Shown here piece after piece: positions 1 through 64,000 of a stretch of DNA of 64,000 nucleotides (position 1 is its first letter; each line of letters starts with the position of its first letter). The DNA is from Synechococcus sp. AG-683-C23 (GTDB lineage Bacteria > Cyanobacteriota > Cyanobacteriia > PCC-6307 > Cyanobiaceae). The notes beneath the pieces were generated by a model. That model made no database searches. It was not told the DNA's origin and saw only the letters and a list, made by a program, of their open reading frames with translations. A program made the translations under genes and the position numbers. The stretch is from positions 62,001 through 126,000 of the forward strand of contig QCVD01000001.1 in the NCBI GenBank assembly GCA_003208835.1, given 5' to 3'.

Positions 1-1022
1 TGCTGGCGCAGCTCCTGTTCCAGGGCATAGAGCGAGGGTTCGCTGCGCTCGAGCAGGATCAACGTCCTGGGGAACAGCTGCAGGATTTGTCGGCAAAGCT
101 CCGAACCAATCGAACCACCGGCGCCAGTGACGCACACCACCGCATCGCGCAGGCCAGGGCCGAGCAGCTCAGGAACAGGCGGCACAGGATCACGACCGAG
201 CAGGTCTTCAATGGCGACGGGGCGGAGCGCATCGATGCGTGCCCGGCCGGATGTGAGATCATCGACCGAGGGGATCTGCAAAACCGGGATTGCCTGGCGT
301 TGCAATTCGGCCACGATGCGACGGCGTTCGCTGCGGGGCAGCGAGGGTATCGCTAACAACACCTGATCAAGCTGGTCCTGAATCTCACTCAGTACCTGGG
401 GATTCTGGATCGGAATATCATTAATCGTGCGCTGCCATAGAGACGGCGCATCATCGAGAAAGGTGACGATCTGATGGTTGCCTGCTAGACGCAGTGCAGC
501 GGCGAGCTGGACACCGGCCTCACCGGCGCCATATATGGCGACACATACCGTCTGCTTGTGCGCAACTGAACGAAGCGAGAGGAGCAAATCACGCAGTGCA
601 AAGCGCACCGATCCGGTGAAGCCGGTAAGCAACAACCAGAGCAGGATCCAGCTGCTGCGAGGCGGCATCGGCAGGCGCAGCATTACGCCGGTGGCGGCTA
701 ATAGCAGTACAAACAGTCCATTCCGGCCGGCAAGGCGGTAGAGAGAACGACTGCCGACGTAACGCGTCAAACCTTTGTATTGCCCTGTGAAGGCATAGAG
801 CGGGAGGCCGAGTAGTAAAACCGCTGGCAACAACCACAGACTGGCAGCTTGAAAATTTGGATGAAGCGGATGGGCTAGCCGCAACCAAAAACTGAGCCAC
901 ACCGCCAAAGGCAGCAAGAGGGCGTCTATGCCGATCATCAGCAGCCTGCGGACTCGAGGGGGAAAGCTGAAAACTTGTTCGGCAACTCCTATGGACCAAT
1001 AACGATATTTCTTAAATTTCAT
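1..1022 (-). CDS. CapD/WbpM-family nucleoside-diphosphate-sugar dehydratase/epimerase, partial (C-terminus off the left edge)
   Basis: Reverse-strand frame missing from the ORF track because it runs off the edge: MKFKKYRYWSIG...LLLPLAVWLSFWLRL (membrane N-term)...VAIYGAGEAGVQLA...VVCVTGAGGSIGSELCRQIL...LLERSEPSLYALEQELRQ (Rossmann GxxGxxGS). Confidence 0.9.
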   Translation of the reverse strand, partial: MKFKKYRYWSIGVAEQVFSFPPRVRRLLMIGIDALLLPLAVWLSFWLRLAHPLHPNFQAASLWLLPAVLLLGLPLYAFTGQYKGLTRYVGSRSLYRLAGRNGLFVLLLAATGVMLRLPMPPRSSWILLWLLLTGFTGSVRFALRDLLLSLRSVAHKQTVCVAIYGAGEAGVQLAAALRLAGNHQIVTFLDDAPSLWQRTINDIPIQNPQVLSEIQDQLDQVLLAIPSLPRSERRRIVAELQRQAIPVLQIPSVDDLTSGRARIDALRPVAIEDLLGRDPVPPVPELLGPGLRDAVVCVTGAGGSIGSELCRQILQLFPRTLILLERSEPSLYALEQELRQ

Positions 1023-2044
1023 TTACTGGATAACTCCACAAAGGGAACCGCAACTCGCTGATCTAACCAGAAGCCAATGAACACTTCAAGAACAGCAAGA
1101 GAGATCACCCAAGGCAAGCCACCCAAGAGAAGAGCAATCGAAAGCACGGCTGTGGCAAAGATGTAGAGACTTGAGACACGGGCATGAGACCAGCCGGCCT
1201 GATGCAGGCGCTGAAAGAGGTGTAGACGATGAGCCTCAAAAACACATTGACCAGTAAAAAATCGACGTAGGACACACAAACAAGCGTCACCCAAAAGTGG
1301 AGCGGCAACCAACAACAAAGCAAGCGAATCAGACCAAGTGGTCGCCTGGAGAACAAGCAAAGCAAACACAGCACCGAGAAAAGTGCTTCCTACATCTCCC
1401 ATAAAAATTTTTGCAGGACTCCAATTCCAGACAAGAAAACCGAACAAAGCACCTACCAAGGACCAGACAGGCAAGGAGATGGTGAGAAAATGTGAAGCAG
1501 AAATGATCGCTGTAACCATACAACTGGCCACCAAGCCATCGAGACCATCCGTAAAATTAATGAAATTAATAACAGCGGTCACGGCAACTATCAATAACAA
1601 ACAAAGTGGCAATTGATAAAGGGACGTGGTAAACAACGGGCTTACCAGGATCACAACCAGGGCTGTGACGATCTGGGCTGCGTAGCGCCAACTTGCGGGG
1701 AGATTATAAAAATCATCGAGAAAGCCAACAAGCGCAAGAGGCAACGCAATCAAAGGGGCAAGAATTAATGCAGGCGCCACAGAGGCCGAGCCGATTATGC
1801 CAATCGAAGCAAGAGCACTAACAGTGGAAGCGACCAACACAAACGAGACTCCACCTCCACGGGGTGTGGGCTGGCAGTGAGAACTACGTGCATTGGGCAG
1901 ATCCAACAGGCGGCCTCTAAGAAAAGGAATCATGACCCAAAGAAGCAGCCAATTAGTGCATGCCGAAAGAATAAAAAGCAAAAGAGCCAAAATCAAGAAA
2001 AAAAGGGCAAAAGGTGTAAAATACTTTTGCACTAATAAAGTCAA
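1019..2044 (-). CDS. WecA/MraY-like undecaprenyl-phosphate glycosyl-1-phosphate transferase
   Basis: Multi-TM protein with LLDLPNARSSHCQPTPRGGGVSF, VGFLDDFYNL, NFINFTDGLDGL, KIFMGDVGSTFLG; TTG start in the ORF track is uncertain. Confidence 0.9.
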   Translation of the reverse strand: MTLLVQKYFTPFALFFLILALLLFILSACTNWLLLWVMIPFLRGRLLDLPNARSSHCQPTPRGGGVSFVLVASTVSALASIGIIGSASVAPALILAPLIALPLALVGFLDDFYNLPASWRYAAQIVTALVVILVSPLFTTSLYQLPLCLLLIVAVTAVINFINFTDGLDGLVASCMVTAIISASHFLTISLPVWSLVGALFGFLVWNWSPAKIFMGDVGSTFLGAVFALLVLQATTWSDSLALLLVAAPLLGDACLCVLRRFFTGQCVFEAHRLHLFQRLHQAGWSHARVSSLYIFATAVLSIALLLGGLPWVISLAVLEVFIGFWLDQRVAVPFVELSSK

Positions 2045-2688
2045 TGAAGGGAAGATCTTACTACAACTCCAAAAGGCATGAAATACTAGATATTATAAGC
2101 GGACTTAATCTAGCTCCTGGTTTTTTACATCTTGACATTGGCGCTGGGTATGGGTCCTTTTTGAGCGAAGTAAATAATAACTTTAAAACCATACCTCACG
2201 GCGTAGAGTTGCAAGAGGAATGCATACCCAAACTTACCGAAAATGCAACATTCACCTTTCAAGGCGATTGCATTTCAGTTCTTGATGAGATAAAGACAAA
2301 ATTCCACTTGATCACCGCACTTGACGTCGTGGAGCATGTTGATGAATGGCAGAAACTACTGACTGGAATACGCAGTCATCTGCGTGACAATGGTTTCGCC
2401 ATCTTTTGCGTGCCAAATATTCAAAACATAAGAATTATCCTTGATTTAATTTCTGGCCGTTGGACTTATACTTCATCCGGAATTTTGGACTCAACACATT
2501 TACGCTTCTTTACAAGAAAAAGCTTTTCGTTTGGTTTAGAGACAAATGGCTTCAGGATAATCAAAGTCTTTGGATATCCTAGTTGCATCAAAGGAAGCAT
2601 TTCATCAAAAATATCACAGATTACACTAGGAATGCTAGACGATTTTATATCGAGTCGATATATTTTTGTTTGCGGAAAATTGCCATAA
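2044..2688 (+). CDS. class I SAM-dependent methyltransferase
   Basis: LHLDIGAGYGSFL motif I, ITALDVVEHVDEW motif. Confidence 0.8.
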   Translation: MKGRSYYNSKRHEILDIISGLNLAPGFLHLDIGAGYGSFLSEVNNNFKTIPHGVELQEECIPKLTENATFTFQGDCISVLDEIKTKFHLITALDVVEHVDEWQKLLTGIRSHLRDNGFAIFCVPNIQNIRIILDLISGRWTYTSSGILDSTHLRFFTRKSFSFGLETNGFRIIKVFGYPSCIKGSISSKISQITLGMLDDFISSRYIFVCGKLP

Positions 2689-3803
2689 CCAACTTAATAA
2701 ATTCTGGCATTGCGGCTTTTCATGCGCAGTCGATTAAATTATCAGCAACATTCAAGAGGTACATCAATAATACAGGTGGACACTCCTAAGAAACATTAAT
2801 CTACGAATACTCCAAAGAAAATCTATTTTTAAATTAAGGAATCAGCTTTAATCAAGAATTAACCATACAGCAGAAAAGAATATTGATGACAACTTTTGTG
2901 GCTAGAAATAATACGTATACGGCCAATGAAATTAATGGCAACTATATGGTAAACCATCAGACGATCATCTACCCCAAAACTAGCTAACAGAACCAAAGTA
3001 TACAAAGACTATAGAGCATATCAAAGAATTGGATGGAGCAAATCCGCATCATCCACAGCTATCCGTCTACCCGGCAATAGCTGGGCAAACCAAGCTCTTG
3101 TCTGACATATAGAGTTGAAGTGTGCCTAAAAAGACGTATACACCGATCCATCCAAAACCTAAAGATGCTTAAAAGCATAAATACAGACAAAATCTGCTGT
3201 TTTGTAAAAACGATAGCGACAGCCATCTCATGAACATATTAATAATAATCTAACAGCGGCTCGAACTAAGCAGGTAGATAAAATCCAAGATAACTAATAA
3301 ATATCCCATCACGCTAAGATTAGAAATCAAAACCTCCTGATTTTTTGTTGGAGAAACTTAAAGAGCATAAAGAAGCAAAAATGCAACCAAGCGACTTATC
3401 TAGCAAACTGAAATCTTGATGGATAATCGCAGGGAATGTTGGAGTTAGATATACATATACAGCAGAATGATACTACGCGAGGCAGACGATTTCAAAAATA
3501 CATTAAGGAAAAAACCTCAAACTATTAAAGGCAAAAAGTAGACAAATATACTCAATATTTAAGGGAGGCCTCGGGTCTGACTACTAACTAGTGGACTCAA
3601 AGTTATAAAACACTATGGGATCCGTAAGTTTAAAGAACTATCCGTGGAGAACATTCTAAGACATCATTCGATTCAAATAATCACAATGATTGTCGCAAAA
3701 GTCGTTAACACGAAGCTAGAACGGCAGCAAAAAGTATAGGGTACCGACGTTGGCATGTAAAGAGCACGCATATGATAGGGTGTGATCTGAGAAAAATTAA
3801 AAA

Positions 3804-4631
3804 ATGGAATGCTTGCCATTCAGAATAAGCAAAGAATACTTGAACAACCTAAAGAGTCGATTACATCAAGCAGAAAAACCATTTAAACATTTGTACATCG
3901 ATAATTTCTTCCCTCTTGAAATTGCCAAAATAATATCTAAAAGTTTTCCAGATTGCAATGAGGCTCTATGGAATATATCCGGTCCAGGGGCGGCAAAAAA
4001 TACAGGAGACAGAAATATTGAAAAATTACATTCAAATGATGAAGATATGTTCCCTTGGGTCATTCGAGATGTATTTTATCAATTCCATAGCTCACTATTC
4101 ATAAGATTTTTGGAGAAACATATGTCGTGCAGTCATCTAATTCCTGATCCTTCACTTAAAGGATGTGGTCTTCACTCCACTGGGGCAGGAGGAAGACTTA
4201 TGGTTCATATAGATGGCAACAGATACTATATCGGTAACCTACTCGATCAAAAAATCAATGTTATTTATTATGCAACACCTGAATGGAATGAAGAATGGGG
4301 TGGTCATCTTGAGTTGTGGGATAGCACTGCCTCAAGTTGCGTAAAAAAAATATCACCAAAATTTAACAGACTGGTCGCTTTTGACACATCGAGCATTTCA
4401 TATCATGGACATCCAATTCCCCTCAATTGTCCGCCAGGAATTAGAAGAAATTCCCTTGCAGCATACTTTTATGAAAAGGGGAGGAGGCGAGATGGAAACT
4501 ACAAAGGAATGCAGCAACTTCAGTGGGCAGCAACCTCTCCACTTGACCGAAAATTTTCCAAGGAGTATATTAGACATAAAATAGGTCTAATGAGTGGAAA
4601 ACTAAAGAATATGATTGGAAAAAGTAAGTGA
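3804..4631 (+). CDS. 2OG-Fe(II) oxygenase-like protein
   Basis: MVHIDGN (HxD), GGHLELWD, later SYHGHPIPLN...RNSLAAYFY (distal H and R), the prolyl-4-hydroxylase-like pattern. Confidence 0.75.
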   Translation: MECLPFRISKEYLNNLKSRLHQAEKPFKHLYIDNFFPLEIAKIISKSFPDCNEALWNISGPGAAKNTGDRNIEKLHSNDEDMFPWVIRDVFYQFHSSLFIRFLEKHMSCSHLIPDPSLKGCGLHSTGAGGRLMVHIDGNRYYIGNLLDQKINVIYYATPEWNEEWGGHLELWDSTASSCVKKISPKFNRLVAFDTSSISYHGHPIPLNCPPGIRRNSLAAYFYEKGRRRDGNYKGMQQLQWAATSPLDRKFSKEYIRHKIGLMSGKLKNMIGKSK

Positions 4632-5239
4632 CAGTAGAAATTCCGCAGAAAATCAAAATCAGCATTAATTTTGAGCAATAGTAGCCATTCAAATGGGCTA
4701 GGACGGCTCTAAAGGATCGAATAAATAAGACAATAGACATCCGCATTCCACTCAACGGAAAACACCGGTGCTATGAGAACCGCCATGCTGGAATGTCGTC
4801 AGTGAAAATATGGTATTACAATGATCCATCTCTAAAGGCAGCATGTCCAAAGACATGCAGCAATTGAAATCATTATTAAGGAAAGTTGAGGAGTCTAAAA
4901 TAACGAAAAAAAGTGATTTCTCCAATGTCAATCATAACAATAGAGAACACATTAAAAGACTGGTACCTATAGAGAAACCATAGAGTCAAAAAGTTCAAAA
5001 GCCAAGAAACTGCTCAATAACGAAACTGTGGAGATCTTGCATGCGTGAGACGCCATAGAACAAATGCGCGATAAACTAAACAAATTAATCACGATCAAAC
5101 ATGCTGACGGATACAAAACTCGATCAAGATCATACAAAAAACAGAAATCTAGGCCAGATAAAAAGGTGAAGATGTAGATGTTTTCTCAAAACCAGAATAA
5201 CCAAAACCTTGCGGCTGAATCACAGCAAAACGATCAAAA

Positions 5240-6421
5240 CTAAAGATTTAAAATTTCTGAACTTTGAACGGCTAAAAATTTTTCAATACTATAGTCATTC
5301 AAAATCAAAGAACGAGCATTAGCGGAGATTGTTCTCATTAAATCTGGTTGTGAACGCAATTGACAAAGTGCAGAGAATAACTCAAAAGGAGATTTAGGGG
5401 GCACCAATAAGCCAGTTTGCTCATGAGAAATTAATTGCGAAGAACCACGAATGGAAGTAGCAATTGAAGGAATTCCACACGCCATTGCCTCTATAAGAGA
5501 AGTAGGCAAACCTTCTCTATATGATGGGAGGCAGAAAATATTCATAGTCCTGTATAAACTAACTAATACGCTAGGATCTCTGATCATGCCGGTACAAACA
5601 ACAGAATCTGGACAAGATTTCAAAAGGTTGTCGAAAGAAGAAGAAAGTGATTGATCATAATCACTAGCAAGTCGGTCACCTACAAGCAGGAGCTTAGCTT
5701 CGGGATATATGGAATGAAAGAGCTTAAAGGCCTCAAACAAATCCAGCAATCCTTTTTCTGGAACAAGGCGGCCGACAAACCCTACAATAAATGAATTTGG
5801 TTTAATAGCTATAGGCACTGGTGAGCAAGATAGAGAGGTGTAGTTAACAGAGCCAGGAGAAAACAACTGGGTACATACACCATTACCTACGTATGAATGC
5901 CTAATCTTGAGCAGACGTAGGTATGGAGAAGCAAAACGGAAGTCCTGCTTAGAAACGAAAAAAACTAAGTCGCAAGAAGGCAAAAGCAAAAACTCAATCA
6001 ATCCGTGAAACAGGTTGGAAAATAGCTTGCCGTTCGGGTGAAAATAGAAACCATGAACGGTATAGACTAACTTACGCCTACGTCGATAAAAGGGAAAATA
6101 AAATTGAAATCTGACAAGATATGAAAGAAGTGGTGTATGAACATGAACAACTCTAGATGTATCAGCAAGAAAAAGACGACTAAGAGACGACCAGGTGGTA
6201 AGCAAGTCACCAGGATGAATAGAACGATGAAAAGTAGAAGGGAGGAAACAAATACCGTCTGATTGTAAAGTTAGAGGAAGTATAGAACTTTTATCAGGTG
6301 TAAACGAGGCAGAAACTAACCAATCACGAGAGAGCAATGTAAAACACAAACGATAGATAAAATGAGTGAAGGTAAATTCAACAGAACAAATCTGCAAAAT
6401 ACTGAATTGCTTAGTTTTCAT
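5240..6421 (-). CDS. glycosyltransferase family 4 / group 1
   Basis: IVGFVGRLVPEKGLLDLFEAF, LLLVGDR, PSYREGLPTSLIEAMACGIPSIAT. Confidence 0.9.
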   Translation of the reverse strand: MKTKQFSILQICSVEFTFTHFIYRLCFTLLSRDWLVSASFTPDKSSILPLTLQSDGICFLPSTFHRSIHPGDLLTTWSSLSRLFLADTSRVVHVHTPLLSYLVRFQFYFPFYRRRRKLVYTVHGFYFHPNGKLFSNLFHGLIEFLLLPSCDLVFFVSKQDFRFASPYLRLLKIRHSYVGNGVCTQLFSPGSVNYTSLSCSPVPIAIKPNSFIVGFVGRLVPEKGLLDLFEAFKLFHSIYPEAKLLLVGDRLASDYDQSLSSSFDNLLKSCPDSVVCTGMIRDPSVLVSLYRTMNIFCLPSYREGLPTSLIEAMACGIPSIATSIRGSSQLISHEQTGLLVPPKSPFELFSALCQLRSQPDLMRTISANARSLILNDYSIEKFLAVQSSEILNL

Positions 6422-7305
6422 GAATGAATTTGCTTAGAGATACCATCGACAAATGAGTGAGGCGAATAAGAAAGATCGGAAACACTTGAGCTGTACGATA
6501 AAAACTTATGTTCACTCAAGCGCACCACCTGCTCTTCAGTGAAGGGTAATTTCGCCGATACAATAGCAGGAAGGATCCTAATCAAGAAAGCTATTGAATG
6601 CAAAGGTAGATGAACTATACGTGGCTTAATTTCAAGCTGCTTGAAGATAGTCAAAATCAAAGAATTGTAAGTAACAGGATAAAGACCTGGAAGATTGAAT
6701 GAACCCGAAATACGATCATTAAGTATTCCAAAATAAAGGGCATGAACTATATCCATGTAATAAACAGGCTGAAGGAGATTATCACCGCGACCAAAAATAG
6801 GAAAACACTTAAAACGACATATGAAGTCAATTACCTTATGCATATTTTTGTCATTGGACGTTCCGTAGATCATGGACGGCCTCAACAATAAATAGGAGCC
6901 AGAATAATCCGCTAACAACGCCTCGAGCTTTATATACTCTGAACTGTAATTAGAAAAGCAAGAAAAAACACCTGTAGTGCCAACAATAATAAGCCTTGGC
7001 CTATTTGTACTGGGCGAATAAGCCGACATGCAATGCAAAAGAGGTCGTAGGTGTCGGATATTTGAAATAAGAACAATAACAGAAGGCTGAATAAGATCAA
7101 GTATTTTGCGCCAACTGGATTCGTATTGAAGATCATTAATGACTATTGAATTATGTACAAAGACGTCTAATATAGATGAAGAACTAATACTTGAGCGCCT
7201 GGTACAAAAAACCTGGGGGATTAAATCAGGAGAATGGCTGACAATATGATTTTGAAGGGCAAAACCAAGGAGACCTGTCGAACCCGCTATCAAAATATTT
7301 GACAT
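6418..7305 (-). CDS. NAD-dependent epimerase/dehydratase
   Basis: MSNILIAGSTGLLG Rossmann start (internal to the ORF-track start), LLLRPSMIYG, GRGDNLLQPVYYMDIV. Confidence 0.8.
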   Translation of the reverse strand: MSNILIAGSTGLLGFALQNHIVSHSPDLIPQVFCTRRSSISSSSILDVFVHNSIVINDLQYESSWRKILDLIQPSVIVLISNIRHLRPLLHCMSAYSPSTNRPRLIIVGTTGVFSCFSNYSSEYIKLEALLADYSGSYLLLRPSMIYGTSNDKNMHKVIDFICRFKCFPIFGRGDNLLQPVYYMDIVHALYFGILNDRISGSFNLPGLYPVTYNSLILTIFKQLEIKPRIVHLPLHSIAFLIRILPAIVSAKLPFTEEQVVRLSEHKFLSYSSSVSDLSYSPHSFVDGISKQIHS

Positions 7306-7945
7306 AAAAACAAACAGAAGGTTGAAGAAAAGAAAGAAATAAACAGGCAAATAGCAGCAAGAGGGAATAGGACACGCTATTAACTGCGATTATAAATTCA
7401 AAAAACAACAAAATACCTAAAAAACTAACTGGAAACGAAAGGTAAGGAATCATACTTAAAAACCAAGAAGAACTATAAGATATATTCTAGGCAAAGGAAG
7501 GAAGAAGAATAAGAGAGTTAATGATAATGCAGACGCTAAAGCTGGAAACAACTAGCAGTACGTCATAAGGGCCATCGTTAGTAGAAGGTACACAAGTCAT
7601 GCGCAGAAGATAATAAAATATAACAACTGTTGACCAAATCATAGTCTATCAAGACAAATAAATAGATATCCATAGTGATAATTACTAAAGAGAATGGAGT
7701 CATAGACTCTAAAGCCGATAGCAGCAAAGGTAGATTAAATACAACAAGAATAAGAGCTGATTGCAAAAATTTATATAAGAACAAAAGACTTTAATTAGAG
7801 AAATCTCAGAGCCTACCTGTCTCTCAGTTCTCCCCGGAATACAGCCAATAGAGGGATCATCTATCCAGCTCAATCGACGCCCCAAAAAACATAAGCTATT
7901 TTGCCTTTCCCATCCAAAATAGTGAATCGAAGGAAACGGCAAGTA
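7306..7945 (-). pseudogene. hydrophobic membrane-protein remnant, possibly a Wzy/O-antigen polymerase-like relic
   Basis: Several short overlapping hydrophobic minus-strand frames (IDYDLVNSCYILL; STNDGPYDVLLVVSSFSVCIIINSLILLPSF; MIPYLSFPVSFLGILLFFEF), interrupted by stops and frameshifts. Confidence 0.3.
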
Positions 7946-8374
7946 ATACTAACTCAACCTGCTCCAGCCCGGGCAACTCAAGCAGCGAGGAATAAGGACC
8001 ATAAGCGCAATTGTCATCAACACTACCCCGGTGCTGATGCAAAGCAATGAGTTGCTAGAGGAGCTGTTCTGGCCAGCCTGCAGCCACAGCCGCTGGGTCA
8101 AATGAAAATACGTCAGCATCCTTCACACCGTGCGTTGGGCACCGAGGGAGCTCCGACAAAAAGTGGTTCATGTGGACCCCGCCCTGAAGGAATCCTGCCG
8201 TGAACAACTTTACCAGCCGTGAAGCCTGGCGACATCAGCTGAAGCGAGTCAACGGCCAACGCATTTAAGATTGGAGCACGATCATAAAAAATCTAGATGG
8301 ATGAAGGCTGCGATTAGAACGTAAATACCATGGCTTGATACATCGACCAGGATAATTTTCCGATTAAAGATTGA

Positions 8375-9313
8375 TCAGGAGGAACTTAGTTCAAGGATAT
8401 TACTTACAGCCTTAGTGGTAATTCTTACATTTTCGACGAATACCTTATGATCCACTTGCTGAGACTTCCGGGCTTGACGTGCGAACTCCTGTATTGATCT
8501 TTTGATTGACAAGCTCTCTTCAAGGATGGTGGTTGAGGCTAAGATGGAATTTTCAGAAACCCGTAACAATTTAAGCTTGTTATTACTAAAAATCAGCCTC
8601 GAATCCTTCGTGATAACTTCTATATAGGGACTCACCCTAGTTAATCCCCAGCTTGCAACACCTGAAATGTATACCTCATCAGTAAAACCAGACAGAATAC
8701 ATGTGTCAGCATCCCTGTTAGCAGCCATAAGCCCTAGATCAATATTTTCAAGTATTTTTACTCCAAATAATTCTACGAAAACACTTAATAAATGACTAGC
8801 AAGAGTATGACTAATTGCAAATTTATCATACGCTCTCCAGGAGTTTAGAAAAGACTCAGTGCCAGAAATATTCTTAGTTATCATTGCTCTGACTATAATT
8901 AATCCTTTATTCCCAGATTCGTTTACAAAATCACCAAGGGCTTTAACTACTTTGCTGTCTCTCATGTGGTATCCGATCTTTATTCTCCCCTTAAACACTT
9001 CTCCCAAGCGCATTAAATCTATTTGATGCGAAGGATCATTAAAGCCGGGTTTTTCGATATATATATAACCGGTATAATGATTCGCCTCTAATAGTTTTAG
9101 GTAATGAAGATGGGATTCCGTAGGCGAAGCAATTATTACAAGATCACTATCCAGGAAAACTTTCATATCATTGAAAACATCAATATTATCGGTGAAAGTA
9201 GGATGATAGAATAATATATTGTCTAATTCATTCATTTCCTTAATAAATTTATGATGAAACCTGGCGTGATTACTTTTCCCAATTATACATATTTTCATAG
9301 CTATAGAGGACAT
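8375..9313 (-). CDS. Gfo/Idh/MocA-family oxidoreductase
   Basis: MKICIIGKSNHARFHH N-term, DLVIIASPTESHLHYLKLLEANHYTGYIYIEKPG. Confidence 0.75.
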   Translation of the reverse strand: MSSIAMKICIIGKSNHARFHHKFIKEMNELDNILFYHPTFTDNIDVFNDMKVFLDSDLVIIASPTESHLHYLKLLEANHYTGYIYIEKPGFNDPSHQIDLMRLGEVFKGRIKIGYHMRDSKVVKALGDFVNESGNKGLIIVRAMITKNISGTESFLNSWRAYDKFAISHTLASHLLSVFVELFGVKILENIDLGLMAANRDADTCILSGFTDEVYISGVASWGLTRVSPYIEVITKDSRLIFSNNKLKLLRVSENSILASTTILEESLSIKRSIQEFARQARKSQQVDHKVFVENVRITTKAVSNILELSSS

Positions 9314-10431
9314 CTTTTGCAAGGCTCAAGACTATCTCTTTGTCCGCACGCATGTAATTTCCTGATTTCAGCAACTCTCTTTGAAATCCAAGCATCTTTA
9401 ACACTTATATCTGTACCTATAGTGCCAGTTTTATCACAGAGGAGATTCTTGTAATCCATGTCACAAACATTATAGGAGCCATCTTGCCAAATAAAGAATC
9501 TGTATAGAGGTTGAGAACACGGTGAAAGATTTGCATTATCAGGCAATACGTAAATTTTTTCCCAAGGATTGTAATTCACAAAACTCGTTTCATCAACCAA
9601 ATTCCTGAAAAAAACTTCGTATGCGTCTTTATCCACTTCTGTTCCATAAGAGACACCAGAAGCTCTGACCTGCACTTCTTTGTTTCTGGGATGATTCTTT
9701 CTAAGGCTAGCAAAATTTTTGATATTACTAACTACAGACTCAAATCGTCCATTGACTCTCATTTTTTCATAATTATTTTTATCAGCAGCGTCTATAGAGA
9801 AGACAATAGTATTACAGTTGTCTAATAAAACTTTAGCGATCTTCTCGGTAAGTAATGATGCGTTTGTATTTATCTTAATGTCAAGAAATTTTCCTCGACA
9901 ATACCGGAGCATTTCAGCAATATACTTATTAAGGAGTGGCTCTCCTCTTGATGCAAAGGTAATATATGGGACATTGTCCTCAATCTCATCTATTATCGAT
10001 TTAAAGCGATCCAAATCCATCGTGCCCATTGAGTTAGACTTTGGTCCAGAAAAACTTTCATCAGTTTGGTAGCAAAATATGCATCTATAATTACATATTG
10101 AAGCCAATTCAATTTGCACAAGTGGTGGATATGAAGTACCAAGATCCCTTCCATCTTTAGCATTGTCATAAGTATACCGAGCTATAAGCTCACTATATTG
10201 TTCAATATCATTTTTTTGTGCAGCCAAAGAGAATCGTGTTGCTGTATAACTTGTCCACGGAATGTATGTGTTGGTTTGTAAATCATTTTTTATCTGCTCT
10301 AAAATCTTTAGATTATCCTTAGTGAATGTAAGCTCATTTTTCGAGTTTTTAAGACCCTCAATTAATGCTCTAGCGAAAGAATTGCAGTCTTGGGGTTTTT
10401 GATTATTAACGCTTAATTTTTTGAAGCCCAT
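9301..10431 (-). CDS. radical SAM protein with SPASM-like C-terminus
   Basis: IELASICNYRCIFCYQTD (CxxxCxxC), TFASRGEPLL, Cys-rich C-term CSQPLYRFFIWQDGSYNVCDMDYKNLLC...HACGQRDSLEPCKRCPL. Confidence 0.9.
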   Translation of the reverse strand: MGFKKLSVNNQKPQDCNSFARALIEGLKNSKNELTFTKDNLKILEQIKNDLQTNTYIPWTSYTATRFSLAAQKNDIEQYSELIARYTYDNAKDGRDLGTSYPPLVQIELASICNYRCIFCYQTDESFSGPKSNSMGTMDLDRFKSIIDEIEDNVPYITFASRGEPLLNKYIAEMLRYCRGKFLDIKINTNASLLTEKIAKVLLDNCNTIVFSIDAADKNNYEKMRVNGRFESVVSNIKNFASLRKNHPRNKEVQVRASGVSYGTEVDKDAYEVFFRNLVDETSFVNYNPWEKIYVLPDNANLSPCSQPLYRFFIWQDGSYNVCDMDYKNLLCDKTGTIGTDISVKDAWISKRVAEIRKLHACGQRDSLEPCKRCPL

Positions 10432-10704
10432 GGCTTTAAAGACTGTATATATATACTATATCATATAATTGGAAATTTAATTAAGATGGCTGGTAACTTT
10501 GATTAAGTAGTATTTGCATCTATTTCACTCATGATTTGGGAATTATGAAGAAATTGCAACTTGATCGGTAAGAAATACAAGTTATTACTGAATTACAATG
10601 TTGTGTTTAATACCACATTTGGCACCATTTGACTCGCAGGGAATAACAAAAGAAGGTAAAAAAAGAAAACTTGGCAAGCAAAATAATTGCAAAATAGCAA
10701 GAAC

Positions 10705-11721
10705 TTAGTTACTGTGCAAATCAAACGTGGCATCTAGTATGCTGATATAAGAATCTAAAGATGAGTTAAGGATAGAAGATAGGCAAGTATCACAGTGGAA
10801 ATTTGTAAATTTTGAAGAAATATTAGAAGCTAAGATGTATTGTGCCACAGAATCATGAGTTCTCAAAGAATCAAGGTCATAATCATAATTATTAATATTA
10901 CCATAATTTGAATTATAACGGTTGTGCCCAGTCATCATCGAAAACCCGAATGCATATATTTTTGAAGACAGTGAAAAGCTATTATTATAATATAGCTCAG
11001 CTAAAATAATAGGGAGACCCATAGGAGAGAATAAGGGACCAGAAAGGCACTGATGGCTTAATGAAAAAAGCTTTGTGGATAAAGATAAAGGAAATCTACT
11101 AAAAATATTATTTCTAAAAATCGCACCCGAAATAAATTTATTTGTTAGAAGGTATTGAATATCAGAAGCATTACGCTTAGCGACTGCATTATTATAAAAA
11201 GAGAAAATATAATTTGTAGAATTCAACGATCCAAGATCTCGTCGCCGATTTAGGTTAGATAACAAAATGAGATTAGAATCAGAGTTTGTATATGACTTCA
11301 AGTCAAAATTTGCGAGATCAAGTTGGGGACCTAAAATAACAGTTGGTAGCCCAAAAAAATTTGAGAAATCCATGGAAGGTTCTGAATGGCTTACTGAAGA
11401 ACTAAAACTTCTAAACTGTGGATAAATCGAAATAAGACTTTTGGCTAAAAAACATTGTGAAATGTAACTCTCATAACGGTTGAGGGAATTTAGATATGAT
11501 GAAAATGATGATACGGATCTCGCAAGAAGAACTTGTCGTAATAATGCCGAGGTTCTAGTGAAACCGAATAAATATGAGATTGGCCTGGACAAAAAAATTA
11601 GTGTCAATAAAAACCTAGATTGCTCAAACGGAGTATATTTAAGCAGCAATAATAAGTGAGACTTTGAATGTAAAAATAGAGTGAGAACAAAGACTCTTAG
11701 AAAAAACAAATAATGGTTCAT
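10705..11721 (-). CDS. orphan protein in nonulosonic-acid operon; possible glycosyltransferase
   Basis: Intact 338-aa ORF starting 3 bp downstream of the GT2 gene stop; TVILGPQLDLANFDL, SPMGLPIILAELYYN, YAFGFSMMTGHNRYN, LRTHDSVAQYI; family not recognised with certainty. Confidence 0.6.
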   Translation of the reverse strand: MNHYLFFLRVFVLTLFLHSKSHLLLLLKYTPFEQSRFLLTLIFLSRPISYLFGFTRTSALLRQVLLARSVSSFSSYLNSLNRYESYISQCFLAKSLISIYPQFRSFSSSVSHSEPSMDFSNFFGLPTVILGPQLDLANFDLKSYTNSDSNLILLSNLNRRRDLGSLNSTNYIFSFYNNAVAKRNASDIQYLLTNKFISGAIFRNNIFSRFPLSLSTKLFSLSHQCLSGPLFSPMGLPIILAELYYNNSFSLSSKIYAFGFSMMTGHNRYNSNYGNINNYDYDLDSLRTHDSVAQYILASNISSKFTNFHCDTCLSSILNSSLDSYISILDATFDLHSN

Positions 11722-11724
11722 TGT

Positions 11725-12417
11725 TCAGCCGATACCCTTCCATGTGTTACCATTAGGAGTGAAATGATGGAAAGCCGAATAACTGGGCGAGTATTTAATA
11801 GAAAAGCCCTTTTCAATCACTTTTTGAGCCCAATAGCGATCTTCTTTGCCTACTAGATCCTCATCAAAAGGATACTCAAGCATAAAGCTACGATTAAGTA
11901 ATGAAAAAGCGTTATGAAAAAAATAGCGTTGCTCCAAGTCAGAAAACATGTTGATACAGGCTGTATCTATAAAGTGACTCCATAAGTACGAAGGCCGAAT
12001 CTTTTTCCCATAATAAACAGGAATTTGCTTACCAAAACAGGCCGGATAAGTATCGAAATCCTTCTGCATAGAGTCAACATCAAGTCTACAAATGGCCGCA
12101 TGACTTGAAAGGATAATAATATTCTCATTAGAGGCAGATTCAATTCCACGGTTGAGAGCCTTTCCCGGAGAATAGTCGGATACTTTAATAATAGATAGAT
12201 CAGTAAAGCGATTAGAACGAGTGGATAATTTATTATCTTGTGAAAAAAGCTTGGCTACTTTAACGCTATCATCAGTAGAATTGTTATCTACTAAAATAAT
12301 TTCAGGACTACCGAGAAAATCCAAGCAGGACTGAATTGCAAATCCGATGAAAGATTCTTCATTCCTAACCCTGATAACAACAGAAACCGATAAAGGTGAA
12401 ATAGTCATACAGATCAA
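11725..12417 (-). CDS. glycosyltransferase family 2
   Basis: VSVVIRVRNEESFIGFAIQSCL, IILVDNNSTDDS. Confidence 0.88.
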   Translation of the reverse strand: MICMTISPLSVSVVIRVRNEESFIGFAIQSCLDFLGSPEIILVDNNSTDDSVKVAKLFSQDNKLSTRSNRFTDLSIIKVSDYSPGKALNRGIESASNENIIILSSHAAICRLDVDSMQKDFDTYPACFGKQIPVYYGKKIRPSYLWSHFIDTACINMFSDLEQRYFFHNAFSLLNRSFMLEYPFDEDLVGKEDRYWAQKVIEKGFSIKYSPSYSAFHHFTPNGNTWKGIG

Positions 12418-13373
12418 TCTTTCAAATAAGCAATCAAAAGTTTAGCTGCATGCTGATAAGCAATTTGCTGAGCATGTGTAGTCATGCCTCCAATATGCGG
12501 AGTAATAAGCATCTGAGAAGGGTTTTTCCTGGAAAAATCTTTGAATAAATGAGAGTCACTAATATACTCAGATGATAATACATCTGTAGCATAACAAGAT
12601 TTGGGGTTAGAATGAAGAAAATGCATAAGATCGACCTCGTGGATCAACTCACCACGAGAGGTGTTGACAAGCAATAGATCAGGTTTGGCATTATTAAGAA
12701 TTTTACTGCAAATAAACTGAACTGTTTCGGGAGTAACATGAACATGCAAAGATACAATGTCAGCAGAAGCAAATAGCTGATCAAGAGATCTAACTTGTCT
12801 AACATAAGGAAGCGCAACATCTTTATATGGATCGTAAACGTAAACATGGCGACAAAGCGTACTCATATAATGAGAATATAAACTTCCGAGACGGCCATAA
12901 CCAACAATTCCAACATCTAGTGAAGAAAGTTGCCTTCCAACAAAAGGTAGATAGTTCCACTCACCAGACATTACGGAGGAGGATGCTGAACAAATATTGC
13001 GTAAAGAGCAGAGAGTTAAAGCTAGAGCATGTTCAGCTGTACTAGATATACGATTAATTGTAGATCTTTCATCAGTAAGAGAAATAATGTCGATAGAACG
13101 AGAACGGCACGCAGCTTTATCAATGTGAACTGTACCTGTAGAAGCAGTAGTGATAACTTTTAAATTTGGGTAGAGATCAATTATTGAATCGTCAATAAAA
13201 ATCAATGACTTATTGGGATTAGTGAACAATGCGACAACAGTGTCATCGGGAACAAGGTCGACAGGGCTAGGGTGAGGTAGATACTTAAGGCAAATATCAG
13301 ACCTTGAATTTAAAATATCCAGAACATTGTCAATATGAGCACACTCAGTTATAATAAGGATACAAGGTGTCAT
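12414..13373 (-). CDS. D-isomer-specific 2-hydroxyacid dehydrogenase (SerA/PGDH-like)
   Basis: VGIVGYGRLGSLYSHYM (GxGxxG), LLVNTSRGELIHEVDL, MLITPHIGGMT. Confidence 0.9.
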   Translation of the reverse strand: MTPCILIITECAHIDNVLDILNSRSDICLKYLPHPSPVDLVPDDTVVALFTNPNKSLIFIDDSIIDLYPNLKVITTASTGTVHIDKAACRSRSIDIISLTDERSTINRISSTAEHALALTLCSLRNICSASSSVMSGEWNYLPFVGRQLSSLDVGIVGYGRLGSLYSHYMSTLCRHVYVYDPYKDVALPYVRQVRSLDQLFASADIVSLHVHVTPETVQFICSKILNNAKPDLLLVNTSRGELIHEVDLMHFLHSNPKSCYATDVLSSEYISDSHLFKDFSRKNPSQMLITPHIGGMTTHAQQIAYQHAAKLLIAYLKD

Positions 13374-14068
13374 GAATTCAGAAGGGATTCGGCAAGAACA
13401 AGGTCAAGAGGATCATCAATATTAATTGACCTCTCTGGAGGCATTATGTGGGCCAAACTATTGTCTCCACCAAAACGATGGTCCTCTAACATGAGCTTAT
13501 CACGATTGAGGGCATAGATTGAACCATTTCGTATATATGCAGGAGGTGTCAAGTCCTGCCGTCTAGAAGAAAGCTCTGGAACACAAAAATCGCGTATATA
13601 ACCATCAACAAGCTTTTTTATACGGGCTGGATGATGATCGTAAAGCTGGGTAACACCTATAACAGAATCAGCAGAGGATGAAATTAGGGTAGACAAACAA
13701 GCTTCACAATCAGATGCGAGTTTGAAAGGATTAGTAACCATTAACTCTACAACATAATCGTACTTGATTGAATCTTGCTTCTCGCAGAAGGTTACAGCAT
13801 GCTGGAGAGCATCCACGCTAGTAGCAGTGTCTGTAGCAAGAAAGGATGGACGCAAAAAAGGTGCATCGATAGAAGCCTCCTGGCAATAATGGCGTATAGT
13901 TTCTGAATCTGTTGATACTATATATCTATCAATACTCAAGCAATCAGGAATGATATTGAATGTATATTGAATCAATGGTAGTTTATTTAGTAGCACAAGA
14001 TTCTTATTTGGAATTGACTTAGAACCACCTCTGGCTAAAGTAATACCAAGAACACGGGGGAAAGTCAT
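13370..14068 (-). CDS. neuA: acylneuraminate (CMP-nonulosonate) cytidylyltransferase
   Basis: GITLARGGSKSIPNKNLVLLNKLPLIQYT signature, STDSETIRHY, ELMVTNPFKL. Confidence 0.93.
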   Translation of the reverse strand: MTFPRVLGITLARGGSKSIPNKNLVLLNKLPLIQYTFNIIPDCLSIDRYIVSTDSETIRHYCQEASIDAPFLRPSFLATDTATSVDALQHAVTFCEKQDSIKYDYVVELMVTNPFKLASDCEACLSTLISSSADSVIGVTQLYDHHPARIKKLVDGYIRDFCVPELSSRRQDLTPPAYIRNGSIYALNRDKLMLEDHRFGGDNSLAHIMPPERSINIDDPLDLVLAESLLNS

Positions 14069-14124
14069 AGCAACAAAATCAGGTAGATAAAATATGAATG
14101 AGAAGAATTCAGAACATGAATCGG

Positions 14125-14925
14125 TTAAGAGGAAAAACGCCCACGGTACAACTGACGAGTTTCCAATTCGGAAGATTGGAAATCTAAACCAAGAGGAACA
14201 ATCGCATCTTTGTAAATTGAAACAAATTCAAACAAATCTTTTAACTCATGAGGTAAAATAGCAAATTTGTTATCGCGGCCAGGCAGGTCGTGATTTATAG
14301 TAAAATGTTTCTCTATGTAGGTTGCATTAAGGGTGACTGCAATTTTTGATACTTCAACCCCAGGTGTATGGTCACTAAAACCAACATCTGAATGCATATA
14401 TTTAAAATATGACATACGAGATAGATTGACCTGGCCTGGCGAACAGGGATAAGTAGATACACAGTGAAAAAGAGTAAAAGATGCCCCATTAAGTATATCA
14501 AGAGCATTTTGTATCTCTTGAAAAGTTGCTGTACCTGTGGATATAAAAATATGACCAAAGCGAGAAGCCACAAATTTCAACAACGAGATATTGGCGATTT
14601 CAAAACTAGGAATCTTAATCTTATCGCAATTAATAGACTTTAAGAATTCAGCATCTTCGACGGAGAATGCTGATGACATGAATTCTATATTATGTTTTAG
14701 GCATAAAGATTGAAGTAAATTATGTTTTTCAGGTGTAAGAACTGCTTTCTGGTAAATTTCTCTACGTCCATCATTGTCCCATGGTCCAGGTTTTAACCTG
14801 TCATAATTCCAAGATTGAAATTTGGCTATAGATGCACCAGACAATGAAGCTTGCCGGATCATCTCCTCGGCAAGAGACATATCACCCATATGATTCCAAC
14901 CAATCTCTGCTATAAGCTTTGTCAT
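14125..14925 (-). CDS. neuB: N-acetylneuraminate synthase-like (NeuB catalytic domain only)
   Basis: IAEIGWNHMGDMSLAEEMI, KFQSWNYDRL, IKIPSFEIANI, GFSDHTPGVEVS, EKHFTINHDLPGRDNKFAI; stops after the barrel (no SAF domain). Confidence 0.92.
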   Translation of the reverse strand: MTKLIAEIGWNHMGDMSLAEEMIRQASLSGASIAKFQSWNYDRLKPGPWDNDGRREIYQKAVLTPEKHNLLQSLCLKHNIEFMSSAFSVEDAEFLKSINCDKIKIPSFEIANISLLKFVASRFGHIFISTGTATFQEIQNALDILNGASFTLFHCVSTYPCSPGQVNLSRMSYFKYMHSDVGFSDHTPGVEVSKIAVTLNATYIEKHFTINHDLPGRDNKFAILPHELKDLFEFVSIYKDAIVPLGLDFQSSELETRQLYRGRFSS

Positions 14926-15359
14926 TTCGAGTAAGTATTAATAAAACTACACTACAGCATCAATCGGGTCATAGAAGAACGAAATTTATGTTAGGGACAT
15001 CTATCTATCTAATCCCAGTGGACTCCACAGATATTGAAGGAAGTAAACTGTAATGTTGAGGTGTGAGCACTGGACCTTTGTTCTCAGACCAAACGCTTGC
15101 TCATGCAAACTCTCGGCTAACAACCTCGGCCGAAAACGTTAGCTGCCACGACAGATTGACCAGCCTGAATGGCTCACCTCCCTAGCTGATCATCCGGGAA
15201 TAAATATCCCTACAGCCGACAACAGGCTGGAGCGGGTCAAACTTTTGGTGACAAAAATCTTTAAAATCGATTAACTTATGAATCAATCCGAATTCAAAAT
15301 GACCAATATCGCGCATATATGTTTTGATGAATGGATCGTTCTCTTGCAGTTTTAAAAAA

Positions 15360-15840
15360 TTACAGTGCTGCCTGAGAAGTGTTAATTGGGGATAAGCACC
15401 AACAGCAACAGCCCCACGGCTGCTGCATCTGCGCAGCGCTCAGCAACAAACACATGAACGAGTGGCAACCGGGGTAACCGAGCTGTTCATGCAACAGCTG
15501 CACACGGCTCAGCTCGCCCACCTTGGCGGGGGTGCGGTGAGGGCAAAGCCCCGGAACCAGCCCAGCCAATCGGGCCAGTTGCTACCGCCGATTCCCAATT
15601 TCCCCAGCAGTAGTCGCCAACGCCAGTAGCGGCCTGAGTAGCTGAGGCCCACCACGCCATAGAGAACCGGCAGCCACACAAGCAGCGACTGGAGCGATTG
15701 GAACAATACCTTCTGCTGAACAGCTGGAAAGTGCACAAGGCCTGCTACTACAAGAGCGAGCAAGCCCAGAGCGATGAACCCCAGCCAGGGAATGCGTATG
15801 CAGTTCAAGGCTGGCGCCGTGGTTGCCACAGCAGACAACC
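15360..15840 (-). pseudogene. GC-rich membrane-protein fragment with frameshifts
   Basis: Hydrophobic frame IPWLGFIALGLLALVVAGLVHF...LPVLYGVVGLSYSGRYWRWRLLLGKLG continued in other frames; composition unlike its AT-rich neighbours. Confidence 0.3.
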
Positions 15841-15914
15841 CACCGCAATACAGGAAGTATGTAAGGGAAAAGGAATTGGCGAAGAAGAACTATCAACCCA
15901 AGTTTCCTGATTAG

Positions 15915-16160
15915 TGATAGATGAGGTCTGACTGGTTCTTCCCTCAGATATTCCTAATTGCCTTGATGGTGCGTTCTGTCTACCTTTATAGAGTTAGTTC
16001 AACCTTAACCAATGTCACGCCGGACTATTGCAATTGCTGGGGCATAGTCTGTGCTTGCACTTGGATCTCCGTTGATTACTTGTTGCACGAACCCATTGAC
16101 AATCAGTATTTCAATCAAGGAGTAGAGAAAATTGATGAAGGCAATTATCGAGGAGCAATT
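15915..16160 (+). repeat. direct repeat copy A (5' part of TPR gene region)
   Basis: Shares identical 44-mer CTGACTGGTTCTTCCCTCAGATATTCCTAATTGCCTTGATGGTG (15928-15971) and extended similarity with 30072-30316. Confidence 0.85.
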
Positions 16161-16636
16161 GATGATTGGAGTAAGGCAATAGAGATTAATCCACAGGATG
16201 CCGATGCCTACTACAATCGTGATATTGCCAAGACTAATTTAGGTGATTACCAAGGAGCAATCGATGATTACACAAAGGCAATAGAAATTAATCCTCAGTT
16301 TGCTTTTCCTACTACAATCGTGGTGTTAACAACGATTATTTAGAAGATTACCGAGGAGCAATATCTGATCTGAACAAGGGAATTAAAATTAATCCGCAAC
16401 TTGCAGATGCCCATACCAGCCGTAGTGGTGCAAAACTAAAATTAGGTGATAACCAAGGAGCACTGAATGATGCTAATCAGTAAATCGACATTAATCCAAA
16501 AGACTCCATTACCTATATCAATCGTGGTATTGCAAAGGAATTGATAAATGATCTTGAGGTTGCCTATCGTGATTGGAGAAAAGCAGTAGATCTTGGCAAT
16601 CAAAGCCCTGCTGAATGGGTAAAAAAGGACTGTTAG
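15921..16636 (+). pseudogene. TPR-repeat protein pseudogene
   Basis: Repeated YYNRDIAKTNLGDYQGAIDDYTKAIEINPQ-type units; frame lost near 16300 and an in-frame stop at ANQ*IDINPKDS. Confidence 0.75.
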
Positions 16637-16769
16637 GTATTGGTTCTCTAATCACATCATCGTTTCTTTTAGCTTCTTCTAAGTCAATTTATTGAAACAC
16701 CAAACCTCAATCACTGCAATTGATTTGAGCTAAACGGACACTAATAGTAAAGAGAAGAAGCAAATCTTC

Positions 16770-17020
16770 CCTCACTGGTTTGGAAACCAGTCAAAAGGGA
16801 TTAGCCGCTGTGAATGCCAAATACGGAGTAACTCGCGGTTAGCCAGTCGGACGCCAAGGAACTGAGAACGTCAAGGCAGCTTAGCTAGAACCAAGAATCC
16901 GACCCTTTGCGTGACGTGATGGAACAGCGGCACTGCTAACCACTCCAAGATGAAATGACATCAGGAAGTAAAAGAGGTCTAGTACCAGCGGAAGCTGGTG
17001 CTGGAACCTACCTTTTGACA
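16770..17020 (+). ncRNA. candidate structured RNA (orientation assumed +, upstream of ORF 17117)
   Basis: Complementary segments: 16790-16798/17011-17019 (GTCAAAAGG/CCTTTTGAC), 16804-16811/16924-16931 (GCCGCTGT/ACAGCGGC), 16846-16851/16898-16903 (GTCGGA/TCCGAC), 16868-16873/16912-16917 (ACGTCA/TGACGT); local hairpins 16774-16791 and 16984-16999 (GGAA loop); no long ORF. Confidence 0.45.
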
Positions 17021-17116
17021 TCCAGATGAACTAATACTTAGATCCATTTACCAGGACGAGATACCAGTAGGTGGTGGAAAAGTTTCCGCGCGGAAACAAA
17101 TTGACTAATTAAACAA

Positions 17117-17815
17117 ATGAATATCAAAGACTTAATTGTACCCAAACTTGAAGACGGACAACACGATCAACGTTTCATCAGCTTAGCAACTCAAATACAG
17201 GAGAACATCTCCAAATCAACAATCAATGAATTGTATGAACTATGGCAAGAAACAAACCAACTAGAAAATAGATACGAACGTTCTGGACTTCGCTTTGTCA
17301 TCAGAATATTTCAAGTAGACATGGAAAAGTGGCAACGTAGTGCCTTCAAGAAAACAATTAGAGAAAGCCTCCTAAGGCTTGGGTTCAAAAATCCAAGGGT
17401 GTCTAAATTAATGGCTGCAGGAGAATACGTAGCTCAATACATTACTTTTGAGGAGTCAGAGTTCGGATACACACGCAAGGATCACGGCAAATACTTGGTT
17501 AACTTACGTGGGTACGGAGTGACTTCTCTATACCTACTTAGTTGTATGGACTGCAATGGTCACAGATTTGCCGAAGAACATTTCATACAAAAAGGAAAAC
17601 ACCTGAGCACGCGTGAACTGGAAAAGCTCAAACAACAGCATCCAAAATGGGGAGCCTTTGAGGACAAACAACGCGGTCATTCGTTTGAAACACAAGACGT
17701 AGAACAACGTCCAGGAGCCTCTGAGGCAAACCCAGCAACTGTCAATACACAACTTTGTAATCGAAGATTTAACAGCCCTACAGCCTGCTGCAGACGCCGC
17801 AGAAAGAAGAACTGA
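17117..17815 (+). CDS. hypothetical accessory-region protein, probably frameshifted at the C-terminus
   Basis: Plausible N-term 180 aa (MNIKDLIVPKLEDGQHDQ...SKLMAAGEYVAQY...LSTRELEKLKQQ); coding-like sequence continues in another frame to about 17970 (ELKTWVYELVSLTQSIDWNEVQDLPGLQEILAPVSNQ). Confidence 0.5.
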   Translation: MNIKDLIVPKLEDGQHDQRFISLATQIQENISKSTINELYELWQETNQLENRYERSGLRFVIRIFQVDMEKWQRSAFKKTIRESLLRLGFKNPRVSKLMAAGEYVAQYITFEESEFGYTRKDHGKYLVNLRGYGVTSLYLLSCMDCNGHRFAEEHFIQKGKHLSTRELEKLKQQHPKWGAFEDKQRGHSFETQDVEQRPGASEANPATVNTQLCNRRFNSPTACCRRRRKKN

Positions 17816-17983
17816 AGACATGGGTATATGAGCTTGTCTCTCTTACTCAATCAATTGATTGGAATGAAGTCCAAGATTTACCAGGGCTTCAAGAGATACT
17901 CGCACCAGTTAGCAACCAGATGATGCTTGCTGCTCACCTCGCTATTCCTAGACAACCCATCCTCCAATAACAACAAGACACCT

Positions 17984-18139
17984 ATGAACGAGTCACTAAA
18001 CCTGTATACAATTCCACACGTTCGCTTTTGGCAGCACGGTCAAATTGCTTTAACAGCAAAGACACGAGTGGAGAATCTTCTAAAGAACAACCGTCATGAC
18101 GATGCCAAATCAATGGCTGAAGAGTGGCTCGTCAAATAG
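17984..18139 (+). CDS. small hypothetical protein
   Basis: MNESLNLYTIPHVRFWQHGQIALTAKTRVENLLKNNRHDDAKSMAEEWLVK. Confidence 0.35.
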   Translation: MNESLNLYTIPHVRFWQHGQIALTAKTRVENLLKNNRHDDAKSMAEEWLVK

Positions 18140-18381
18140 ACCAAAATTAATTGATTTCACAATCACTATGAACCAACAAACAAAGCACGACAGACAACAA
18201 TCTACATTAATGGATGCATACGCAAGAGCATATGCAAAACAGAATCCTCAATCTGGACTACTAAACCTGACTGACGCACTCAAACAAGCCGACCAACACA
18301 AAGAAAACACTTGAGTGGCTTGAACACACCAAAAACTATTTGGGACTTTAGTAATAGAAGACAGTATTGCAGGACTAATTC

Positions 18382-18747
18382 TTAACACTTGGACTCCAAA
18401 TATTCAGCAGCATCTTTATCGCTAAGATCTGCTCCTTTTCTCCAATCATTAAAGGCACCCTCAAGATCATTTACCGATTCTCTAGCAGAACCGCGAAAAT
18501 GGTAGGCATAGGCATCCTGAGGATCAATCTCTATAGCGTTATTGTAATCAGTAATTGCTCCTTGATAATCTTCTAATTGATACCTTACAATGCCACGAAA
18601 AGTGTAGGTATCGTAAGACTTCTGGCTAATGATCTCTATTGCTTTATTGAAATCATCCATTGCTCCTTGATAATCTTCTGCATCATATTTCTCTACTCCT
18701 TGATCAATATACTTATCTGCTAATGGGTTTGCATTTACAGCAATCAC
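18382..18747 (-). CDS. TPR-repeat protein, apparently N-terminally truncated paralog
   Basis: YIDQGVEKYDAEDYQGAMDDFNKAIEI...YQLEDYQGAITDYNNAIEIDPQDAYAYHFRGSARESVNDLEGAFNDWRKGADL. Confidence 0.7.
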   Translation of the reverse strand: MIAVNANPLADKYIDQGVEKYDAEDYQGAMDDFNKAIEIISQKSYDTYTFRGIVRYQLEDYQGAITDYNNAIEIDPQDAYAYHFRGSARESVNDLEGAFNDWRKGADLSDKDAAEYLESKC

Positions 18748-18771
18748 ATTTTGCGATAATAGTTTTTGGCA

Positions 18772-18915
18772 TCAAACAGGTTCTCCATCTCGCTCATAGA
18801 CCCAGTCAGCGTCTTCATGCTCGATTTCTGGTTCTACCTGATGACGCTCTGCCTCTGCAACGATCGAATCAAGATCTTCTAATAACTCGTCAGAGTCAAA
18901 CCGATACTTGTAGAG
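18772..18915 (-). CDS. small acidic hypothetical protein
   Basis: MLYKYRFDSDELLEDLDSIVAEAERHQVEPEIEHEDADWVYERDGEPV. Confidence 0.35.
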   Translation of the reverse strand, partial: LYKYRFDSDELLEDLDSIVAEAERHQVEPEIEHEDADWVYERDGEPV

Positions 18916-19037
18916 CATCGGTTTGCAGAATGGCGTGGATTTATGATGTATGATAATCAAAAGTCTTCTTTTATAGTTCTCTATTCTTTTTTACTACTTA
19001 TTTTCACCTTTTCTTATTGTGCTTTTTCTCATTCGTT

Positions 19038-20060
19038 ATGACTGTTCTTGTTACTGGCGTTGCAGGTTTTATCGGGTTTCATTTAGCCAAGAGGCTCTTG
19101 CTATCTGATGTCCCTGTTGTTGGATTAGATAATCTTAATAGTTATTATGATGTTTCTCTTAAGGTCGATCGTTTAAATTACTTGAAAAAAAATGCTTCTT
19201 CCAAGGATCTCGCCTTTCAATTTTATAATAATAATATCCAAGATCATAGTTCAATCCAGCAGATTTTTTGTCAGCATACCATATCCTCGGTAGTAAATCT
19301 TGCTGCTCAAGCTGGTGTTAGATATTCAATTGAAAATCCTTCGACATACATTCAAAGTAACTTAGTAGGATTTGGCAATATTCTTGAATTATGCAGGCAT
19401 TATTCTGTAGATCAACTGATCTACGCCTCTAGCAGTTCGGTATATGGAGGTAATACTGTATTACCTTTTTCGGAAAAACATAATGTTGATCATCCATTAA
19501 GTCTTTATGCCGCTTCTAAAAAGGCCAATGAACTGATGGCTCACTCTTATAGCCATCTTTTTAATCTTCCAACAACCGGTCTCCGCTTCTTCACTGTCTA
19601 TGGTCCTTGGGGACGGCCAGATATGGCCCTATTTCTATTTACTAAATCTATATTATCTAATAAGCCTATTCAACTTTTTAACAATGGACAAATGGTCCGT
19701 GATTTTACATATATTGACGATATTGTTGAATCTATAGTGCGATTACTTGCTAAGCCCCCTCTACCTAATCCAGGATATTCATCTTCCGAACTTGGCCCAT
19801 CATCTAGTTGGGCACCATATTCTATATTTAATATTGGCAACTCGAATCCTATTCCCTTATTAGATTATGTTGAGGCTTTAGAGAAATCTCTTGGAATCAA
19901 GGCACTAAAGGAATACCTACCTATGCAAATGGGTGATGTTCCTATGACCGCGGCTGATACCACTGCTATTGAGAAATGGATTGGTTTCAAGCCAAGTACA
20001 TCTGTTGACGAAGGCGTACAACACTTCGTATCTTGGTATCGAGACTATTATCAATTATAA
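19038..20060 (+). CDS. NAD-dependent epimerase, UDP-glucuronate 4-epimerase-like
   Basis: MTVLVTGVAGFIGFHLAKRLL, LDNLNSYYDVSLKVDRL, SSSSVYGGN, SLYAASKKANELMAH, GPWGRPDMA. Confidence 0.9.
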   Translation: MTVLVTGVAGFIGFHLAKRLLLSDVPVVGLDNLNSYYDVSLKVDRLNYLKKNASSKDLAFQFYNNNIQDHSSIQQIFCQHTISSVVNLAAQAGVRYSIENPSTYIQSNLVGFGNILELCRHYSVDQLIYASSSSVYGGNTVLPFSEKHNVDHPLSLYAASKKANELMAHSYSHLFNLPTTGLRFFTVYGPWGRPDMALFLFTKSILSNKPIQLFNNGQMVRDFTYIDDIVESIVRLLAKPPLPNPGYSSSELGPSSSWAPYSIFNIGNSNPIPLLDYVEALEKSLGIKALKEYLPMQMGDVPMTAADTTAIEKWIGFKPSTSVDEGVQHFVSWYRDYYQL

Positions 20061-20133
20061 TCATTAGTTCTACGTCTTTTCCCAGATTCTTTCATTGTTT
20101 ATTTATCTTTTATCGTCATAACTCATCAACTTC

Positions 20134-21480
20134 ATGACTTCCTCCGCTAAACTTCCAGATTTACATAACTTGACCGTTGCTGTAATTGGTTTGGGATATG
20201 TTGGTCTACCAATCGCCGTTGCTTTTGCCTCAACAAAAATTTGTAGAATTTCTGGTAATTCTCTCAATCGTAGGGTCATAGGTTTTGATATCAATGAGGA
20301 AAGAATACAAGAATTGTCTAATTCTTTTGATCGTAATTTAGAAGTTTCATCAACGGAGCTTTCCTCGTTACAGAATCTGCTCTTTACCTCTACATCTTCT
20401 GATTTGGTCTCCTCTGATATTTTCATTGTTACAGTCCCGACTCCTGTTGATTCTTCTAAGCGGCCTGACCTTACTTGTCTTCGTTCTGCATCTGATTTAG
20501 TTGGTTCGGTTATTAAAAATCGCACTCAATATTCACTCCCAATTGTCATTTTTGAAAGTACAGTTTTTCCCGGTGCCACAGAGGAAGTTTGTATCCCCAT
20601 TATCGAGTCTGTTTCGAATTTGACTTTAAATCATGACTTTTTCTGCGGATATAGCCCCGAGCGAATTAATCCAGGTGAGTCTAACCATAAGCTTCAATCT
20701 GTTGTTAAAGTTACTAGTGGTAGCTCACCAGATGCATCTTTATGGATAGATCAGTTATATGGTTCCGTAATTGATGCTGGTACTTACAAAGCATCATCTA
20801 TAAAGGTTGCAGAAGCAGCTAAGGTTATTGAAAATACTCAGAGAGACTTAAATATTGCACTAGTTAATGAGCTCTCTATGATTTTCAGCCTGATGGATAT
20901 AGATACTATTGATGTGCTGAATGCCGCATCGACCAAATGGAATTTTCTTCCATTTCGCCCAGGTCTTGTTGGGGGTCATTGTATTGGAGTAGATCCTTAT
21001 TACCTTACATACAAGTCTGAACAGTTGGGATATCTTCCACAGGTTGTATTAGCTGGACGGCGTATTAATGATGGAATGGGCAGGTGGATTGTGGATCAAT
21101 TGATTCTTGTTATGGCTAGACGAGGATTTATTATTTCGCATTCAAATATCCTAATCCTCGGCTTTTCGTTTAAGGAAAATTGCCCTGATTTTCGCAATAC
21201 TCGTGTTATCGACATTGTTAATTCTGTAAAATATTTTGGTATGTCCTGCGAAGTTGTGGATCCATGGGTTTCTTCTGTTGATTCTACTCGCGAATATGGT
21301 TTGGCAGTCCTTTCATCAGTTCCATCTGGTGTTACTTATGATGCTGTTATTGTCGCAGTTCAACATAAGGAATTTGTTGGCCTCTCTTCGTCTTATTGGA
21401 GATCACTCCTTACATCAGGAGGTGTATTAGTAGATCTTAAAGGCATAGTTCCACGTGAATTAAATGCTTTAAGACCTTAA
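20134..21480 (+). CDS. nucleotide-sugar dehydrogenase (WbpA/TviB-like UDP-HexNAc or UDP-Glc dehydrogenase family)
   Basis: VAVIGLGYVGLPIAVAF, GYSPERINPG, GGHCIGVDPYYLTY (catalytic Cys), LGFSFKENCPDFRNT. Confidence 0.92.
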   Translation: MTSSAKLPDLHNLTVAVIGLGYVGLPIAVAFASTKICRISGNSLNRRVIGFDINEERIQELSNSFDRNLEVSSTELSSLQNLLFTSTSSDLVSSDIFIVTVPTPVDSSKRPDLTCLRSASDLVGSVIKNRTQYSLPIVIFESTVFPGATEEVCIPIIESVSNLTLNHDFFCGYSPERINPGESNHKLQSVVKVTSGSSPDASLWIDQLYGSVIDAGTYKASSIKVAEAAKVIENTQRDLNIALVNELSMIFSLMDIDTIDVLNAASTKWNFLPFRPGLVGGHCIGVDPYYLTYKSEQLGYLPQVVLAGRRINDGMGRWIVDQLILVMARRGFIISHSNILILGFSFKENCPDFRNTRVIDIVNSVKYFGMSCEVVDPWVSSVDSTREYGLAVLSSVPSGVTYDAVIVAVQHKEFVGLSSSYWRSLLTSGGVLVDLKGIVPRELNALRP

Positions 21481-21581
21481 TTAATTTATATATTACTAAG
21501 CCCTCGTACATTTATTTTTCTTTTGTTGACAGATCTTTTAGTATGAAATAAATTACGGATTAACCTAAGAGACTTTGTCTC

Positions 21582-23444
21582 ATGTGTTCTATTGCTGGCT
21601 ATATTTCAAGCTCCGTCCGTGATCCTGAATGCCTCTCACGTATGTTAGACACATTAGAGCATAGAGGTCCTGATGATTTAAGCCAATTTCACTACCAGTC
21701 GGTCCATATGGGTATGACACGTTTGGCTATTAACGATATATATCAAGGCCAACAACCTTTGTACAATCGAGCACAAACAGTTGCAGTTTTCTATAATGGT
21801 GAAATCTATAATTATCCTCAACTTCGTTCTGAATTAGAGTCAAAGGGTTATACTTTTCGCACTGGATCTGATGGGGAGGTCATCTGCCATCTTTATGATG
21901 AGTATGGTGATGACTTGTTTGGTTATCTTGATGGCATGTTTGCCATCTCATTGTGGGACTATTCAACACAAACCCTTTTGTTGGCAAGAGACCTAGCAGG
22001 TGAAAAGCCTCTGTATTACACCTCTCCTAGTTCTAGTTGCACTATTGTCTATGCATCTGAGATTAAAGCAATAAGGAGGTTTAAGCATATTAGTCTTACA
22101 CTTAACAACCAAGCTATTTGGGACTTTCCTACCTTTTTGTGGGTCCCGGAACCCAATACTATATTTTCTCAAGTTTATGCTCTGCCCAAAGGCCATCTGC
22201 TAAAGGTTCAGGATTCTGAGGTTAAAATTAAGCCATACGATGTCCATTTACCTTTACCTACATTTGATTTCTCTGATGAACAAGATGTTCTCAATCAAAT
22301 ACGCAGTGTCGTTGAAAAATCTGTTGTATCGCGCTTGTTATCTGACGTTCCCATTGGGTGTTTTTTAAGTGGTGGTCTTGATAGTTCTATTGTTACTTCT
22401 ATAGCGTCCCGTCACTTACCTTCTGTCGATACTTTTAGTGTTTCTTTTGATCAAATTCCTGATCCTTACCATGGATTATTGGATGAATCAGTTGCTGCCC
22501 AAGAATTTGCTTCGTTCTTAGGCGTTAATCATCATTCAATTTGTGTAACAGCCTCTTCTTTTAGAGGCCTCTTAGATCAGTTTTGTTATTCTGGTGATCA
22601 ACCTTTTGCTGTTTCTTCTGGGTTGGGAATTTTATCTGTAGCCCAAGAAGCGTCAGCTCATGGTATCAAAGTTTTACTTAGTGGTGATTGCGCTGACGAA
22701 TGTTTTGGGGGATACTCTTGGTATCAGTATCTTTCTTTAGGCTATGAATCGTCATCTAGTAATTTTAATCAATCACCGATTTCTTTTCAAAATTTTGGTA
22801 TATCTCTTGACGATCGTTTAGATTACCTTTCTAAATACAATTCTTTTCAGCGTGCATGGGCGTGGCATTACTATGCCCACGAGTCTGAGAAACGCGGTTT
22901 ATTTTCAATTGACTTTTGTAATGACCTTCGAAGTTCATTGCGCCACTTTGAATCTTTTTCATCGGAAACAGACTGGAGTCCCAAAACTTATATTGACCAC
23001 GATCGTTCATTTTATATGTCAAATGAGATGTTAACTAAACTTGATAGGATGACTATGGCTTATTCAATTGAGGGTCGTGTACCCTTTGCGTCACCAGCCA
23101 TACTTTCTTTGGCTTCTCAAATTCCTTTTTCTTATATGGTGCGTGGATCTACTTTAAAGTGGGCACTTAGAAATGCTTTTAAGGACCATGTTCCTGCATC
23201 TATCTTGAATCGCCCTAAACACGGCTTTAATGTACCTATTGATCATTGGTTAAGAAGCGAGTGGAGCGACTTGCTTGCTGAAACGTTCTCCAATGAATCT
23301 GCAATCAACAAGCATGGTTTTTTGTCCACAGAGGCCGCCAGCTTTGCTAACGCGATGCTTTATGATGACCAGCGTCTAAATGGTCATTCACTTTTCTGCT
23401 ATATAATGCTCAATCGCTGGCTCGAACAATCAGATGACTATTGA
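21582..23444 (+). CDS. asnB: asparagine synthase (glutamine-hydrolysing) family protein, copy 1
   Basis: MCSIAGYISSS (N-terminal Cys), LEHRGPDD, PIGCFLSGGLDSSIV PP-loop. Confidence 0.93.
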   Translation: MCSIAGYISSSVRDPECLSRMLDTLEHRGPDDLSQFHYQSVHMGMTRLAINDIYQGQQPLYNRAQTVAVFYNGEIYNYPQLRSELESKGYTFRTGSDGEVICHLYDEYGDDLFGYLDGMFAISLWDYSTQTLLLARDLAGEKPLYYTSPSSSCTIVYASEIKAIRRFKHISLTLNNQAIWDFPTFLWVPEPNTIFSQVYALPKGHLLKVQDSEVKIKPYDVHLPLPTFDFSDEQDVLNQIRSVVEKSVVSRLLSDVPIGCFLSGGLDSSIVTSIASRHLPSVDTFSVSFDQIPDPYHGLLDESVAAQEFASFLGVNHHSICVTASSFRGLLDQFCYSGDQPFAVSSGLGILSVAQEASAHGIKVLLSGDCADECFGGYSWYQYLSLGYESSSSNFNQSPISFQNFGISLDDRLDYLSKYNSFQRAWAWHYYAHESEKRGLFSIDFCNDLRSSLRHFESFSSETDWSPKTYIDHDRSFYMSNEMLTKLDRMTMAYSIEGRVPFASPAILSLASQIPFSYMVRGSTLKWALRNAFKDHVPASILNRPKHGFNVPIDHWLRSEWSDLLAETFSNESAINKHGFLSTEAASFANAMLYDDQRLNGHSLFCYIMLNRWLEQSDDY

Positions 23445-24138
23445 AATCATTGCTGAAATTGGTCAGAATCATAATGGGGATATGCAGCTTGCTTGTGAAT
23501 TAATCAAAGCTGCGTACGATGCTGGAGCGGATGTTGCAAAATTTCAGCTTTATGATGCTCCCTCTCTATTTTCTAGCGAAAATAATCCTTGGTATGAATA
23601 TAATTGTAAAACCGAATTATCTCGAGACGATGTAGTAACACTCTCATTATATTGTCAGACTTTAGGTATTGAATTTATGGCATCCGTATTTGATCAAGAA
23701 CGTATTGCTTGGTTAGAAAAGGTTGGGGTTTCACGCTATAAAATTGCCTCTAGATCCATTTATGACTCATCTCTCATCGCAGCTTTGCTTGCAACAGGAA
23801 AGCCCTTAATTGCCTCGCTAGGTATGTGGGATTCTCCCGACTTTCCATCTATTTCAAATAACGATAGTATCGATTATCTTTATTGTATTTCAAAGTATCC
23901 AACTCCTATTTCTGATTTGCGTTTCGCCGAGGTTGATTTTTCTAAATATTCTGGTTTTAGTGACCATACTGAAACCATTTACCCTTCGCAGATTGCAATG
24001 GCACGTGGTGCATCTATCATTGAGAAGCATTTTACTTTAGATAAGAATATGTATGGCCCTGACCATTCCTGCAGCATGACTCCTAGTGAACTGGTTGAGC
24101 TCTGTAACTTCCGAGATTGTCTACTCCAAGTAATCTGA
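23434..24138 (+). CDS. NeuB-like synthase, catalytic domain only, copy 2
   Basis: IEIIAEIGQNHNGDMQLACELIKAA, AKFQLYDA, YKIASRSIYD, GFSDHTETIYPSQIA, EKHFTLDKNMYGPDHSCSM; 234 aa. Confidence 0.9.
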   Translation: MTIEIIAEIGQNHNGDMQLACELIKAAYDAGADVAKFQLYDAPSLFSSENNPWYEYNCKTELSRDDVVTLSLYCQTLGIEFMASVFDQERIAWLEKVGVSRYKIASRSIYDSSLIAALLATGKPLIASLGMWDSPDFPSISNNDSIDYLYCISKYPTPISDLRFAEVDFSKYSGFSDHTETIYPSQIAMARGASIIEKHFTLDKNMYGPDHSCSMTPSELVELCNFRDCLLQVI

Positions 24139-24140
24139 TC

Positions 24141-25496
24141 ATGGCCTTAGTTACTGTTTATCTTCCTTGTTCAAATTATGGCAGGTTCCTCTCAGATGCA
24201 ATTGATAGTGTACTAAAGCAAACCTTTGATGATTGGGAGTTATTTATTATTGATGACGGCTCTATTGATAATACCTCTGAGGTTTTACAACTGTATAAGG
24301 GCCACCCCAGGATCACTATATTTACTACCCCATCCATTGGTTTACCTTCAGTATGTAATTTTGCAATTTCTAGGTCCTTGTCTAAATATGTTATACGCCT
24401 AGATGGCGATGATATATTTGATGAGAATATACTCTTGATATTAACTAACTATCTTGAGCGTCATCCTGATGCAGCACTCGTTTTTCCTGATTACTATTTA
24501 ATAGATGAGTTTGGTATCGTTTTTGCACATGAACAACGACAGCGCATTTTTGAGAATAATCATATGCTGGATATTCCTCCAAATGGGGCCTGTACTATGA
24601 TTCGTAAGTCTATTATTGATGATATTGGTGGCTATCGTGAAGATCTGGGGGCCCAAGATGGTTTTGACTTATGGACTCGAATTAGAAATAAATACGTTGC
24701 AGGTAACATTAATCTTCCACTTTTCCGGTATAGAAGACATGGTAGCAATCTTACTGGGAATACCCACAGAATATTATCTGCTAGGCGGCAAATTAAAAAA
24801 GATGCAGTCGAAAGTAGTTTATTAGCCTATTATCCAATTACTGCTGTTATCCCCTGTCGACGTAATTATGACTTTAGGCAAGATTTATGGAATGCCACGT
24901 TCAATGGTCGTTCTCTCCTTGAAAAGGATATTGACGTATGCCTTACGTCCAAATTAATTGATAAAGTTGTTGTTGCTTGCGATAATCTCGACGCTAAAAA
25001 GGTTGTTGAAAAATTTGATGATTCTAGAGTTAGTTTTTATCTGCGTGATTCTGATAGCACAATTCGTACTCGAAGTATCGTTCCAACCTTAAAGAATATT
25101 GTGCAGTCTTTAGACCCACAATTCAAGGGCATTACAGTTCTTAGATATCTTCAGACTCCCTTTGTATCGAATGATGTGCTTGACGAAGCCATTACTTCAT
25201 TGATTATGAATGATGCCGATAGTTCCTATGGTGTTGAACGAATCAAGCGAAATCTATTTCGTCGTTCTCCTCACGGATTAGAACCTATTAATTCAAATAA
25301 TTCTTTTTCTACTGATTTTGATATTATATACCGCGATTCTCAGACTTTTACGGCATCCGCGAACAGAAATTTTCTACGTGGTAGCCTTTCTGGATCTACA
25401 TCAGTTTGTTTTGAAGTTTCTGAATCTGAATCTCTTTTTATTAATTCAGAGTTAGATCTTGAGGTTGCCAATCTTTTATCCAAAAAGTATGACTAA
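24141..25496 (+). CDS. fusion: N-terminal GT2 glycosyltransferase + C-terminal cytidylyltransferase-like domain
   Basis: N-half VTVYLPCSNYGRFLSDAIDSVLKQTFDDWELFIIDDGSIDNTSE; C-half ITAVIPCRRNYDFRQDLWNATFNGRSLLEKDIDVCLTSKLIDKVVVACDNLDAKKVVEKF, NeuA-like order but altered nucleotide-binding motif. Confidence 0.8.
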   Translation: MALVTVYLPCSNYGRFLSDAIDSVLKQTFDDWELFIIDDGSIDNTSEVLQLYKGHPRITIFTTPSIGLPSVCNFAISRSLSKYVIRLDGDDIFDENILLILTNYLERHPDAALVFPDYYLIDEFGIVFAHEQRQRIFENNHMLDIPPNGACTMIRKSIIDDIGGYREDLGAQDGFDLWTRIRNKYVAGNINLPLFRYRRHGSNLTGNTHRILSARRQIKKDAVESSLLAYYPITAVIPCRRNYDFRQDLWNATFNGRSLLEKDIDVCLTSKLIDKVVVACDNLDAKKVVEKFDDSRVSFYLRDSDSTIRTRSIVPTLKNIVQSLDPQFKGITVLRYLQTPFVSNDVLDEAITSLIMNDADSSYGVERIKRNLFRRSPHGLEPINSNNSFSTDFDIIYRDSQTFTASANRNFLRGSLSGSTSVCFEVSESESLFINSELDLEVANLLSKKYD

Positions 25497-26166
25497 TATA
25501 TCCGATAATATTGGCATTATTATTGCTTGTCGTACACAATCGACACGATTGCCTGGGAAGGCGTTACTTCCTCTTGGTGGATATCCAATGGTTATTTACT
25601 TACTAGAAAGACTTCGTTCAAGTAATTTTGCGGACAATATTGTTCTTGCTACTTCAGAACTTCCAGATGACGATGAGTTAGCTTCTATTGTTTCTACCTT
25701 TGGAGTACCAGTTTTTCGCGGTCAACATGATGATGTTGTTGACCGCTATGTAAACGCTGCCCAACATTTTTCTTTTGACTATGTTGTACGAGTTACAGCT
25801 GACTGCCCCTTTGTCTGTTCCAAAACTCTCGACTACTTTATCGAGCGTTCTTTTGCATTCCAATCTTTCGATCTTTTGACCACGAAGGGATTTTTCCCTG
25901 TTGGTATTGATTATGAGATTTTTCCAACTTCCCTTCTTTTGAAATTACATCATAGTTCTCTTTTATCTACTTCCGATCGCGAACATTTGACCTTATATAT
26001 GTATAATAATTCTTCTCGTTATAATATTATTTATCTTCCTCCGCCATTTAACTTTTGCAAAGAGCAAACCTATACTGTAGATACTCTTGAAGACTATACA
26101 ATGGCTACATCCATAGTTTCTGGATTATCACAAACTGGATCAGTTTTTAATTCTTTATTCCTTTGA
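25489..26166 (+). CDS. SpsF-like cytidylyltransferase family protein
   Basis: GIIIACRTQSTRLPGKALLPLGGYPMVIYLLERL, FRGQHDDVVDRYVNAA, VVRVTADCPF. Confidence 0.88.
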   Translation: MTNISDNIGIIIACRTQSTRLPGKALLPLGGYPMVIYLLERLRSSNFADNIVLATSELPDDDELASIVSTFGVPVFRGQHDDVVDRYVNAAQHFSFDYVVRVTADCPFVCSKTLDYFIERSFAFQSFDLLTTKGFFPVGIDYEIFPTSLLLKLHHSSLLSTSDREHLTLYMYNNSSRYNIIYLPPPFNFCKEQTYTVDTLEDYTMATSIVSGLSQTGSVFNSLFL

Positions 26167-26170
26167 TTTA

Positions 26171-27208
26171 ATGGCCAAAATAGATTACTTCAAAAGCTCT
26201 GATGATATCTCTAGTGAATCCTTTAATTGGGATTCCAACATTGATGCCCTATTGCAAAAACAATCGAGTCTCTCTCGTTTTTTTGATCAGGGTCCTCTTC
26301 GTGAGAATTGTATTCTTTGTAATTCCTGCATCGTGGATGCCTCCTTGTTTAGTCACAGAGGTATGTCATATAAGTTCTGTCCTCGTTGTTCGCACCTTCA
26401 GACTTCATATATTCTTCCAAAAGGTTTTCCGTTTAGTGTTTCCTCTTATGGCTTTGATTCCATTTATCCCGATCTTTCAAGTTCTGAATATATTTCTAGA
26501 CGCGATCGTATATATATGCCTAAGCTGAAATGGTTTCTCAAGCGAGTTGAATTAGCTGGTATTGCACCTTCTCAATGTTTTGATCTTAAATTTTTGGAGT
26601 TTGGTTGTGGATCTGGATATTTTCTGCATTCACTAATTGAATTGGGTTTTTCAAATGTGCTCGGTATTGATGCTCACCCTACTCTAGTCGCTAACGCAAA
26701 CCATCATTGTGGATTTGATGTAGCTACTGTTAGTTGTGATCTCTACAATGATCTTTCTGACTCAGATGCTAATATATTCGCGGGTTTCTTCGTGTTAGAG
26801 CACTTAGAAGATCCAGGCCGATTCTGGTCTATTATGTCTAGTAAACCACCAGGCACGTTGCTTTTTTTCTCAGTTCCGATGTTTAGTTTATGTACCATGA
26901 TTGAGTCTGCAATTACAGACTTTCCAGCACGTAATCTTGATAATGCTGTTCATACACAACTTTATACAGACCAATCTATTGATTTTATACTAAATGAATC
27001 TGGCTTCTCCAAAGTTTCCGAGTGGATTTTTGGTCAAGATTCGAACGACCTTGTAAGAATGATCATTAGAAAGTTAGCCCAAAGCATGCCCCCTGATTTA
27101 TTGTCAATATCGGCTCCAGATCTAATTCAACTTGTAGATCCTTTCCAAAAAGTTGTTGATCATCTCAAGCTAAGTGATTCTCGCCACATTCTCGCTGTTA
27201 AATACTGA
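26171..27208 (+). CDS. class I SAM methyltransferase with N-terminal CxxC...CxxC zinc-binding-like segment
   Basis: CILCNSCIVD...FCPRCSHLQ; LEFGCGSGYFLHSL; GFFVLEHLEDP. Confidence 0.82.
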   Translation: MAKIDYFKSSDDISSESFNWDSNIDALLQKQSSLSRFFDQGPLRENCILCNSCIVDASLFSHRGMSYKFCPRCSHLQTSYILPKGFPFSVSSYGFDSIYPDLSSSEYISRRDRIYMPKLKWFLKRVELAGIAPSQCFDLKFLEFGCGSGYFLHSLIELGFSNVLGIDAHPTLVANANHHCGFDVATVSCDLYNDLSDSDANIFAGFFVLEHLEDPGRFWSIMSSKPPGTLLFFSVPMFSLCTMIESAITDFPARNLDNAVHTQLYTDQSIDFILNESGFSKVSEWIFGQDSNDLVRMIIRKLAQSMPPDLLSISAPDLIQLVDPFQKVVDHLKLSDSRHILAVKY

Positions 27209-27843
27209 TGACATTACTTGTTGGAATTATAGATTATAAAATTAGCAATATTTGCTCTGTCGAGACTGCTTTCGAACATCTCGGCGTTCCTTGCACCCGT
27301 CTATCTAACTGCGACGCTTTTAATATTTGTACTCACCTTGTTTTACCTGGTGTCGGTAGTTTCTCAAATGGTATGCATAAGCTACACCATCTCAATCTAG
27401 TTGACCCAATTCTTCGGGCCGCGTCTGCTGGTGTACCACTACTTGGTATGTGTCTCGGTATGCAGCTTCTTGCTGACTCTGGTGACGAATTTGGCCCCTC
27501 TAAGGGTTTGGGTTTGCTTCCTGGACGTATATCGCAAGTTCAGCTTTCAGATGATCTTAGGCTTCCTCATATTGGCTGGAATGACATAATCTCTATCAAA
27601 CCTAGTTTGCTTCTCGCTGGTATACCCAGTGGTGCCTCCTTTTACTTTATTCATAGTTATTCTTATGCGGATTCTCATGCTTCTTATGTTACCGCTGTCA
27701 CTGACTATGGTGGCCGGCAAGTTGCCATTGTTGAGTTAAATAATATTATGGGGACGCAATTTCATCCAGAAAAAAGTCAAAAACATGGTCTCAAGCTGCT
27801 TCAAAACTTTATTTCTTTCCCTTCACCAATTCAGAAATGCTAA
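27208..27843 (+). CDS. hisH: HisH-like glutamine amidotransferase
   Basis: GIIDYKISNICSVETAFEHLG, LLGMCLGMQLL (Cys), MGTQFHPEKSQKHG (His/Glu). Confidence 0.93.
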   Translation: MTLLVGIIDYKISNICSVETAFEHLGVPCTRLSNCDAFNICTHLVLPGVGSFSNGMHKLHHLNLVDPILRAASAGVPLLGMCLGMQLLADSGDEFGPSKGLGLLPGRISQVQLSDDLRLPHIGWNDIISIKPSLLLAGIPSGASFYFIHSYSYADSHASYVTAVTDYGGRQVAIVELNNIMGTQFHPEKSQKHGLKLLQNFISFPSPIQKC

Positions 27844-28628
27844 AAAATCGTCTAATTCCTGTTCTTTTTCTTAAAGACGGCTATTTAGTGCGAAGTGAAT
27901 CTTTTTCGGCCTATCAAATATTAGGAAATCCTGTCGCTCAAGTCCAGCGTTACAATGATTGGGATGTAGACGAGCTTATATATATTGATATCTCTGCCTC
28001 ATATAATTCCCGTAATTCTTTAACTGTATCGCCTCATGGCGACGCCTCACCTATTGCGTTTCTCGATATTATTTCTGCTGTTTCAAAAAATTGTCTTATG
28101 CCTTTGACATTTGGAGGAGGTATCACTTCTCTTTCAGAGGCTAGTGCGCGCTTCCAGTTGGGAGCAGACAAAATTACTATTAACTCTCAATCTCTACGAT
28201 CACCTAAGTTCATTTCTGAGCTTGCATATGAATTTGGATCGCAGGCAATCGTTGTCTCAATTGATTGTATCAAGATTGATAATATTTATCATATCTTTGA
28301 TCATTTGACGGCAGCCGCTTATCCAATAGATTTGTATGAATGGTTATCGCAAATTCAAGATCTTGGAGCTGGTGAGATTCTTCTCAACTCTGTCGATCGT
28401 GATGGGAAGGCTACCGGTTATGACCTTACTTTGCTTAAGTCTGTTGTAGACGTTACATCAGTACCAGTTATTGCTTGTGGTGGTGTTGGTCACTATTCTG
28501 ATTTCTCAGACGCTATTACTCAATCTGGAGTAATGGCAGTAGCTGCTGGAAATATATTCAATTTTAAGGAATTAGCATATCCAATGGCGAAACGATTTCT
28601 AAAAAAATCAGGACTCAATTTCCGCTAG
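27837..28628 (+). CDS. hisF: HisF-like cyclase subunit
   Basis: RLIPVLFLKDGYLVRS, DELIYIDISAS, PLTFGGGITSLSEA, GAGEILLNSVDRDGKATGYDL, VIACGGVGHYSDF. Confidence 0.93.
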   Translation: MLKNRLIPVLFLKDGYLVRSESFSAYQILGNPVAQVQRYNDWDVDELIYIDISASYNSRNSLTVSPHGDASPIAFLDIISAVSKNCLMPLTFGGGITSLSEASARFQLGADKITINSQSLRSPKFISELAYEFGSQAIVVSIDCIKIDNIYHIFDHLTAAAYPIDLYEWLSQIQDLGAGEILLNSVDRDGKATGYDLTLLKSVVDVTSVPVIACGGVGHYSDFSDAITQSGVMAVAAGNIFNFKELAYPMAKRFLKKSGLNFR

Positions 28629-28706
28629 TTTAGTATTCTTTTGAAATCATCTTTGTTTATGACTCATTGGTGATTGTGGTACAATGTTTAAATTTATTCG
28701 TGATTT

Positions 28707-29852
28707 ATGCAGTATTGTACTCGTTGTGTATATCCCTCGGTTGCCGCCACTCCCTTAACTTTTGATCAAGATAGTGTTTGTAGTGGATGTCGAGCTAGTG
28801 ATTTAAAAAAGTCTATTGACTGGGATCAACGTCGGTTGTTATTTCAAAAATTAGTCAATGAGTACCGTAATCCAGAGGGATATGACTGTCTTCTTCCCGT
28901 AAGCGGCGGTAAGGATAGTTATTTTGCTGCACATATCGCTAAAGAATTCGGTTTAAATGCATTAATGGTTACCTATCATGGGAATAATTATCTGTCTGAG
29001 GGTGAGACTAATCTTTATCAAATGAAGGATGTCTTTGGTTTTGATCACATAATATTTAGGCCATCAACCGATACTTTAATCCGTCTTAATCGTGCCGGCC
29101 TTGTTATTACCGGAGATATGAACTGGCATTGCCATGCCGGTATCTTCACATATCCTATGCAGATTGCCGTTAAATATCAAATTCCTCTCGTATTTTGGGG
29201 CGATCACGGTTTTACAGAACAAGGTGGCATGTACTCTCACAATGATTTTTTCGAGTACACGGCGAAGGATCGATTAGAACATGCTTTGCATGGTTTTGAT
29301 TGGTACAACTTTGTCGGCCAGGAGGGTTTATCACAAAAAGACCTTAATTTTCTTATTTATCCAAGTGACGATCATGTAATGGACGTTGGACTTCGTGGCA
29401 TTTTTTTAAGTAATTATTTTTATTATGATGGTAAAACTCATGCTGACATTGCTAGTCAAAAATATAAATGGCAAGAAGCTCACCAAGACTTTGATCGTAC
29501 CTTCCGTCGAACTTCAAATTTAGATGATATGCATGAAAATGGCGTTCACGACTATTTGAAGTTTATAAAGCTAGGCTATGGTCGTGGCACTGATCACTCA
29601 AATTACGAAATACGAGAAGGGCGCATGTCACGGCAGGAAGCTTTAAAAATGGTTCAAAAATACGATCATGTTAAGCCTAGTGATCTGAAGCGTTGGCTCT
29701 CTTATGTTGATATGACTGAGGAGGAGTTTGATCGTATTGCTGATAGCTTCCGGGATCCACGTGTTTGGCGTATTGATAATGGTATGTGGGTGAAGCAGAA
29801 TATATGGGGCGGTGAATCAACATACGGTCCTGTTCATGGAACTCCCAAATAG
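28707..29852 (+). CDS. N-acetyl sugar amidotransferase (WbpG/PseA-like)
   Basis: MQYCTRCVYPS...CSGCRASD; YDCLLPVSGGKDSYFAAHIAKEFGLNALMVTYHGNN; IPLVFWGDHGFTEQGGMYSHND. Confidence 0.93.
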   Translation: MQYCTRCVYPSVAATPLTFDQDSVCSGCRASDLKKSIDWDQRRLLFQKLVNEYRNPEGYDCLLPVSGGKDSYFAAHIAKEFGLNALMVTYHGNNYLSEGETNLYQMKDVFGFDHIIFRPSTDTLIRLNRAGLVITGDMNWHCHAGIFTYPMQIAVKYQIPLVFWGDHGFTEQGGMYSHNDFFEYTAKDRLEHALHGFDWYNFVGQEGLSQKDLNFLIYPSDDHVMDVGLRGIFLSNYFYYDGKTHADIASQKYKWQEAHQDFDRTFRRTSNLDDMHENGVHDYLKFIKLGYGRGTDHSNYEIREGRMSRQEALKMVQKYDHVKPSDLKRWLSYVDMTEEEFDRIADSFRDPRVWRIDNGMWVKQNIWGGESTYGPVHGTPK

Positions 29853-29877
29853 CTCAATTCTAATTTTATTAACTAGG

Positions 29878-30081
29878 ATGAACTATCTACAATCTTCCTC
29901 CTTTAGCGAGAATGTTATTCGTCCGAAAGTTTTAGAATTCGGAAAATTAGCTCCCCTCCAACTTGATCTTCAGGGGCTTAATTCTCTAAAACACGAATTT
30001 GTTTCTCTAGACTTCCCTTTCTGCGGATCCTCTTCTCGACTTCCATCTTTTACTAAGTATGAATTTACTTTTGATAGATGA
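29878..30081 (+). CDS. short ORF, probably truncated by the repeat junction at ~30072
   Basis: MNYLQSSSFSENVIRPKVLEFGKLAPLQLDLQGLNSLKHEFVSLDFPFCGSSSRLPSFTKYEFTFDR* ends inside the repeat homology. Confidence 0.35.
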   Translation: MNYLQSSSFSENVIRPKVLEFGKLAPLQLDLQGLNSLKHEFVSLDFPFCGSSSRLPSFTKYEFTFDR

Positions 30082-30316
30082 GACCTGACTGGTTCTTCCC
30101 TCAGATATTCCTAATTGCCTTGATGGTGTATTCTGTCTACCTTAATAGGTTAGTTCACCTCTAAGAAATTTCTCGCCGGACTATTGCCATTGCTGCGGCA
30201 CTGTCACTGCTTGCACTTGGATCTCCTTTGATTGCTGTAAAAGCTAACCCATTGGCAAGACAGTATTTCAATCAAGGAGTAGAGAAATACGAGGCAGGCA
30301 ATTATCAAGGTGCATT
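30072..30316 (+). repeat. direct repeat copy B (truncated TPR gene remnant)
   Basis: Identical 44-mer at 30085-30128; encodes signal-peptide-like RTIAIAAALSLLALGSPLIAVKANPLARQYFNQGVEKYEAGNYQGAF then stops. Confidence 0.85.
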
Positions 30317-30670
30317 TGCTGTGTGAGACCAATGTATTGTCCCACCGCAGTCTCTTCGGTCTTTCCATCTCACGGATTTTTTTAAGTCATAGCGTTCATC
30401 CTGATATGCGGATTGATATAGAAGGATGTAAACAGCTACTGCTGCATATCCTAGCTTTGCAATCTCGATAATTGGAGGCATTGTATTTTTGAGAATAACT
30501 GACATTTGGTTAATACTTACTTGTGTTCTATCTGGAACGCTTTGATTCCTGGAGTTAGATTTTTGCTGTCTTCTATTTGGCAGTGCTTACAAGATGTCCA
30601 TTCAGCGGACATAGGTAAAGAGAAACTTCTGCTCTTTGTTGTCTCCCCTTTAACGGTAGTGATCGCTCAA

Positions 30671-30780
30671 TCCTCTCTGTATAAGTCAGGGGTTTCAGTT
30701 CTCCCCCTGTATACGGGTCGGGTTGCGTTCTCCCTGTGTAACTGTCGGACCGCAGTTCTCTCTGTATACGGTGGTAATTG
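30671..30780. repeat. four degenerate ~28-bp tandem repeats
   Basis: TCCTCTCTGTATAAGTCAGGGGTTTCAG / TTCTCCCCCTGTATACGGGTCGGGTTGCG / TTCTCCCTGTGTAACTGTCGGACCGCAG / TTCTCTCTGTATACGGTGGTAATTG. Confidence 0.7.
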
Positions 30781-30892
30781 TGAAAACGCTCTGTCCAGCT
30801 TGGTGTTGCTGCTGTCTTTTTCGGAGTGCTTCAACGGTGGTATTTATTTCATGTTGTTCTTGTTTGGATGTCATAGGTGTTTTGTCTTTTAT

Positions 30893-32311
30893 TCAGTTCC
30901 CGTTATCGGCAAATAGATCGACTGGTTTCGACTCCAATCGTTTTTTGCCCATTTCAGGCAATGTTAATTCGGTGCCTTTACGGCGTAAGTTCAGCCGTGT
31001 ATATGTGCGTTGCGTCTCTCGTACATCGTGACCAGCCATTTCAGCGACTTCCATGACAGGTGTGCCTTTCATTAGCTGATCTTCGATAAAGGTGCTGCGC
31101 ATTGAATAGATAGTGTAGGGATGCGGTGAGAACCTGTGTCCATTGAGTTTGTCTTTGAGTTTGTTCCTGACTTCAACCCAGCTCTTGGCAATGTATTTGT
31201 ACGAGAAGGCTCGCCAGTTGTAGTGAGGATTGCCGAAGACAAGTGAGTCTTTCGTGACTTGAACGTTTCTCAAGTCTCTTTCAATAATGTATTCATCAAG
31301 CCACTGCTTCCATCGACGTAGCTCTCTTGCTTGATTCACCGGTATCTCTCTTGCCTGCTGGGTTTTGCTCCTAATCGTCCTGACATAGGCCACTTCCCAA
31401 GACACCTTCTCTCCTTTGCTATTGATCCGACCTTCATCAACGATCTCAATCTGCTTCCACTTCATTTTCATCACCTCTTCCGGACTCATCCCGCTGTTCT
31501 TGGTAAACAGAATGAAGTGATGGAACATATTTCTGTAGAACCAACCTGCAGCTTTTGGATGGCTAGTTAGTGACTCCTTCTTCCATACATCGCGGACGTA
31601 ATTAACGATAATCTTCCAGTCCTCAGGATTGATTGCAGGGTTTTTCATCAGGTCTGTTTGCCTGATGACTGTTCGTGAGATTAATGGTGTTTGTTTGTCC
31701 AGCAACAGGCTGCTGTCCAGGTATCTGTTTTTGACCAGATAGTTCCTGCACCACTCTTGGATGGTTCCTAGCTCTTGCCTGCGTCCAAGCGGGGTAGATG
31801 CACTGCGATAGATCGGATAGCCCTCAAAGGTCGTGGCGTCGATCTGTGCAATGCGTGTTAATCCCTTGCTCTCCAGGTATGGGATCAAGTGACGTCGACA
31901 GAGACCGGCCTTTTTGTCGACTGTGTCTCTCCTGATCAGACCGGAATCAGCTTTCTCGTATTCCAGGCGGAGCCAGTTTTGGACTGCTTGGCTAATTGGG
32001 ATTGATCTGGGTTTTCGGCTGACAACCCTTCCAGAGAAATCGTCGCGCTTTGGAGCTTCTGATTCGTTGCCTTTTGGTGTGTCCCACAGGAGTGACAGGT
32101 CAGGATTTTTGTTCAGCTCGAAAGCAACCTCAGTAGCTGCTGCCTCGGCCTCATCCATGTTCGACACACCTTCAATGCGGCGTGTCATGTAGTTCTTGGT
32201 CCCCTTGATCAGCTCTCTGTAGAAGAACTGACCTGCTGACGTGCCACTGGCGTACAGAACGACGGAGCCTCTGCCGCCAAGCACCTTTCGTTTGTCGGCA
32301 ATCTTTGGCAT
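30893..32311 (-). CDS. tyrosine recombinase / phage-type integrase
   Basis: IRSKTQQAREIPV (Lys hairpin), YSMRSTFIEDQLMKGTPVMEVAEMAGHDVRETQRTYTRL (R...H...Y box). Confidence 0.85.
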   Translation of the reverse strand: MPKIADKRKVLGGRGSVVLYASGTSAGQFFYRELIKGTKNYMTRRIEGVSNMDEAEAAATEVAFELNKNPDLSLLWDTPKGNESEAPKRDDFSGRVVSRKPRSIPISQAVQNWLRLEYEKADSGLIRRDTVDKKAGLCRRHLIPYLESKGLTRIAQIDATTFEGYPIYRSASTPLGRRQELGTIQEWCRNYLVKNRYLDSSLLLDKQTPLISRTVIRQTDLMKNPAINPEDWKIIVNYVRDVWKKESLTSHPKAAGWFYRNMFHHFILFTKNSGMSPEEVMKMKWKQIEIVDEGRINSKGEKVSWEVAYVRTIRSKTQQAREIPVNQARELRRWKQWLDEYIIERDLRNVQVTKDSLVFGNPHYNWRAFSYKYIAKSWVEVRNKLKDKLNGHRFSPHPYTIYSMRSTFIEDQLMKGTPVMEVAEMAGHDVRETQRTYTRLNLRRKGTELTLPEMGKKRLESKPVDLFADNGN

Positions 32312-32398
32312 CAGTCCTCCGATAGCGCTTACTGGAGACGATCTAGGTTTTTAGTTAGGTCCACCTGAAAGTAAGTATGAGGTTGGTATCACCGTGAG

Positions 32399-32853
32399 TC
32401 AAAAGCTGACATCCCAGTCATATCGGTTATGAGAGTCTTCGGTGCAAAGCAACTCCACCCCCAGCCAATCGGCCAGAGGCTGCAGCAACAGCCGAGGGGA
32501 AGCGGAGCAAAGCAGCACCCGATCACCGCGTTTCTGGTGCCAATGCAATCGCTGCAAGGCTTCAGGATTGACCTGGGCCTGCAACTCATCGAGCAGCCAA
32601 TCCGCTCTCCCGGCGGCCTCTGCACGGTTGACCGCTTCGCAGATACCAAAAGCGGCAATGACCTGCTGCTTGAACCGCCCTGTAGTGAGCAGCCGCAGTT
32701 GCCAGCCGATCAGCCAAGGCAAACAGGCCAAACCGCAACAACTTGGCTCCAGGGACCCTTCGCTTGGCGAGCCGCTGACCAGAGACAGTCGCCCCGCAGC
32801 AACGTGCCATCTACATCAAAAACAGCAACCCGGTGCCTCCCTTGCGACGTCAT
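32399..32853 (-). pseudogene. HAD-family phosphatase pseudogene (frameshift + truncated C-terminus)
   Basis: HRVAVFDVDGTLLRGDCLWSAARQAKGPWSQVVAVW in one frame, LACLPWLIGWQLRLLTTGRFKQQ...HWHQKRGDRVLLCSASPRLLLQPLADWLGVELLCTE in another; stops near the recombinase 5' end. Confidence 0.75.
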
Positions 32854-33764
32854 CAACTGGCGTGGCCCAACGCACCGATCACCGCTGTTGTGATCAACCA
32901 GCCGAGCAGGGTGAGCTTGATGCCTCGATCACCCAGAAAAATCGCCTCCGGTTTTTCGCTGGTTCGATCGGGATTCAAGGAACGCCGGTGCTCGGCTTCC
33001 TCTGGATCGCTGAGCAGCTGATAACGAAAGATCCCCACCAAAACAAAGGGCATAGTGAGGAGCATCCAGCTCGTTGATGCCCCATTCAAAGCAGGCCCCG
33101 AAGCCCAGAGGGAATAGCTCATAAACGCACTGGTAGACACCAGACCTTCCAAGCGCAGCAACAACTGCAGTGAATAGCGCTCCAAAACTTGGCGGGTCAT
33201 CACCCCACTCCCAAGGGCGATTTGTAGTTCAGCTTTGCGTTTTTCCAGAGCCAGAAACAACGCCAGCAGACCAACTGTCAGGAGAAACCAGGGATACAGG
33301 ACTAGCCCTGCCGCCACACCACCGGCCATGGCCCGCAACAGGAACCCAGCGGCGATGCAGAACAAATCCAATAGTGGCTCTCGTTTGAGGCGCAGGCAGT
33401 AACCCACCTGAATCAGCCCATACGCCAAGATCACCACCGCCAATGATGCTGATATGGCTGCAGCCAACGTCAGGCTGATGACAGCCAACAGCGCCGATGT
33501 GGACCGTGCCATGGGCACAGAGACCAGACCAGCCGCAATCGGGCGATTGCGCTTGCGTGGGTGTTGGCGTTCGGCCTCCACATCAAGGCTGTCGTTCAGC
33601 AAGTAAGTGGCACTGGAAACTAGGCAGAACGCCACCAGCGCCCCAGAAGCGCAGAGCCAAATATCTACCTCGACTGTGAAAACAAAGACCGGTGCTGCAA
33701 ACACCAAAATGTTTTTAGCCCACTGCCTTGGACGGCAGGCTCGCGCTAAAGCCGATAAATTCAA
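32853..33764 (-). CDS. UbiA-family prenyltransferase (decaprenyl-phosphate phosphoribosyltransferase-like)
   Basis: RACRPRQWAKNILVFAAP, YLLNDSLDVEAERQHPRKRNRPIAAG, FLALEKRKAEL. Confidence 0.9.
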   Translation of the reverse strand: MNLSALARACRPRQWAKNILVFAAPVFVFTVEVDIWLCASGALVAFCLVSSATYLLNDSLDVEAERQHPRKRNRPIAAGLVSVPMARSTSALLAVISLTLAAAISASLAVVILAYGLIQVGYCLRLKREPLLDLFCIAAGFLLRAMAGGVAAGLVLYPWFLLTVGLLALFLALEKRKAELQIALGSGVMTRQVLERYSLQLLLRLEGLVSTSAFMSYSLWASGPALNGASTSWMLLTMPFVLVGIFRYQLLSDPEEAEHRRSLNPDRTSEKPEAIFLGDRGIKLTLLGWLITTAVIGALGHAS

Positions 33765-34716
33765 GCTAAGACGAAAAGATCAATCCCACATCACAATGGA
33801 ATTATCCGTGGATCATCAACAATGCAAACACAAAGAGGGGCAATTCCTAGAAATTGCCTAAATGAGTGATCAACTCGCGGCGACAAGTGTTACCACTCCT
33901 CCCAAAAAGAACATTCAAATGAAATAACGAACAAGTCACCTAAGACAATGCCGGTAAAGCTAGGCATGTACACCTTATGAACTCAATGAATAGTATGTGA
34001 CCTAATAAAAATACTACCAACGGACCCAAACCCTGAAATTAGCCTGTCAAACGATTACTAATTTCAATAACAACCACTTAGCCCACTCGACATAATCAAA
34101 CATTAGAGCCAAACGATTAATCAAAGGAAAACTAGCTTAAGGCTAAGTCAAATTACTCGGCAGCTTTCTAGGCCTGAGAACGAAACAACTGCTGGTTAAA
34201 AAGTCGCATGAATCTGTAGAACGAGCATAAGCGACAAAGATCCCTGAACAGCCAGTCTGGGTGTCAAAAGAACGGATTCAAACTCAAAGCTGTAAAACTT
34301 GGAGAGAAGCAGGCTCAGCAATGGACAGCCAGATTGAAAGCATAGATGAATATGGACAATCCAAGCAATTACAGTACTATCAATGATTTAAATTACTGGA
34401 ATCAATTTACTGAAATATTATTCCAATATACACATATTACTGAACAATGTATCCTACGTTGAAACCCCTCCAAAACAACAGGAAAAGTCTTTTTCAACTC
34501 CCTAACCATAAAAACATAAGCATGGAGATACGATTCACCGAAAAGGAAAAGAGACGGGATGACTTGAAGGGATTCAGGAAAAAGCGCAACCGGCATCACA
34601 TTCGGATCGGAAGTTTATACGCAAATAATAACAAAACCGCCAAAGAGAGAAACCAAAAAATTAATAAGCAAAATGCAAATTCTGGAATAATATAACCATA
34701 CAGATTGACAATAAAG

Positions 34717-35523
34717 TCATTCGCGGGTCAAAGTATAAATACCAAGACCATAAATCATTTTTGAGGGTACAGAACCAAGGGGGATATTCTCAAAGAACTT
34801 ACCATCATCATCGACGAAAGAGAAACTCTGAATAATGAAACCAATGTTCCTAAGCATGACCAAAGAGGAATCATGGTTGATAACTCGATGCGCATTAAAA
34901 TAGAGCAAAGAACGTGAAGACGTAGTTATCGGGAATGAAAGATACAAAGTACCGTCTACGTTTAGAAGCTTATACAGATTAGCTAAACCCTTGGCAAAAC
35001 CGGAGGGATCGATAGGGTCACCATAACGACCGAGACCAAAGTGCTCGATAGAATGTAGACAACTAATTGAGTCAAAAGAGTTTAAGTTATCAGAATCAAC
35101 CGAAGTCAAGTCAATACTTAAAAATTCGATATCATGGCCACCAATAGCCAAAGGTCTTATGTCTCCAACAACTAAACGCTGATTAAAAGCGAGTAAATGA
35201 GCAATAAATCCGTCAACCCTACTACCGATATCGAGATGTAAACTAGGCTGTCTAGCAAATATCGACCTCGCAACATACAAATCTTGATGAAAATAATGGC
35301 CGCCAGTTACACCAGAGGCTGATGAGCGATTATGCAAAATCGGGTAAATCCGCAATGACGTAAGGAAAAGAAAAGGGTCATCGCCCTTACATATAGAAGC
35401 GTAAAAGTAGTGGACAAGAGAAACAACAAAAAGGGGGAAATTTATGAGACTAACAATAAGGCGTTTAATATCAATCCCAAAAGATGAGGCCAATGAATGT
35501 AAATACTTAATGACTTGCATCAT
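34717..35523 (-). CDS. DUF268/methyltransferase-like protein
   Basis: HLDIGSRVDGFIAHLLAF, IDLTSVDSDNLNSFDSISCLHSIEHFGLGRYGDPIDPSGF. Confidence 0.75.
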   Translation of the reverse strand: MMQVIKYLHSLASSFGIDIKRLIVSLINFPLFVVSLVHYFYASICKGDDPFLFLTSLRIYPILHNRSSASGVTGGHYFHQDLYVARSIFARQPSLHLDIGSRVDGFIAHLLAFNQRLVVGDIRPLAIGGHDIEFLSIDLTSVDSDNLNSFDSISCLHSIEHFGLGRYGDPIDPSGFAKGLANLYKLLNVDGTLYLSFPITTSSRSLLYFNAHRVINHDSSLVMLRNIGFIIQSFSFVDDDGKFFENIPLGSVPSKMIYGLGIYTLTRE

Positions 35524-35525
35524 AA

Positions 35526-36653
35526 TTAAAGCAGTTGAACGAAATGCTGAGCTGATTTAGATAGAGAAAATTTTTTGGTTAACGTATGAGCATAAAAAAG
35601 CCTTTCATGATTCCAAGTCATTGGTGAGCTCTTAAACCTCAAATAAAGATAATTCAAATATAGGCAAATATGGTCAGGAGTAGAGTTTAAAGGGAATACC
35701 TTACCATTGGAAGCAATGATTTCAGATGAATCTCCGACATCTGTGGCAATAGGATAACAACCGCAAATAACAGACTCCGCAACAACATTCGGAAAAGATT
35801 CACCAAAAGAAGAAAGCAACATCGAGACATGTCCTGTTCTCATAACACTCAATGTATCCTTATAAGAGAGAGCAGAATGTAAAACAATAGATTCTACGAT
35901 ATCTAAGTTATTAAGAAATGACATAAGCTGCTGATTAGAAACATCACAGCCTGGGCCTACAAGAATAAGTAGAGACTCAGGGCATTTTTTCTTAAATTGA
36001 GCAAACGATTGCAAAAGAAGCATATGATTTTTTTGAGGATGAAAGCGCGCGCAACAAATAATCGTAAAAGGGTCATCAACAGTTCGTGAATGAAATGGCA
36101 GAGCAGAAATATTAAAACCATTGTGAATCACGGTACACTTATAGGAAGGCAAACCCTTTTCGACAAAAGATCTCTGAGCAGTATAGGAGTTAAAAATCAC
36201 TTTATCCGGAACCCACTTCAGGAGATAGAGACAAAAAATGTAACAAACATATGTCAAGCGCGAATATTCAGAATGGCGAATTGCGATATTTCGTATATTC
36301 CAATAAAGCTTAAAATTTCGAGGATGAAGTAATTTAATCAAACTCGCAAGAAAATCAGAAGTATGGAGCCAAGAAAAGACATAGTCACCATGACTAAGCG
36401 AAATAAGCAAACGAAAAAAAGAGAATATAGAGTCGCAAGAGGTATTGAAAGGATCCACACAAATGACCCTACATGATGTTGGTATAAGATCTTTTCGAGA
36501 AGAAGGCATATTCTTAGTACCCCAAAATAAAATAATAATCTGATTTGATGGTAAAAATGGAATAAGCCTAATCAAAAACGTCTCCGCACCACCGACGCAA
36601 AGATTGGGTATGAAATGAATAATACGCTTTGAGTATGATTTCATAAAAAACAT
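35526..36653 (-). CDS. glycosyltransferase family 4 / group 1
   Basis: FIPNLCVGGAETFLIRLIPFLP, CCARFHPQKNHMLLLQSFAQF, SSFGESFPNVVAESVICGCYPIATDVGDS. Confidence 0.9.
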   Translation of the reverse strand: MFFMKSYSKRIIHFIPNLCVGGAETFLIRLIPFLPSNQIIILFWGTKNMPSSRKDLIPTSCRVICVDPFNTSCDSIFSFFRLLISLSHGDYVFSWLHTSDFLASLIKLLHPRNFKLYWNIRNIAIRHSEYSRLTYVCYIFCLYLLKWVPDKVIFNSYTAQRSFVEKGLPSYKCTVIHNGFNISALPFHSRTVDDPFTIICCARFHPQKNHMLLLQSFAQFKKKCPESLLILVGPGCDVSNQQLMSFLNNLDIVESIVLHSALSYKDTLSVMRTGHVSMLLSSFGESFPNVVAESVICGCYPIATDVGDSSEIIASNGKVFPLNSTPDHICLYLNYLYLRFKSSPMTWNHERLFYAHTLTKKFSLSKSAQHFVQLL

Positions 36654-37810
36654 TTATTTAAAGGCTTTACGCGGATCGGGTCAATAAAGATTGCGAAGAC
36701 AATAATTGCCGATATGGGGGCAAATAAACTAAGTTTGGAAAGCAATAAAATTAAAATAGAAGGCAACTTACCTTTACAAAATGGAATAAGAGAAATTGAA
36801 AACACAACTAAACCAACTATTCCAGTAAATAATAAGAAGTAAATAATCATACTGCTATCATTATGAGAAGTGCCAATATCAACATAGCCAGCCATAGGGT
36901 TAAGTATATCAAATCCGAAAAGAGCATGAATAGGATGTGAAAATAAATTATCATAGAGCCAAGTAATAGTGCCAGAACGAAATTCCAAGCCGTGCCCAGT
37001 TTTAGAGCTATCGATAGAAAGCTGGACAGAGAAGAACCTAATAATTAAATAAAATAGACTCGGAATAAACATGAATAGTTGTGTAATTCGCAAGAAGAAG
37101 TGAGAACGTTGATATAATTGTTGCCAAAAATATATAACCAATCCGAAAATAATACCGTAAACTGATAAAGATAAAAAGAGAGCAAATACAGAGATAGTCA
37201 CTATGTTTATGTTAACGTAATCTTGAATACGGCTAGTCATATTTAAGTAGCCAGCAAGAAGCAATGCATAATATGTGGCGAAAGTGCCTGGTTCTTGAAA
37301 GAGACCACATGCTCGTTGCAATGGCAATCCTGCAACATAAGTAAAAAGAGTGGCTTGGGAATCATTGAAAAATGAGATGGGGTCGAATATATGACCTAAA
37401 AAATATATGTCAATTAAATTAAAAAAGAAGAATGCTAAATGAAGATATAATAACAACCTAAAAGCAAGAATAAACTTTTTGGGGCTAGTCTTAAAGAGTA
37501 CGTTCGCAGAAAAGACCAAAAAAGGAAGCAAAAAGAAAGAGAATAATCGGCTATTAGCGAAATCAAAAGTAAAAGAACTAGAAACAATTAAACCACATAG
37601 CAAAGGCATTGCGTATATAGAAAACAACAACCACCAAATCTTAGCGGGGAGTTTTATAAGTGATGACGAGAAAGAAATCGAGTAAATGGCAAAACAAATA
37701 CCAATTAACAAAAAACTGCCAATCAGAGATACTATCGGCAACATAAGATTATAGCTGTAAAAATCTTGCAGGGAAATAAGAAAAAAAGCGATAGTGTATA
37801 TGATAATCAT
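36641..37810 (-). CDS. Wzy/O-antigen polymerase-like membrane protein
   Basis: Many hydrophobic segments; GLFQEPGTFATYYALLLAGYL, DIGTSHNDSSMIIYFLLFTGIVGLVVF. Confidence 0.75.
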   Translation of the reverse strand: MIIIYTIAFFLISLQDFYSYNLMLPIVSLIGSFLLIGICFAIYSISFSSSLIKLPAKIWWLLFSIYAMPLLCGLIVSSSFTFDFANSRLFSFFLLPFLVFSANVLFKTSPKKFILAFRLLLYLHLAFFFFNLIDIYFLGHIFDPISFFNDSQATLFTYVAGLPLQRACGLFQEPGTFATYYALLLAGYLNMTSRIQDYVNINIVTISVFALFLSLSVYGIIFGLVIYFWQQLYQRSHFFLRITQLFMFIPSLFYLIIRFFSVQLSIDSSKTGHGLEFRSGTITWLYDNLFSHPIHALFGFDILNPMAGYVDIGTSHNDSSMIIYFLLFTGIVGLVVFSISLIPFCKGKLPSILILLLSKLSLFAPISAIIVFAIFIDPIRVKPLNKCFL

Positions 37811-38682
37811 TTAAGCATGGCCATGAAAGATCTATAAAAGATGATCCAAAAATTAGCAACAAGGATTAGAGGAAGGAGTAAAACAAGAAAAAATGTGGTA
37901 AGGATGGGACGCTTAAAGGTATCAATTTGGAAATATATAATTTTGGCGGCAACTCGAAGTAAACGAAAATCAGTAGGAGATGTAATGTTTTTTAGAGTAA
38001 GGTAGAGATACAGTAGAGCTGAAAAGGGAGATGATTGCAAGGCGGCGGAATGATTGTGTGTAAGACCGCCAACAAGGTACTTACGATAAAAAATATAAAG
38101 CGGAATGAATAAATACGTGCAAGAATCCTGATGAGCCAACAAGTGCTTAACATCCTCAGGTAGATACGACTCGTTAAATAAAGGAGGAAAGAAGTATTTA
38201 AGAGACTTGCTAGTCTTGTATACAATCAATTGATCACCTGAAATAATCCTGGAGAGATACGCATCAATCAGAGATGCTGAAAAAGGTTCGATATAGTAAA
38301 GCTTACTGTTGTTGATTTTAATTGGAAAACAATAGCCAATATCAGAAGATGATAGAGGGAGAAGCTCCATTTTTTCTAATGGATTGGCCAAAAGGATATC
38401 TTTATCATTCATTATCAAGAAATAGTCGGTAGTTAATAGTCTTGTTGCGAAGTATACCGATGATGCCTTGCCAGGATCTTGAGAATAAAAGATCCTTGGT
38501 GGATTAGAAGAAAAATAGTATGAAAGTTTTTCAGATTGTTCATCAAAGAAAAGCTGAGATACTGAATTGTAAACGATTATCCAATTGTATTCTGAAGGTA
38601 GGATATGTTGATTTAGGGAGTCCCCTAAAGCAATAAGGAAAGAAGAATCCCTGCGAGTGGGGGTAATAACGGTGATTCTCAT
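37807..38682 (-). CDS. glycosyltransferase family 2-like
   Basis: MRITVITPTRRDSSFLIALGDSLNQH, YFLIMNDKDILL; C-terminal TM segment. Confidence 0.78.
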   Translation of the reverse strand: MRITVITPTRRDSSFLIALGDSLNQHILPSEYNWIIVYNSVSQLFFDEQSEKLSYYFSSNPPRIFYSQDPGKASSVYFATRLLTTDYFLIMNDKDILLANPLEKMELLPLSSSDIGYCFPIKINNSKLYYIEPFSASLIDAYLSRIISGDQLIVYKTSKSLKYFFPPLFNESYLPEDVKHLLAHQDSCTYLFIPLYIFYRKYLVGGLTHNHSAALQSSPFSALLYLYLTLKNITSPTDFRLLRVAAKIIYFQIDTFKRPILTTFFLVLLLPLILVANFWIIFYRSFMAMLK

Positions 38683-40556
38683 TCAGGTAAATAAGTATGA
38701 TATGTAAACCACGCACTTATAGCGGTAAGTGACCAAATAAATTGGGCATAATCATCATTTTCGATTTGATCAACAAGCGTTATAATATTTGTTCTATTAA
38801 AAAGAACACTAGAAGATGGGGTTTCAAACAAATATTTTTGGACAATAGGAAAAAGCTGATTTCGAATCCAAGCTGGGAGTGGCCCTCCAAATCCTTGCTT
38901 GGGCCTCTTAAAGAGAGCAGGGTCAAGTTGATAATAATCTAGTAGGGGTTTAAAAAGCCTAGCCTTTGAAATTCGGGAATCTGAAAACTCAAGGAGCTCT
39001 TGCGAAATTTCTCTCATATGATTAGAGAGAAATGGAGATCTCGACTCTACACTTGAATGCATAGAGATCAAATCTGATTTGCGAAGCAAGCAATTGGGTA
39101 GATACAATGAGTGGTCGATTGACATCAATTTATAACGAATTGGATGATAACTCTTATACAGTAGTTCTGGATTAAAACGGCAGCTAGGTAGTGAATTCAA
39201 AAAACAATTAAAGGCAAAAGGTCTTAAATAGTTGGATTCATGAATCAGGCTATCAATTGGTTGAGAAAAATAAGAGGCAAGTCGTTTAATACGATAATCT
39301 AACCCTCTTGAACCAGCGTAGATTTTCAAGGGAGTGTACGAGAGGCTCCGGAGAAAAGGGGAAGGGAGGTTAGAGAGAAGATCTAGTAAAACTTTAATGG
39401 GATAGCCCACCAAAGATGATCTTAGGGAAAAAATAGACGGAATTGAATTATAACGGGGATAGCCACAAAAATATTCATCAGCTGCGTCGCCTGTTAGGAG
39501 AACTTTATAACCTAATGAGGATATATGCTTGCATGCTACATGCAGAGGAAATGATGAGGAATCAACAAGAGGGTAAGGGATTTGCTGAAACAAATTCTCA
39601 GCTATATCAGCCAATTGATGGGAAGGGAAGGGAATTAAAGTATGCTTACAAGCAACGTGCTTAGCAATGAGTGAAGCATAAGTGGACTCATCATGTCGAA
39701 AACCTGGAAAGGAGACTGTGAATGCTTCAATTGGTTGAAATGAGTTGGCAGCAGCCGTTACTAGAGAACTATCAAGGCCACCTGAAAGAAGTGTGGCAAC
39801 AGGAGCATCCGAAAGAAGGCGGTCTTGAACACTAAGTTGGAATGCTTCAACTAGTGGAAGATTAAGGATATTTCTCTGAGAAAAGAAGAAGGAGTTGCTG
39901 ATTTCTGAATTTAAGTTCAAGGATAAAACCTGACCCCTCAATACTTCCTTAATAGAGGAATAGAGCGTGTTACCTGTAGAAATATATTTAGTAGAGCACA
40001 GTTCAGTCAAGGATGCGTAGTCAATATCAGGAGCAGACTTAAGCCTTGAAGACTGCAGATGACGTATAGAGGAGGTATCTGATGAAAAGATATATTGACC
40101 ATTTACTTCCGAAAAATACAAAGGTTTAACACCCTTAGAGTCACGACAAGCAATGACCTTGGAAGTAATCTTATCATAATAGACAAAGGAAAAGAACCCT
40201 TCGATATCAGATAAAAGCTCACTAAGTTCCTGACTATAAATAATGGCATAAAGCAGAACTTCGGTATCAGATGTACTTCTAAGCATCTGATCTGGGCAAT
40301 ATTTATTGTAAATAAAATCTGCATTAAAGATCTCACCGTTATAAACTAAAAGATAGTTAGAGCACTGTGACAAAAACGGCTGCTCACCTAAAGATGATAA
40401 GTCTTGAATAGATAAACGAACATGCCCAGCAGAGACTAGGGAATCAAAATAAAAGTTTTTGCCATCTGGTCCACGATTACTTTGAAGATCAAGAGCATTT
40501 GAAAATGTGCTACGGTCAGAGACAAGATCCGAATGCGCTACTAAAAAACCACACAT
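38679..40556 (-). CDS. asparagine synthase family protein, copy 2
   Basis: MCGFLVAHSDL, LQSNRGPDGKNF, LLVYNGEIFN, PVATLLSGGLDSSLVTAAA. Confidence 0.92.
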   Translation of the reverse strand: MCGFLVAHSDLVSDRSTFSNALDLQSNRGPDGKNFYFDSLVSAGHVRLSIQDLSSLGEQPFLSQCSNYLLVYNGEIFNADFIYNKYCPDQMLRSTSDTEVLLYAIIYSQELSELLSDIEGFFSFVYYDKITSKVIACRDSKGVKPLYFSEVNGQYIFSSDTSSIRHLQSSRLKSAPDIDYASLTELCSTKYISTGNTLYSSIKEVLRGQVLSLNLNSEISNSFFFSQRNILNLPLVEAFQLSVQDRLLSDAPVATLLSGGLDSSLVTAAANSFQPIEAFTVSFPGFRHDESTYASLIAKHVACKHTLIPFPSHQLADIAENLFQQIPYPLVDSSSFPLHVACKHISSLGYKVLLTGDAADEYFCGYPRYNSIPSIFSLRSSLVGYPIKVLLDLLSNLPSPFLRSLSYTPLKIYAGSRGLDYRIKRLASYFSQPIDSLIHESNYLRPFAFNCFLNSLPSCRFNPELLYKSYHPIRYKLMSIDHSLYLPNCLLRKSDLISMHSSVESRSPFLSNHMREISQELLEFSDSRISKARLFKPLLDYYQLDPALFKRPKQGFGGPLPAWIRNQLFPIVQKYLFETPSSSVLFNRTNIITLVDQIENDDYAQFIWSLTAISAWFTYHTYLPE

Positions 40557-40557
40557 A

Positions 40558-41307
40558 CTAATTAAAGATCAAAGATTTAAAGCAAGATAAATACTTATGA
40601 AAAAACCATGCAAGAGTTTCAATAGCGTTCATAACAGGACGCAAACGATGATTTTTCAGATTAGTATTTAAAACAAATATACGAAAGTAGGCCCAAGGAA
40701 ACCATTTGCCTCTTTGAACTGAGTGGTGAGCATAACCAAGATAATCAGACTTTGTGCAAAGATGAATGTTACTAGCATTTCTATTTGAGAGCAACGTTTC
40801 GAACTGCCAAGGACTAAAATCTCCAGTTAAAAGATGAATTAAGAGTTTTTTATTCCAAACTGTTGCCTGCAGAGAGAAAAAATACTTGTCGGATGGCTGA
40901 ACTAATGTATAAGAATCGGAATATATCCGAGACCCGGAAGGCCTTGGTATTAATCTGACAAAATTGATATCTTTAGAAGCAGATAACATGGAAAATACAG
41001 ATTTCAAGCCTAATGTATTAACAGAGCGGAATATCAAAAAGTCATCGAGAGTCAGCAATATTGATGAGTAGGGAACCATCTCCAAGCCAATGCGAAGCAT
41101 ATTGGACCAAGATTTATCCAGACCCGTTCTTAAAATAGTACAACCGGGCAAGGATGCAGTTGAAAGATTGCAAATTATGTATATATCAAATTGATTTATA
41201 TCAGCATGTCGGCTAAGTTGATGTAAATGGATTGGCCATAGATCTGAATAACGATCAGAAGAGCAAATCACATATGGAATTTTCTTCATTTTATTTGTTT
41301 GATACAA
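40558..41307 (-). CDS. putative GT-A-like glycosyltransferase
   Basis: PYVICSSDRYSDLWPIHLHQL, YSSILLTLDDFLIF acidic motif. Confidence 0.55.
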   Translation of the reverse strand: MYQTNKMKKIPYVICSSDRYSDLWPIHLHQLSRHADINQFDIYIICNLSTASLPGCTILRTGLDKSWSNMLRIGLEMVPYSSILLTLDDFLIFRSVNTLGLKSVFSMLSASKDINFVRLIPRPSGSRIYSDSYTLVQPSDKYFFSLQATVWNKKLLIHLLTGDFSPWQFETLLSNRNASNIHLCTKSDYLGYAHHSVQRGKWFPWAYFRIFVLNTNLKNHRLRPVMNAIETLAWFFHKYLSCFKSLIFN

Positions 41308-42506
41308 AACAAAAGATAACTTGAATTTTTTAAAATTATCACAATCTGGGAAAATATTTGTTTAAAATAATATCTTCGAGACAGAGGGGGAGAAAAATGC
41401 TTTGGGATCAAAGAATGAAGGAATTTAGAGGCTCCAAAAACATCAGAAATATATTCACCTGGACAAGCTAGCAATGAAAGTCTGTCTGCGTGATCCATAC
41501 CACGTTTTAAATCTGTATATCGGTATTTTGGCGATCTAGGTCTTACTCCAAGAAAAGAGGATGTGGTGGCTGCAGTGGTCAATATAGATTCAGGTGAATC
41601 GTAGTTAGGGGACTCTTGATATAGTTTTTTTAGATAATTTTTTAAATTAGGTTTGCGGATGGATCCATTCCTCATATTTTGTGCAAATAATAGGTATTCG
41701 CCAAGAAATATTGTGGATACACTTTGAGAATAAATATTTGCTGGTGCCGGATAACTCTTGTAAGCATTATAAGCATCCTTCACTTTTAGCTTGTCAGTGG
41801 GTGTCATGTTAGCTTTACCTTGGATAACACCACTGCTGCGAGAAGATGCGCCATTTACAGTTATAGGATAGCCCAAATATAAAACACTAGAACTATGGTA
41901 AGCAATAGCAATAGATGAATACACATCAGGAATAATTCCACCAAAGAATAGGCCTTTTTTATTATTTTCTTTTGACTTATTAATTACATCAACATGAACA
42001 AAGCTGTTATATATTGTCGGTAAACGAGCGTAGCCGATTACAAAGTTTCGCGCTAGTAAAAGTAGACGTTTAGGACAGAGGGATATTGAAAAAGGACGAC
42101 TTTCCACAGAAAGAGTGTTTTTGCGATTATCCTTAATATGATTAGGCCAACAGTAATTGGCCTTGGTCCACGTTATTGCATCATAATCTAAAAGACTCTC
42201 ATTTAAGTGACTTATAGAAAACGGGATAAATGCATCATCGTCCCCTAATATAGTCACATAGGTTCCACGAACATATTTCAATGCTTCCTCCCAATCTTCT
42301 GAAAACGAAAGATTTGAAGGCCTTTTGAAATATAAAAATCTATTATCATTGAGAGATTTAATATAGTTAGAAAGTTTTAAGTTGCTAGACGCATCTGAAA
42401 CAATAATTTCTATATTCTCGGGCTGACAGATGAGTGATTGCAGCGTTAAATAAATTTCTTCTGATATGTTTTTAATAGGTATTACAATAGAAAATTTTGG
42501 GGTCAT
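41286..42506 (-). CDS. glycosyltransferase family 2
   Basis: FSIVIPIKNISEEIYLTLQSLICQPENIEIIVSDASS, VTILGDDDAFIP. Confidence 0.85.
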   Translation of the reverse strand: MTPKFSIVIPIKNISEEIYLTLQSLICQPENIEIIVSDASSNLKLSNYIKSLNDNRFLYFKRPSNLSFSEDWEEALKYVRGTYVTILGDDDAFIPFSISHLNESLLDYDAITWTKANYCWPNHIKDNRKNTLSVESRPFSISLCPKRLLLLARNFVIGYARLPTIYNSFVHVDVINKSKENNKKGLFFGGIIPDVYSSIAIAYHSSSVLYLGYPITVNGASSRSSGVIQGKANMTPTDKLKVKDAYNAYKSYPAPANIYSQSVSTIFLGEYLLFAQNMRNGSIRKPNLKNYLKKLYQESPNYDSPESILTTAATTSSFLGVRPRSPKYRYTDLKRGMDHADRLSLLACPGEYISDVFGASKFLHSLIPKHFSPPLSRRYYFKQIFSQIVIILKNSSYLLFCIKQIK

Positions 42507-42656
42507 GTCGTTGAGTGTCTATTTTGAATTTTAGAGTAAACGTAAAAATAAGGAGTTTATCTAAAAAATAAAATACCTGGAAGAAAGAAGAAAAGTGTAC
42601 GGATAATCATTAGTGGTTTGCATTGATTAATGGATTAAGATAAAATCAATCATGAG

Positions 42657-43103
42657 CTATTTGCGAGAGTTCAAAATTATATTGCAAAAATCTTTTGGCG
42701 AGATCAATGGGCAAGTAGAGTCATCTAGGGTAATATAATTAGGGAAAAAATTGCAATTATTTTTTAGCAAATAAACTTTTTTATAATGAAAAGCAGCGCA
42801 TTCAATTGCAGATGACGGCAAGAAGCATGCAAGTATATCTCTACTTGAAATCCATTCAGAAAGAGGGATAGAGGGCTTAGATAATGAAATTTGACAACAA
42901 CGGGGATCAAGAAACGAGTTGATTACCAATGAGAGATAGTCTAAACGACTATTGTTTCCAGGTTTTAATCGCAAAACAATATGGCAGTAACTTGGAACAA
43001 GATTGCCCAGCAATTTTAAATTGTACTTTATACATTGAATTGATTGAACCGGAAAGCAAGAGAACCCGTCAGCATTCATAATAATGCCAATTTCAAATTT
43101 CAT
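42657..43103 (-). CDS. C-terminal-half GT-B-like / capsule-type glycosyltransferase fragment
   Basis: VLRLKPGNNSRLDYLSL, PLSEWISSRDILACFLPSSAIECAAFHYKKVYLLKNN; overlaps the end of ORF 43093-44178. Confidence 0.5.
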   Translation of the reverse strand: MKFEIGIIMNADGFSCFPVQSIQCIKYNLKLLGNLVPSYCHIVLRLKPGNNSRLDYLSLVINSFLDPRCCQISLSKPSIPLSEWISSRDILACFLPSSAIECAAFHYKKVYLLKNNCNFFPNYITLDDSTCPLISPKDFCNIILNSRK

Positions 43104-44178
43104 TTAAAAGAACCTCTTTGCTTTTTAAAAAAGAAATATCTTGACCACACGCATCTGAAATAACAGACGATCGTTTTGTTACCACTTGGAAGTCGAACAT
43201 TTGACAAGGTATCTCGTATGATGGTATATCTGAATGAAGTAATAGATGTATGCGAGAAAATAGAAGACGACCTAATATTAAAGTTGCAGGTGTATGGATT
43301 ATTGGAGCACAAGCAAGAAAGAGGTTGGCATTAGTAAAAGGTGAATATTTACTAGATATTTTTAGCATGCTTTCAATAAGACTTTTCGACAAATACTTGA
43401 TAAATGCAAACCTTTCAGAGTGCAGTTGTTCTGCAAGGTTTGCGTCTCTTGTTGTATTGTAAGCATCTAGAGTAAGATTGCGGATATTTGATTTGTCTTT
43501 TTGAATAAAAATATGTGATTTGGAATCAAAACTATGCAATACATTCTTTTTTACTGAATTAGTGATCAAGGCATATCCATATTGTTTTGTTGACAAGAAT
43601 ATTTTGTCAACTAATTCTTCGTCAGGTAAAAGTGCTTGATGCATGATTGTATAAAGAAAAGACAGGCTATTTTCAGATTTAATGGACAAATTATCAACTA
43701 AATCAATAAGCTTGAATCTAATATTAAGCTGTCGAAGCTTATGGGCGACAAGATAAATCGAAAACAAAGAAAAAAGTGTGTCATTCCTTGCGAAGCAAAG
43801 AACTGGAAAATTGGAACGCATAGAGAGCATATTGTCAATGATGATATCAGCGGCAATAATAGCATTCAATGTGCTATTCACTAATAATGCCTCTATGCAT
43901 TTAGTATATTCAGCAAGATTCGATGAATGATAATCAGGAAAGTTGGTGATGGATGTGATAAATGAATTCTCTAGGCACTCTTTTTTCTTAGTGTTTTGGT
44001 TTATGTTCGGACTTAACTTGTAAATTGAGTTTAGGAAAGGATATCTTTTATGAGCATGGTAATTAATATAAAATCCTCTATGGTAGGGGTATAAAAACGT
44101 TTTGAATGCTTGCAAATGAAACCGGTGATCACTAAAATAAAAATAATCAGAGGCCATTGTCATACTCCTTGCGATCAT
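43093..44178 (-). CDS. hypothetical protein, possibly the N-terminal half of the same split glycosyltransferase
   Basis: Intact 361-aa ORF overlapping 42657-43103 by 11 bp in a different frame. Confidence 0.5.
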   Translation of the reverse strand: MIARSMTMASDYFYFSDHRFHLQAFKTFLYPYHRGFYINYHAHKRYPFLNSIYKLSPNINQNTKKKECLENSFITSITNFPDYHSSNLAEYTKCIEALLVNSTLNAIIAADIIIDNMLSMRSNFPVLCFARNDTLFSLFSIYLVAHKLRQLNIRFKLIDLVDNLSIKSENSLSFLYTIMHQALLPDEELVDKIFLSTKQYGYALITNSVKKNVLHSFDSKSHIFIQKDKSNIRNLTLDAYNTTRDANLAEQLHSERFAFIKYLSKSLIESMLKISSKYSPFTNANLFLACAPIIHTPATLILGRLLFSRIHLLLHSDIPSYEIPCQMFDFQVVTKRSSVISDACGQDISFLKSKEVLLNEI

Positions 44179-44237
44179 ATTTAGAAAAATAAGCTAGTGA
44201 GAGAATAATATTTAATACATGAAAATTTACCAATCCT

Positions 44238-45100
44238 TTAATTAAATTCCCTTCCAAAAACAACAAAATCATTTTCTGGGCAATAGCTTGTCCTCACAAG
44301 TTTATTGATGGATTCAGGAAGATCAATGTAAGATGTTGGCAAATTAGGCTCATCGCTAATTAAATTGAAGTGTCTGGGGAAGAGATGCTGTATAATCCAA
44401 TCTCTCCCGCTTTTAGTTATATCAAGCCAATCAAAAAATGAATTCAAATAAATTTTCTGTTTACTATAATGTTCATGTAACATCAAAGCTGTCTCTCGAT
44501 CTATTCGTTTGTGCCTGATCTCTCGATTAAGATGATCGCGAACTTTTCTGTATCCATGCCGAAGTAAACGGGATACTTCATGTGCTGTGTAATAAACGGA
44601 TGATCCAGCTCTTTCGTAGGGATCAAACGTCGCTGACTCAATTTGGGGTTTAAAACCGTACTTCATAATAGAATGATTCTGAGCATGGGGATCCCATCGC
44701 ATATAGTTACTCAGATAAATGCCTAATACTCTTTTTCTTGATGAAAGTTTATTTGATAGAAATTGATAATAGCCAAGTGTACTAGTATTGAGTTGTGCTC
44801 CATTGCCAATCATTTCATCCATTGTTAGTCCTAACCTATCGTGCTCAATTTGACTCCATTTTGTCATTTGAACACCATCTAAATGTGAAAATTTACCCAC
44901 TTGCTCAATAGCTTGAGATTGCCCCCAAATAATTAGAGGTATATTTTTTTTCATATACAACATTAACAGGATAAGAAGCGAGCAGGGAGAGTGCGGGATA
45001 TAATATATGCCTATGTTTACGAAATGCTGTCTTAACTAATTCTTTGTACTGAAAAATATTTGGACTATATATTTGTGAATCCAGATCGAATATGGTAAGT
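44238..45100 (-). pseudogene. truncated N-acetyl sugar amidotransferase (WbpG/PseA-like) lacking the PP-loop half, plus A-tract frameshift
   Basis: NIPLIIWGQSQAIEQVGKFSH...RAGSSVYYTAHEVSRLLRHGYRKVRDHLNREIRH; upstream frame FRKHRHILYPALSLLASYPVNVVYEK rejoins at an A8 run. Confidence 0.8.
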
Positions 45101-45475
45101 CAATTCATAGTTGGTGAGATCGGAAGAACTTACTTTATACAGCGAAAGGAAGGGGTCAAATATATCTACAAGATCTTTATCAAAGCAAGTAGTTAGAAAT
45201 AAAATATCTAACTCTTGGCAAAGCCTAATAATAGGCTCATAAAATTTAAGTTCAAAGCATTCGTGTTTATTAAAAAGCTCTCTCTGTGAAGTGCATGGCT
45301 CACTATCTAGATCCCAATACGACGGCGACTTTGCTGCTGCTAAAGAAGAGGATTTATATGTTTGAAACTTAACAGCGTCAGCACCCGCTGATTTGGCATT
45401 TCTGACCATATCAAGGGCGAGATCAATTGATCCTTCATGATTAACTCCAATCTCAGCTATAAAGAAAACAGACAT
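45065..45475 (-). pseudogene. truncated NeuB-like synthase, copy 3 (N-terminal 136 aa)
   Basis: MSVFFIAEIGVNHEGSIDLALDMVRNAKSAGADAVKFQTYKSSSLA...YKVSSSDLTNYELTYHIRSGFTNI*. Confidence 0.85.
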
Positions 45476-45528
45476 TAGGCTAAAATTAAAATAGGTTTAG
45501 AAATAAAGACCTAAAAATGCTTGAAACT

Positions 45529-47322
45529 CTACAATATGTCTTGGGGCGGGCCATAGTCAACAGCAATACCATTGGAAACCCTTAATATTTTATCGCAATT
45601 TTTCAGAGTACTAGTCCGATGGGCAATATTTATGATAGTTAATCCGCTTTCAAGTTTTTCAATTGCATTCATGACTCGTAATTCTGTGTCACTATCTAGC
45701 GCACTTGTTGCTTCATCGAATACCAAAACATTAGCTTTTTTATATAAAGCACGAGCAACTCCTATTCGCTGACGCTGTCCACCACTAAGTTTAACGCCTT
45801 GCTCACCAACTATTGCATTGTAACCCTTTGGATTATCCTCAATAAATTTGGCAATCTGAGCTTGCTCAGCTGCTTGCTTAACTCGAACAATATTCAATTG
45901 GTGCTTTTGGACTCCAAAAGCAATGTTTTCGGCAATTGAACTATCTGCTAAGTATATGCTCTGTGGTACGTGGGCAATCGATGACCGCCAAGCTGCCAGA
46001 CGCTCCGGATGCGCAGGATCGTGAAGATCAGCTCCATCTACCAAAATTCGCCCAGCTGACGGAACCAACAAACCCATGAGCAAATCCACCATGGTGCTCT
46101 TGCCGCTGCCGGTGCTGCCGACTAGACCGATGCGCTCGCCGCTGCAGATCTCAAAATCCAGCCCATTAAGAACATCAGGCTGATCAGGGCCATAGCAAAA
46201 GCGGACCGCTTCAAAGCGGATGAACTCGCGCAACGGCAGCGGCTCAGCCGAACTAAGCACCAGAGGCAGGGGTTGGTTGAGCATGACCAGCACAGCTTGA
46301 ATCGATACGCTGTAACCTCTTAAAGACGCCCAACCGGCGTAGATCTGCTGCAAAGCAGGTAACAAGCGTTGAGCCCCTAGGGCCAGAGCACCTAGTAAAG
46401 GAATTACGGCAGTTCCACTACCACGTTGCAGAACAAGCATCCCTCCGAGGATTGCTATCCCAACCATGCCCAAGGCCTCAATTGAGAAGCGTGGTGAACC
46501 TGCAATGAAGGTATTTTTGGCTGCAAGTTGGCGTTGAGGTCGATCAGCTTTCTGGTAGATCTGCAGATAGGTGGATTGGCTCCCATCGAGCAGAACATCG
46601 CGAATGGCGCCAAGTCCTTCCTGCAGCGCTTTGATCTGAAGAGTTGAAGCTTCAGAAATTTTTTGCCCATTTATGCGAAGCGCTCGACGCGAGGTGATCG
46701 CCAACAGCCCGTAGGCAGCGCCAAAAAGAGCAGCAGCACCCAATGCAACTGGTGCATCAATGACCAACAACCCCATCAATAGCAGCGCTGCTACCACAGT
46801 TGAGGTGGTGATTTGCAGCAGGGCGTTTAGAGCAGCCACTGTTCGACCAATCTGAATGGTGGTGCCATTAATCACATAGGCGCTATTACGCTGCAAATGA
46901 ACGCTATAGGATTGATAAAGCGTTCGTCGGTAAGCCTCACAGCTCATATCTGAACCGACAGCCGCCGCCAGACGCCCGTTCAGCCACAGATTTGAAAGCC
47001 GGATCAGCGCAGCTAGCACAGATGCTGCTGCAAACCCCAGTGTGGCCGGCAGCAGCAGTTGGCTCGCATCAGATACTCCTAGCAAGACCGATAAATCCTT
47101 GACTAATGGTTGGTCCCAGAGAAGATCCGGGTCGCTCAGCACTGCCAAAAAAGGCAGCACCGCACCAAGCGACAACAGCTCGGCCAGGCCACTGGCGAGC
47201 ATCACAACCAAAAGCAAACCAAGCTGCATTCGGCGACGGCGGCTGAGATGGAACCAGATGCCCAGCAGGAGAGTGAGCGAGGAAGAGGGTGATTGTTGAT
47301 TAGCCAAAACCTGTGTCGTCAA
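45529..47322 (-). CDS. ABC transporter, fused permease-ATPase (MsbA/PglK-like exporter)
   Basis: IGLVGSTGSGKSTMVDLLMGLL Walker A, KLSGGQRQRIGVARALY, NVLVFDEATSALDSDTE. Confidence 0.93.
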   Translation of the reverse strand: MTTQVLANQQSPSSSLTLLLGIWFHLSRRRRMQLGLLLVVMLASGLAELLSLGAVLPFLAVLSDPDLLWDQPLVKDLSVLLGVSDASQLLLPATLGFAAASVLAALIRLSNLWLNGRLAAAVGSDMSCEAYRRTLYQSYSVHLQRNSAYVINGTTIQIGRTVAALNALLQITTSTVVAALLLMGLLVIDAPVALGAAALFGAAYGLLAITSRRALRINGQKISEASTLQIKALQEGLGAIRDVLLDGSQSTYLQIYQKADRPQRQLAAKNTFIAGSPRFSIEALGMVGIAILGGMLVLQRGSGTAVIPLLGALALGAQRLLPALQQIYAGWASLRGYSVSIQAVLVMLNQPLPLVLSSAEPLPLREFIRFEAVRFCYGPDQPDVLNGLDFEICSGERIGLVGSTGSGKSTMVDLLMGLLVPSAGRILVDGADLHDPAHPERLAAWRSSIAHVPQSIYLADSSIAENIAFGVQKHQLNIVRVKQAAEQAQIAKFIEDNPKGYNAIVGEQGVKLSGGQRQRIGVARALYKKANVLVFDEATSALDSDTELRVMNAIEKLESGLTIINIAHRTSTLKNCDKILRVSNGIAVDYGPPQDIL

Positions 47323-47357
47323 ATCGCTACGAAACTGAGAACTAAGGCAGGCATGTC

Positions 47358-48329
47358 CTAAAGACGTACAAGCTCCTTGCTTAGCTGCTCGCGGAACATC
47401 ATCACAGTGCTAGCCAGGCCTTCCGCCAAAGGAATCCGTGCCCTCCAGCCGAGGGTGGCCAGGCGGCTTACGTCCAGTTGTTTCTTGGGGGTGCCATCGG
47501 GTTTGCTGGTATCCCAATGGATCATTCCTGTGAAACCGGTAGCGCTTGCCACGCCTTGAGAGAGCTCACGGATACTCAGGTCAATGCCTGTTCCCACGTT
47601 CAGAAAAGCAAGCTCATCTAGTGAGGGTTTCCAGTGCTCCAAGGCAAATAAGCAGGCATCACCGAGATCATCCACATGCAGAAACTCGCGCAGAGGTGAA
47701 CCTGTGCCCCAGCAGCTCACGGTTGGGGCTTTGGATTCGGCAGCTTCATGAAAGCGACGAATCAAGGCCGGCAACACATGGCTGTTGGTGGGGTGATAAT
47801 TGTCGCCTGGGCCATACAGATTTGTGGGCATCAGGCTTATCGCATCGAAGCCGTTCTGCTGGCGAAGGGCTTCGCAGAGCTTGATACCAGCAATCTTGGC
47901 AATCGCGTACCACTCATTCGTGGGTTCAAGCGCTCCAGTGAGCAGTGCTTCTTCCCGGATCGGCTGCTCGGCAAACTTCGGATAGATGCAACTGCTGCCC
48001 AGAAACAACAGCCGCCGCACCCCAGAGCGCCAAGCGGTTTCAATTACATGGGTCTGGATCTTGAGGTTCTCCAGCAGAAAATCCGCCGGGTAGCTGCTGT
48101 TAGCCGCAATTCCACCCACCTTTGCGGCGGCGAGCACAACCACCGTGGGTTGATGCTTGGTGAACCAAGCTTCCACCGCAGAGCCATCGAGCAGGTCGAG
48201 CTCAGATCGGCTGGCGGTGAGCAGCTGGTGGAAGCCGGCGCGCTCGAGGGCGCGGCAGATCGCGCTGCCGGCCATGCCGCGGTGGCCAGCCACGTAAATG
48301 CGGTCGGCTGGAGTGATCAAAGCAGTCAC
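47358..48329 (-). CDS. fcl: GDP-L-fucose synthase
   Basis: [66 protein letters not shown]. Confidence 0.95.
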
Positions 48330-49486
48330 GCAGCGCCCCCCGCTGTTTTGGTCGCTTCAGTATTCGTCGGTGGATTCTCCATCGACCCAACCACCATGAA
48401 GCCCTTTTGTTTCAAGTAAGCCTCTTTCTTGGCGTCGTCCCGGTCAGCGGCCACCATCTCCGCCACCAGATCCTCCAGGGTGGTGGTGGGTGTCCAACCC
48501 AGCTTCTCTTTGGCCCTGGTGGGATCACCCAGCAGCGTTTCCACCTCCGCCGGGCGGAAGTAGCGCGGGTCGATGCGCACCACCACATCGCCAGTGTCGG
48601 CACGGCTGCCGGTTTCCTGGAGGCCTTCTCCCTGCCACTGGATGCCGCCCCAGCCCAACTCGGAGGCGGCGAGTTCGATGAAACGCCGTACCGATTCCTG
48701 GCGGCCGGTTGCGATCACGAAATCTTCCGGAGTGCCCTTTTGCTGGAGCATGCGCCACTGCATCTCCACGTAGTCGCGGGCGTGGCCCCAATCGCGCAAC
48801 GAATCAAGGTTGCCCATGAACAGGCATTGCTCCAACCCCGCATCGATCCGCGCCAGGCCGCGGGTGATCTTGCGGGTCACGAAGGTTTCACCGCGGCGCG
48901 GACTCTCGTGGTTGAAAAGGATGCCGTTGCAGGCATACATCCCGTAGGCCTCGCGGTAATTCACCGTGATCCAATAGGCGTAGAGCTTCGCCACGCCGTA
49001 GGGGCTGCGTGGATAGAAGGGAGTGAATTCCTTCTGAGGCACCTCCTGGACCAAGCCGTAGAGCTCGCTGGTGCTGGCCTGATAGATGCGTGTTTTAGAT
49101 GTGAGGCCAAGCATCCTCACCGCTTCAAGGATGCGCAGAGTGCCGAGGGCGTCAGAATTGGCGGTGTATTCAGGCGCCTCGAAGCTCACGGCCACATGGC
49201 TCTGGGCCCCGAGGTTGTAGATCTCATCGGGCTGCACCTGCTGGATAATCCGAATTAGGTTGGTGCTGTCGGTGAGGTCGCCGTAGTGCAGCACTAGGCG
49301 GGGATCGCTTTCGTGTGGATCCTGGTAAAGGTGATCGATCCGGGTGGTGTTGAAGCTGCTGGCTCGGCGCTTGATCCCATGCACTACATATCCCTTCTCA
49401 AGCAAGAGCTCCGCTAGGTAGCTACCATCCTGGCCGGTAATGCCAGTAATCAAGGCGATTGTGGTGGAGGTTAAAGAAGGAGGCAT
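48326..49486 (-). CDS. gmd: GDP-mannose 4,6-dehydratase
   Basis: [80 protein letters not shown]. Confidence 0.96.
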
Positions 49487-49654
49487 TTTGTTTCATAACG
49501 ACGTGCAGGCAGATCGATTCTTCCTGCTGTCACAGCGGACGGGAGCGTTGCTCAACCGTCTCTACTGCCACCTGGTCCGATAGGAGTTTGCCATGTGACT
49601 CGGTTCTGCTCACCAGCGCATTGGATGATGGGGTGACACTGCCTGACCAACCCA

Positions 49655-50692
49655 TTGGCAAAGCTGCTGATTACAGGTGGGGCAGGATTCGTCGGCAGCC
49701 ATACCGCGCTGGTGCTGCTGGAGGCGGGCCACGAGCTGCTGGTGTTCGACGATTTCAGCAACAGCAGCCCGATCGCGCTTGACCGTGTGCGCGAGCTCGC
49801 TGGGCCTGCGGCCGCACCTCGGTTGCAACAGATGCAAGGCGACATCCGCAACCCCAAGGATCTTGAGCAAGCCTTCACCAAGGCGCCGTCTGGGATTGAT
49901 GCGGTGATCCATTTCGCTGGCCTCAAGGCTGTGGGGGAGTCGGTGCAGCACCCCATGCACTACTGGGATGTGAATGTGAATGGCAGCCGCTGCCTTCTGG
50001 AGGCCATGCAGACCCATGGCTGCCACACCCTTGTGTTCAGCAGCAGCGCGTCGCTCTATGGATATCCAGAAGCCGTACCGATCCCGGAGACAGCTCCCAT
50101 CGCTCCGATCAACCCTTACGGGCACACCAAGGCCGCTGTGGAGCAGATGCTATCCGACCTACACGCCAGTTCCCCGGACTCCTGGCGGATCGATTGCCTG
50201 CGCTATTTCAACCCGGTTGGCGCCCATCCGTCCGGCCGCATCGGAGAAAACCCGCTGGGCATCCCCAACAACCTCTACCCCTTCGTGAGTCAGGTGGCCG
50301 TCGGCCGCAAATCACAACTCCAGGTGTTCGGCGGAGACTGGCCCACTTCCGACGGGACGGGCGTACGTGACTACATCCACGTGATGGATCTCGCTGACGG
50401 CCACCTTGCCGCCCTGGACTGCCTGCTGGCGGAGGAACCGCAGCTGCTCACCCTCAATCTCGGCAGCGGCCAGGGACAGTCAGTCTTGGAGATGGTGCAG
50501 GCAATGGAAGCCGCCAGCGGCTGTTCCATCCCCTACGCGATCACCGACCGTCGGCCTGGCGATGCCGCAATCAGCGTCGCTGATCCCAGCAAAGCCGCTC
50601 AGCGCCTGGGCTGGCGAACCCAGCGCGGCCTCAAAGAAATCTGCCGCGACGGCTGGGCCTGGCAGCAGCAGAACCCAGATGGGTACACCTGA
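49655..50692 (+). CDS. galE: UDP-glucose 4-epimerase
   Basis: KLLITGGAGFVGSHTALVLLEAGHELLVFDDFSNS, HFAGLKAVGESVQHP, RYFNPVGAHPSGRIGE, VRDYIHVMDLADGH. Confidence 0.95.
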   Translation: MAKLLITGGAGFVGSHTALVLLEAGHELLVFDDFSNSSPIALDRVRELAGPAAAPRLQQMQGDIRNPKDLEQAFTKAPSGIDAVIHFAGLKAVGESVQHPMHYWDVNVNGSRCLLEAMQTHGCHTLVFSSSASLYGYPEAVPIPETAPIAPINPYGHTKAAVEQMLSDLHASSPDSWRIDCLRYFNPVGAHPSGRIGENPLGIPNNLYPFVSQVAVGRKSQLQVFGGDWPTSDGTGVRDYIHVMDLADGHLAALDCLLAEEPQLLTLNLGSGQGQSVLEMVQAMEAASGCSIPYAITDRRPGDAAISVADPSKAAQRLGWRTQRGLKEICRDGWAWQQQNPDGYT

Positions 50693-51034
50693 CCGAAGAG
50701 TTGGTATTGATCGGGCAGAAAAAGTTCTAGATCTGAAGCAGCTATCCAGGCTTCCAAGGCCACTCAAGTCATGTTGTTTATTTAGGGTGCTACCGGATGT
50801 GCTTGTGGAGCAGTAGATCTGGACTTGGTTGTCCGTGGCGGTAGCTAATACATCCGCCAGCTCGCCCAGGAAGAGCGGCTCGAGCAGGACATCAGGATGC
50901 TTTAAGGGGCCAAGGGCACTCAAACGGCCTGGAATGCGCTGCTCCGGAGTCGGCTCCAAGGGCATCAGACGTAGCCAGGGGCTGACACCACCATCAAGCT
51001 CTCCGACACAAGCCCTTCACTTCGTGAGCACAAC

Positions 51035-51069
51035 GTTTAACCGCTTAACTGTTAAACAAATCGTTTAAC
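51035..51069. promoter_or_regulatory. candidate operator for the mazE-like gene (three GTTTAAC half-sites)
   Basis: GTTTAAC 51035-51041, GTTAAAC 51051-51057, GTTTAAC 51063-51069; TTAACTGTTAA palindrome; immediately upstream of ATG 51081. Confidence 0.5.
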
Positions 51070-51080
51070 GCCTTCTTGTT

Positions 51081-51308
51081 ATGGCGATTGGGATACGGCT
51101 AGAGCCAGAGCTCGAACAGCAGCTTGAACGCCTGGCTCAAAGCCTGGGCAAAACGCGCAGCGCTTGCGTAAGGGAGGCCATTGCCAATTATCTATCCCGC
51201 GTTGATGGAGACGAGGAGGCAAAGCGCCAATCCAGCTTGATCGCAGCCAGCAGCAGCACTCAGCAGTGGAGCGAGCCACTCCCCGACTGGGACGACTGGA
51301 CAGCATGA
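51081..51308 (+). CDS. ribbon-helix-helix antitoxin
   Basis: IRLEPELEQQLERLAQSLGKTRSACVREAIANYL RHH pattern; overlaps the downstream toxin start. Confidence 0.85.
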   Translation: MAIGIRLEPELEQQLERLAQSLGKTRSACVREAIANYLSRVDGDEEAKRQSSLIAASSSTQQWSEPLPDWDDWTA

Positions 51309-51649
51309 GTTCTCTCCAAATCCAAAGAGGTGAGGTCATCACGGTGGCCAGCCCTGGTGCGTACTCCGGCAAACCCAGACCAGCTGTTGTCGTACAGGCG
51401 CATCGTTGGCTAGAAGCTCATCCCAGCATCACGCTGTGTCCACTCACCAGCACCCTGATCGAGGCACCTTTGGTGCGAATCATTGTTGAGCCCAGCGCCA
51501 TGAATGGACTACGCAAACGATCCCAGCTGATGGTCGACAAGCTCTTCACGGTTCCAATCGGCGACATCGGCAGCTCGATTGGCTGTCTTGAAACAACCGT
51601 GATGGCAGAACTTGATCTGGCGCTCAGAGACTGGCTTGCCCTCCATTAA
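51305..51649 (+). CDS. MazF/PemK-family toxin
   Basis: MSSLQIQRGEVITVASPGAYSGKPRPAVVVQAHRW...LCPLTSTLIEAPLVRI...SQLMVDKLFTVPIGDIGSSIGCLE. Confidence 0.88.
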   Translation: MSSLQIQRGEVITVASPGAYSGKPRPAVVVQAHRWLEAHPSITLCPLTSTLIEAPLVRIIVEPSAMNGLRKRSQLMVDKLFTVPIGDIGSSIGCLETTVMAELDLALRDWLALH

Positions 51650-51667
51650 GGGCGCTCGCACTGCATA

Positions 51668-51935
51668 AACGCGTCGCCTACACCTGCGGCACCAGCTCAT
51701 CAGGCAGTTAGGCCAACCAACTCTGATCCAACTCAGCAATGGCCTCAAATTCCGGATCCTTATGCAGCAACGTTGCCTGGCTCAAAAGAGCCGTCGCGGC
51801 GATCCAGGCTTCGGCTAAGGAATCAGACGAATGAAACGCGGGGAACGGAGCCACCACACCATCACCGGAAGCAACTGGATCAAACGGTGAACGATAAATC
51901 TCAATCCAATTCCCGGCCTGGTCACCGCCAGCAAC
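51668..51935 (-). pseudogene. PIN-domain (VapC-like) toxin C-terminal remnant
   Basis: FHSSDSLAEAWIAATALLSQATLLHKDPEFEAIAELDQSWLA* then LPDELVPQV after a stop. Confidence 0.55.
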
Positions 51936-51984
51936 CATATGAGAAAGAAAAGCCATAAATTCAAATAAATTTTGTAATTCAGGC

Positions 51985-53166
51985 TTGCCCAAAACCAGTT
52001 TCCTATGGGCAATCGCTTCAGGCGCAGCATTAACGCTCCAGCCAGCGATAGTGTTCGCCCAGCAACCATCAAAAGTAGAAAAAGAAATCACTGAGCAAGT
52101 CCAACCCCTGCCACTCGAGCAGCGGGCAAACGTTACTTATGCCGCCTATATACTCGGCCCTGGTGATTCCATCCAAATTGATGTTTTAGATCTACCGGAA
52201 TTAAGCGGTACCTTTTCAATCGGGCCAGATGGCACGATTTACCTTCCCCGGCTACGAGCGCTATATGTTGAAGGACTAACAATTGAAGAGTTACGCTTTT
52301 TTGTAACCGAACAATTACGTGGCTACGTCATTGAGCCTGAGCTCTACGTTAGGCCTATTGGATACCGGCCAATACGCGTTTACATCGGCGGAGAAGTAAA
52401 ACGGCCTGGATATTACACGCTTAGCGGAGCACAATCAGAGAAAAGTAACGATCAAACAGGAAATATTTCTGCTGTTGAAAACAATTCAATGGCTCTTCAA
52501 AACGTCAACAACTCATCATCCATAAGCGGGGGCTCATCTAGTTCAACACTCTTCCCCACGGTCTTCGATGCGATTCGCACAGCACAGGGCATTACTCCAT
52601 ACTCCGACCTCGCAACAGTAGAGGTCACACGCCTAAAGCCACTCAGCAGTGGCGGCGGAAGAATTCGAGCAAAACTAAATTTCTTGTCCTTGATTACTGA
52701 GGGAGATGAAAGTCAAAACATTCGATTATTTGACGGGGATGTGGTGAGTGTCAGCAAAAGCCCTGAGGTGCTTCGCGAGCAACTTCTTAAGGCAGGCCAA
52801 ACTAATTTGACCCCACAGTTTTTGCAGGTCTACGTCAGCGGGCGCGTCGAGCAGCCTGGCGCCGTCACTTTGCCCCAAGGTTCAAGCCTCGTGCAAGCCA
52901 TTGATCTTGCTGGTGGAACAAAAGTGCTTCACGGTAAAGTGGAATTTATACGCTTCACCCGCGAAGGGGAGATTGATCGTCGTATCTTTGGATTGAAAAG
53001 TGATGCCCCCGCCAGTGATTACCGCAATCCGGTATTAATGGCGGGTGATGTAATCCGACTGCGAGAAACCGCCTTAACCAAGTCGTTGGCTGTGATTGAC
53101 GAGATCACAACCCCTGCGGTGGGCGTGTATTCAGTGTTCTCACTTTTCGATGGGTTTAGCAATTGA
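51985..53166 (+). CDS. Wza-like polysaccharide export protein
   Basis: Signal-like N-term; YILGPGDSIQIDVLDLPELSGTFSIGPDGTIYLPRL; VYIGGEVKRPGYY and VYVSGRVEQPGAVTLPQGSSLVQAIDLAGG (SLBB). Confidence 0.93.
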   Translation: MPKTSFLWAIASGAALTLQPAIVFAQQPSKVEKEITEQVQPLPLEQRANVTYAAYILGPGDSIQIDVLDLPELSGTFSIGPDGTIYLPRLRALYVEGLTIEELRFFVTEQLRGYVIEPELYVRPIGYRPIRVYIGGEVKRPGYYTLSGAQSEKSNDQTGNISAVENNSMALQNVNNSSSISGGSSSSTLFPTVFDAIRTAQGITPYSDLATVEVTRLKPLSSGGGRIRAKLNFLSLITEGDESQNIRLFDGDVVSVSKSPEVLREQLLKAGQTNLTPQFLQVYVSGRVEQPGAVTLPQGSSLVQAIDLAGGTKVLHGKVEFIRFTREGEIDRRIFGLKSDAPASDYRNPVLMAGDVIRLRETALTKSLAVIDEITTPAVGVYSVFSLFDGFSN

Positions 53167-54863
53167 TGACGAGCACAAATACTCCGGCCCAGGTCGCTCC
53201 TGTTCAACCCATCGCTGACGATGAAATCGACCTACGCCAACTCGTCGCAGCTTTAATTCGACAGAAAAAGTTGATCGCAGGGGTTGCCGGCACCGCTGTG
53301 CTCCTCAGTGGACTGTATGCATTCACCCGCGATCCCGTTTGGCAAGGTGAGAGCCAGATCGTGCTGGAGAATCAAGACTCTGGAGCTGGATTCGCTCAGC
53401 TGGCCGCATCGAATCCAATATTGGCCAATCTCGCTGGAGCGAGTGGCGGCGGTGGCAGCCAATTGGAAACGGAAGTGACGGTGCTGGAAAGCCCCTCTGT
53501 CTTGAAACCCACCTTCGACTTCGTGAAAGCCCGCAAGGCACAACAAGGAGAGGACACGAGCAAATGGAGCTTCACCGCTTGGCGCGATGGCAATCTCGAC
53601 ATTGAGCTCGAGAAAGGTACCTCAGTGCTCAATATCACTTACCGCGATACAGATCCAGATCTAGTGCTGCCTGTAATCAAACGCATCACCAGCGATTATC
53701 AACGCTATTCAGGCCGCGATCGTCAACGAGGCCTAACGCAAGGGGTTAGCTACTTAGAAAAACAAGTTTTAACCCTAAGGACGAAAGCTGACCTGTCGAT
53801 GAGAAAAGCTCAGGCTTATGCGTTAACCCATGAATTGGGTTTACAAGATGGCATGCCAGCAGCCTCCACAGCAAACTCCGCTGGAACATCAGTCGAGGCC
53901 AACAGGGGGCAAGTCCAACAGCGTGTCAACGCACTGGAACAGCAGCTCATTTCAGCTCGCCGTGCTCGCAATCGCACCGTGTTTCAAGCCCCGCAACTGG
54001 AGGCCAATTCAGAGCTCTTTAGCCAGCTGCAAACACTCGAGTCCAACCTGCAGCAGAAACAATCTCTGTTGAATCCCAACGATGATTCGATTCGCAGACT
54101 GCAACGCCAACGCCAAAACCTAATTGCATACATCAATCAGCAAACAATCGGCCTATTGGAGGGTGAACTAATCACCGCCCAATCCCAGCTGTCGTCTTTA
54201 AACCGACCCCGTGATGTGGTGCTCAAGCACCGTGAATTGGTACGCACGGCGTTACGGGATGAAAAGACACTGGCTGAGCTAGAGATTCAGTTGCAAACCC
54301 TGCAACTCGAACAAGCCAGACAGACCGAACCCTGGGAACTGATCTCCACGCCAACGCTTCTTGACACTCCTGTCGCCCCGCGCAAAAAGCGCATGGTGGC
54401 CCTCGGTTTACTGGCCGGATTAGTCCTTGGGAGTGGCGCCGCCCTCGTCATCGACCGACGCACAGGGTTGGTCTTTAGTGAAGATGAACTGAAAACAGCC
54501 GTACCCGCTCCGTTGCTGGAACGGCTGTCACTTGATTCGAGCCTTGAATGGCCATCCACCTTGCAATTGATGGCACAAGGCCCCTTAAAAAATGCACAAT
54601 CGATTGGATTAGTACCGGTTGGACAACCAGATTCGTTCGCTGTTCAACAGTTTCAAAACCAACTGAAGAAAGCATGTGTTGCACGGGAGATTGAAGCAAG
54701 CCAGGATCTTGTTAAAACAAGGGACTGCGACACTCAGCTGCTCTTGATTCAGCCAGGCTATGTATCTCGAAAGCAATTGGCGCAACTCAACCAAAGCTTG
54801 GCGCTACAAGGAACTCCAATTGCAGGGTGGGTGCTGCTTGACCCAACAATGGAGGCCGGGTGA
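53163..54863 (+). CDS. Wzc/Wzz-like chain-length (PCP) protein
   Basis: DDEIDLRQLVAALIRQKKLIAGVAGTAVLLSGLYAF; coiled-coil centre; RKKRMVALGLLAGLVLGSGAALVIDRR TM2. Confidence 0.9.
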   Translation: MMTSTNTPAQVAPVQPIADDEIDLRQLVAALIRQKKLIAGVAGTAVLLSGLYAFTRDPVWQGESQIVLENQDSGAGFAQLAASNPILANLAGASGGGGSQLETEVTVLESPSVLKPTFDFVKARKAQQGEDTSKWSFTAWRDGNLDIELEKGTSVLNITYRDTDPDLVLPVIKRITSDYQRYSGRDRQRGLTQGVSYLEKQVLTLRTKADLSMRKAQAYALTHELGLQDGMPAASTANSAGTSVEANRGQVQQRVNALEQQLISARRARNRTVFQAPQLEANSELFSQLQTLESNLQQKQSLLNPNDDSIRRLQRQRQNLIAYINQQTIGLLEGELITAQSQLSSLNRPRDVVLKHRELVRTALRDEKTLAELEIQLQTLQLEQARQTEPWELISTPTLLDTPVAPRKKRMVALGLLAGLVLGSGAALVIDRRTGLVFSEDELKTAVPAPLLERLSLDSSLEWPSTLQLMAQGPLKNAQSIGLVPVGQPDSFAVQQFQNQLKKACVAREIEASQDLVKTRDCDTQLLLIQPGYVSRKQLAQLNQSLALQGTPIAGWVLLDPTMEAG

Positions 54864-56251
54864 AATCCTTTTTCGCTGGGTTAGCTTGTTGTGGCCTAGG
54901 ACTATCTTTAAATGCACCAATTGGTGTAGCCGCTGAATGGGAGTCTGTTAATACCGACGCAGAATCTAAATCAACAACTAGCAATCAAGTTGACAAGGGT
55001 AGATCGACACAATGGTCTCCTGTTCAATCAAAGTCGGAAATATCGACCAAGACCAATCGACAAGTGGTTTGGACACCTGTCGAGCCATTAAAAAAATCTG
55101 CGCCTTCGCAATCGACTTTGGCCGTCATAGACACTGGATCGAACGTAAAAGAGCCAATTCGCTGGAAACCTGTTGAGCCAGCGATCGCTCAAGAAATCGA
55201 AGAAGATATAGACAACGAACAACCCATTAAAGATGCTTCAGTGAAGAACGTGGCAATCAAGCCACCAGTGATGCCGAGCGGAGCCACATTTGCTAACGAC
55301 AAAGCGCTATGGCGAGATAATAATTGGCATCCGCAAATCAGCAGCCTTGTCCCTATTGGCTTCGGGCCAAAAGGAACAATGATTTCAATGGGCCTATATG
55401 GGTGGGATTGTACGACTTCAGGCATCTGTACCCAACCTCAAGACTGGGAAGACTATCAGGATCAGTTAGAGCGATTTGGAGAAGCCCACTATGAATTTTC
55501 AGTTGGGATAGGAGATTCAGAAAAACTTGTGGGAATAGCCCTTACAGGGCTATTTGAGGAAACATCACTACCTATTGGTTCTCGTAATGAAACTGAGGAT
55601 AAAAGTATATTCAGCAATTATTATATCGGAGCTCACTTGTCTAGAAATATTGGTCCCGACACTGGACTACGTGTTGGAGTAAAAAACTGGTTAGACGTTA
55701 AAGAATGTGGCCTAGCCTGCGGTTACCCAAAAAGTGCTTATGCAGTGATCAGCCAAAGATTCCGGTTAAATGACAACCAAAACGGATGGTTTCCCAACGC
55801 CTACCTAACAGCCGGTGTCGGCAATGGTGAATTCAGATCACTTGACGAGCAAGTTCGCGAATCTATTGCATCACAAAGAGACAATGGGTGCCAAACCTAT
55901 GGATACATCCCAGACAAACCCTGCACTCCAAATACCTTAAGACGTGCCGTTTTAGATGCAGCTAATTATGGAGAATTAACCCCAATTGGCTCTGCTGCTT
56001 TAGAAGTTTATCCTGGCTTTAATGCCATTGGAGAGTGGACAGGCAGGAATTTAAATCTTGGATTTAGTGTCAAGCCTTTCGAAGAGGTCGGACTGGTATT
56101 CACATCCATGTGGAATCAACTATTAAAAAACTGTGACTACGGATGCGATGTAAGCGTTCCAGATTACAGCGGAAAAGCCCCCCTCCCAGAAAATATGATT
56201 ACATATCGACCAGTATGGTCCTTCAAGCTTTCATTAGACGTTAAATTCTAA
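54860..56251 (+). CDS. putative outer-membrane beta-barrel protein with N-terminal W-x-P-V repeats
   Basis: Signal-like N-term; QWSPVQ/VWTPVEP/RWKPVEP; aromatic alternating C-term ending ...SFKLSLDVKF (terminal Phe). Confidence 0.65.
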   Translation: MKSFFAGLACCGLGLSLNAPIGVAAEWESVNTDAESKSTTSNQVDKGRSTQWSPVQSKSEISTKTNRQVVWTPVEPLKKSAPSQSTLAVIDTGSNVKEPIRWKPVEPAIAQEIEEDIDNEQPIKDASVKNVAIKPPVMPSGATFANDKALWRDNNWHPQISSLVPIGFGPKGTMISMGLYGWDCTTSGICTQPQDWEDYQDQLERFGEAHYEFSVGIGDSEKLVGIALTGLFEETSLPIGSRNETEDKSIFSNYYIGAHLSRNIGPDTGLRVGVKNWLDVKECGLACGYPKSAYAVISQRFRLNDNQNGWFPNAYLTAGVGNGEFRSLDEQVRESIASQRDNGCQTYGYIPDKPCTPNTLRRAVLDAANYGELTPIGSAALEVYPGFNAIGEWTGRNLNLGFSVKPFEEVGLVFTSMWNQLLKNCDYGCDVSVPDYSGKAPLPENMITYRPVWSFKLSLDVKF

Positions 56252-56793
56252 AGTGTAGTTCTCCACAGAACTAATTAGTATGTCACCTGACTATAAATGC
56301 ATTACCCATAAATACTTTTTCCAACATCAAGCAAACTGAAATCCAGGTATGCGGCCAATAAAGCTACCTAGCACATATTGAATTCACCAATCCTAGATTC
56401 GAAGGTAATGTTCCACTCTTCGATATTTACTTAAATCCTCTTTCAACTTCATGACCATATCAAGTGCTCCGCTGGAGCCACTGATAACGATGTATTTTCA
56501 CTTCACAGCGAAATCAATAGAGGTACTGACAGAGACACGAGACTCGGCGAAGCAGCCCGATCAAAACCTGAGGCCAGCAATCAAAGGCAGCCTTCCCAGA
56601 GATGACTTACACAGAAACGTTCAGCCCAAGGTCGAAACCACATCACTTCCTATTAATTAAATTTATCAAACAAATGCTCAACCAAAGAAAGCTTCACAAC
56701 TATGAATTACAATCCGATTAAACCAGGTCTTATGCAGCATCTATTGCTTGCACATCAGAGCCAACACTTTTAGCGACTCAGTGTCATATCGAG

Positions 56794-58029
56794 ATGCGCA
56801 TTCTCCAGCTAGTGCATGGTCACATCAAAACAAGCTTCGGTGGCAGTGAGCATGCCGCATTTGCTCTCCACCATGCCTACAAATGCAATCAGAATGCCTG
56901 GATCCTGACCCCTGGCGTTGAAGATCCAGCTGACAAATCACCAGGTGATCTAAAGCTCCCAAGCAGAAGCCACCCCTTGAAGTTGGTTGGTAAAGATGCC
57001 GAGGAACGGGATCGGCAGCTTGCTTCTTTGCTTCAAGAAATACAACCGCAGGTCATTCACCTGCACCACTACTTGCATTTTGGGGTCGATATCATCGCAG
57101 CCCTCAAAAGGCTGTGGCCTGAAGCCATCGTCGTACTGACTTTGCACGAATATCTGTTGCTCTGTGCTCATAACGGGCAGATGCTGAAACGCGGAAGCAA
57201 TCGGATTTGCAATAACCCAGAGCCAGAGGCATGCTCCAACTGTTTCGAAGGTCTGGATCTCAATCTGTTCGAGCAGCGCAACTTCGCAGCACAAACTGCT
57301 CTAAAAAGCTGCGATGGGCTGATCAGCCCGAGCCACTACCTGCTAACCGTGATGCAGCAGCAGTTCTGTCTCCCAGCAGAAACGCGGGTGATCGAGAACG
57401 GGCTGCCACTCGAGCTGCTTCAAAGATGCCGCCAAAGCAGAGATGAGACGAGCAACGCAACGCCTTCTCTCAATCGCTTCGCTTTCTTCGGCCGGGCCAG
57501 TGAACTCAAGGGGTTACTTGTAATGCTGCAGGCCTGTTATTTAATGTCGTTAAGCGATACGGGCTCATTTCAGCTGCAGATCTTCGGAGGAGGACTGGAG
57601 CTAGAACCAGCAGCTATCCAACACCGGATCCACTCCTTAATTGCCGCTTGCGGCGAACATATTGAACTTCATGGTCGCTACCAGCAGATGCAAATTCCCC
57701 AATTGATGCAGCAGTGCGATTGGGTGATCGTTCCATCGATCTGGTGGGAGAACTCACCGGTGGTGATTCAAGAAGCGTTCGCATGCCACAAACCGGTCAT
57801 CGGCAGTAACCACGGCGGTATCGCCGAAAAAATTAATGGTCGAGGGGGCCTCGGATTCCAACCCAATGATGCTGCCAATCTGGCTAGTCGCATGGCAGAA
57901 GCGATCGGCAACGTGCAGCTGCACCGCTGCCTGCAAAAACAGATGGCACCGCCCTTTTCAATTGAGGCCTGCGCAGCACAACACCTAAAGTTCTACGAGG
58001 AATTGATGCAGAGTCATGCCTGCGGATGA
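56794..58029 (+). CDS. glycosyltransferase family 4 / group 1
   Basis: LQLVHGHIKTSFGGSEHAAFALHHA, IHLHHYLHFG, VPSIWWENSPVVIQEAFACHKPVIGSNHGGIAEKI. Confidence 0.92.
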   Translation: MRILQLVHGHIKTSFGGSEHAAFALHHAYKCNQNAWILTPGVEDPADKSPGDLKLPSRSHPLKLVGKDAEERDRQLASLLQEIQPQVIHLHHYLHFGVDIIAALKRLWPEAIVVLTLHEYLLLCAHNGQMLKRGSNRICNNPEPEACSNCFEGLDLNLFEQRNFAAQTALKSCDGLISPSHYLLTVMQQQFCLPAETRVIENGLPLELLQRCRQSRDETSNATPSLNRFAFFGRASELKGLLVMLQACYLMSLSDTGSFQLQIFGGGLELEPAAIQHRIHSLIAACGEHIELHGRYQQMQIPQLMQQCDWVIVPSIWWENSPVVIQEAFACHKPVIGSNHGGIAEKINGRGGLGFQPNDAANLASRMAEAIGNVQLHRCLQKQMAPPFSIEACAAQHLKFYEELMQSHACG

Positions 58030-58167
58030 GAAGCCACCAGGTGACCTTGAAGTACTCAGAGATGAGCTGAATCACTTTATTCGCTTGTCACAAGTGCAGG
58101 CCAAACAGCTCTCCCGCTACCAAGAGCTGCAGCAACGAAGCCACCGGATGATCTTGAAGCTGAACGA

Positions 58168-59138
58168 TCAATTAAAGGTATCCAGGTCAATGGGATCCAT
58201 CAGCTTCCGCAAGTGATCCAAGATCAGCGCATCCCTTGCCAGTGCCTGATCTACCTTGAGCACTCGATCGGCGCTGGCGCATTGCAAGCCGTGCTCGTAC
58301 GCCACATCCTGTTGCGCTGACAACCAAGTGAGAGCTCCAGAATGCCCAGGGTGCTCCACCAAAAACCTCAAGGCTGATTGCACAGCGTTTTTATCTCGGC
58401 CGATGTCCTGCTGCAGCATCAGCTCCACCACCAAACCCTGCCAGCAGTGATCAGCGATATCAGAGCCTTCTAGCCGTTGCAACGCCTCGCGGTAACTGGG
58501 CAAATGTTGCCAAACCTGCTCACCCAGCTCCACCACCAGCTGCGCCCAGCGTCGCTGCAGATCCACTGGCAAAGCATCCAGCGACCACTGGCCCCATTGC
58601 ATCAACTCTTCGAGAACGGCCTTGGCCAATGCAGCTCCACCCACACCAATCTGTTGATGCGCAAAGTCAAAAAGCCGACCGTGGAGCTGAGTAGGTGGAA
58701 TGGTCTCCAGCAGTGGGAGTCCGATGGGCTCCCACTGCTGAGCGTTGCAATGCTCTAGAAGATTGGACCGGAGAGCCTGCTGATGAGTTAGCAGGGCATC
58801 GGTCGCTCCCTGCAGCACCTCGCCTTGATCCAGATCGGCTAGAGACGACAACAAAAGTGTTGCTTCCCCAAAGCGATCCGAATCAATCAAGCCTCGGATC
58901 AGGTTGTCGAAGACAAGCAGATGCTCCACACCCTGATCGCGTAGCCACTCCAGCAACATCAAGCTGGTGGCTTGATCACTGGCACTACGGCATTGGATTG
59001 CCTGTCGCAACACAGCAAAAAAGCATTCCTCTTCGTGCTCCCAGCTGCCCTCCAACTCCTGATAGCAGCCCAGCTCGTCGCCAAACCTCTCCAGGAGCTG
59101 AGGCAAGCGCTCACGCAAGGGCGGCCACTCAGCCATCA
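58168..59138 (-). CDS. hypothetical protein
   Basis: Intact ORF MAEWPPLRERLPQLLERFGDELGCYQELEG...; overlaps the end of the RgpF-like gene. Confidence 0.6.
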
Positions 59139-60388
59139 CCCCATTCCTCCAGCAGAGCCGTAAGCCCCTCGGCCGTAAAACAGTCATCAAGGCGGTGCAG
59201 GACCGGCGTCCCGTGTACTAAACGCCACTGAGGGTTCACCACCAAGCGACGCAATTGCAGCTGCAAACCAGCCAGGTCCCGCCAGAGAAGTGCTGAGGAG
59301 ATCACCACCCAATCCATTCCTGCCGCCGCAATTAGCTGCAGCAGTTGCTGCGAGGGGCTCTGGCCGAAGTCGCAGATCAGAATTCCCAGCAGGCCATCCT
59401 CAAGCTCTTTCTTGAAAACACGGGTGAGCCTGGCTCGCAGGGCAATTTGCTGAAACGGCACCGACACCAGTGCCTTCAAATTCGGATGGGGATGGGCCTT
59501 AATCCAAGCGATTCGTTCCTCTAAAAGCGCAAGATCCGCATCACGCAACAGGATCGCCACGGTGATCGACTCCTGCCAGAGACGACGGTGAGCAGTCGAC
59601 TCCCAAAGCTCTTCCCAAATTTGAGGTTGCTGTTCTGCCATCAGGCTGCAAGTGCGGCCCAGACCATCCTGATTAGCGGAAACGTCCTTCAGCGCCCGAT
59701 GCTTCACCACCGGAGATCCAGCATCCAATGAACAGATTGGGTAGGCCGTGGAGTTGAGCATTGGCTCCCCATTGCGGGGATCCTCCATCGGGCTGATCGG
59801 CAACCAGGCCCGCCACTGGATGCCCAGTTCACCCAACAAGCAAGAGAACCCCAATTCATAGGCCTGAATGACGTCATGACGACTGGCCTGGGGAATGACG
59901 GCCTCAAAAAATTGCACCAACCTGTGGTGCTGCATCACAGCTTGCTCCACCAGCAGGAAATAACTCTGCAAATGCGGCGTGTACAACTGACAGTCCGTCA
60001 AGCCCCACACCGGCCCCGGCTGCTGGACCATGGCGTCGAGGATCGGCTCGAGATCACGGAAAGGGCCCACCACGCTGTCGTTGCAGAGCAGCACGTGGGT
60101 CGCCCCATCAAGCAACTGCTGCTCTCGGGCGATGCGAAGCCCCAACTGATAGGAACCAAAGTCGTAGGCACGGTGGCGCTTACAAAGGCAAATTAACCCT
60201 GGGTACTGCTCAACGAGCTCCTCCAGACCATCGACCTGATCTTGATCAAACACCAGCACAAGCTGCGTGCTCAGCTGCCGCAGGGCGCGAATCCAGCGGA
60301 TAGTAACGGCAGACAGCGTCCCGCCACGCGCATACCCCGCCATAACGGTCACCAAACGCTTGTGGGGCAACGCGTCAGTCACAATCAC
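59129..60388 (-). CDS. RgpF-like (rhamnan synthesis F) glycan protein
   Basis: VIVTDALPHKRLVTVMAGYARGGTLSAVTIRWIRALR, CLCKRHRAYDFGSYQLGL, VLLCNDSVVGPF; GTG start inferred, ORF-track start is out of context. Confidence 0.75.
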   Translation of the reverse strand: MIVTDALPHKRLVTVMAGYARGGTLSAVTIRWIRALRQLSTQLVLVFDQDQVDGLEELVEQYPGLICLCKRHRAYDFGSYQLGLRIAREQQLLDGATHVLLCNDSVVGPFRDLEPILDAMVQQPGPVWGLTDCQLYTPHLQSYFLLVEQAVMQHHRLVQFFEAVIPQASRHDVIQAYELGFSCLLGELGIQWRAWLPISPMEDPRNGEPMLNSTAYPICSLDAGSPVVKHRALKDVSANQDGLGRTCSLMAEQQPQIWEELWESTAHRRLWQESITVAILLRDADLALLEERIAWIKAHPHPNLKALVSVPFQQIALRARLTRVFKKELEDGLLGILICDFGQSPSQQLLQLIAAAGMDWVVISSALLWRDLAGLQLQLRRLVVNPQWRLVHGTPVLHRLDDCFTAEGLTALLEEWGDG

Positions 60389-61007
60389 TAGCCTCCCAGT
60401 CCTGCAACTGCCGCTCAAAAAGATCCAGCACCAGATGGTTCGTGAACAGACCGCGATCCCAAGGGGTTGCTGGAGGTTGTGGCCATTCCATGGCCACAAC
60501 CTCCAGCACATCCTCGAGAGTATTTGGCTCGTCTTCATCCATCAGGGCAACGAGCAACATCTCCACCACCCGCTCCGTGTCATTGCGATCTATGGCTTGA
60601 GCCACCTCCATGGCCAGTTGTTCGCCCGACTCGACTTTGCGCAGCTGATTGGCCAGGGCGTGCTTAGCGATCTCCCGCAGTTTTCGATTCTCATGGTGGA
60701 GCAGCTCGTTCCAACGGGCTTCGGCGCGAGCGCGATCCCCGAGGAACAGCCAGATCCTGGCCTCCACATCTTCGAAAAACGACGTCCACATCCCATGACA
60801 CTTGCAGCAGGCGATCAGGGCTTCCGACACCCGCACGGCCCGAATTTTTTGCAGGCAGCGCAACTCCGCATAGATCTCCGGAACACCCGGACGGCACTGA
60901 TCAGTGCCGATGCACTGCGGCAGCCAGGCCGCCCGCTCACAGATCAATAAAGCGTCCGCCCGCAGGGCCAGGGCGCGATCTTCAACGGTGGGGGCTGAGG
61001 ATGCCAT
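60375..61007 (-). CDS. hypothetical protein
   Basis: MASSAPTVEDRALALRADALLICERAAWLPQCIGTDQ...LEVVAMEWPQPPATPWDRG; stop overlaps the RgpF-like start. Confidence 0.6.
   Translation of the reverse strand: MASSAPTVEDRALALRADALLICERAAWLPQCIGTDQCRPGVPEIYAELRCLQKIRAVRVSEALIACCKCHGMWTSFFEDVEARIWLFLGDRARAEARWNELLHHENRKLREIAKHALANQLRKVESGEQLAMEVAQAIDRNDTERVVEMLLVALMDEDEPNTLEDVLEVVAMEWPQPPATPWDRGLFTNHLVLDLFERQLQDWEASDCD
60469..60507. repeat. perfect 18-bp inverted repeat with 3-nt spacer
   Basis: GCTGGAGGTTGTGGCCAT-TCC-ATGGCCACAACCTCCAGC. Confidence 0.95.
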
Positions 61008-61118
61008 AACGGCAATTCTGCTGCAGCACAACCATTGATTCAATGCCGAATCGTCGTCCGCTGAGTGGGGAACTGGGCTGATGAGTTCAAGCCGGTACGC
61101 TTGAACTCGCGGTAGATC

Positions 61119-63935
61119 GTGATGACGGCTCACCTGGCATCGCCTATCAACCTTGACGCCCTGCTGCCAACGGACGTCAAGACGCGCAGGTTGTCCACAG
61201 GGGAAACGTTGCTGGCCCCAGGTGAGCTCCCAACAAAAATTTGGCTGATACGCCACGGAACGGTGCGCAGTTTGGCCGGGATGCTGCCGCGGAACAACTG
61301 GCGCACTGTTGAACGCCACGGCAGTGGAGAACTCGTTGGCTGGCTCGGTTGGCTCCATGGCCGTCCGATCGAGCATCTCCGCGCTGCAGAACCTTGCGAG
61401 CTGATCGAGTTGACCTTGGATCAGGTTGACAACCTCTTGCGAACAGAACTTGCACTTCGTGAATGGTGCGCCCAGCAGACCCCAATTATTGAGCTGCTCC
61501 ATCTGCTTTTGCAGCTCTCCCATGGCAACCCAGCCCGAGGCCATCAACTGGATGACTGGCGTGATCTGCAGCACAAAATCGGTCACGCTATCGACCAAGA
61601 TCCTGAGCCTCGTCCAGGCGGGCAATGGCACTGGATCGATGGTGAAGTGTGGCCTCAACCAGCTTCAGCCAGTCACCACCAACAACGGCTGATCTGGCTT
61701 CCAGACCCCGATGATGCCGCCATCCAGGAAAGCCTCAAGACGTTAGGGCCCACAACGCGGCAAAACGCCAACCAACAGGAGCTGAGTCTCAACCGCGCCA
61801 GCGGTCCACGCGACATCCCTCTAGCCATTTGCAAAAGCTTGGCGGAGTTCCATGGTGTTCCCATCAATCGCGACAACCTGCTGGATGAGATCGACGCCTT
61901 ACTTCAGCGTCAGGCTCGACTGAACCTGATCAACATCGGCCAGCTTCTCAGCAGCCTCGATCTCTCGGTGTCGAAGGTGGAGTTGCCAATGCGGCAGCTC
62001 ACTCGCGTACCTTGCCCCGCAGTGTTCAGCCATCAGGGAAACATCACCCTGCTGGAGGGGATAGACGACAACGGCCAACTGCGACTGCTGGACCCCGAAC
62101 TTGGGGCCCTGAGAGTGAATCCGGCCGCTATCGCTCCAGAAGCAGGTGAACGGATGCCGATCCTGCTGCTGCGCCGGCGTCCAGACAGCAAGGAACAACG
62201 CTTCAGCTGGAGCTGGTACGGCCCTTTTCTGCGGCCTCATCGCCGTGAACTGATCGAGGTTCTGGTGACCTCTGGCGTGGTCAATGTGCTGGCCCTGGTC
62301 ACACCACTTGGGATCATGCGGTTGATCAACGCCCGCACCGGTGGCAGTGACTCCCTGGATGCAGTGGTCAGCATTGGTGTAATTCTCATCGGCGCCAGTG
62401 TCGTAACGGCCATCGCGTCCGCCCTGCGCAGCTTGATCTTCACGGGCATCGCTAATCGGGTGGACATGGACACCCGCGAGACCATCCTGGATCGGCTTGT
62501 GCGTCTGCCCCAGGGCTTTTTTGACGTCAGACCCGTGGGCCGGATCACTTACTACTTCAACCAGCTCGACCGATTACGCGATTTCCTGATCGGAAGGGCA
62601 TTGACCACCCTGGTGGATTTCAGCTTCAGCCTGATGTATCTAGCGGTGCTGTTCAGCCTCAATCCACTGCTCACCCTGGTCACGCTCAGCACCCTGCCCC
62701 TATTTGTGGTGTTGGCTCTCATCGCCAACCCGATCGTGGAAAACCAGATCGACAAGGTGGTGCAGGAAGGCGTCCGCACCAACAGCTATCTCACGGAAGC
62801 CATCACTGGCATTCAGACCATTAAGTCCCAGAACGCAGAGCTCAAAACCCGTTGGGATTTTCAGGATCGCTACAGCCGCTTCATCGGCGAAGACTTCAAG
62901 CTGAAGGTCAGCGGTGAAACCGTTGGCGCCCTAGCCAAATTCCTCGGAGATCTCACCGGCATCGCCACCATGGTGGTGGGGATTTGGTTGGTGTCTCGAA
63001 ACGAGCTCTCGATCGGAGCGCTATTTGCCTTTCGGATCATCAGCGATCGCGTCACAGGTCCGTTGGTGCAATTGGTGCAGACCTGGCAGCAGTTCAAGAT
63101 CCAGTCCCGCAACCTCACCCTGGCGGCTGATGTGGTCGATCGACCCACCGAACAATCAGAACGCGACGCCGCCAACATCCCGATGCCGCCCCTCCAGGGC
63201 AAGGTGTCGATCGAAAACGTCGACTTCCGCTACCAGGAGGGCGGCCAAACCATCCTTCACAACGTGTCTCTTGAGGTTCCCGTGGGAACCTTTGTTGGCC
63301 TAGTCGGTGGGTCGGGATCGGGCAAATCGACGCTGTTGAAATTGTTGCCGCGCTTCTACGCTGCCGAATCAGGACGCATCAAGATCGATGGCCTCGACAT
63401 CAGCAAAGTAGAGCTCTATTCACTACGCCGTCAGATCGGTGTGGTGCCACAGGATTCGCTGCTCTTCGACGGCACAATCAAAGAGAACCTGCTGATGGTG
63501 AAACCAGATGCCACCAGTGAGGAGTTGATTCGAGCGGCCCAGATCGCCTGTGCCCACGATTTCATTATGGAGATGCCGCAGGGGTACAACTCACCGGTGG
63601 GAGAACGGGGGGCCGGGCTGTCTGGTGGTCAACGCCAACGAATGGCCCTGGCCCGGGCAGTGCTGCAGAACCCCAGGATGCTGATCCTCGATGAAGCCAC
63701 CAGTGCCCTCGATGCCACCACCGAACGGCAGGTGTGCCTCAACCTCTTCGAAGCCTTCCGCGGCCGTACTGTTTTTTTTATCACCCACCGACTTACGACG
63801 GTGCGACCTGCCGATCTAATCGTGCTGATGGACCAAGGCGTGGTCATGGAAACAGGTGATCACAACGATTTGATCGAGCGTCAGGGCTGGTATTACGCCT
63901 TGGTACAGAGCCAAGCTCAGGAGGGATTGAACTGA
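61119..63935 (+). CDS. type I secretion-like ABC transporter with N-terminal cNMP-binding-like domain and C39-like domain
   Basis: N-term STGETLLAPGELPTKIWLIRHGTVRSL; TM region; VGLVGGSGSGKSTLLKLLPRFY, LSGGQRQRMALARAVLQNPRMLILDEATSALD. Confidence 0.9.
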   Translation: MMTAHLASPINLDALLPTDVKTRRLSTGETLLAPGELPTKIWLIRHGTVRSLAGMLPRNNWRTVERHGSGELVGWLGWLHGRPIEHLRAAEPCELIELTLDQVDNLLRTELALREWCAQQTPIIELLHLLLQLSHGNPARGHQLDDWRDLQHKIGHAIDQDPEPRPGGQWHWIDGEVWPQPASASHHQQRLIWLPDPDDAAIQESLKTLGPTTRQNANQQELSLNRASGPRDIPLAICKSLAEFHGVPINRDNLLDEIDALLQRQARLNLINIGQLLSSLDLSVSKVELPMRQLTRVPCPAVFSHQGNITLLEGIDDNGQLRLLDPELGALRVNPAAIAPEAGERMPILLLRRRPDSKEQRFSWSWYGPFLRPHRRELIEVLVTSGVVNVLALVTPLGIMRLINARTGGSDSLDAVVSIGVILIGASVVTAIASALRSLIFTGIANRVDMDTRETILDRLVRLPQGFFDVRPVGRITYYFNQLDRLRDFLIGRALTTLVDFSFSLMYLAVLFSLNPLLTLVTLSTLPLFVVLALIANPIVENQIDKVVQEGVRTNSYLTEAITGIQTIKSQNAELKTRWDFQDRYSRFIGEDFKLKVSGETVGALAKFLGDLTGIATMVVGIWLVSRNELSIGALFAFRIISDRVTGPLVQLVQTWQQFKIQSRNLTLAADVVDRPTEQSERDAANIPMPPLQGKVSIENVDFRYQEGGQTILHNVSLEVPVGTFVGLVGGSGSGKSTLLKLLPRFYAAESGRIKIDGLDISKVELYSLRRQIGVVPQDSLLFDGTIKENLLMVKPDATSEELIRAAQIACAHDFIMEMPQGYNSPVGERGAGLSGGQRQRMALARAVLQNPRMLILDEATSALDATTERQVCLNLFEAFRGRTVFFITHRLTTVRPADLIVLMDQGVVMETGDHNDLIERQGWYYALVQSQAQEGLN

Positions 63936-64000
63936 TGCCCCCCATCGACGAAACTGCATGGAGTTTCAACCAACCTGTACTACTGAAAAAAAGCCGGCGC
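63934..64000 (+). CDS. start of next ORF (HlyD-like membrane fusion protein expected from context), partial
   Basis: TGATG overlap; MPPIDETAWSFNQPVLLKKSRR continues off the window. Confidence 0.45.

Follow-up and report, generated by a model that had tools for sequence, protein, structure and literature searches.

The window analysed here is a stretch of 64,000 nt of DNA from Synechococcus sp. AG-683-C23, with positions counted from its first letter. A conserved structured RNA is encoded at 16.74-17.10 kb of its plus strand, ahead of an open reading frame (ORF 17117). The features of the locus are listed below, with the strand in brackets.

16739-16756 (+): phage-type (T7/SP6-like) promoter-like motif CACTAATAGTAAAGAGAA, from an EM motif search
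16774-16791 (+): hairpin hp1, 7 bp in the window, with a UGGA loop at 16781-16784
16802-16841 (+): helix P2, pairing 16802-16808/16835-16841 plus 16810-16811/16831-16832
16812-16814/16827-16830 (+): internal loop GAA/AGUA of P2, with inner CC/GG pairs beyond it
16846-16851/16898-16903 (+): helix P3, enclosing P4
16862-16866/16880-16884 (+): helix P4, inside P3
16924-16931 (+): motif ACAGCGGC, recognisable in most relatives
16944-16954 (+): repeat R1, TCCAAGATGAA, in direct orientation with R2
16971-17015 (+): hairpin P6, tip at 16984-16999, from the thermodynamic fold and comparison by eye
17021-17030 (+): repeat R2, TCCAGATGAA, in direct orientation with R1
17044-17074 (+): hairpin B, CCATTTAC/GTAGGTGG, whose CAGGACrAG loop is conserved, before the ORF
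17082-17097 (no strand): palindrome GTTTCCGCGCGGAAAC, parS/operator-like, just before the ORF
17117-17815 (+): ORF of 232 aa, homolog of a family of ~280 aa of unknown function

Genes for TPR-repeat proteins flank the RNA-ORF unit at 15921-16343 (+) and 18382-18747 (-), the first of which seems to run on in other frames past 16343, as if broken. At 30938-31894 (-) the window also encodes a tyrosine integrase (PF00589, E 2.9e-7), a relative of those found in RNA-bearing elements; it sits 14 kb from the RNA, and the two could possibly share one element.

An earlier note on this DNA had proposed a candidate new structured RNA, a proposal now strongly supported by covariation, by the absence of an Rfam family and by the presence of the RNA in 30 genomes. 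In a cmscan search against Rfam 15 (4227 families), HEARO and introns included, no match for the RNA was obtained either at gathering thresholds in the window or at E <= 10 in 16500-17150, nor at E <= 1 in eight relatives. The covariance models of group I and group II introns, a reading rejected on this ground, and those of GOLLD, ROOL, OLE and other large RNAs of Rfam were equally silent in the window and the eight relatives, and ARAGORN called no tmRNA. The sole above-gathering match in the relatives was an unrelated glutamine-II riboswitch in L034 (2846-2905, minus strand; RF01704, 58.4 bits).

The comparison with homologs, a check suggested at the outset, revealed extensive compensatory change. 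Covariation counts are based on a MAFFT alignment of 13 relatives that leaves out L052, where five helices spanning 16774-16903 have 97.4% of their cells paired and 24 of 27 pairs show changes on both sides; a hand alignment of 14 sequences including L052 has 372 of 378 cells paired. The covariation score reached 0.919 against 0.231 +/- 0.027 for shuffled data (0 of 500 shuffles attained it), and sliding the partners by 1-3 columns lowered pairing to 38% or less. Since the structure was derived from these very sequences, two controls matter. RNAalifold, run without a supplied structure, returned the same helices, with 26 pairs and double changes in 24 of them, and 33 covariance-model matches (32 distinct, including the 13 seeds) had 94.2% of cells paired, a figure that leans towards the model because this alignment is fitted to it. 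Double changes affect four of the five modelled pairs of hp1, all nine outer pairs of P2 (with pairing in 100% of cells for 13 sequences and 96.9% for 32), all six of P3 and four of the five of P4. P6 has approximate outer boundaries, and its tip reads GGCGGA(A)GCC-like in the relatives. Long variants with an enlarged 3' domain occur (L084, L085, L086, L091 and L098), as do matches without the usual 3' domain (L078, L079, L082, L093 and L100), and L087 (genome G223) has two copies of the 5' domain, at 8409-8537 and 11586-11715, ~3.2 kb apart around polymerase fragments.

Folding energies point the same way: the shuffled-sequence control gave z -3.3 for 16752-17034, with none of 200 shuffles as good. 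The plus strand reached z -2.7 for 16765-17025, and the minus strand z -2.4, a near equality that makes energy alone indecisive and leaves the decision to the comparison with relatives. In the modelled pairs, G.U cells far exceed A.C cells (73:12), which identifies the plus strand as the RNA. This strand-specific wobble, together with the promoter-like motif just upstream, makes it highly improbable that the conserved elements represent a DNA-level structure, such as origin or recombination hairpins, a reading for which the direct repeats, the palindrome and the hairpins near an integrase module could be adduced. On this comparative evidence, 16774-16903 (+) forms the 5' domain of a structured RNA family conserved among Cyanobiaceae-type genomes, and we regard it as near-certain, on the same grounds, that the family is new.

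The nested architecture with a pseudoknot drawn in the earlier note turned out to be wrong in part. All the complementary stretches that it named are present in the window (9 of 9, 8 of 8, 6 of 6 and 6 of 6 pairs). Three of its elements persist in the relatives: the 6-bp pair 16846-16851/16898-16903, which is P3, the hairpin 16774-16791, a 7-bp stem capped by UGGA with strong covariation, and, apart from its loop, the hairpin 16984-16999. On the other hand, the outermost 9-bp pair (16790-16798/17011-17019), which takes up bases of the conserved hp1, is reduced to 4-5 pairs out of 9 in two of the three near relatives, and the crossing pair 16868-16873/16912-16917, advanced as a pseudoknot, keeps 2-3 of 6 in all three. 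The 8-bp pair 16804-16811/16924-16931, which the four nearest sequences retain apart from one mismatch, competes with the better supported P2, with which it shares its 5' strand. The minimum-energy fold of the window contains this helix and not P2, but P2 is preferred because of the double changes at every one of its outer pairs, and the 8-bp pairing could be an alternative state confined to the clade of the window. Motif ACAGCGGC itself, for which no conserved partner was identified, pairs with 16804-16811 only in close relatives of the window. As to the hairpin 16984-16999, which the earlier note called GNRA-type, its stem holds (5 of 6 pairs in three near relatives), whereas GGAA shrinks to GGA in two of the three, so that its loop is not conserved as a GNRA. 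Helices that had been missed are P2 with its GAA/AGUA loop, P4 and the separate hairpin at 17044-17074.

A DNA search of 59 genomes recovered one copy, 81% identical and from the same genus, which immediately precedes a homolog of ORF 17117; between the two loci the RNA region has a mean column identity of 86% and the ORF proteins are 25% identical. With the covariance model (E <= 0.01), the RNA was detected in 30 of 398 genomes of the family (about one in thirteen) and in 11 of 59 genera, weak matches having possibly been lost to the stricter filters applied above 40 genomes; the weakest matches (L078-L082) retain part of the RNA only. A class-wide sample of 291 genomes yielded six matches, all within the same family, and none was found outside that cyanobacterial family among the genomes searched. 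A protein search and pattern scans of viral contigs turned up no true relative, and plasmid and phage records gave no match by DNA similarity. Non-coding RNAs of picocyanobacteria located in genomic islands are already known (PMC2518516, PMC7368042); a search of these two articles for element-linked RNAs gave nothing in the passages concerned that corresponds to the present one, of which an earlier report may still exist.

Usually the RNA is linked to integrative elements in which a tyrosine integrase and a T7-type RNA polymerase are encoded together with the ~280-aa ORF. Of the 398 genomes, 35 have the polymerase domain PF00940, among them 17 of the 30 in which the RNA was detected (Fisher 9e-13, an optimistic value because the genomes are related, physical linkage being the stronger evidence). 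RNA and polymerase lie on one contig within ~15 kb in 13 of these 17 genomes, the RNA always downstream and on the same strand, and at seven loci (L088, L089, L090, L092, L094, L099 and L102) the gap between them is ~25-175 nt. The two may be unlinked in the other four (G014, G168, G207 and G261), and the polymerase went undetected in 13 of the 30, several of these genomes being incomplete and several of the RNAs short or weak. An integrase is near the RNA in many loci. The genome of the window, 77% complete, has no match to PF00940, and the window copy is probably a remnant that lost its polymerase. These elements share a tyrosine integrase and Prochlorococcus/Synechococcus hosts with tycheposons and other picocyanobacterial integrative elements (PMC10187409), although the text of that article does not mention an RNA polymerase.

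Membership of a mobile element, which the earlier note had surmised from the RNA-then-ORF layout, is supported, but the kind of element is different. HEARO/omegaRNA (RF02033) is likewise a structured RNA in a mobile element with an ORF downstream; with cmscan, neither the window nor any of eight relatives gave a match to HEARO, the neighbours are an integrase, a T7-type RNA polymerase and the ORF instead of IscB or TnpB, and HEARO/omegaRNA was rejected. The remark that the downstream ORF shows no IscB features was correct, with no IscB/TnpB-type Pfam domain in ORF 17117 or its relatives. More generally, a self-processing ribozyme or a guide-type RNA (HEARO/omegaRNA, intron) at the end of the element would fit the complex fold, the conserved unpaired motifs and the mobile-element context. 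It is nevertheless very unlikely, given the lack of an Rfam match, the lack of any IscB, TnpB, reverse transcriptase or homing-endonuclease partner among the genes seen, and the fact that no complement of R1/R2 occupies a consistent position within 8 kb. GOLLD and ROOL are also large conserved RNAs of phages and mobile elements, but the present RNA is smaller, has another architecture and matches neither in Rfam.

An EM search of 20 upstream regions returned the consensus CCCnACTAaTAnAGAGAA, with a log-likelihood of 90.3 against 52.8-59.2 in six shuffles, and placed the motif 13-24 nt ahead of hp1 in most of them; we take this consensus to resemble the T7 and SP6 promoters. In a scan of 15 regions the motif starts at about -31 to -38 from hp1 in roughly half, and copies elsewhere in the elements are not enriched, with the exception of L091, which has four on the same strand. 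We infer that 16739-16756 is the promoter from which transcription of the RNA would start. A sigma-70 promoter for the RNA was not found by consensus scan, and TAATAG was dropped as a -10 box. Upstream of its RNA, L091 (genome G146) has an array of same-strand nACTTATACAGGGA-like repeats, either a promoter array or iterons, with degenerate relatives in L039, L042 and L044.

Protein searches of the genus and the 398 family genomes found ~20 homologs of the ORF, most with the RNA upstream, and 17 genomes have both RNA and ORF (Fisher 2e-18). This co-occurrence, and the position of most RNAs directly before an ORF homolog, would suit a cis-regulatory leader, that is, a long 5' UTR controlling the expression of ORF 17117. 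Such a role seems rather unlikely in view of L083, L085, L086 and L089, where no downstream homolog was detected, of L045, where an extra small ORF intervenes between RNA and ORF, and of L039, L040 and L042-L044, where the main RNA is missing before the ORF and hairpin B and the palindrome alone are kept. In particular, the RNA of L089 follows the polymerase without an ORF homolog, which argues that the RNA is not merely a leader; soon after R2 in this locus (~7570-7640), a hairpin followed by a T-run resembles an intrinsic terminator. Hairpin B and the palindrome, the latter differing in sequence yet placed alike in nearly all ORF homologs, probably serve the ORF itself as leader and operator.

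ORF 17117 matches no Pfam family above the curated cut-off, ParB included, and has no PHROGs match below E 0.01. Its structural model (mean pLDDT 77) found as top Foldseek match the ParB DNA-binding domain 6s6h, a non-significant hit (E 0.26, probability 0.69); in L027 the ORF has a ParA gene in its vicinity. The ORF of the window copy looks C-terminally truncated or frameshifted: its C-terminal end falls short, and a further part of its profile is matched in another frame (17773-17967).

The RNA also carries the twin repeats R1 and R2. R1 lies 165-184 nt after the start of hp1 and R2 229-277 nt (~410 in two long variants), and the two match within each RNA while differing between elements. 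Summed over 19 RNAs, the R1-R2 match score is 164 against a maximum of 132 in 20,000 permutations, which supports coupling, though not as an unbiased discovery test, because the compared segments were picked by eye around the repeats, in a manner that favours a high score. Moreover, near relatives (L026/L027, L096/L097 and window/L003) alter both repeats jointly. A C/D-box or K-turn reading was rejected because the repeat core is too variable. Repeats identical in each RNA and variable between elements, like a single recognition site present in duplicate, would suit a trans-acting RNA that binds an element protein or, with R1/R2 as seeds, target RNAs, and thereby serves element immunity, phage interference or packaging. 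The discrete RNA of L089, beside a polymerase and without the ORF, also speaks for this role, as does the result that neither a third copy nor a complement of R1/R2 recurs in a consistent position within 8 kb; against it, no target is known, and a trans role does not require the RNA to sit right after the polymerase gene and, in most cases, ahead of the ORF. We consider it somewhat unlikely in itself, but nearly as likely as an origin transcript, the leader being less so.

In phage T7, the phi1.1 promoters (phi1.1A/B) of the primary origin follow gene 1. A comparable layout, with promoter-like motif and RNA directly behind the polymerase gene, is present at the seven loci with short gaps. Common to both systems are a polymerase gene, a phage-type promoter or promoter-like motif, an untranslated transcript and then a small ORF; the differences are that the present element is an integrating one whose RNA shows strong covariation, and that T7 is not known to produce a long conserved structured RNA at its primary origin. 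Because of this parallel, an origin transcript is favoured, and by analogy the RNA may tentatively be assigned the role of an origin or maintenance transcript, although the origin model alone does not demand such strong folding. The proposed folded transcript serving mobile-element replication has a parallel in ColE1, whose RNA II is a plasmid pre-primer; ColE1 differs in that no sequence or Rfam match links the two, no counterpart of the antisense RNA I was seen, and a primer function is here putative.

The best explanation overall, with a probability of about 0.4, is that the element's polymerase makes a discrete RNA with an origin or maintenance role. The T7-type polymerase would initiate at the phage-type promoter just upstream and produce an RNA of ~280-300 nt, with hp1, P2 and P3/P4 as its 5' domain and P6, between R1 and R2, as its 3' domain. 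This RNA would serve as a folded pre-primer or origin RNA and R1/R2 as element-specific recognition sites, whereas the palindrome and ORF that follow might form a ParB-like partition or control unit. A bolder and doubtful extension is that R1/R2, in an element-encoded RNA with its dedicated polymerase, constitute an identity or incompatibility determinant, iteron-like but acting via RNA.

Through the present work the most abundant photosynthetic bacteria gain an RNA family that is proven by covariation and missing from Rfam 15; its tie to these elements offers a direct handle on why integrated elements retain a phage-type RNA polymerase. The matched twin repeats of the RNA are an unexplained signal of coevolution that can be tested and, if the last proposal were true, the R1/R2 RNA would be an identity determinant for a large group of cyanobacterial integrative elements.
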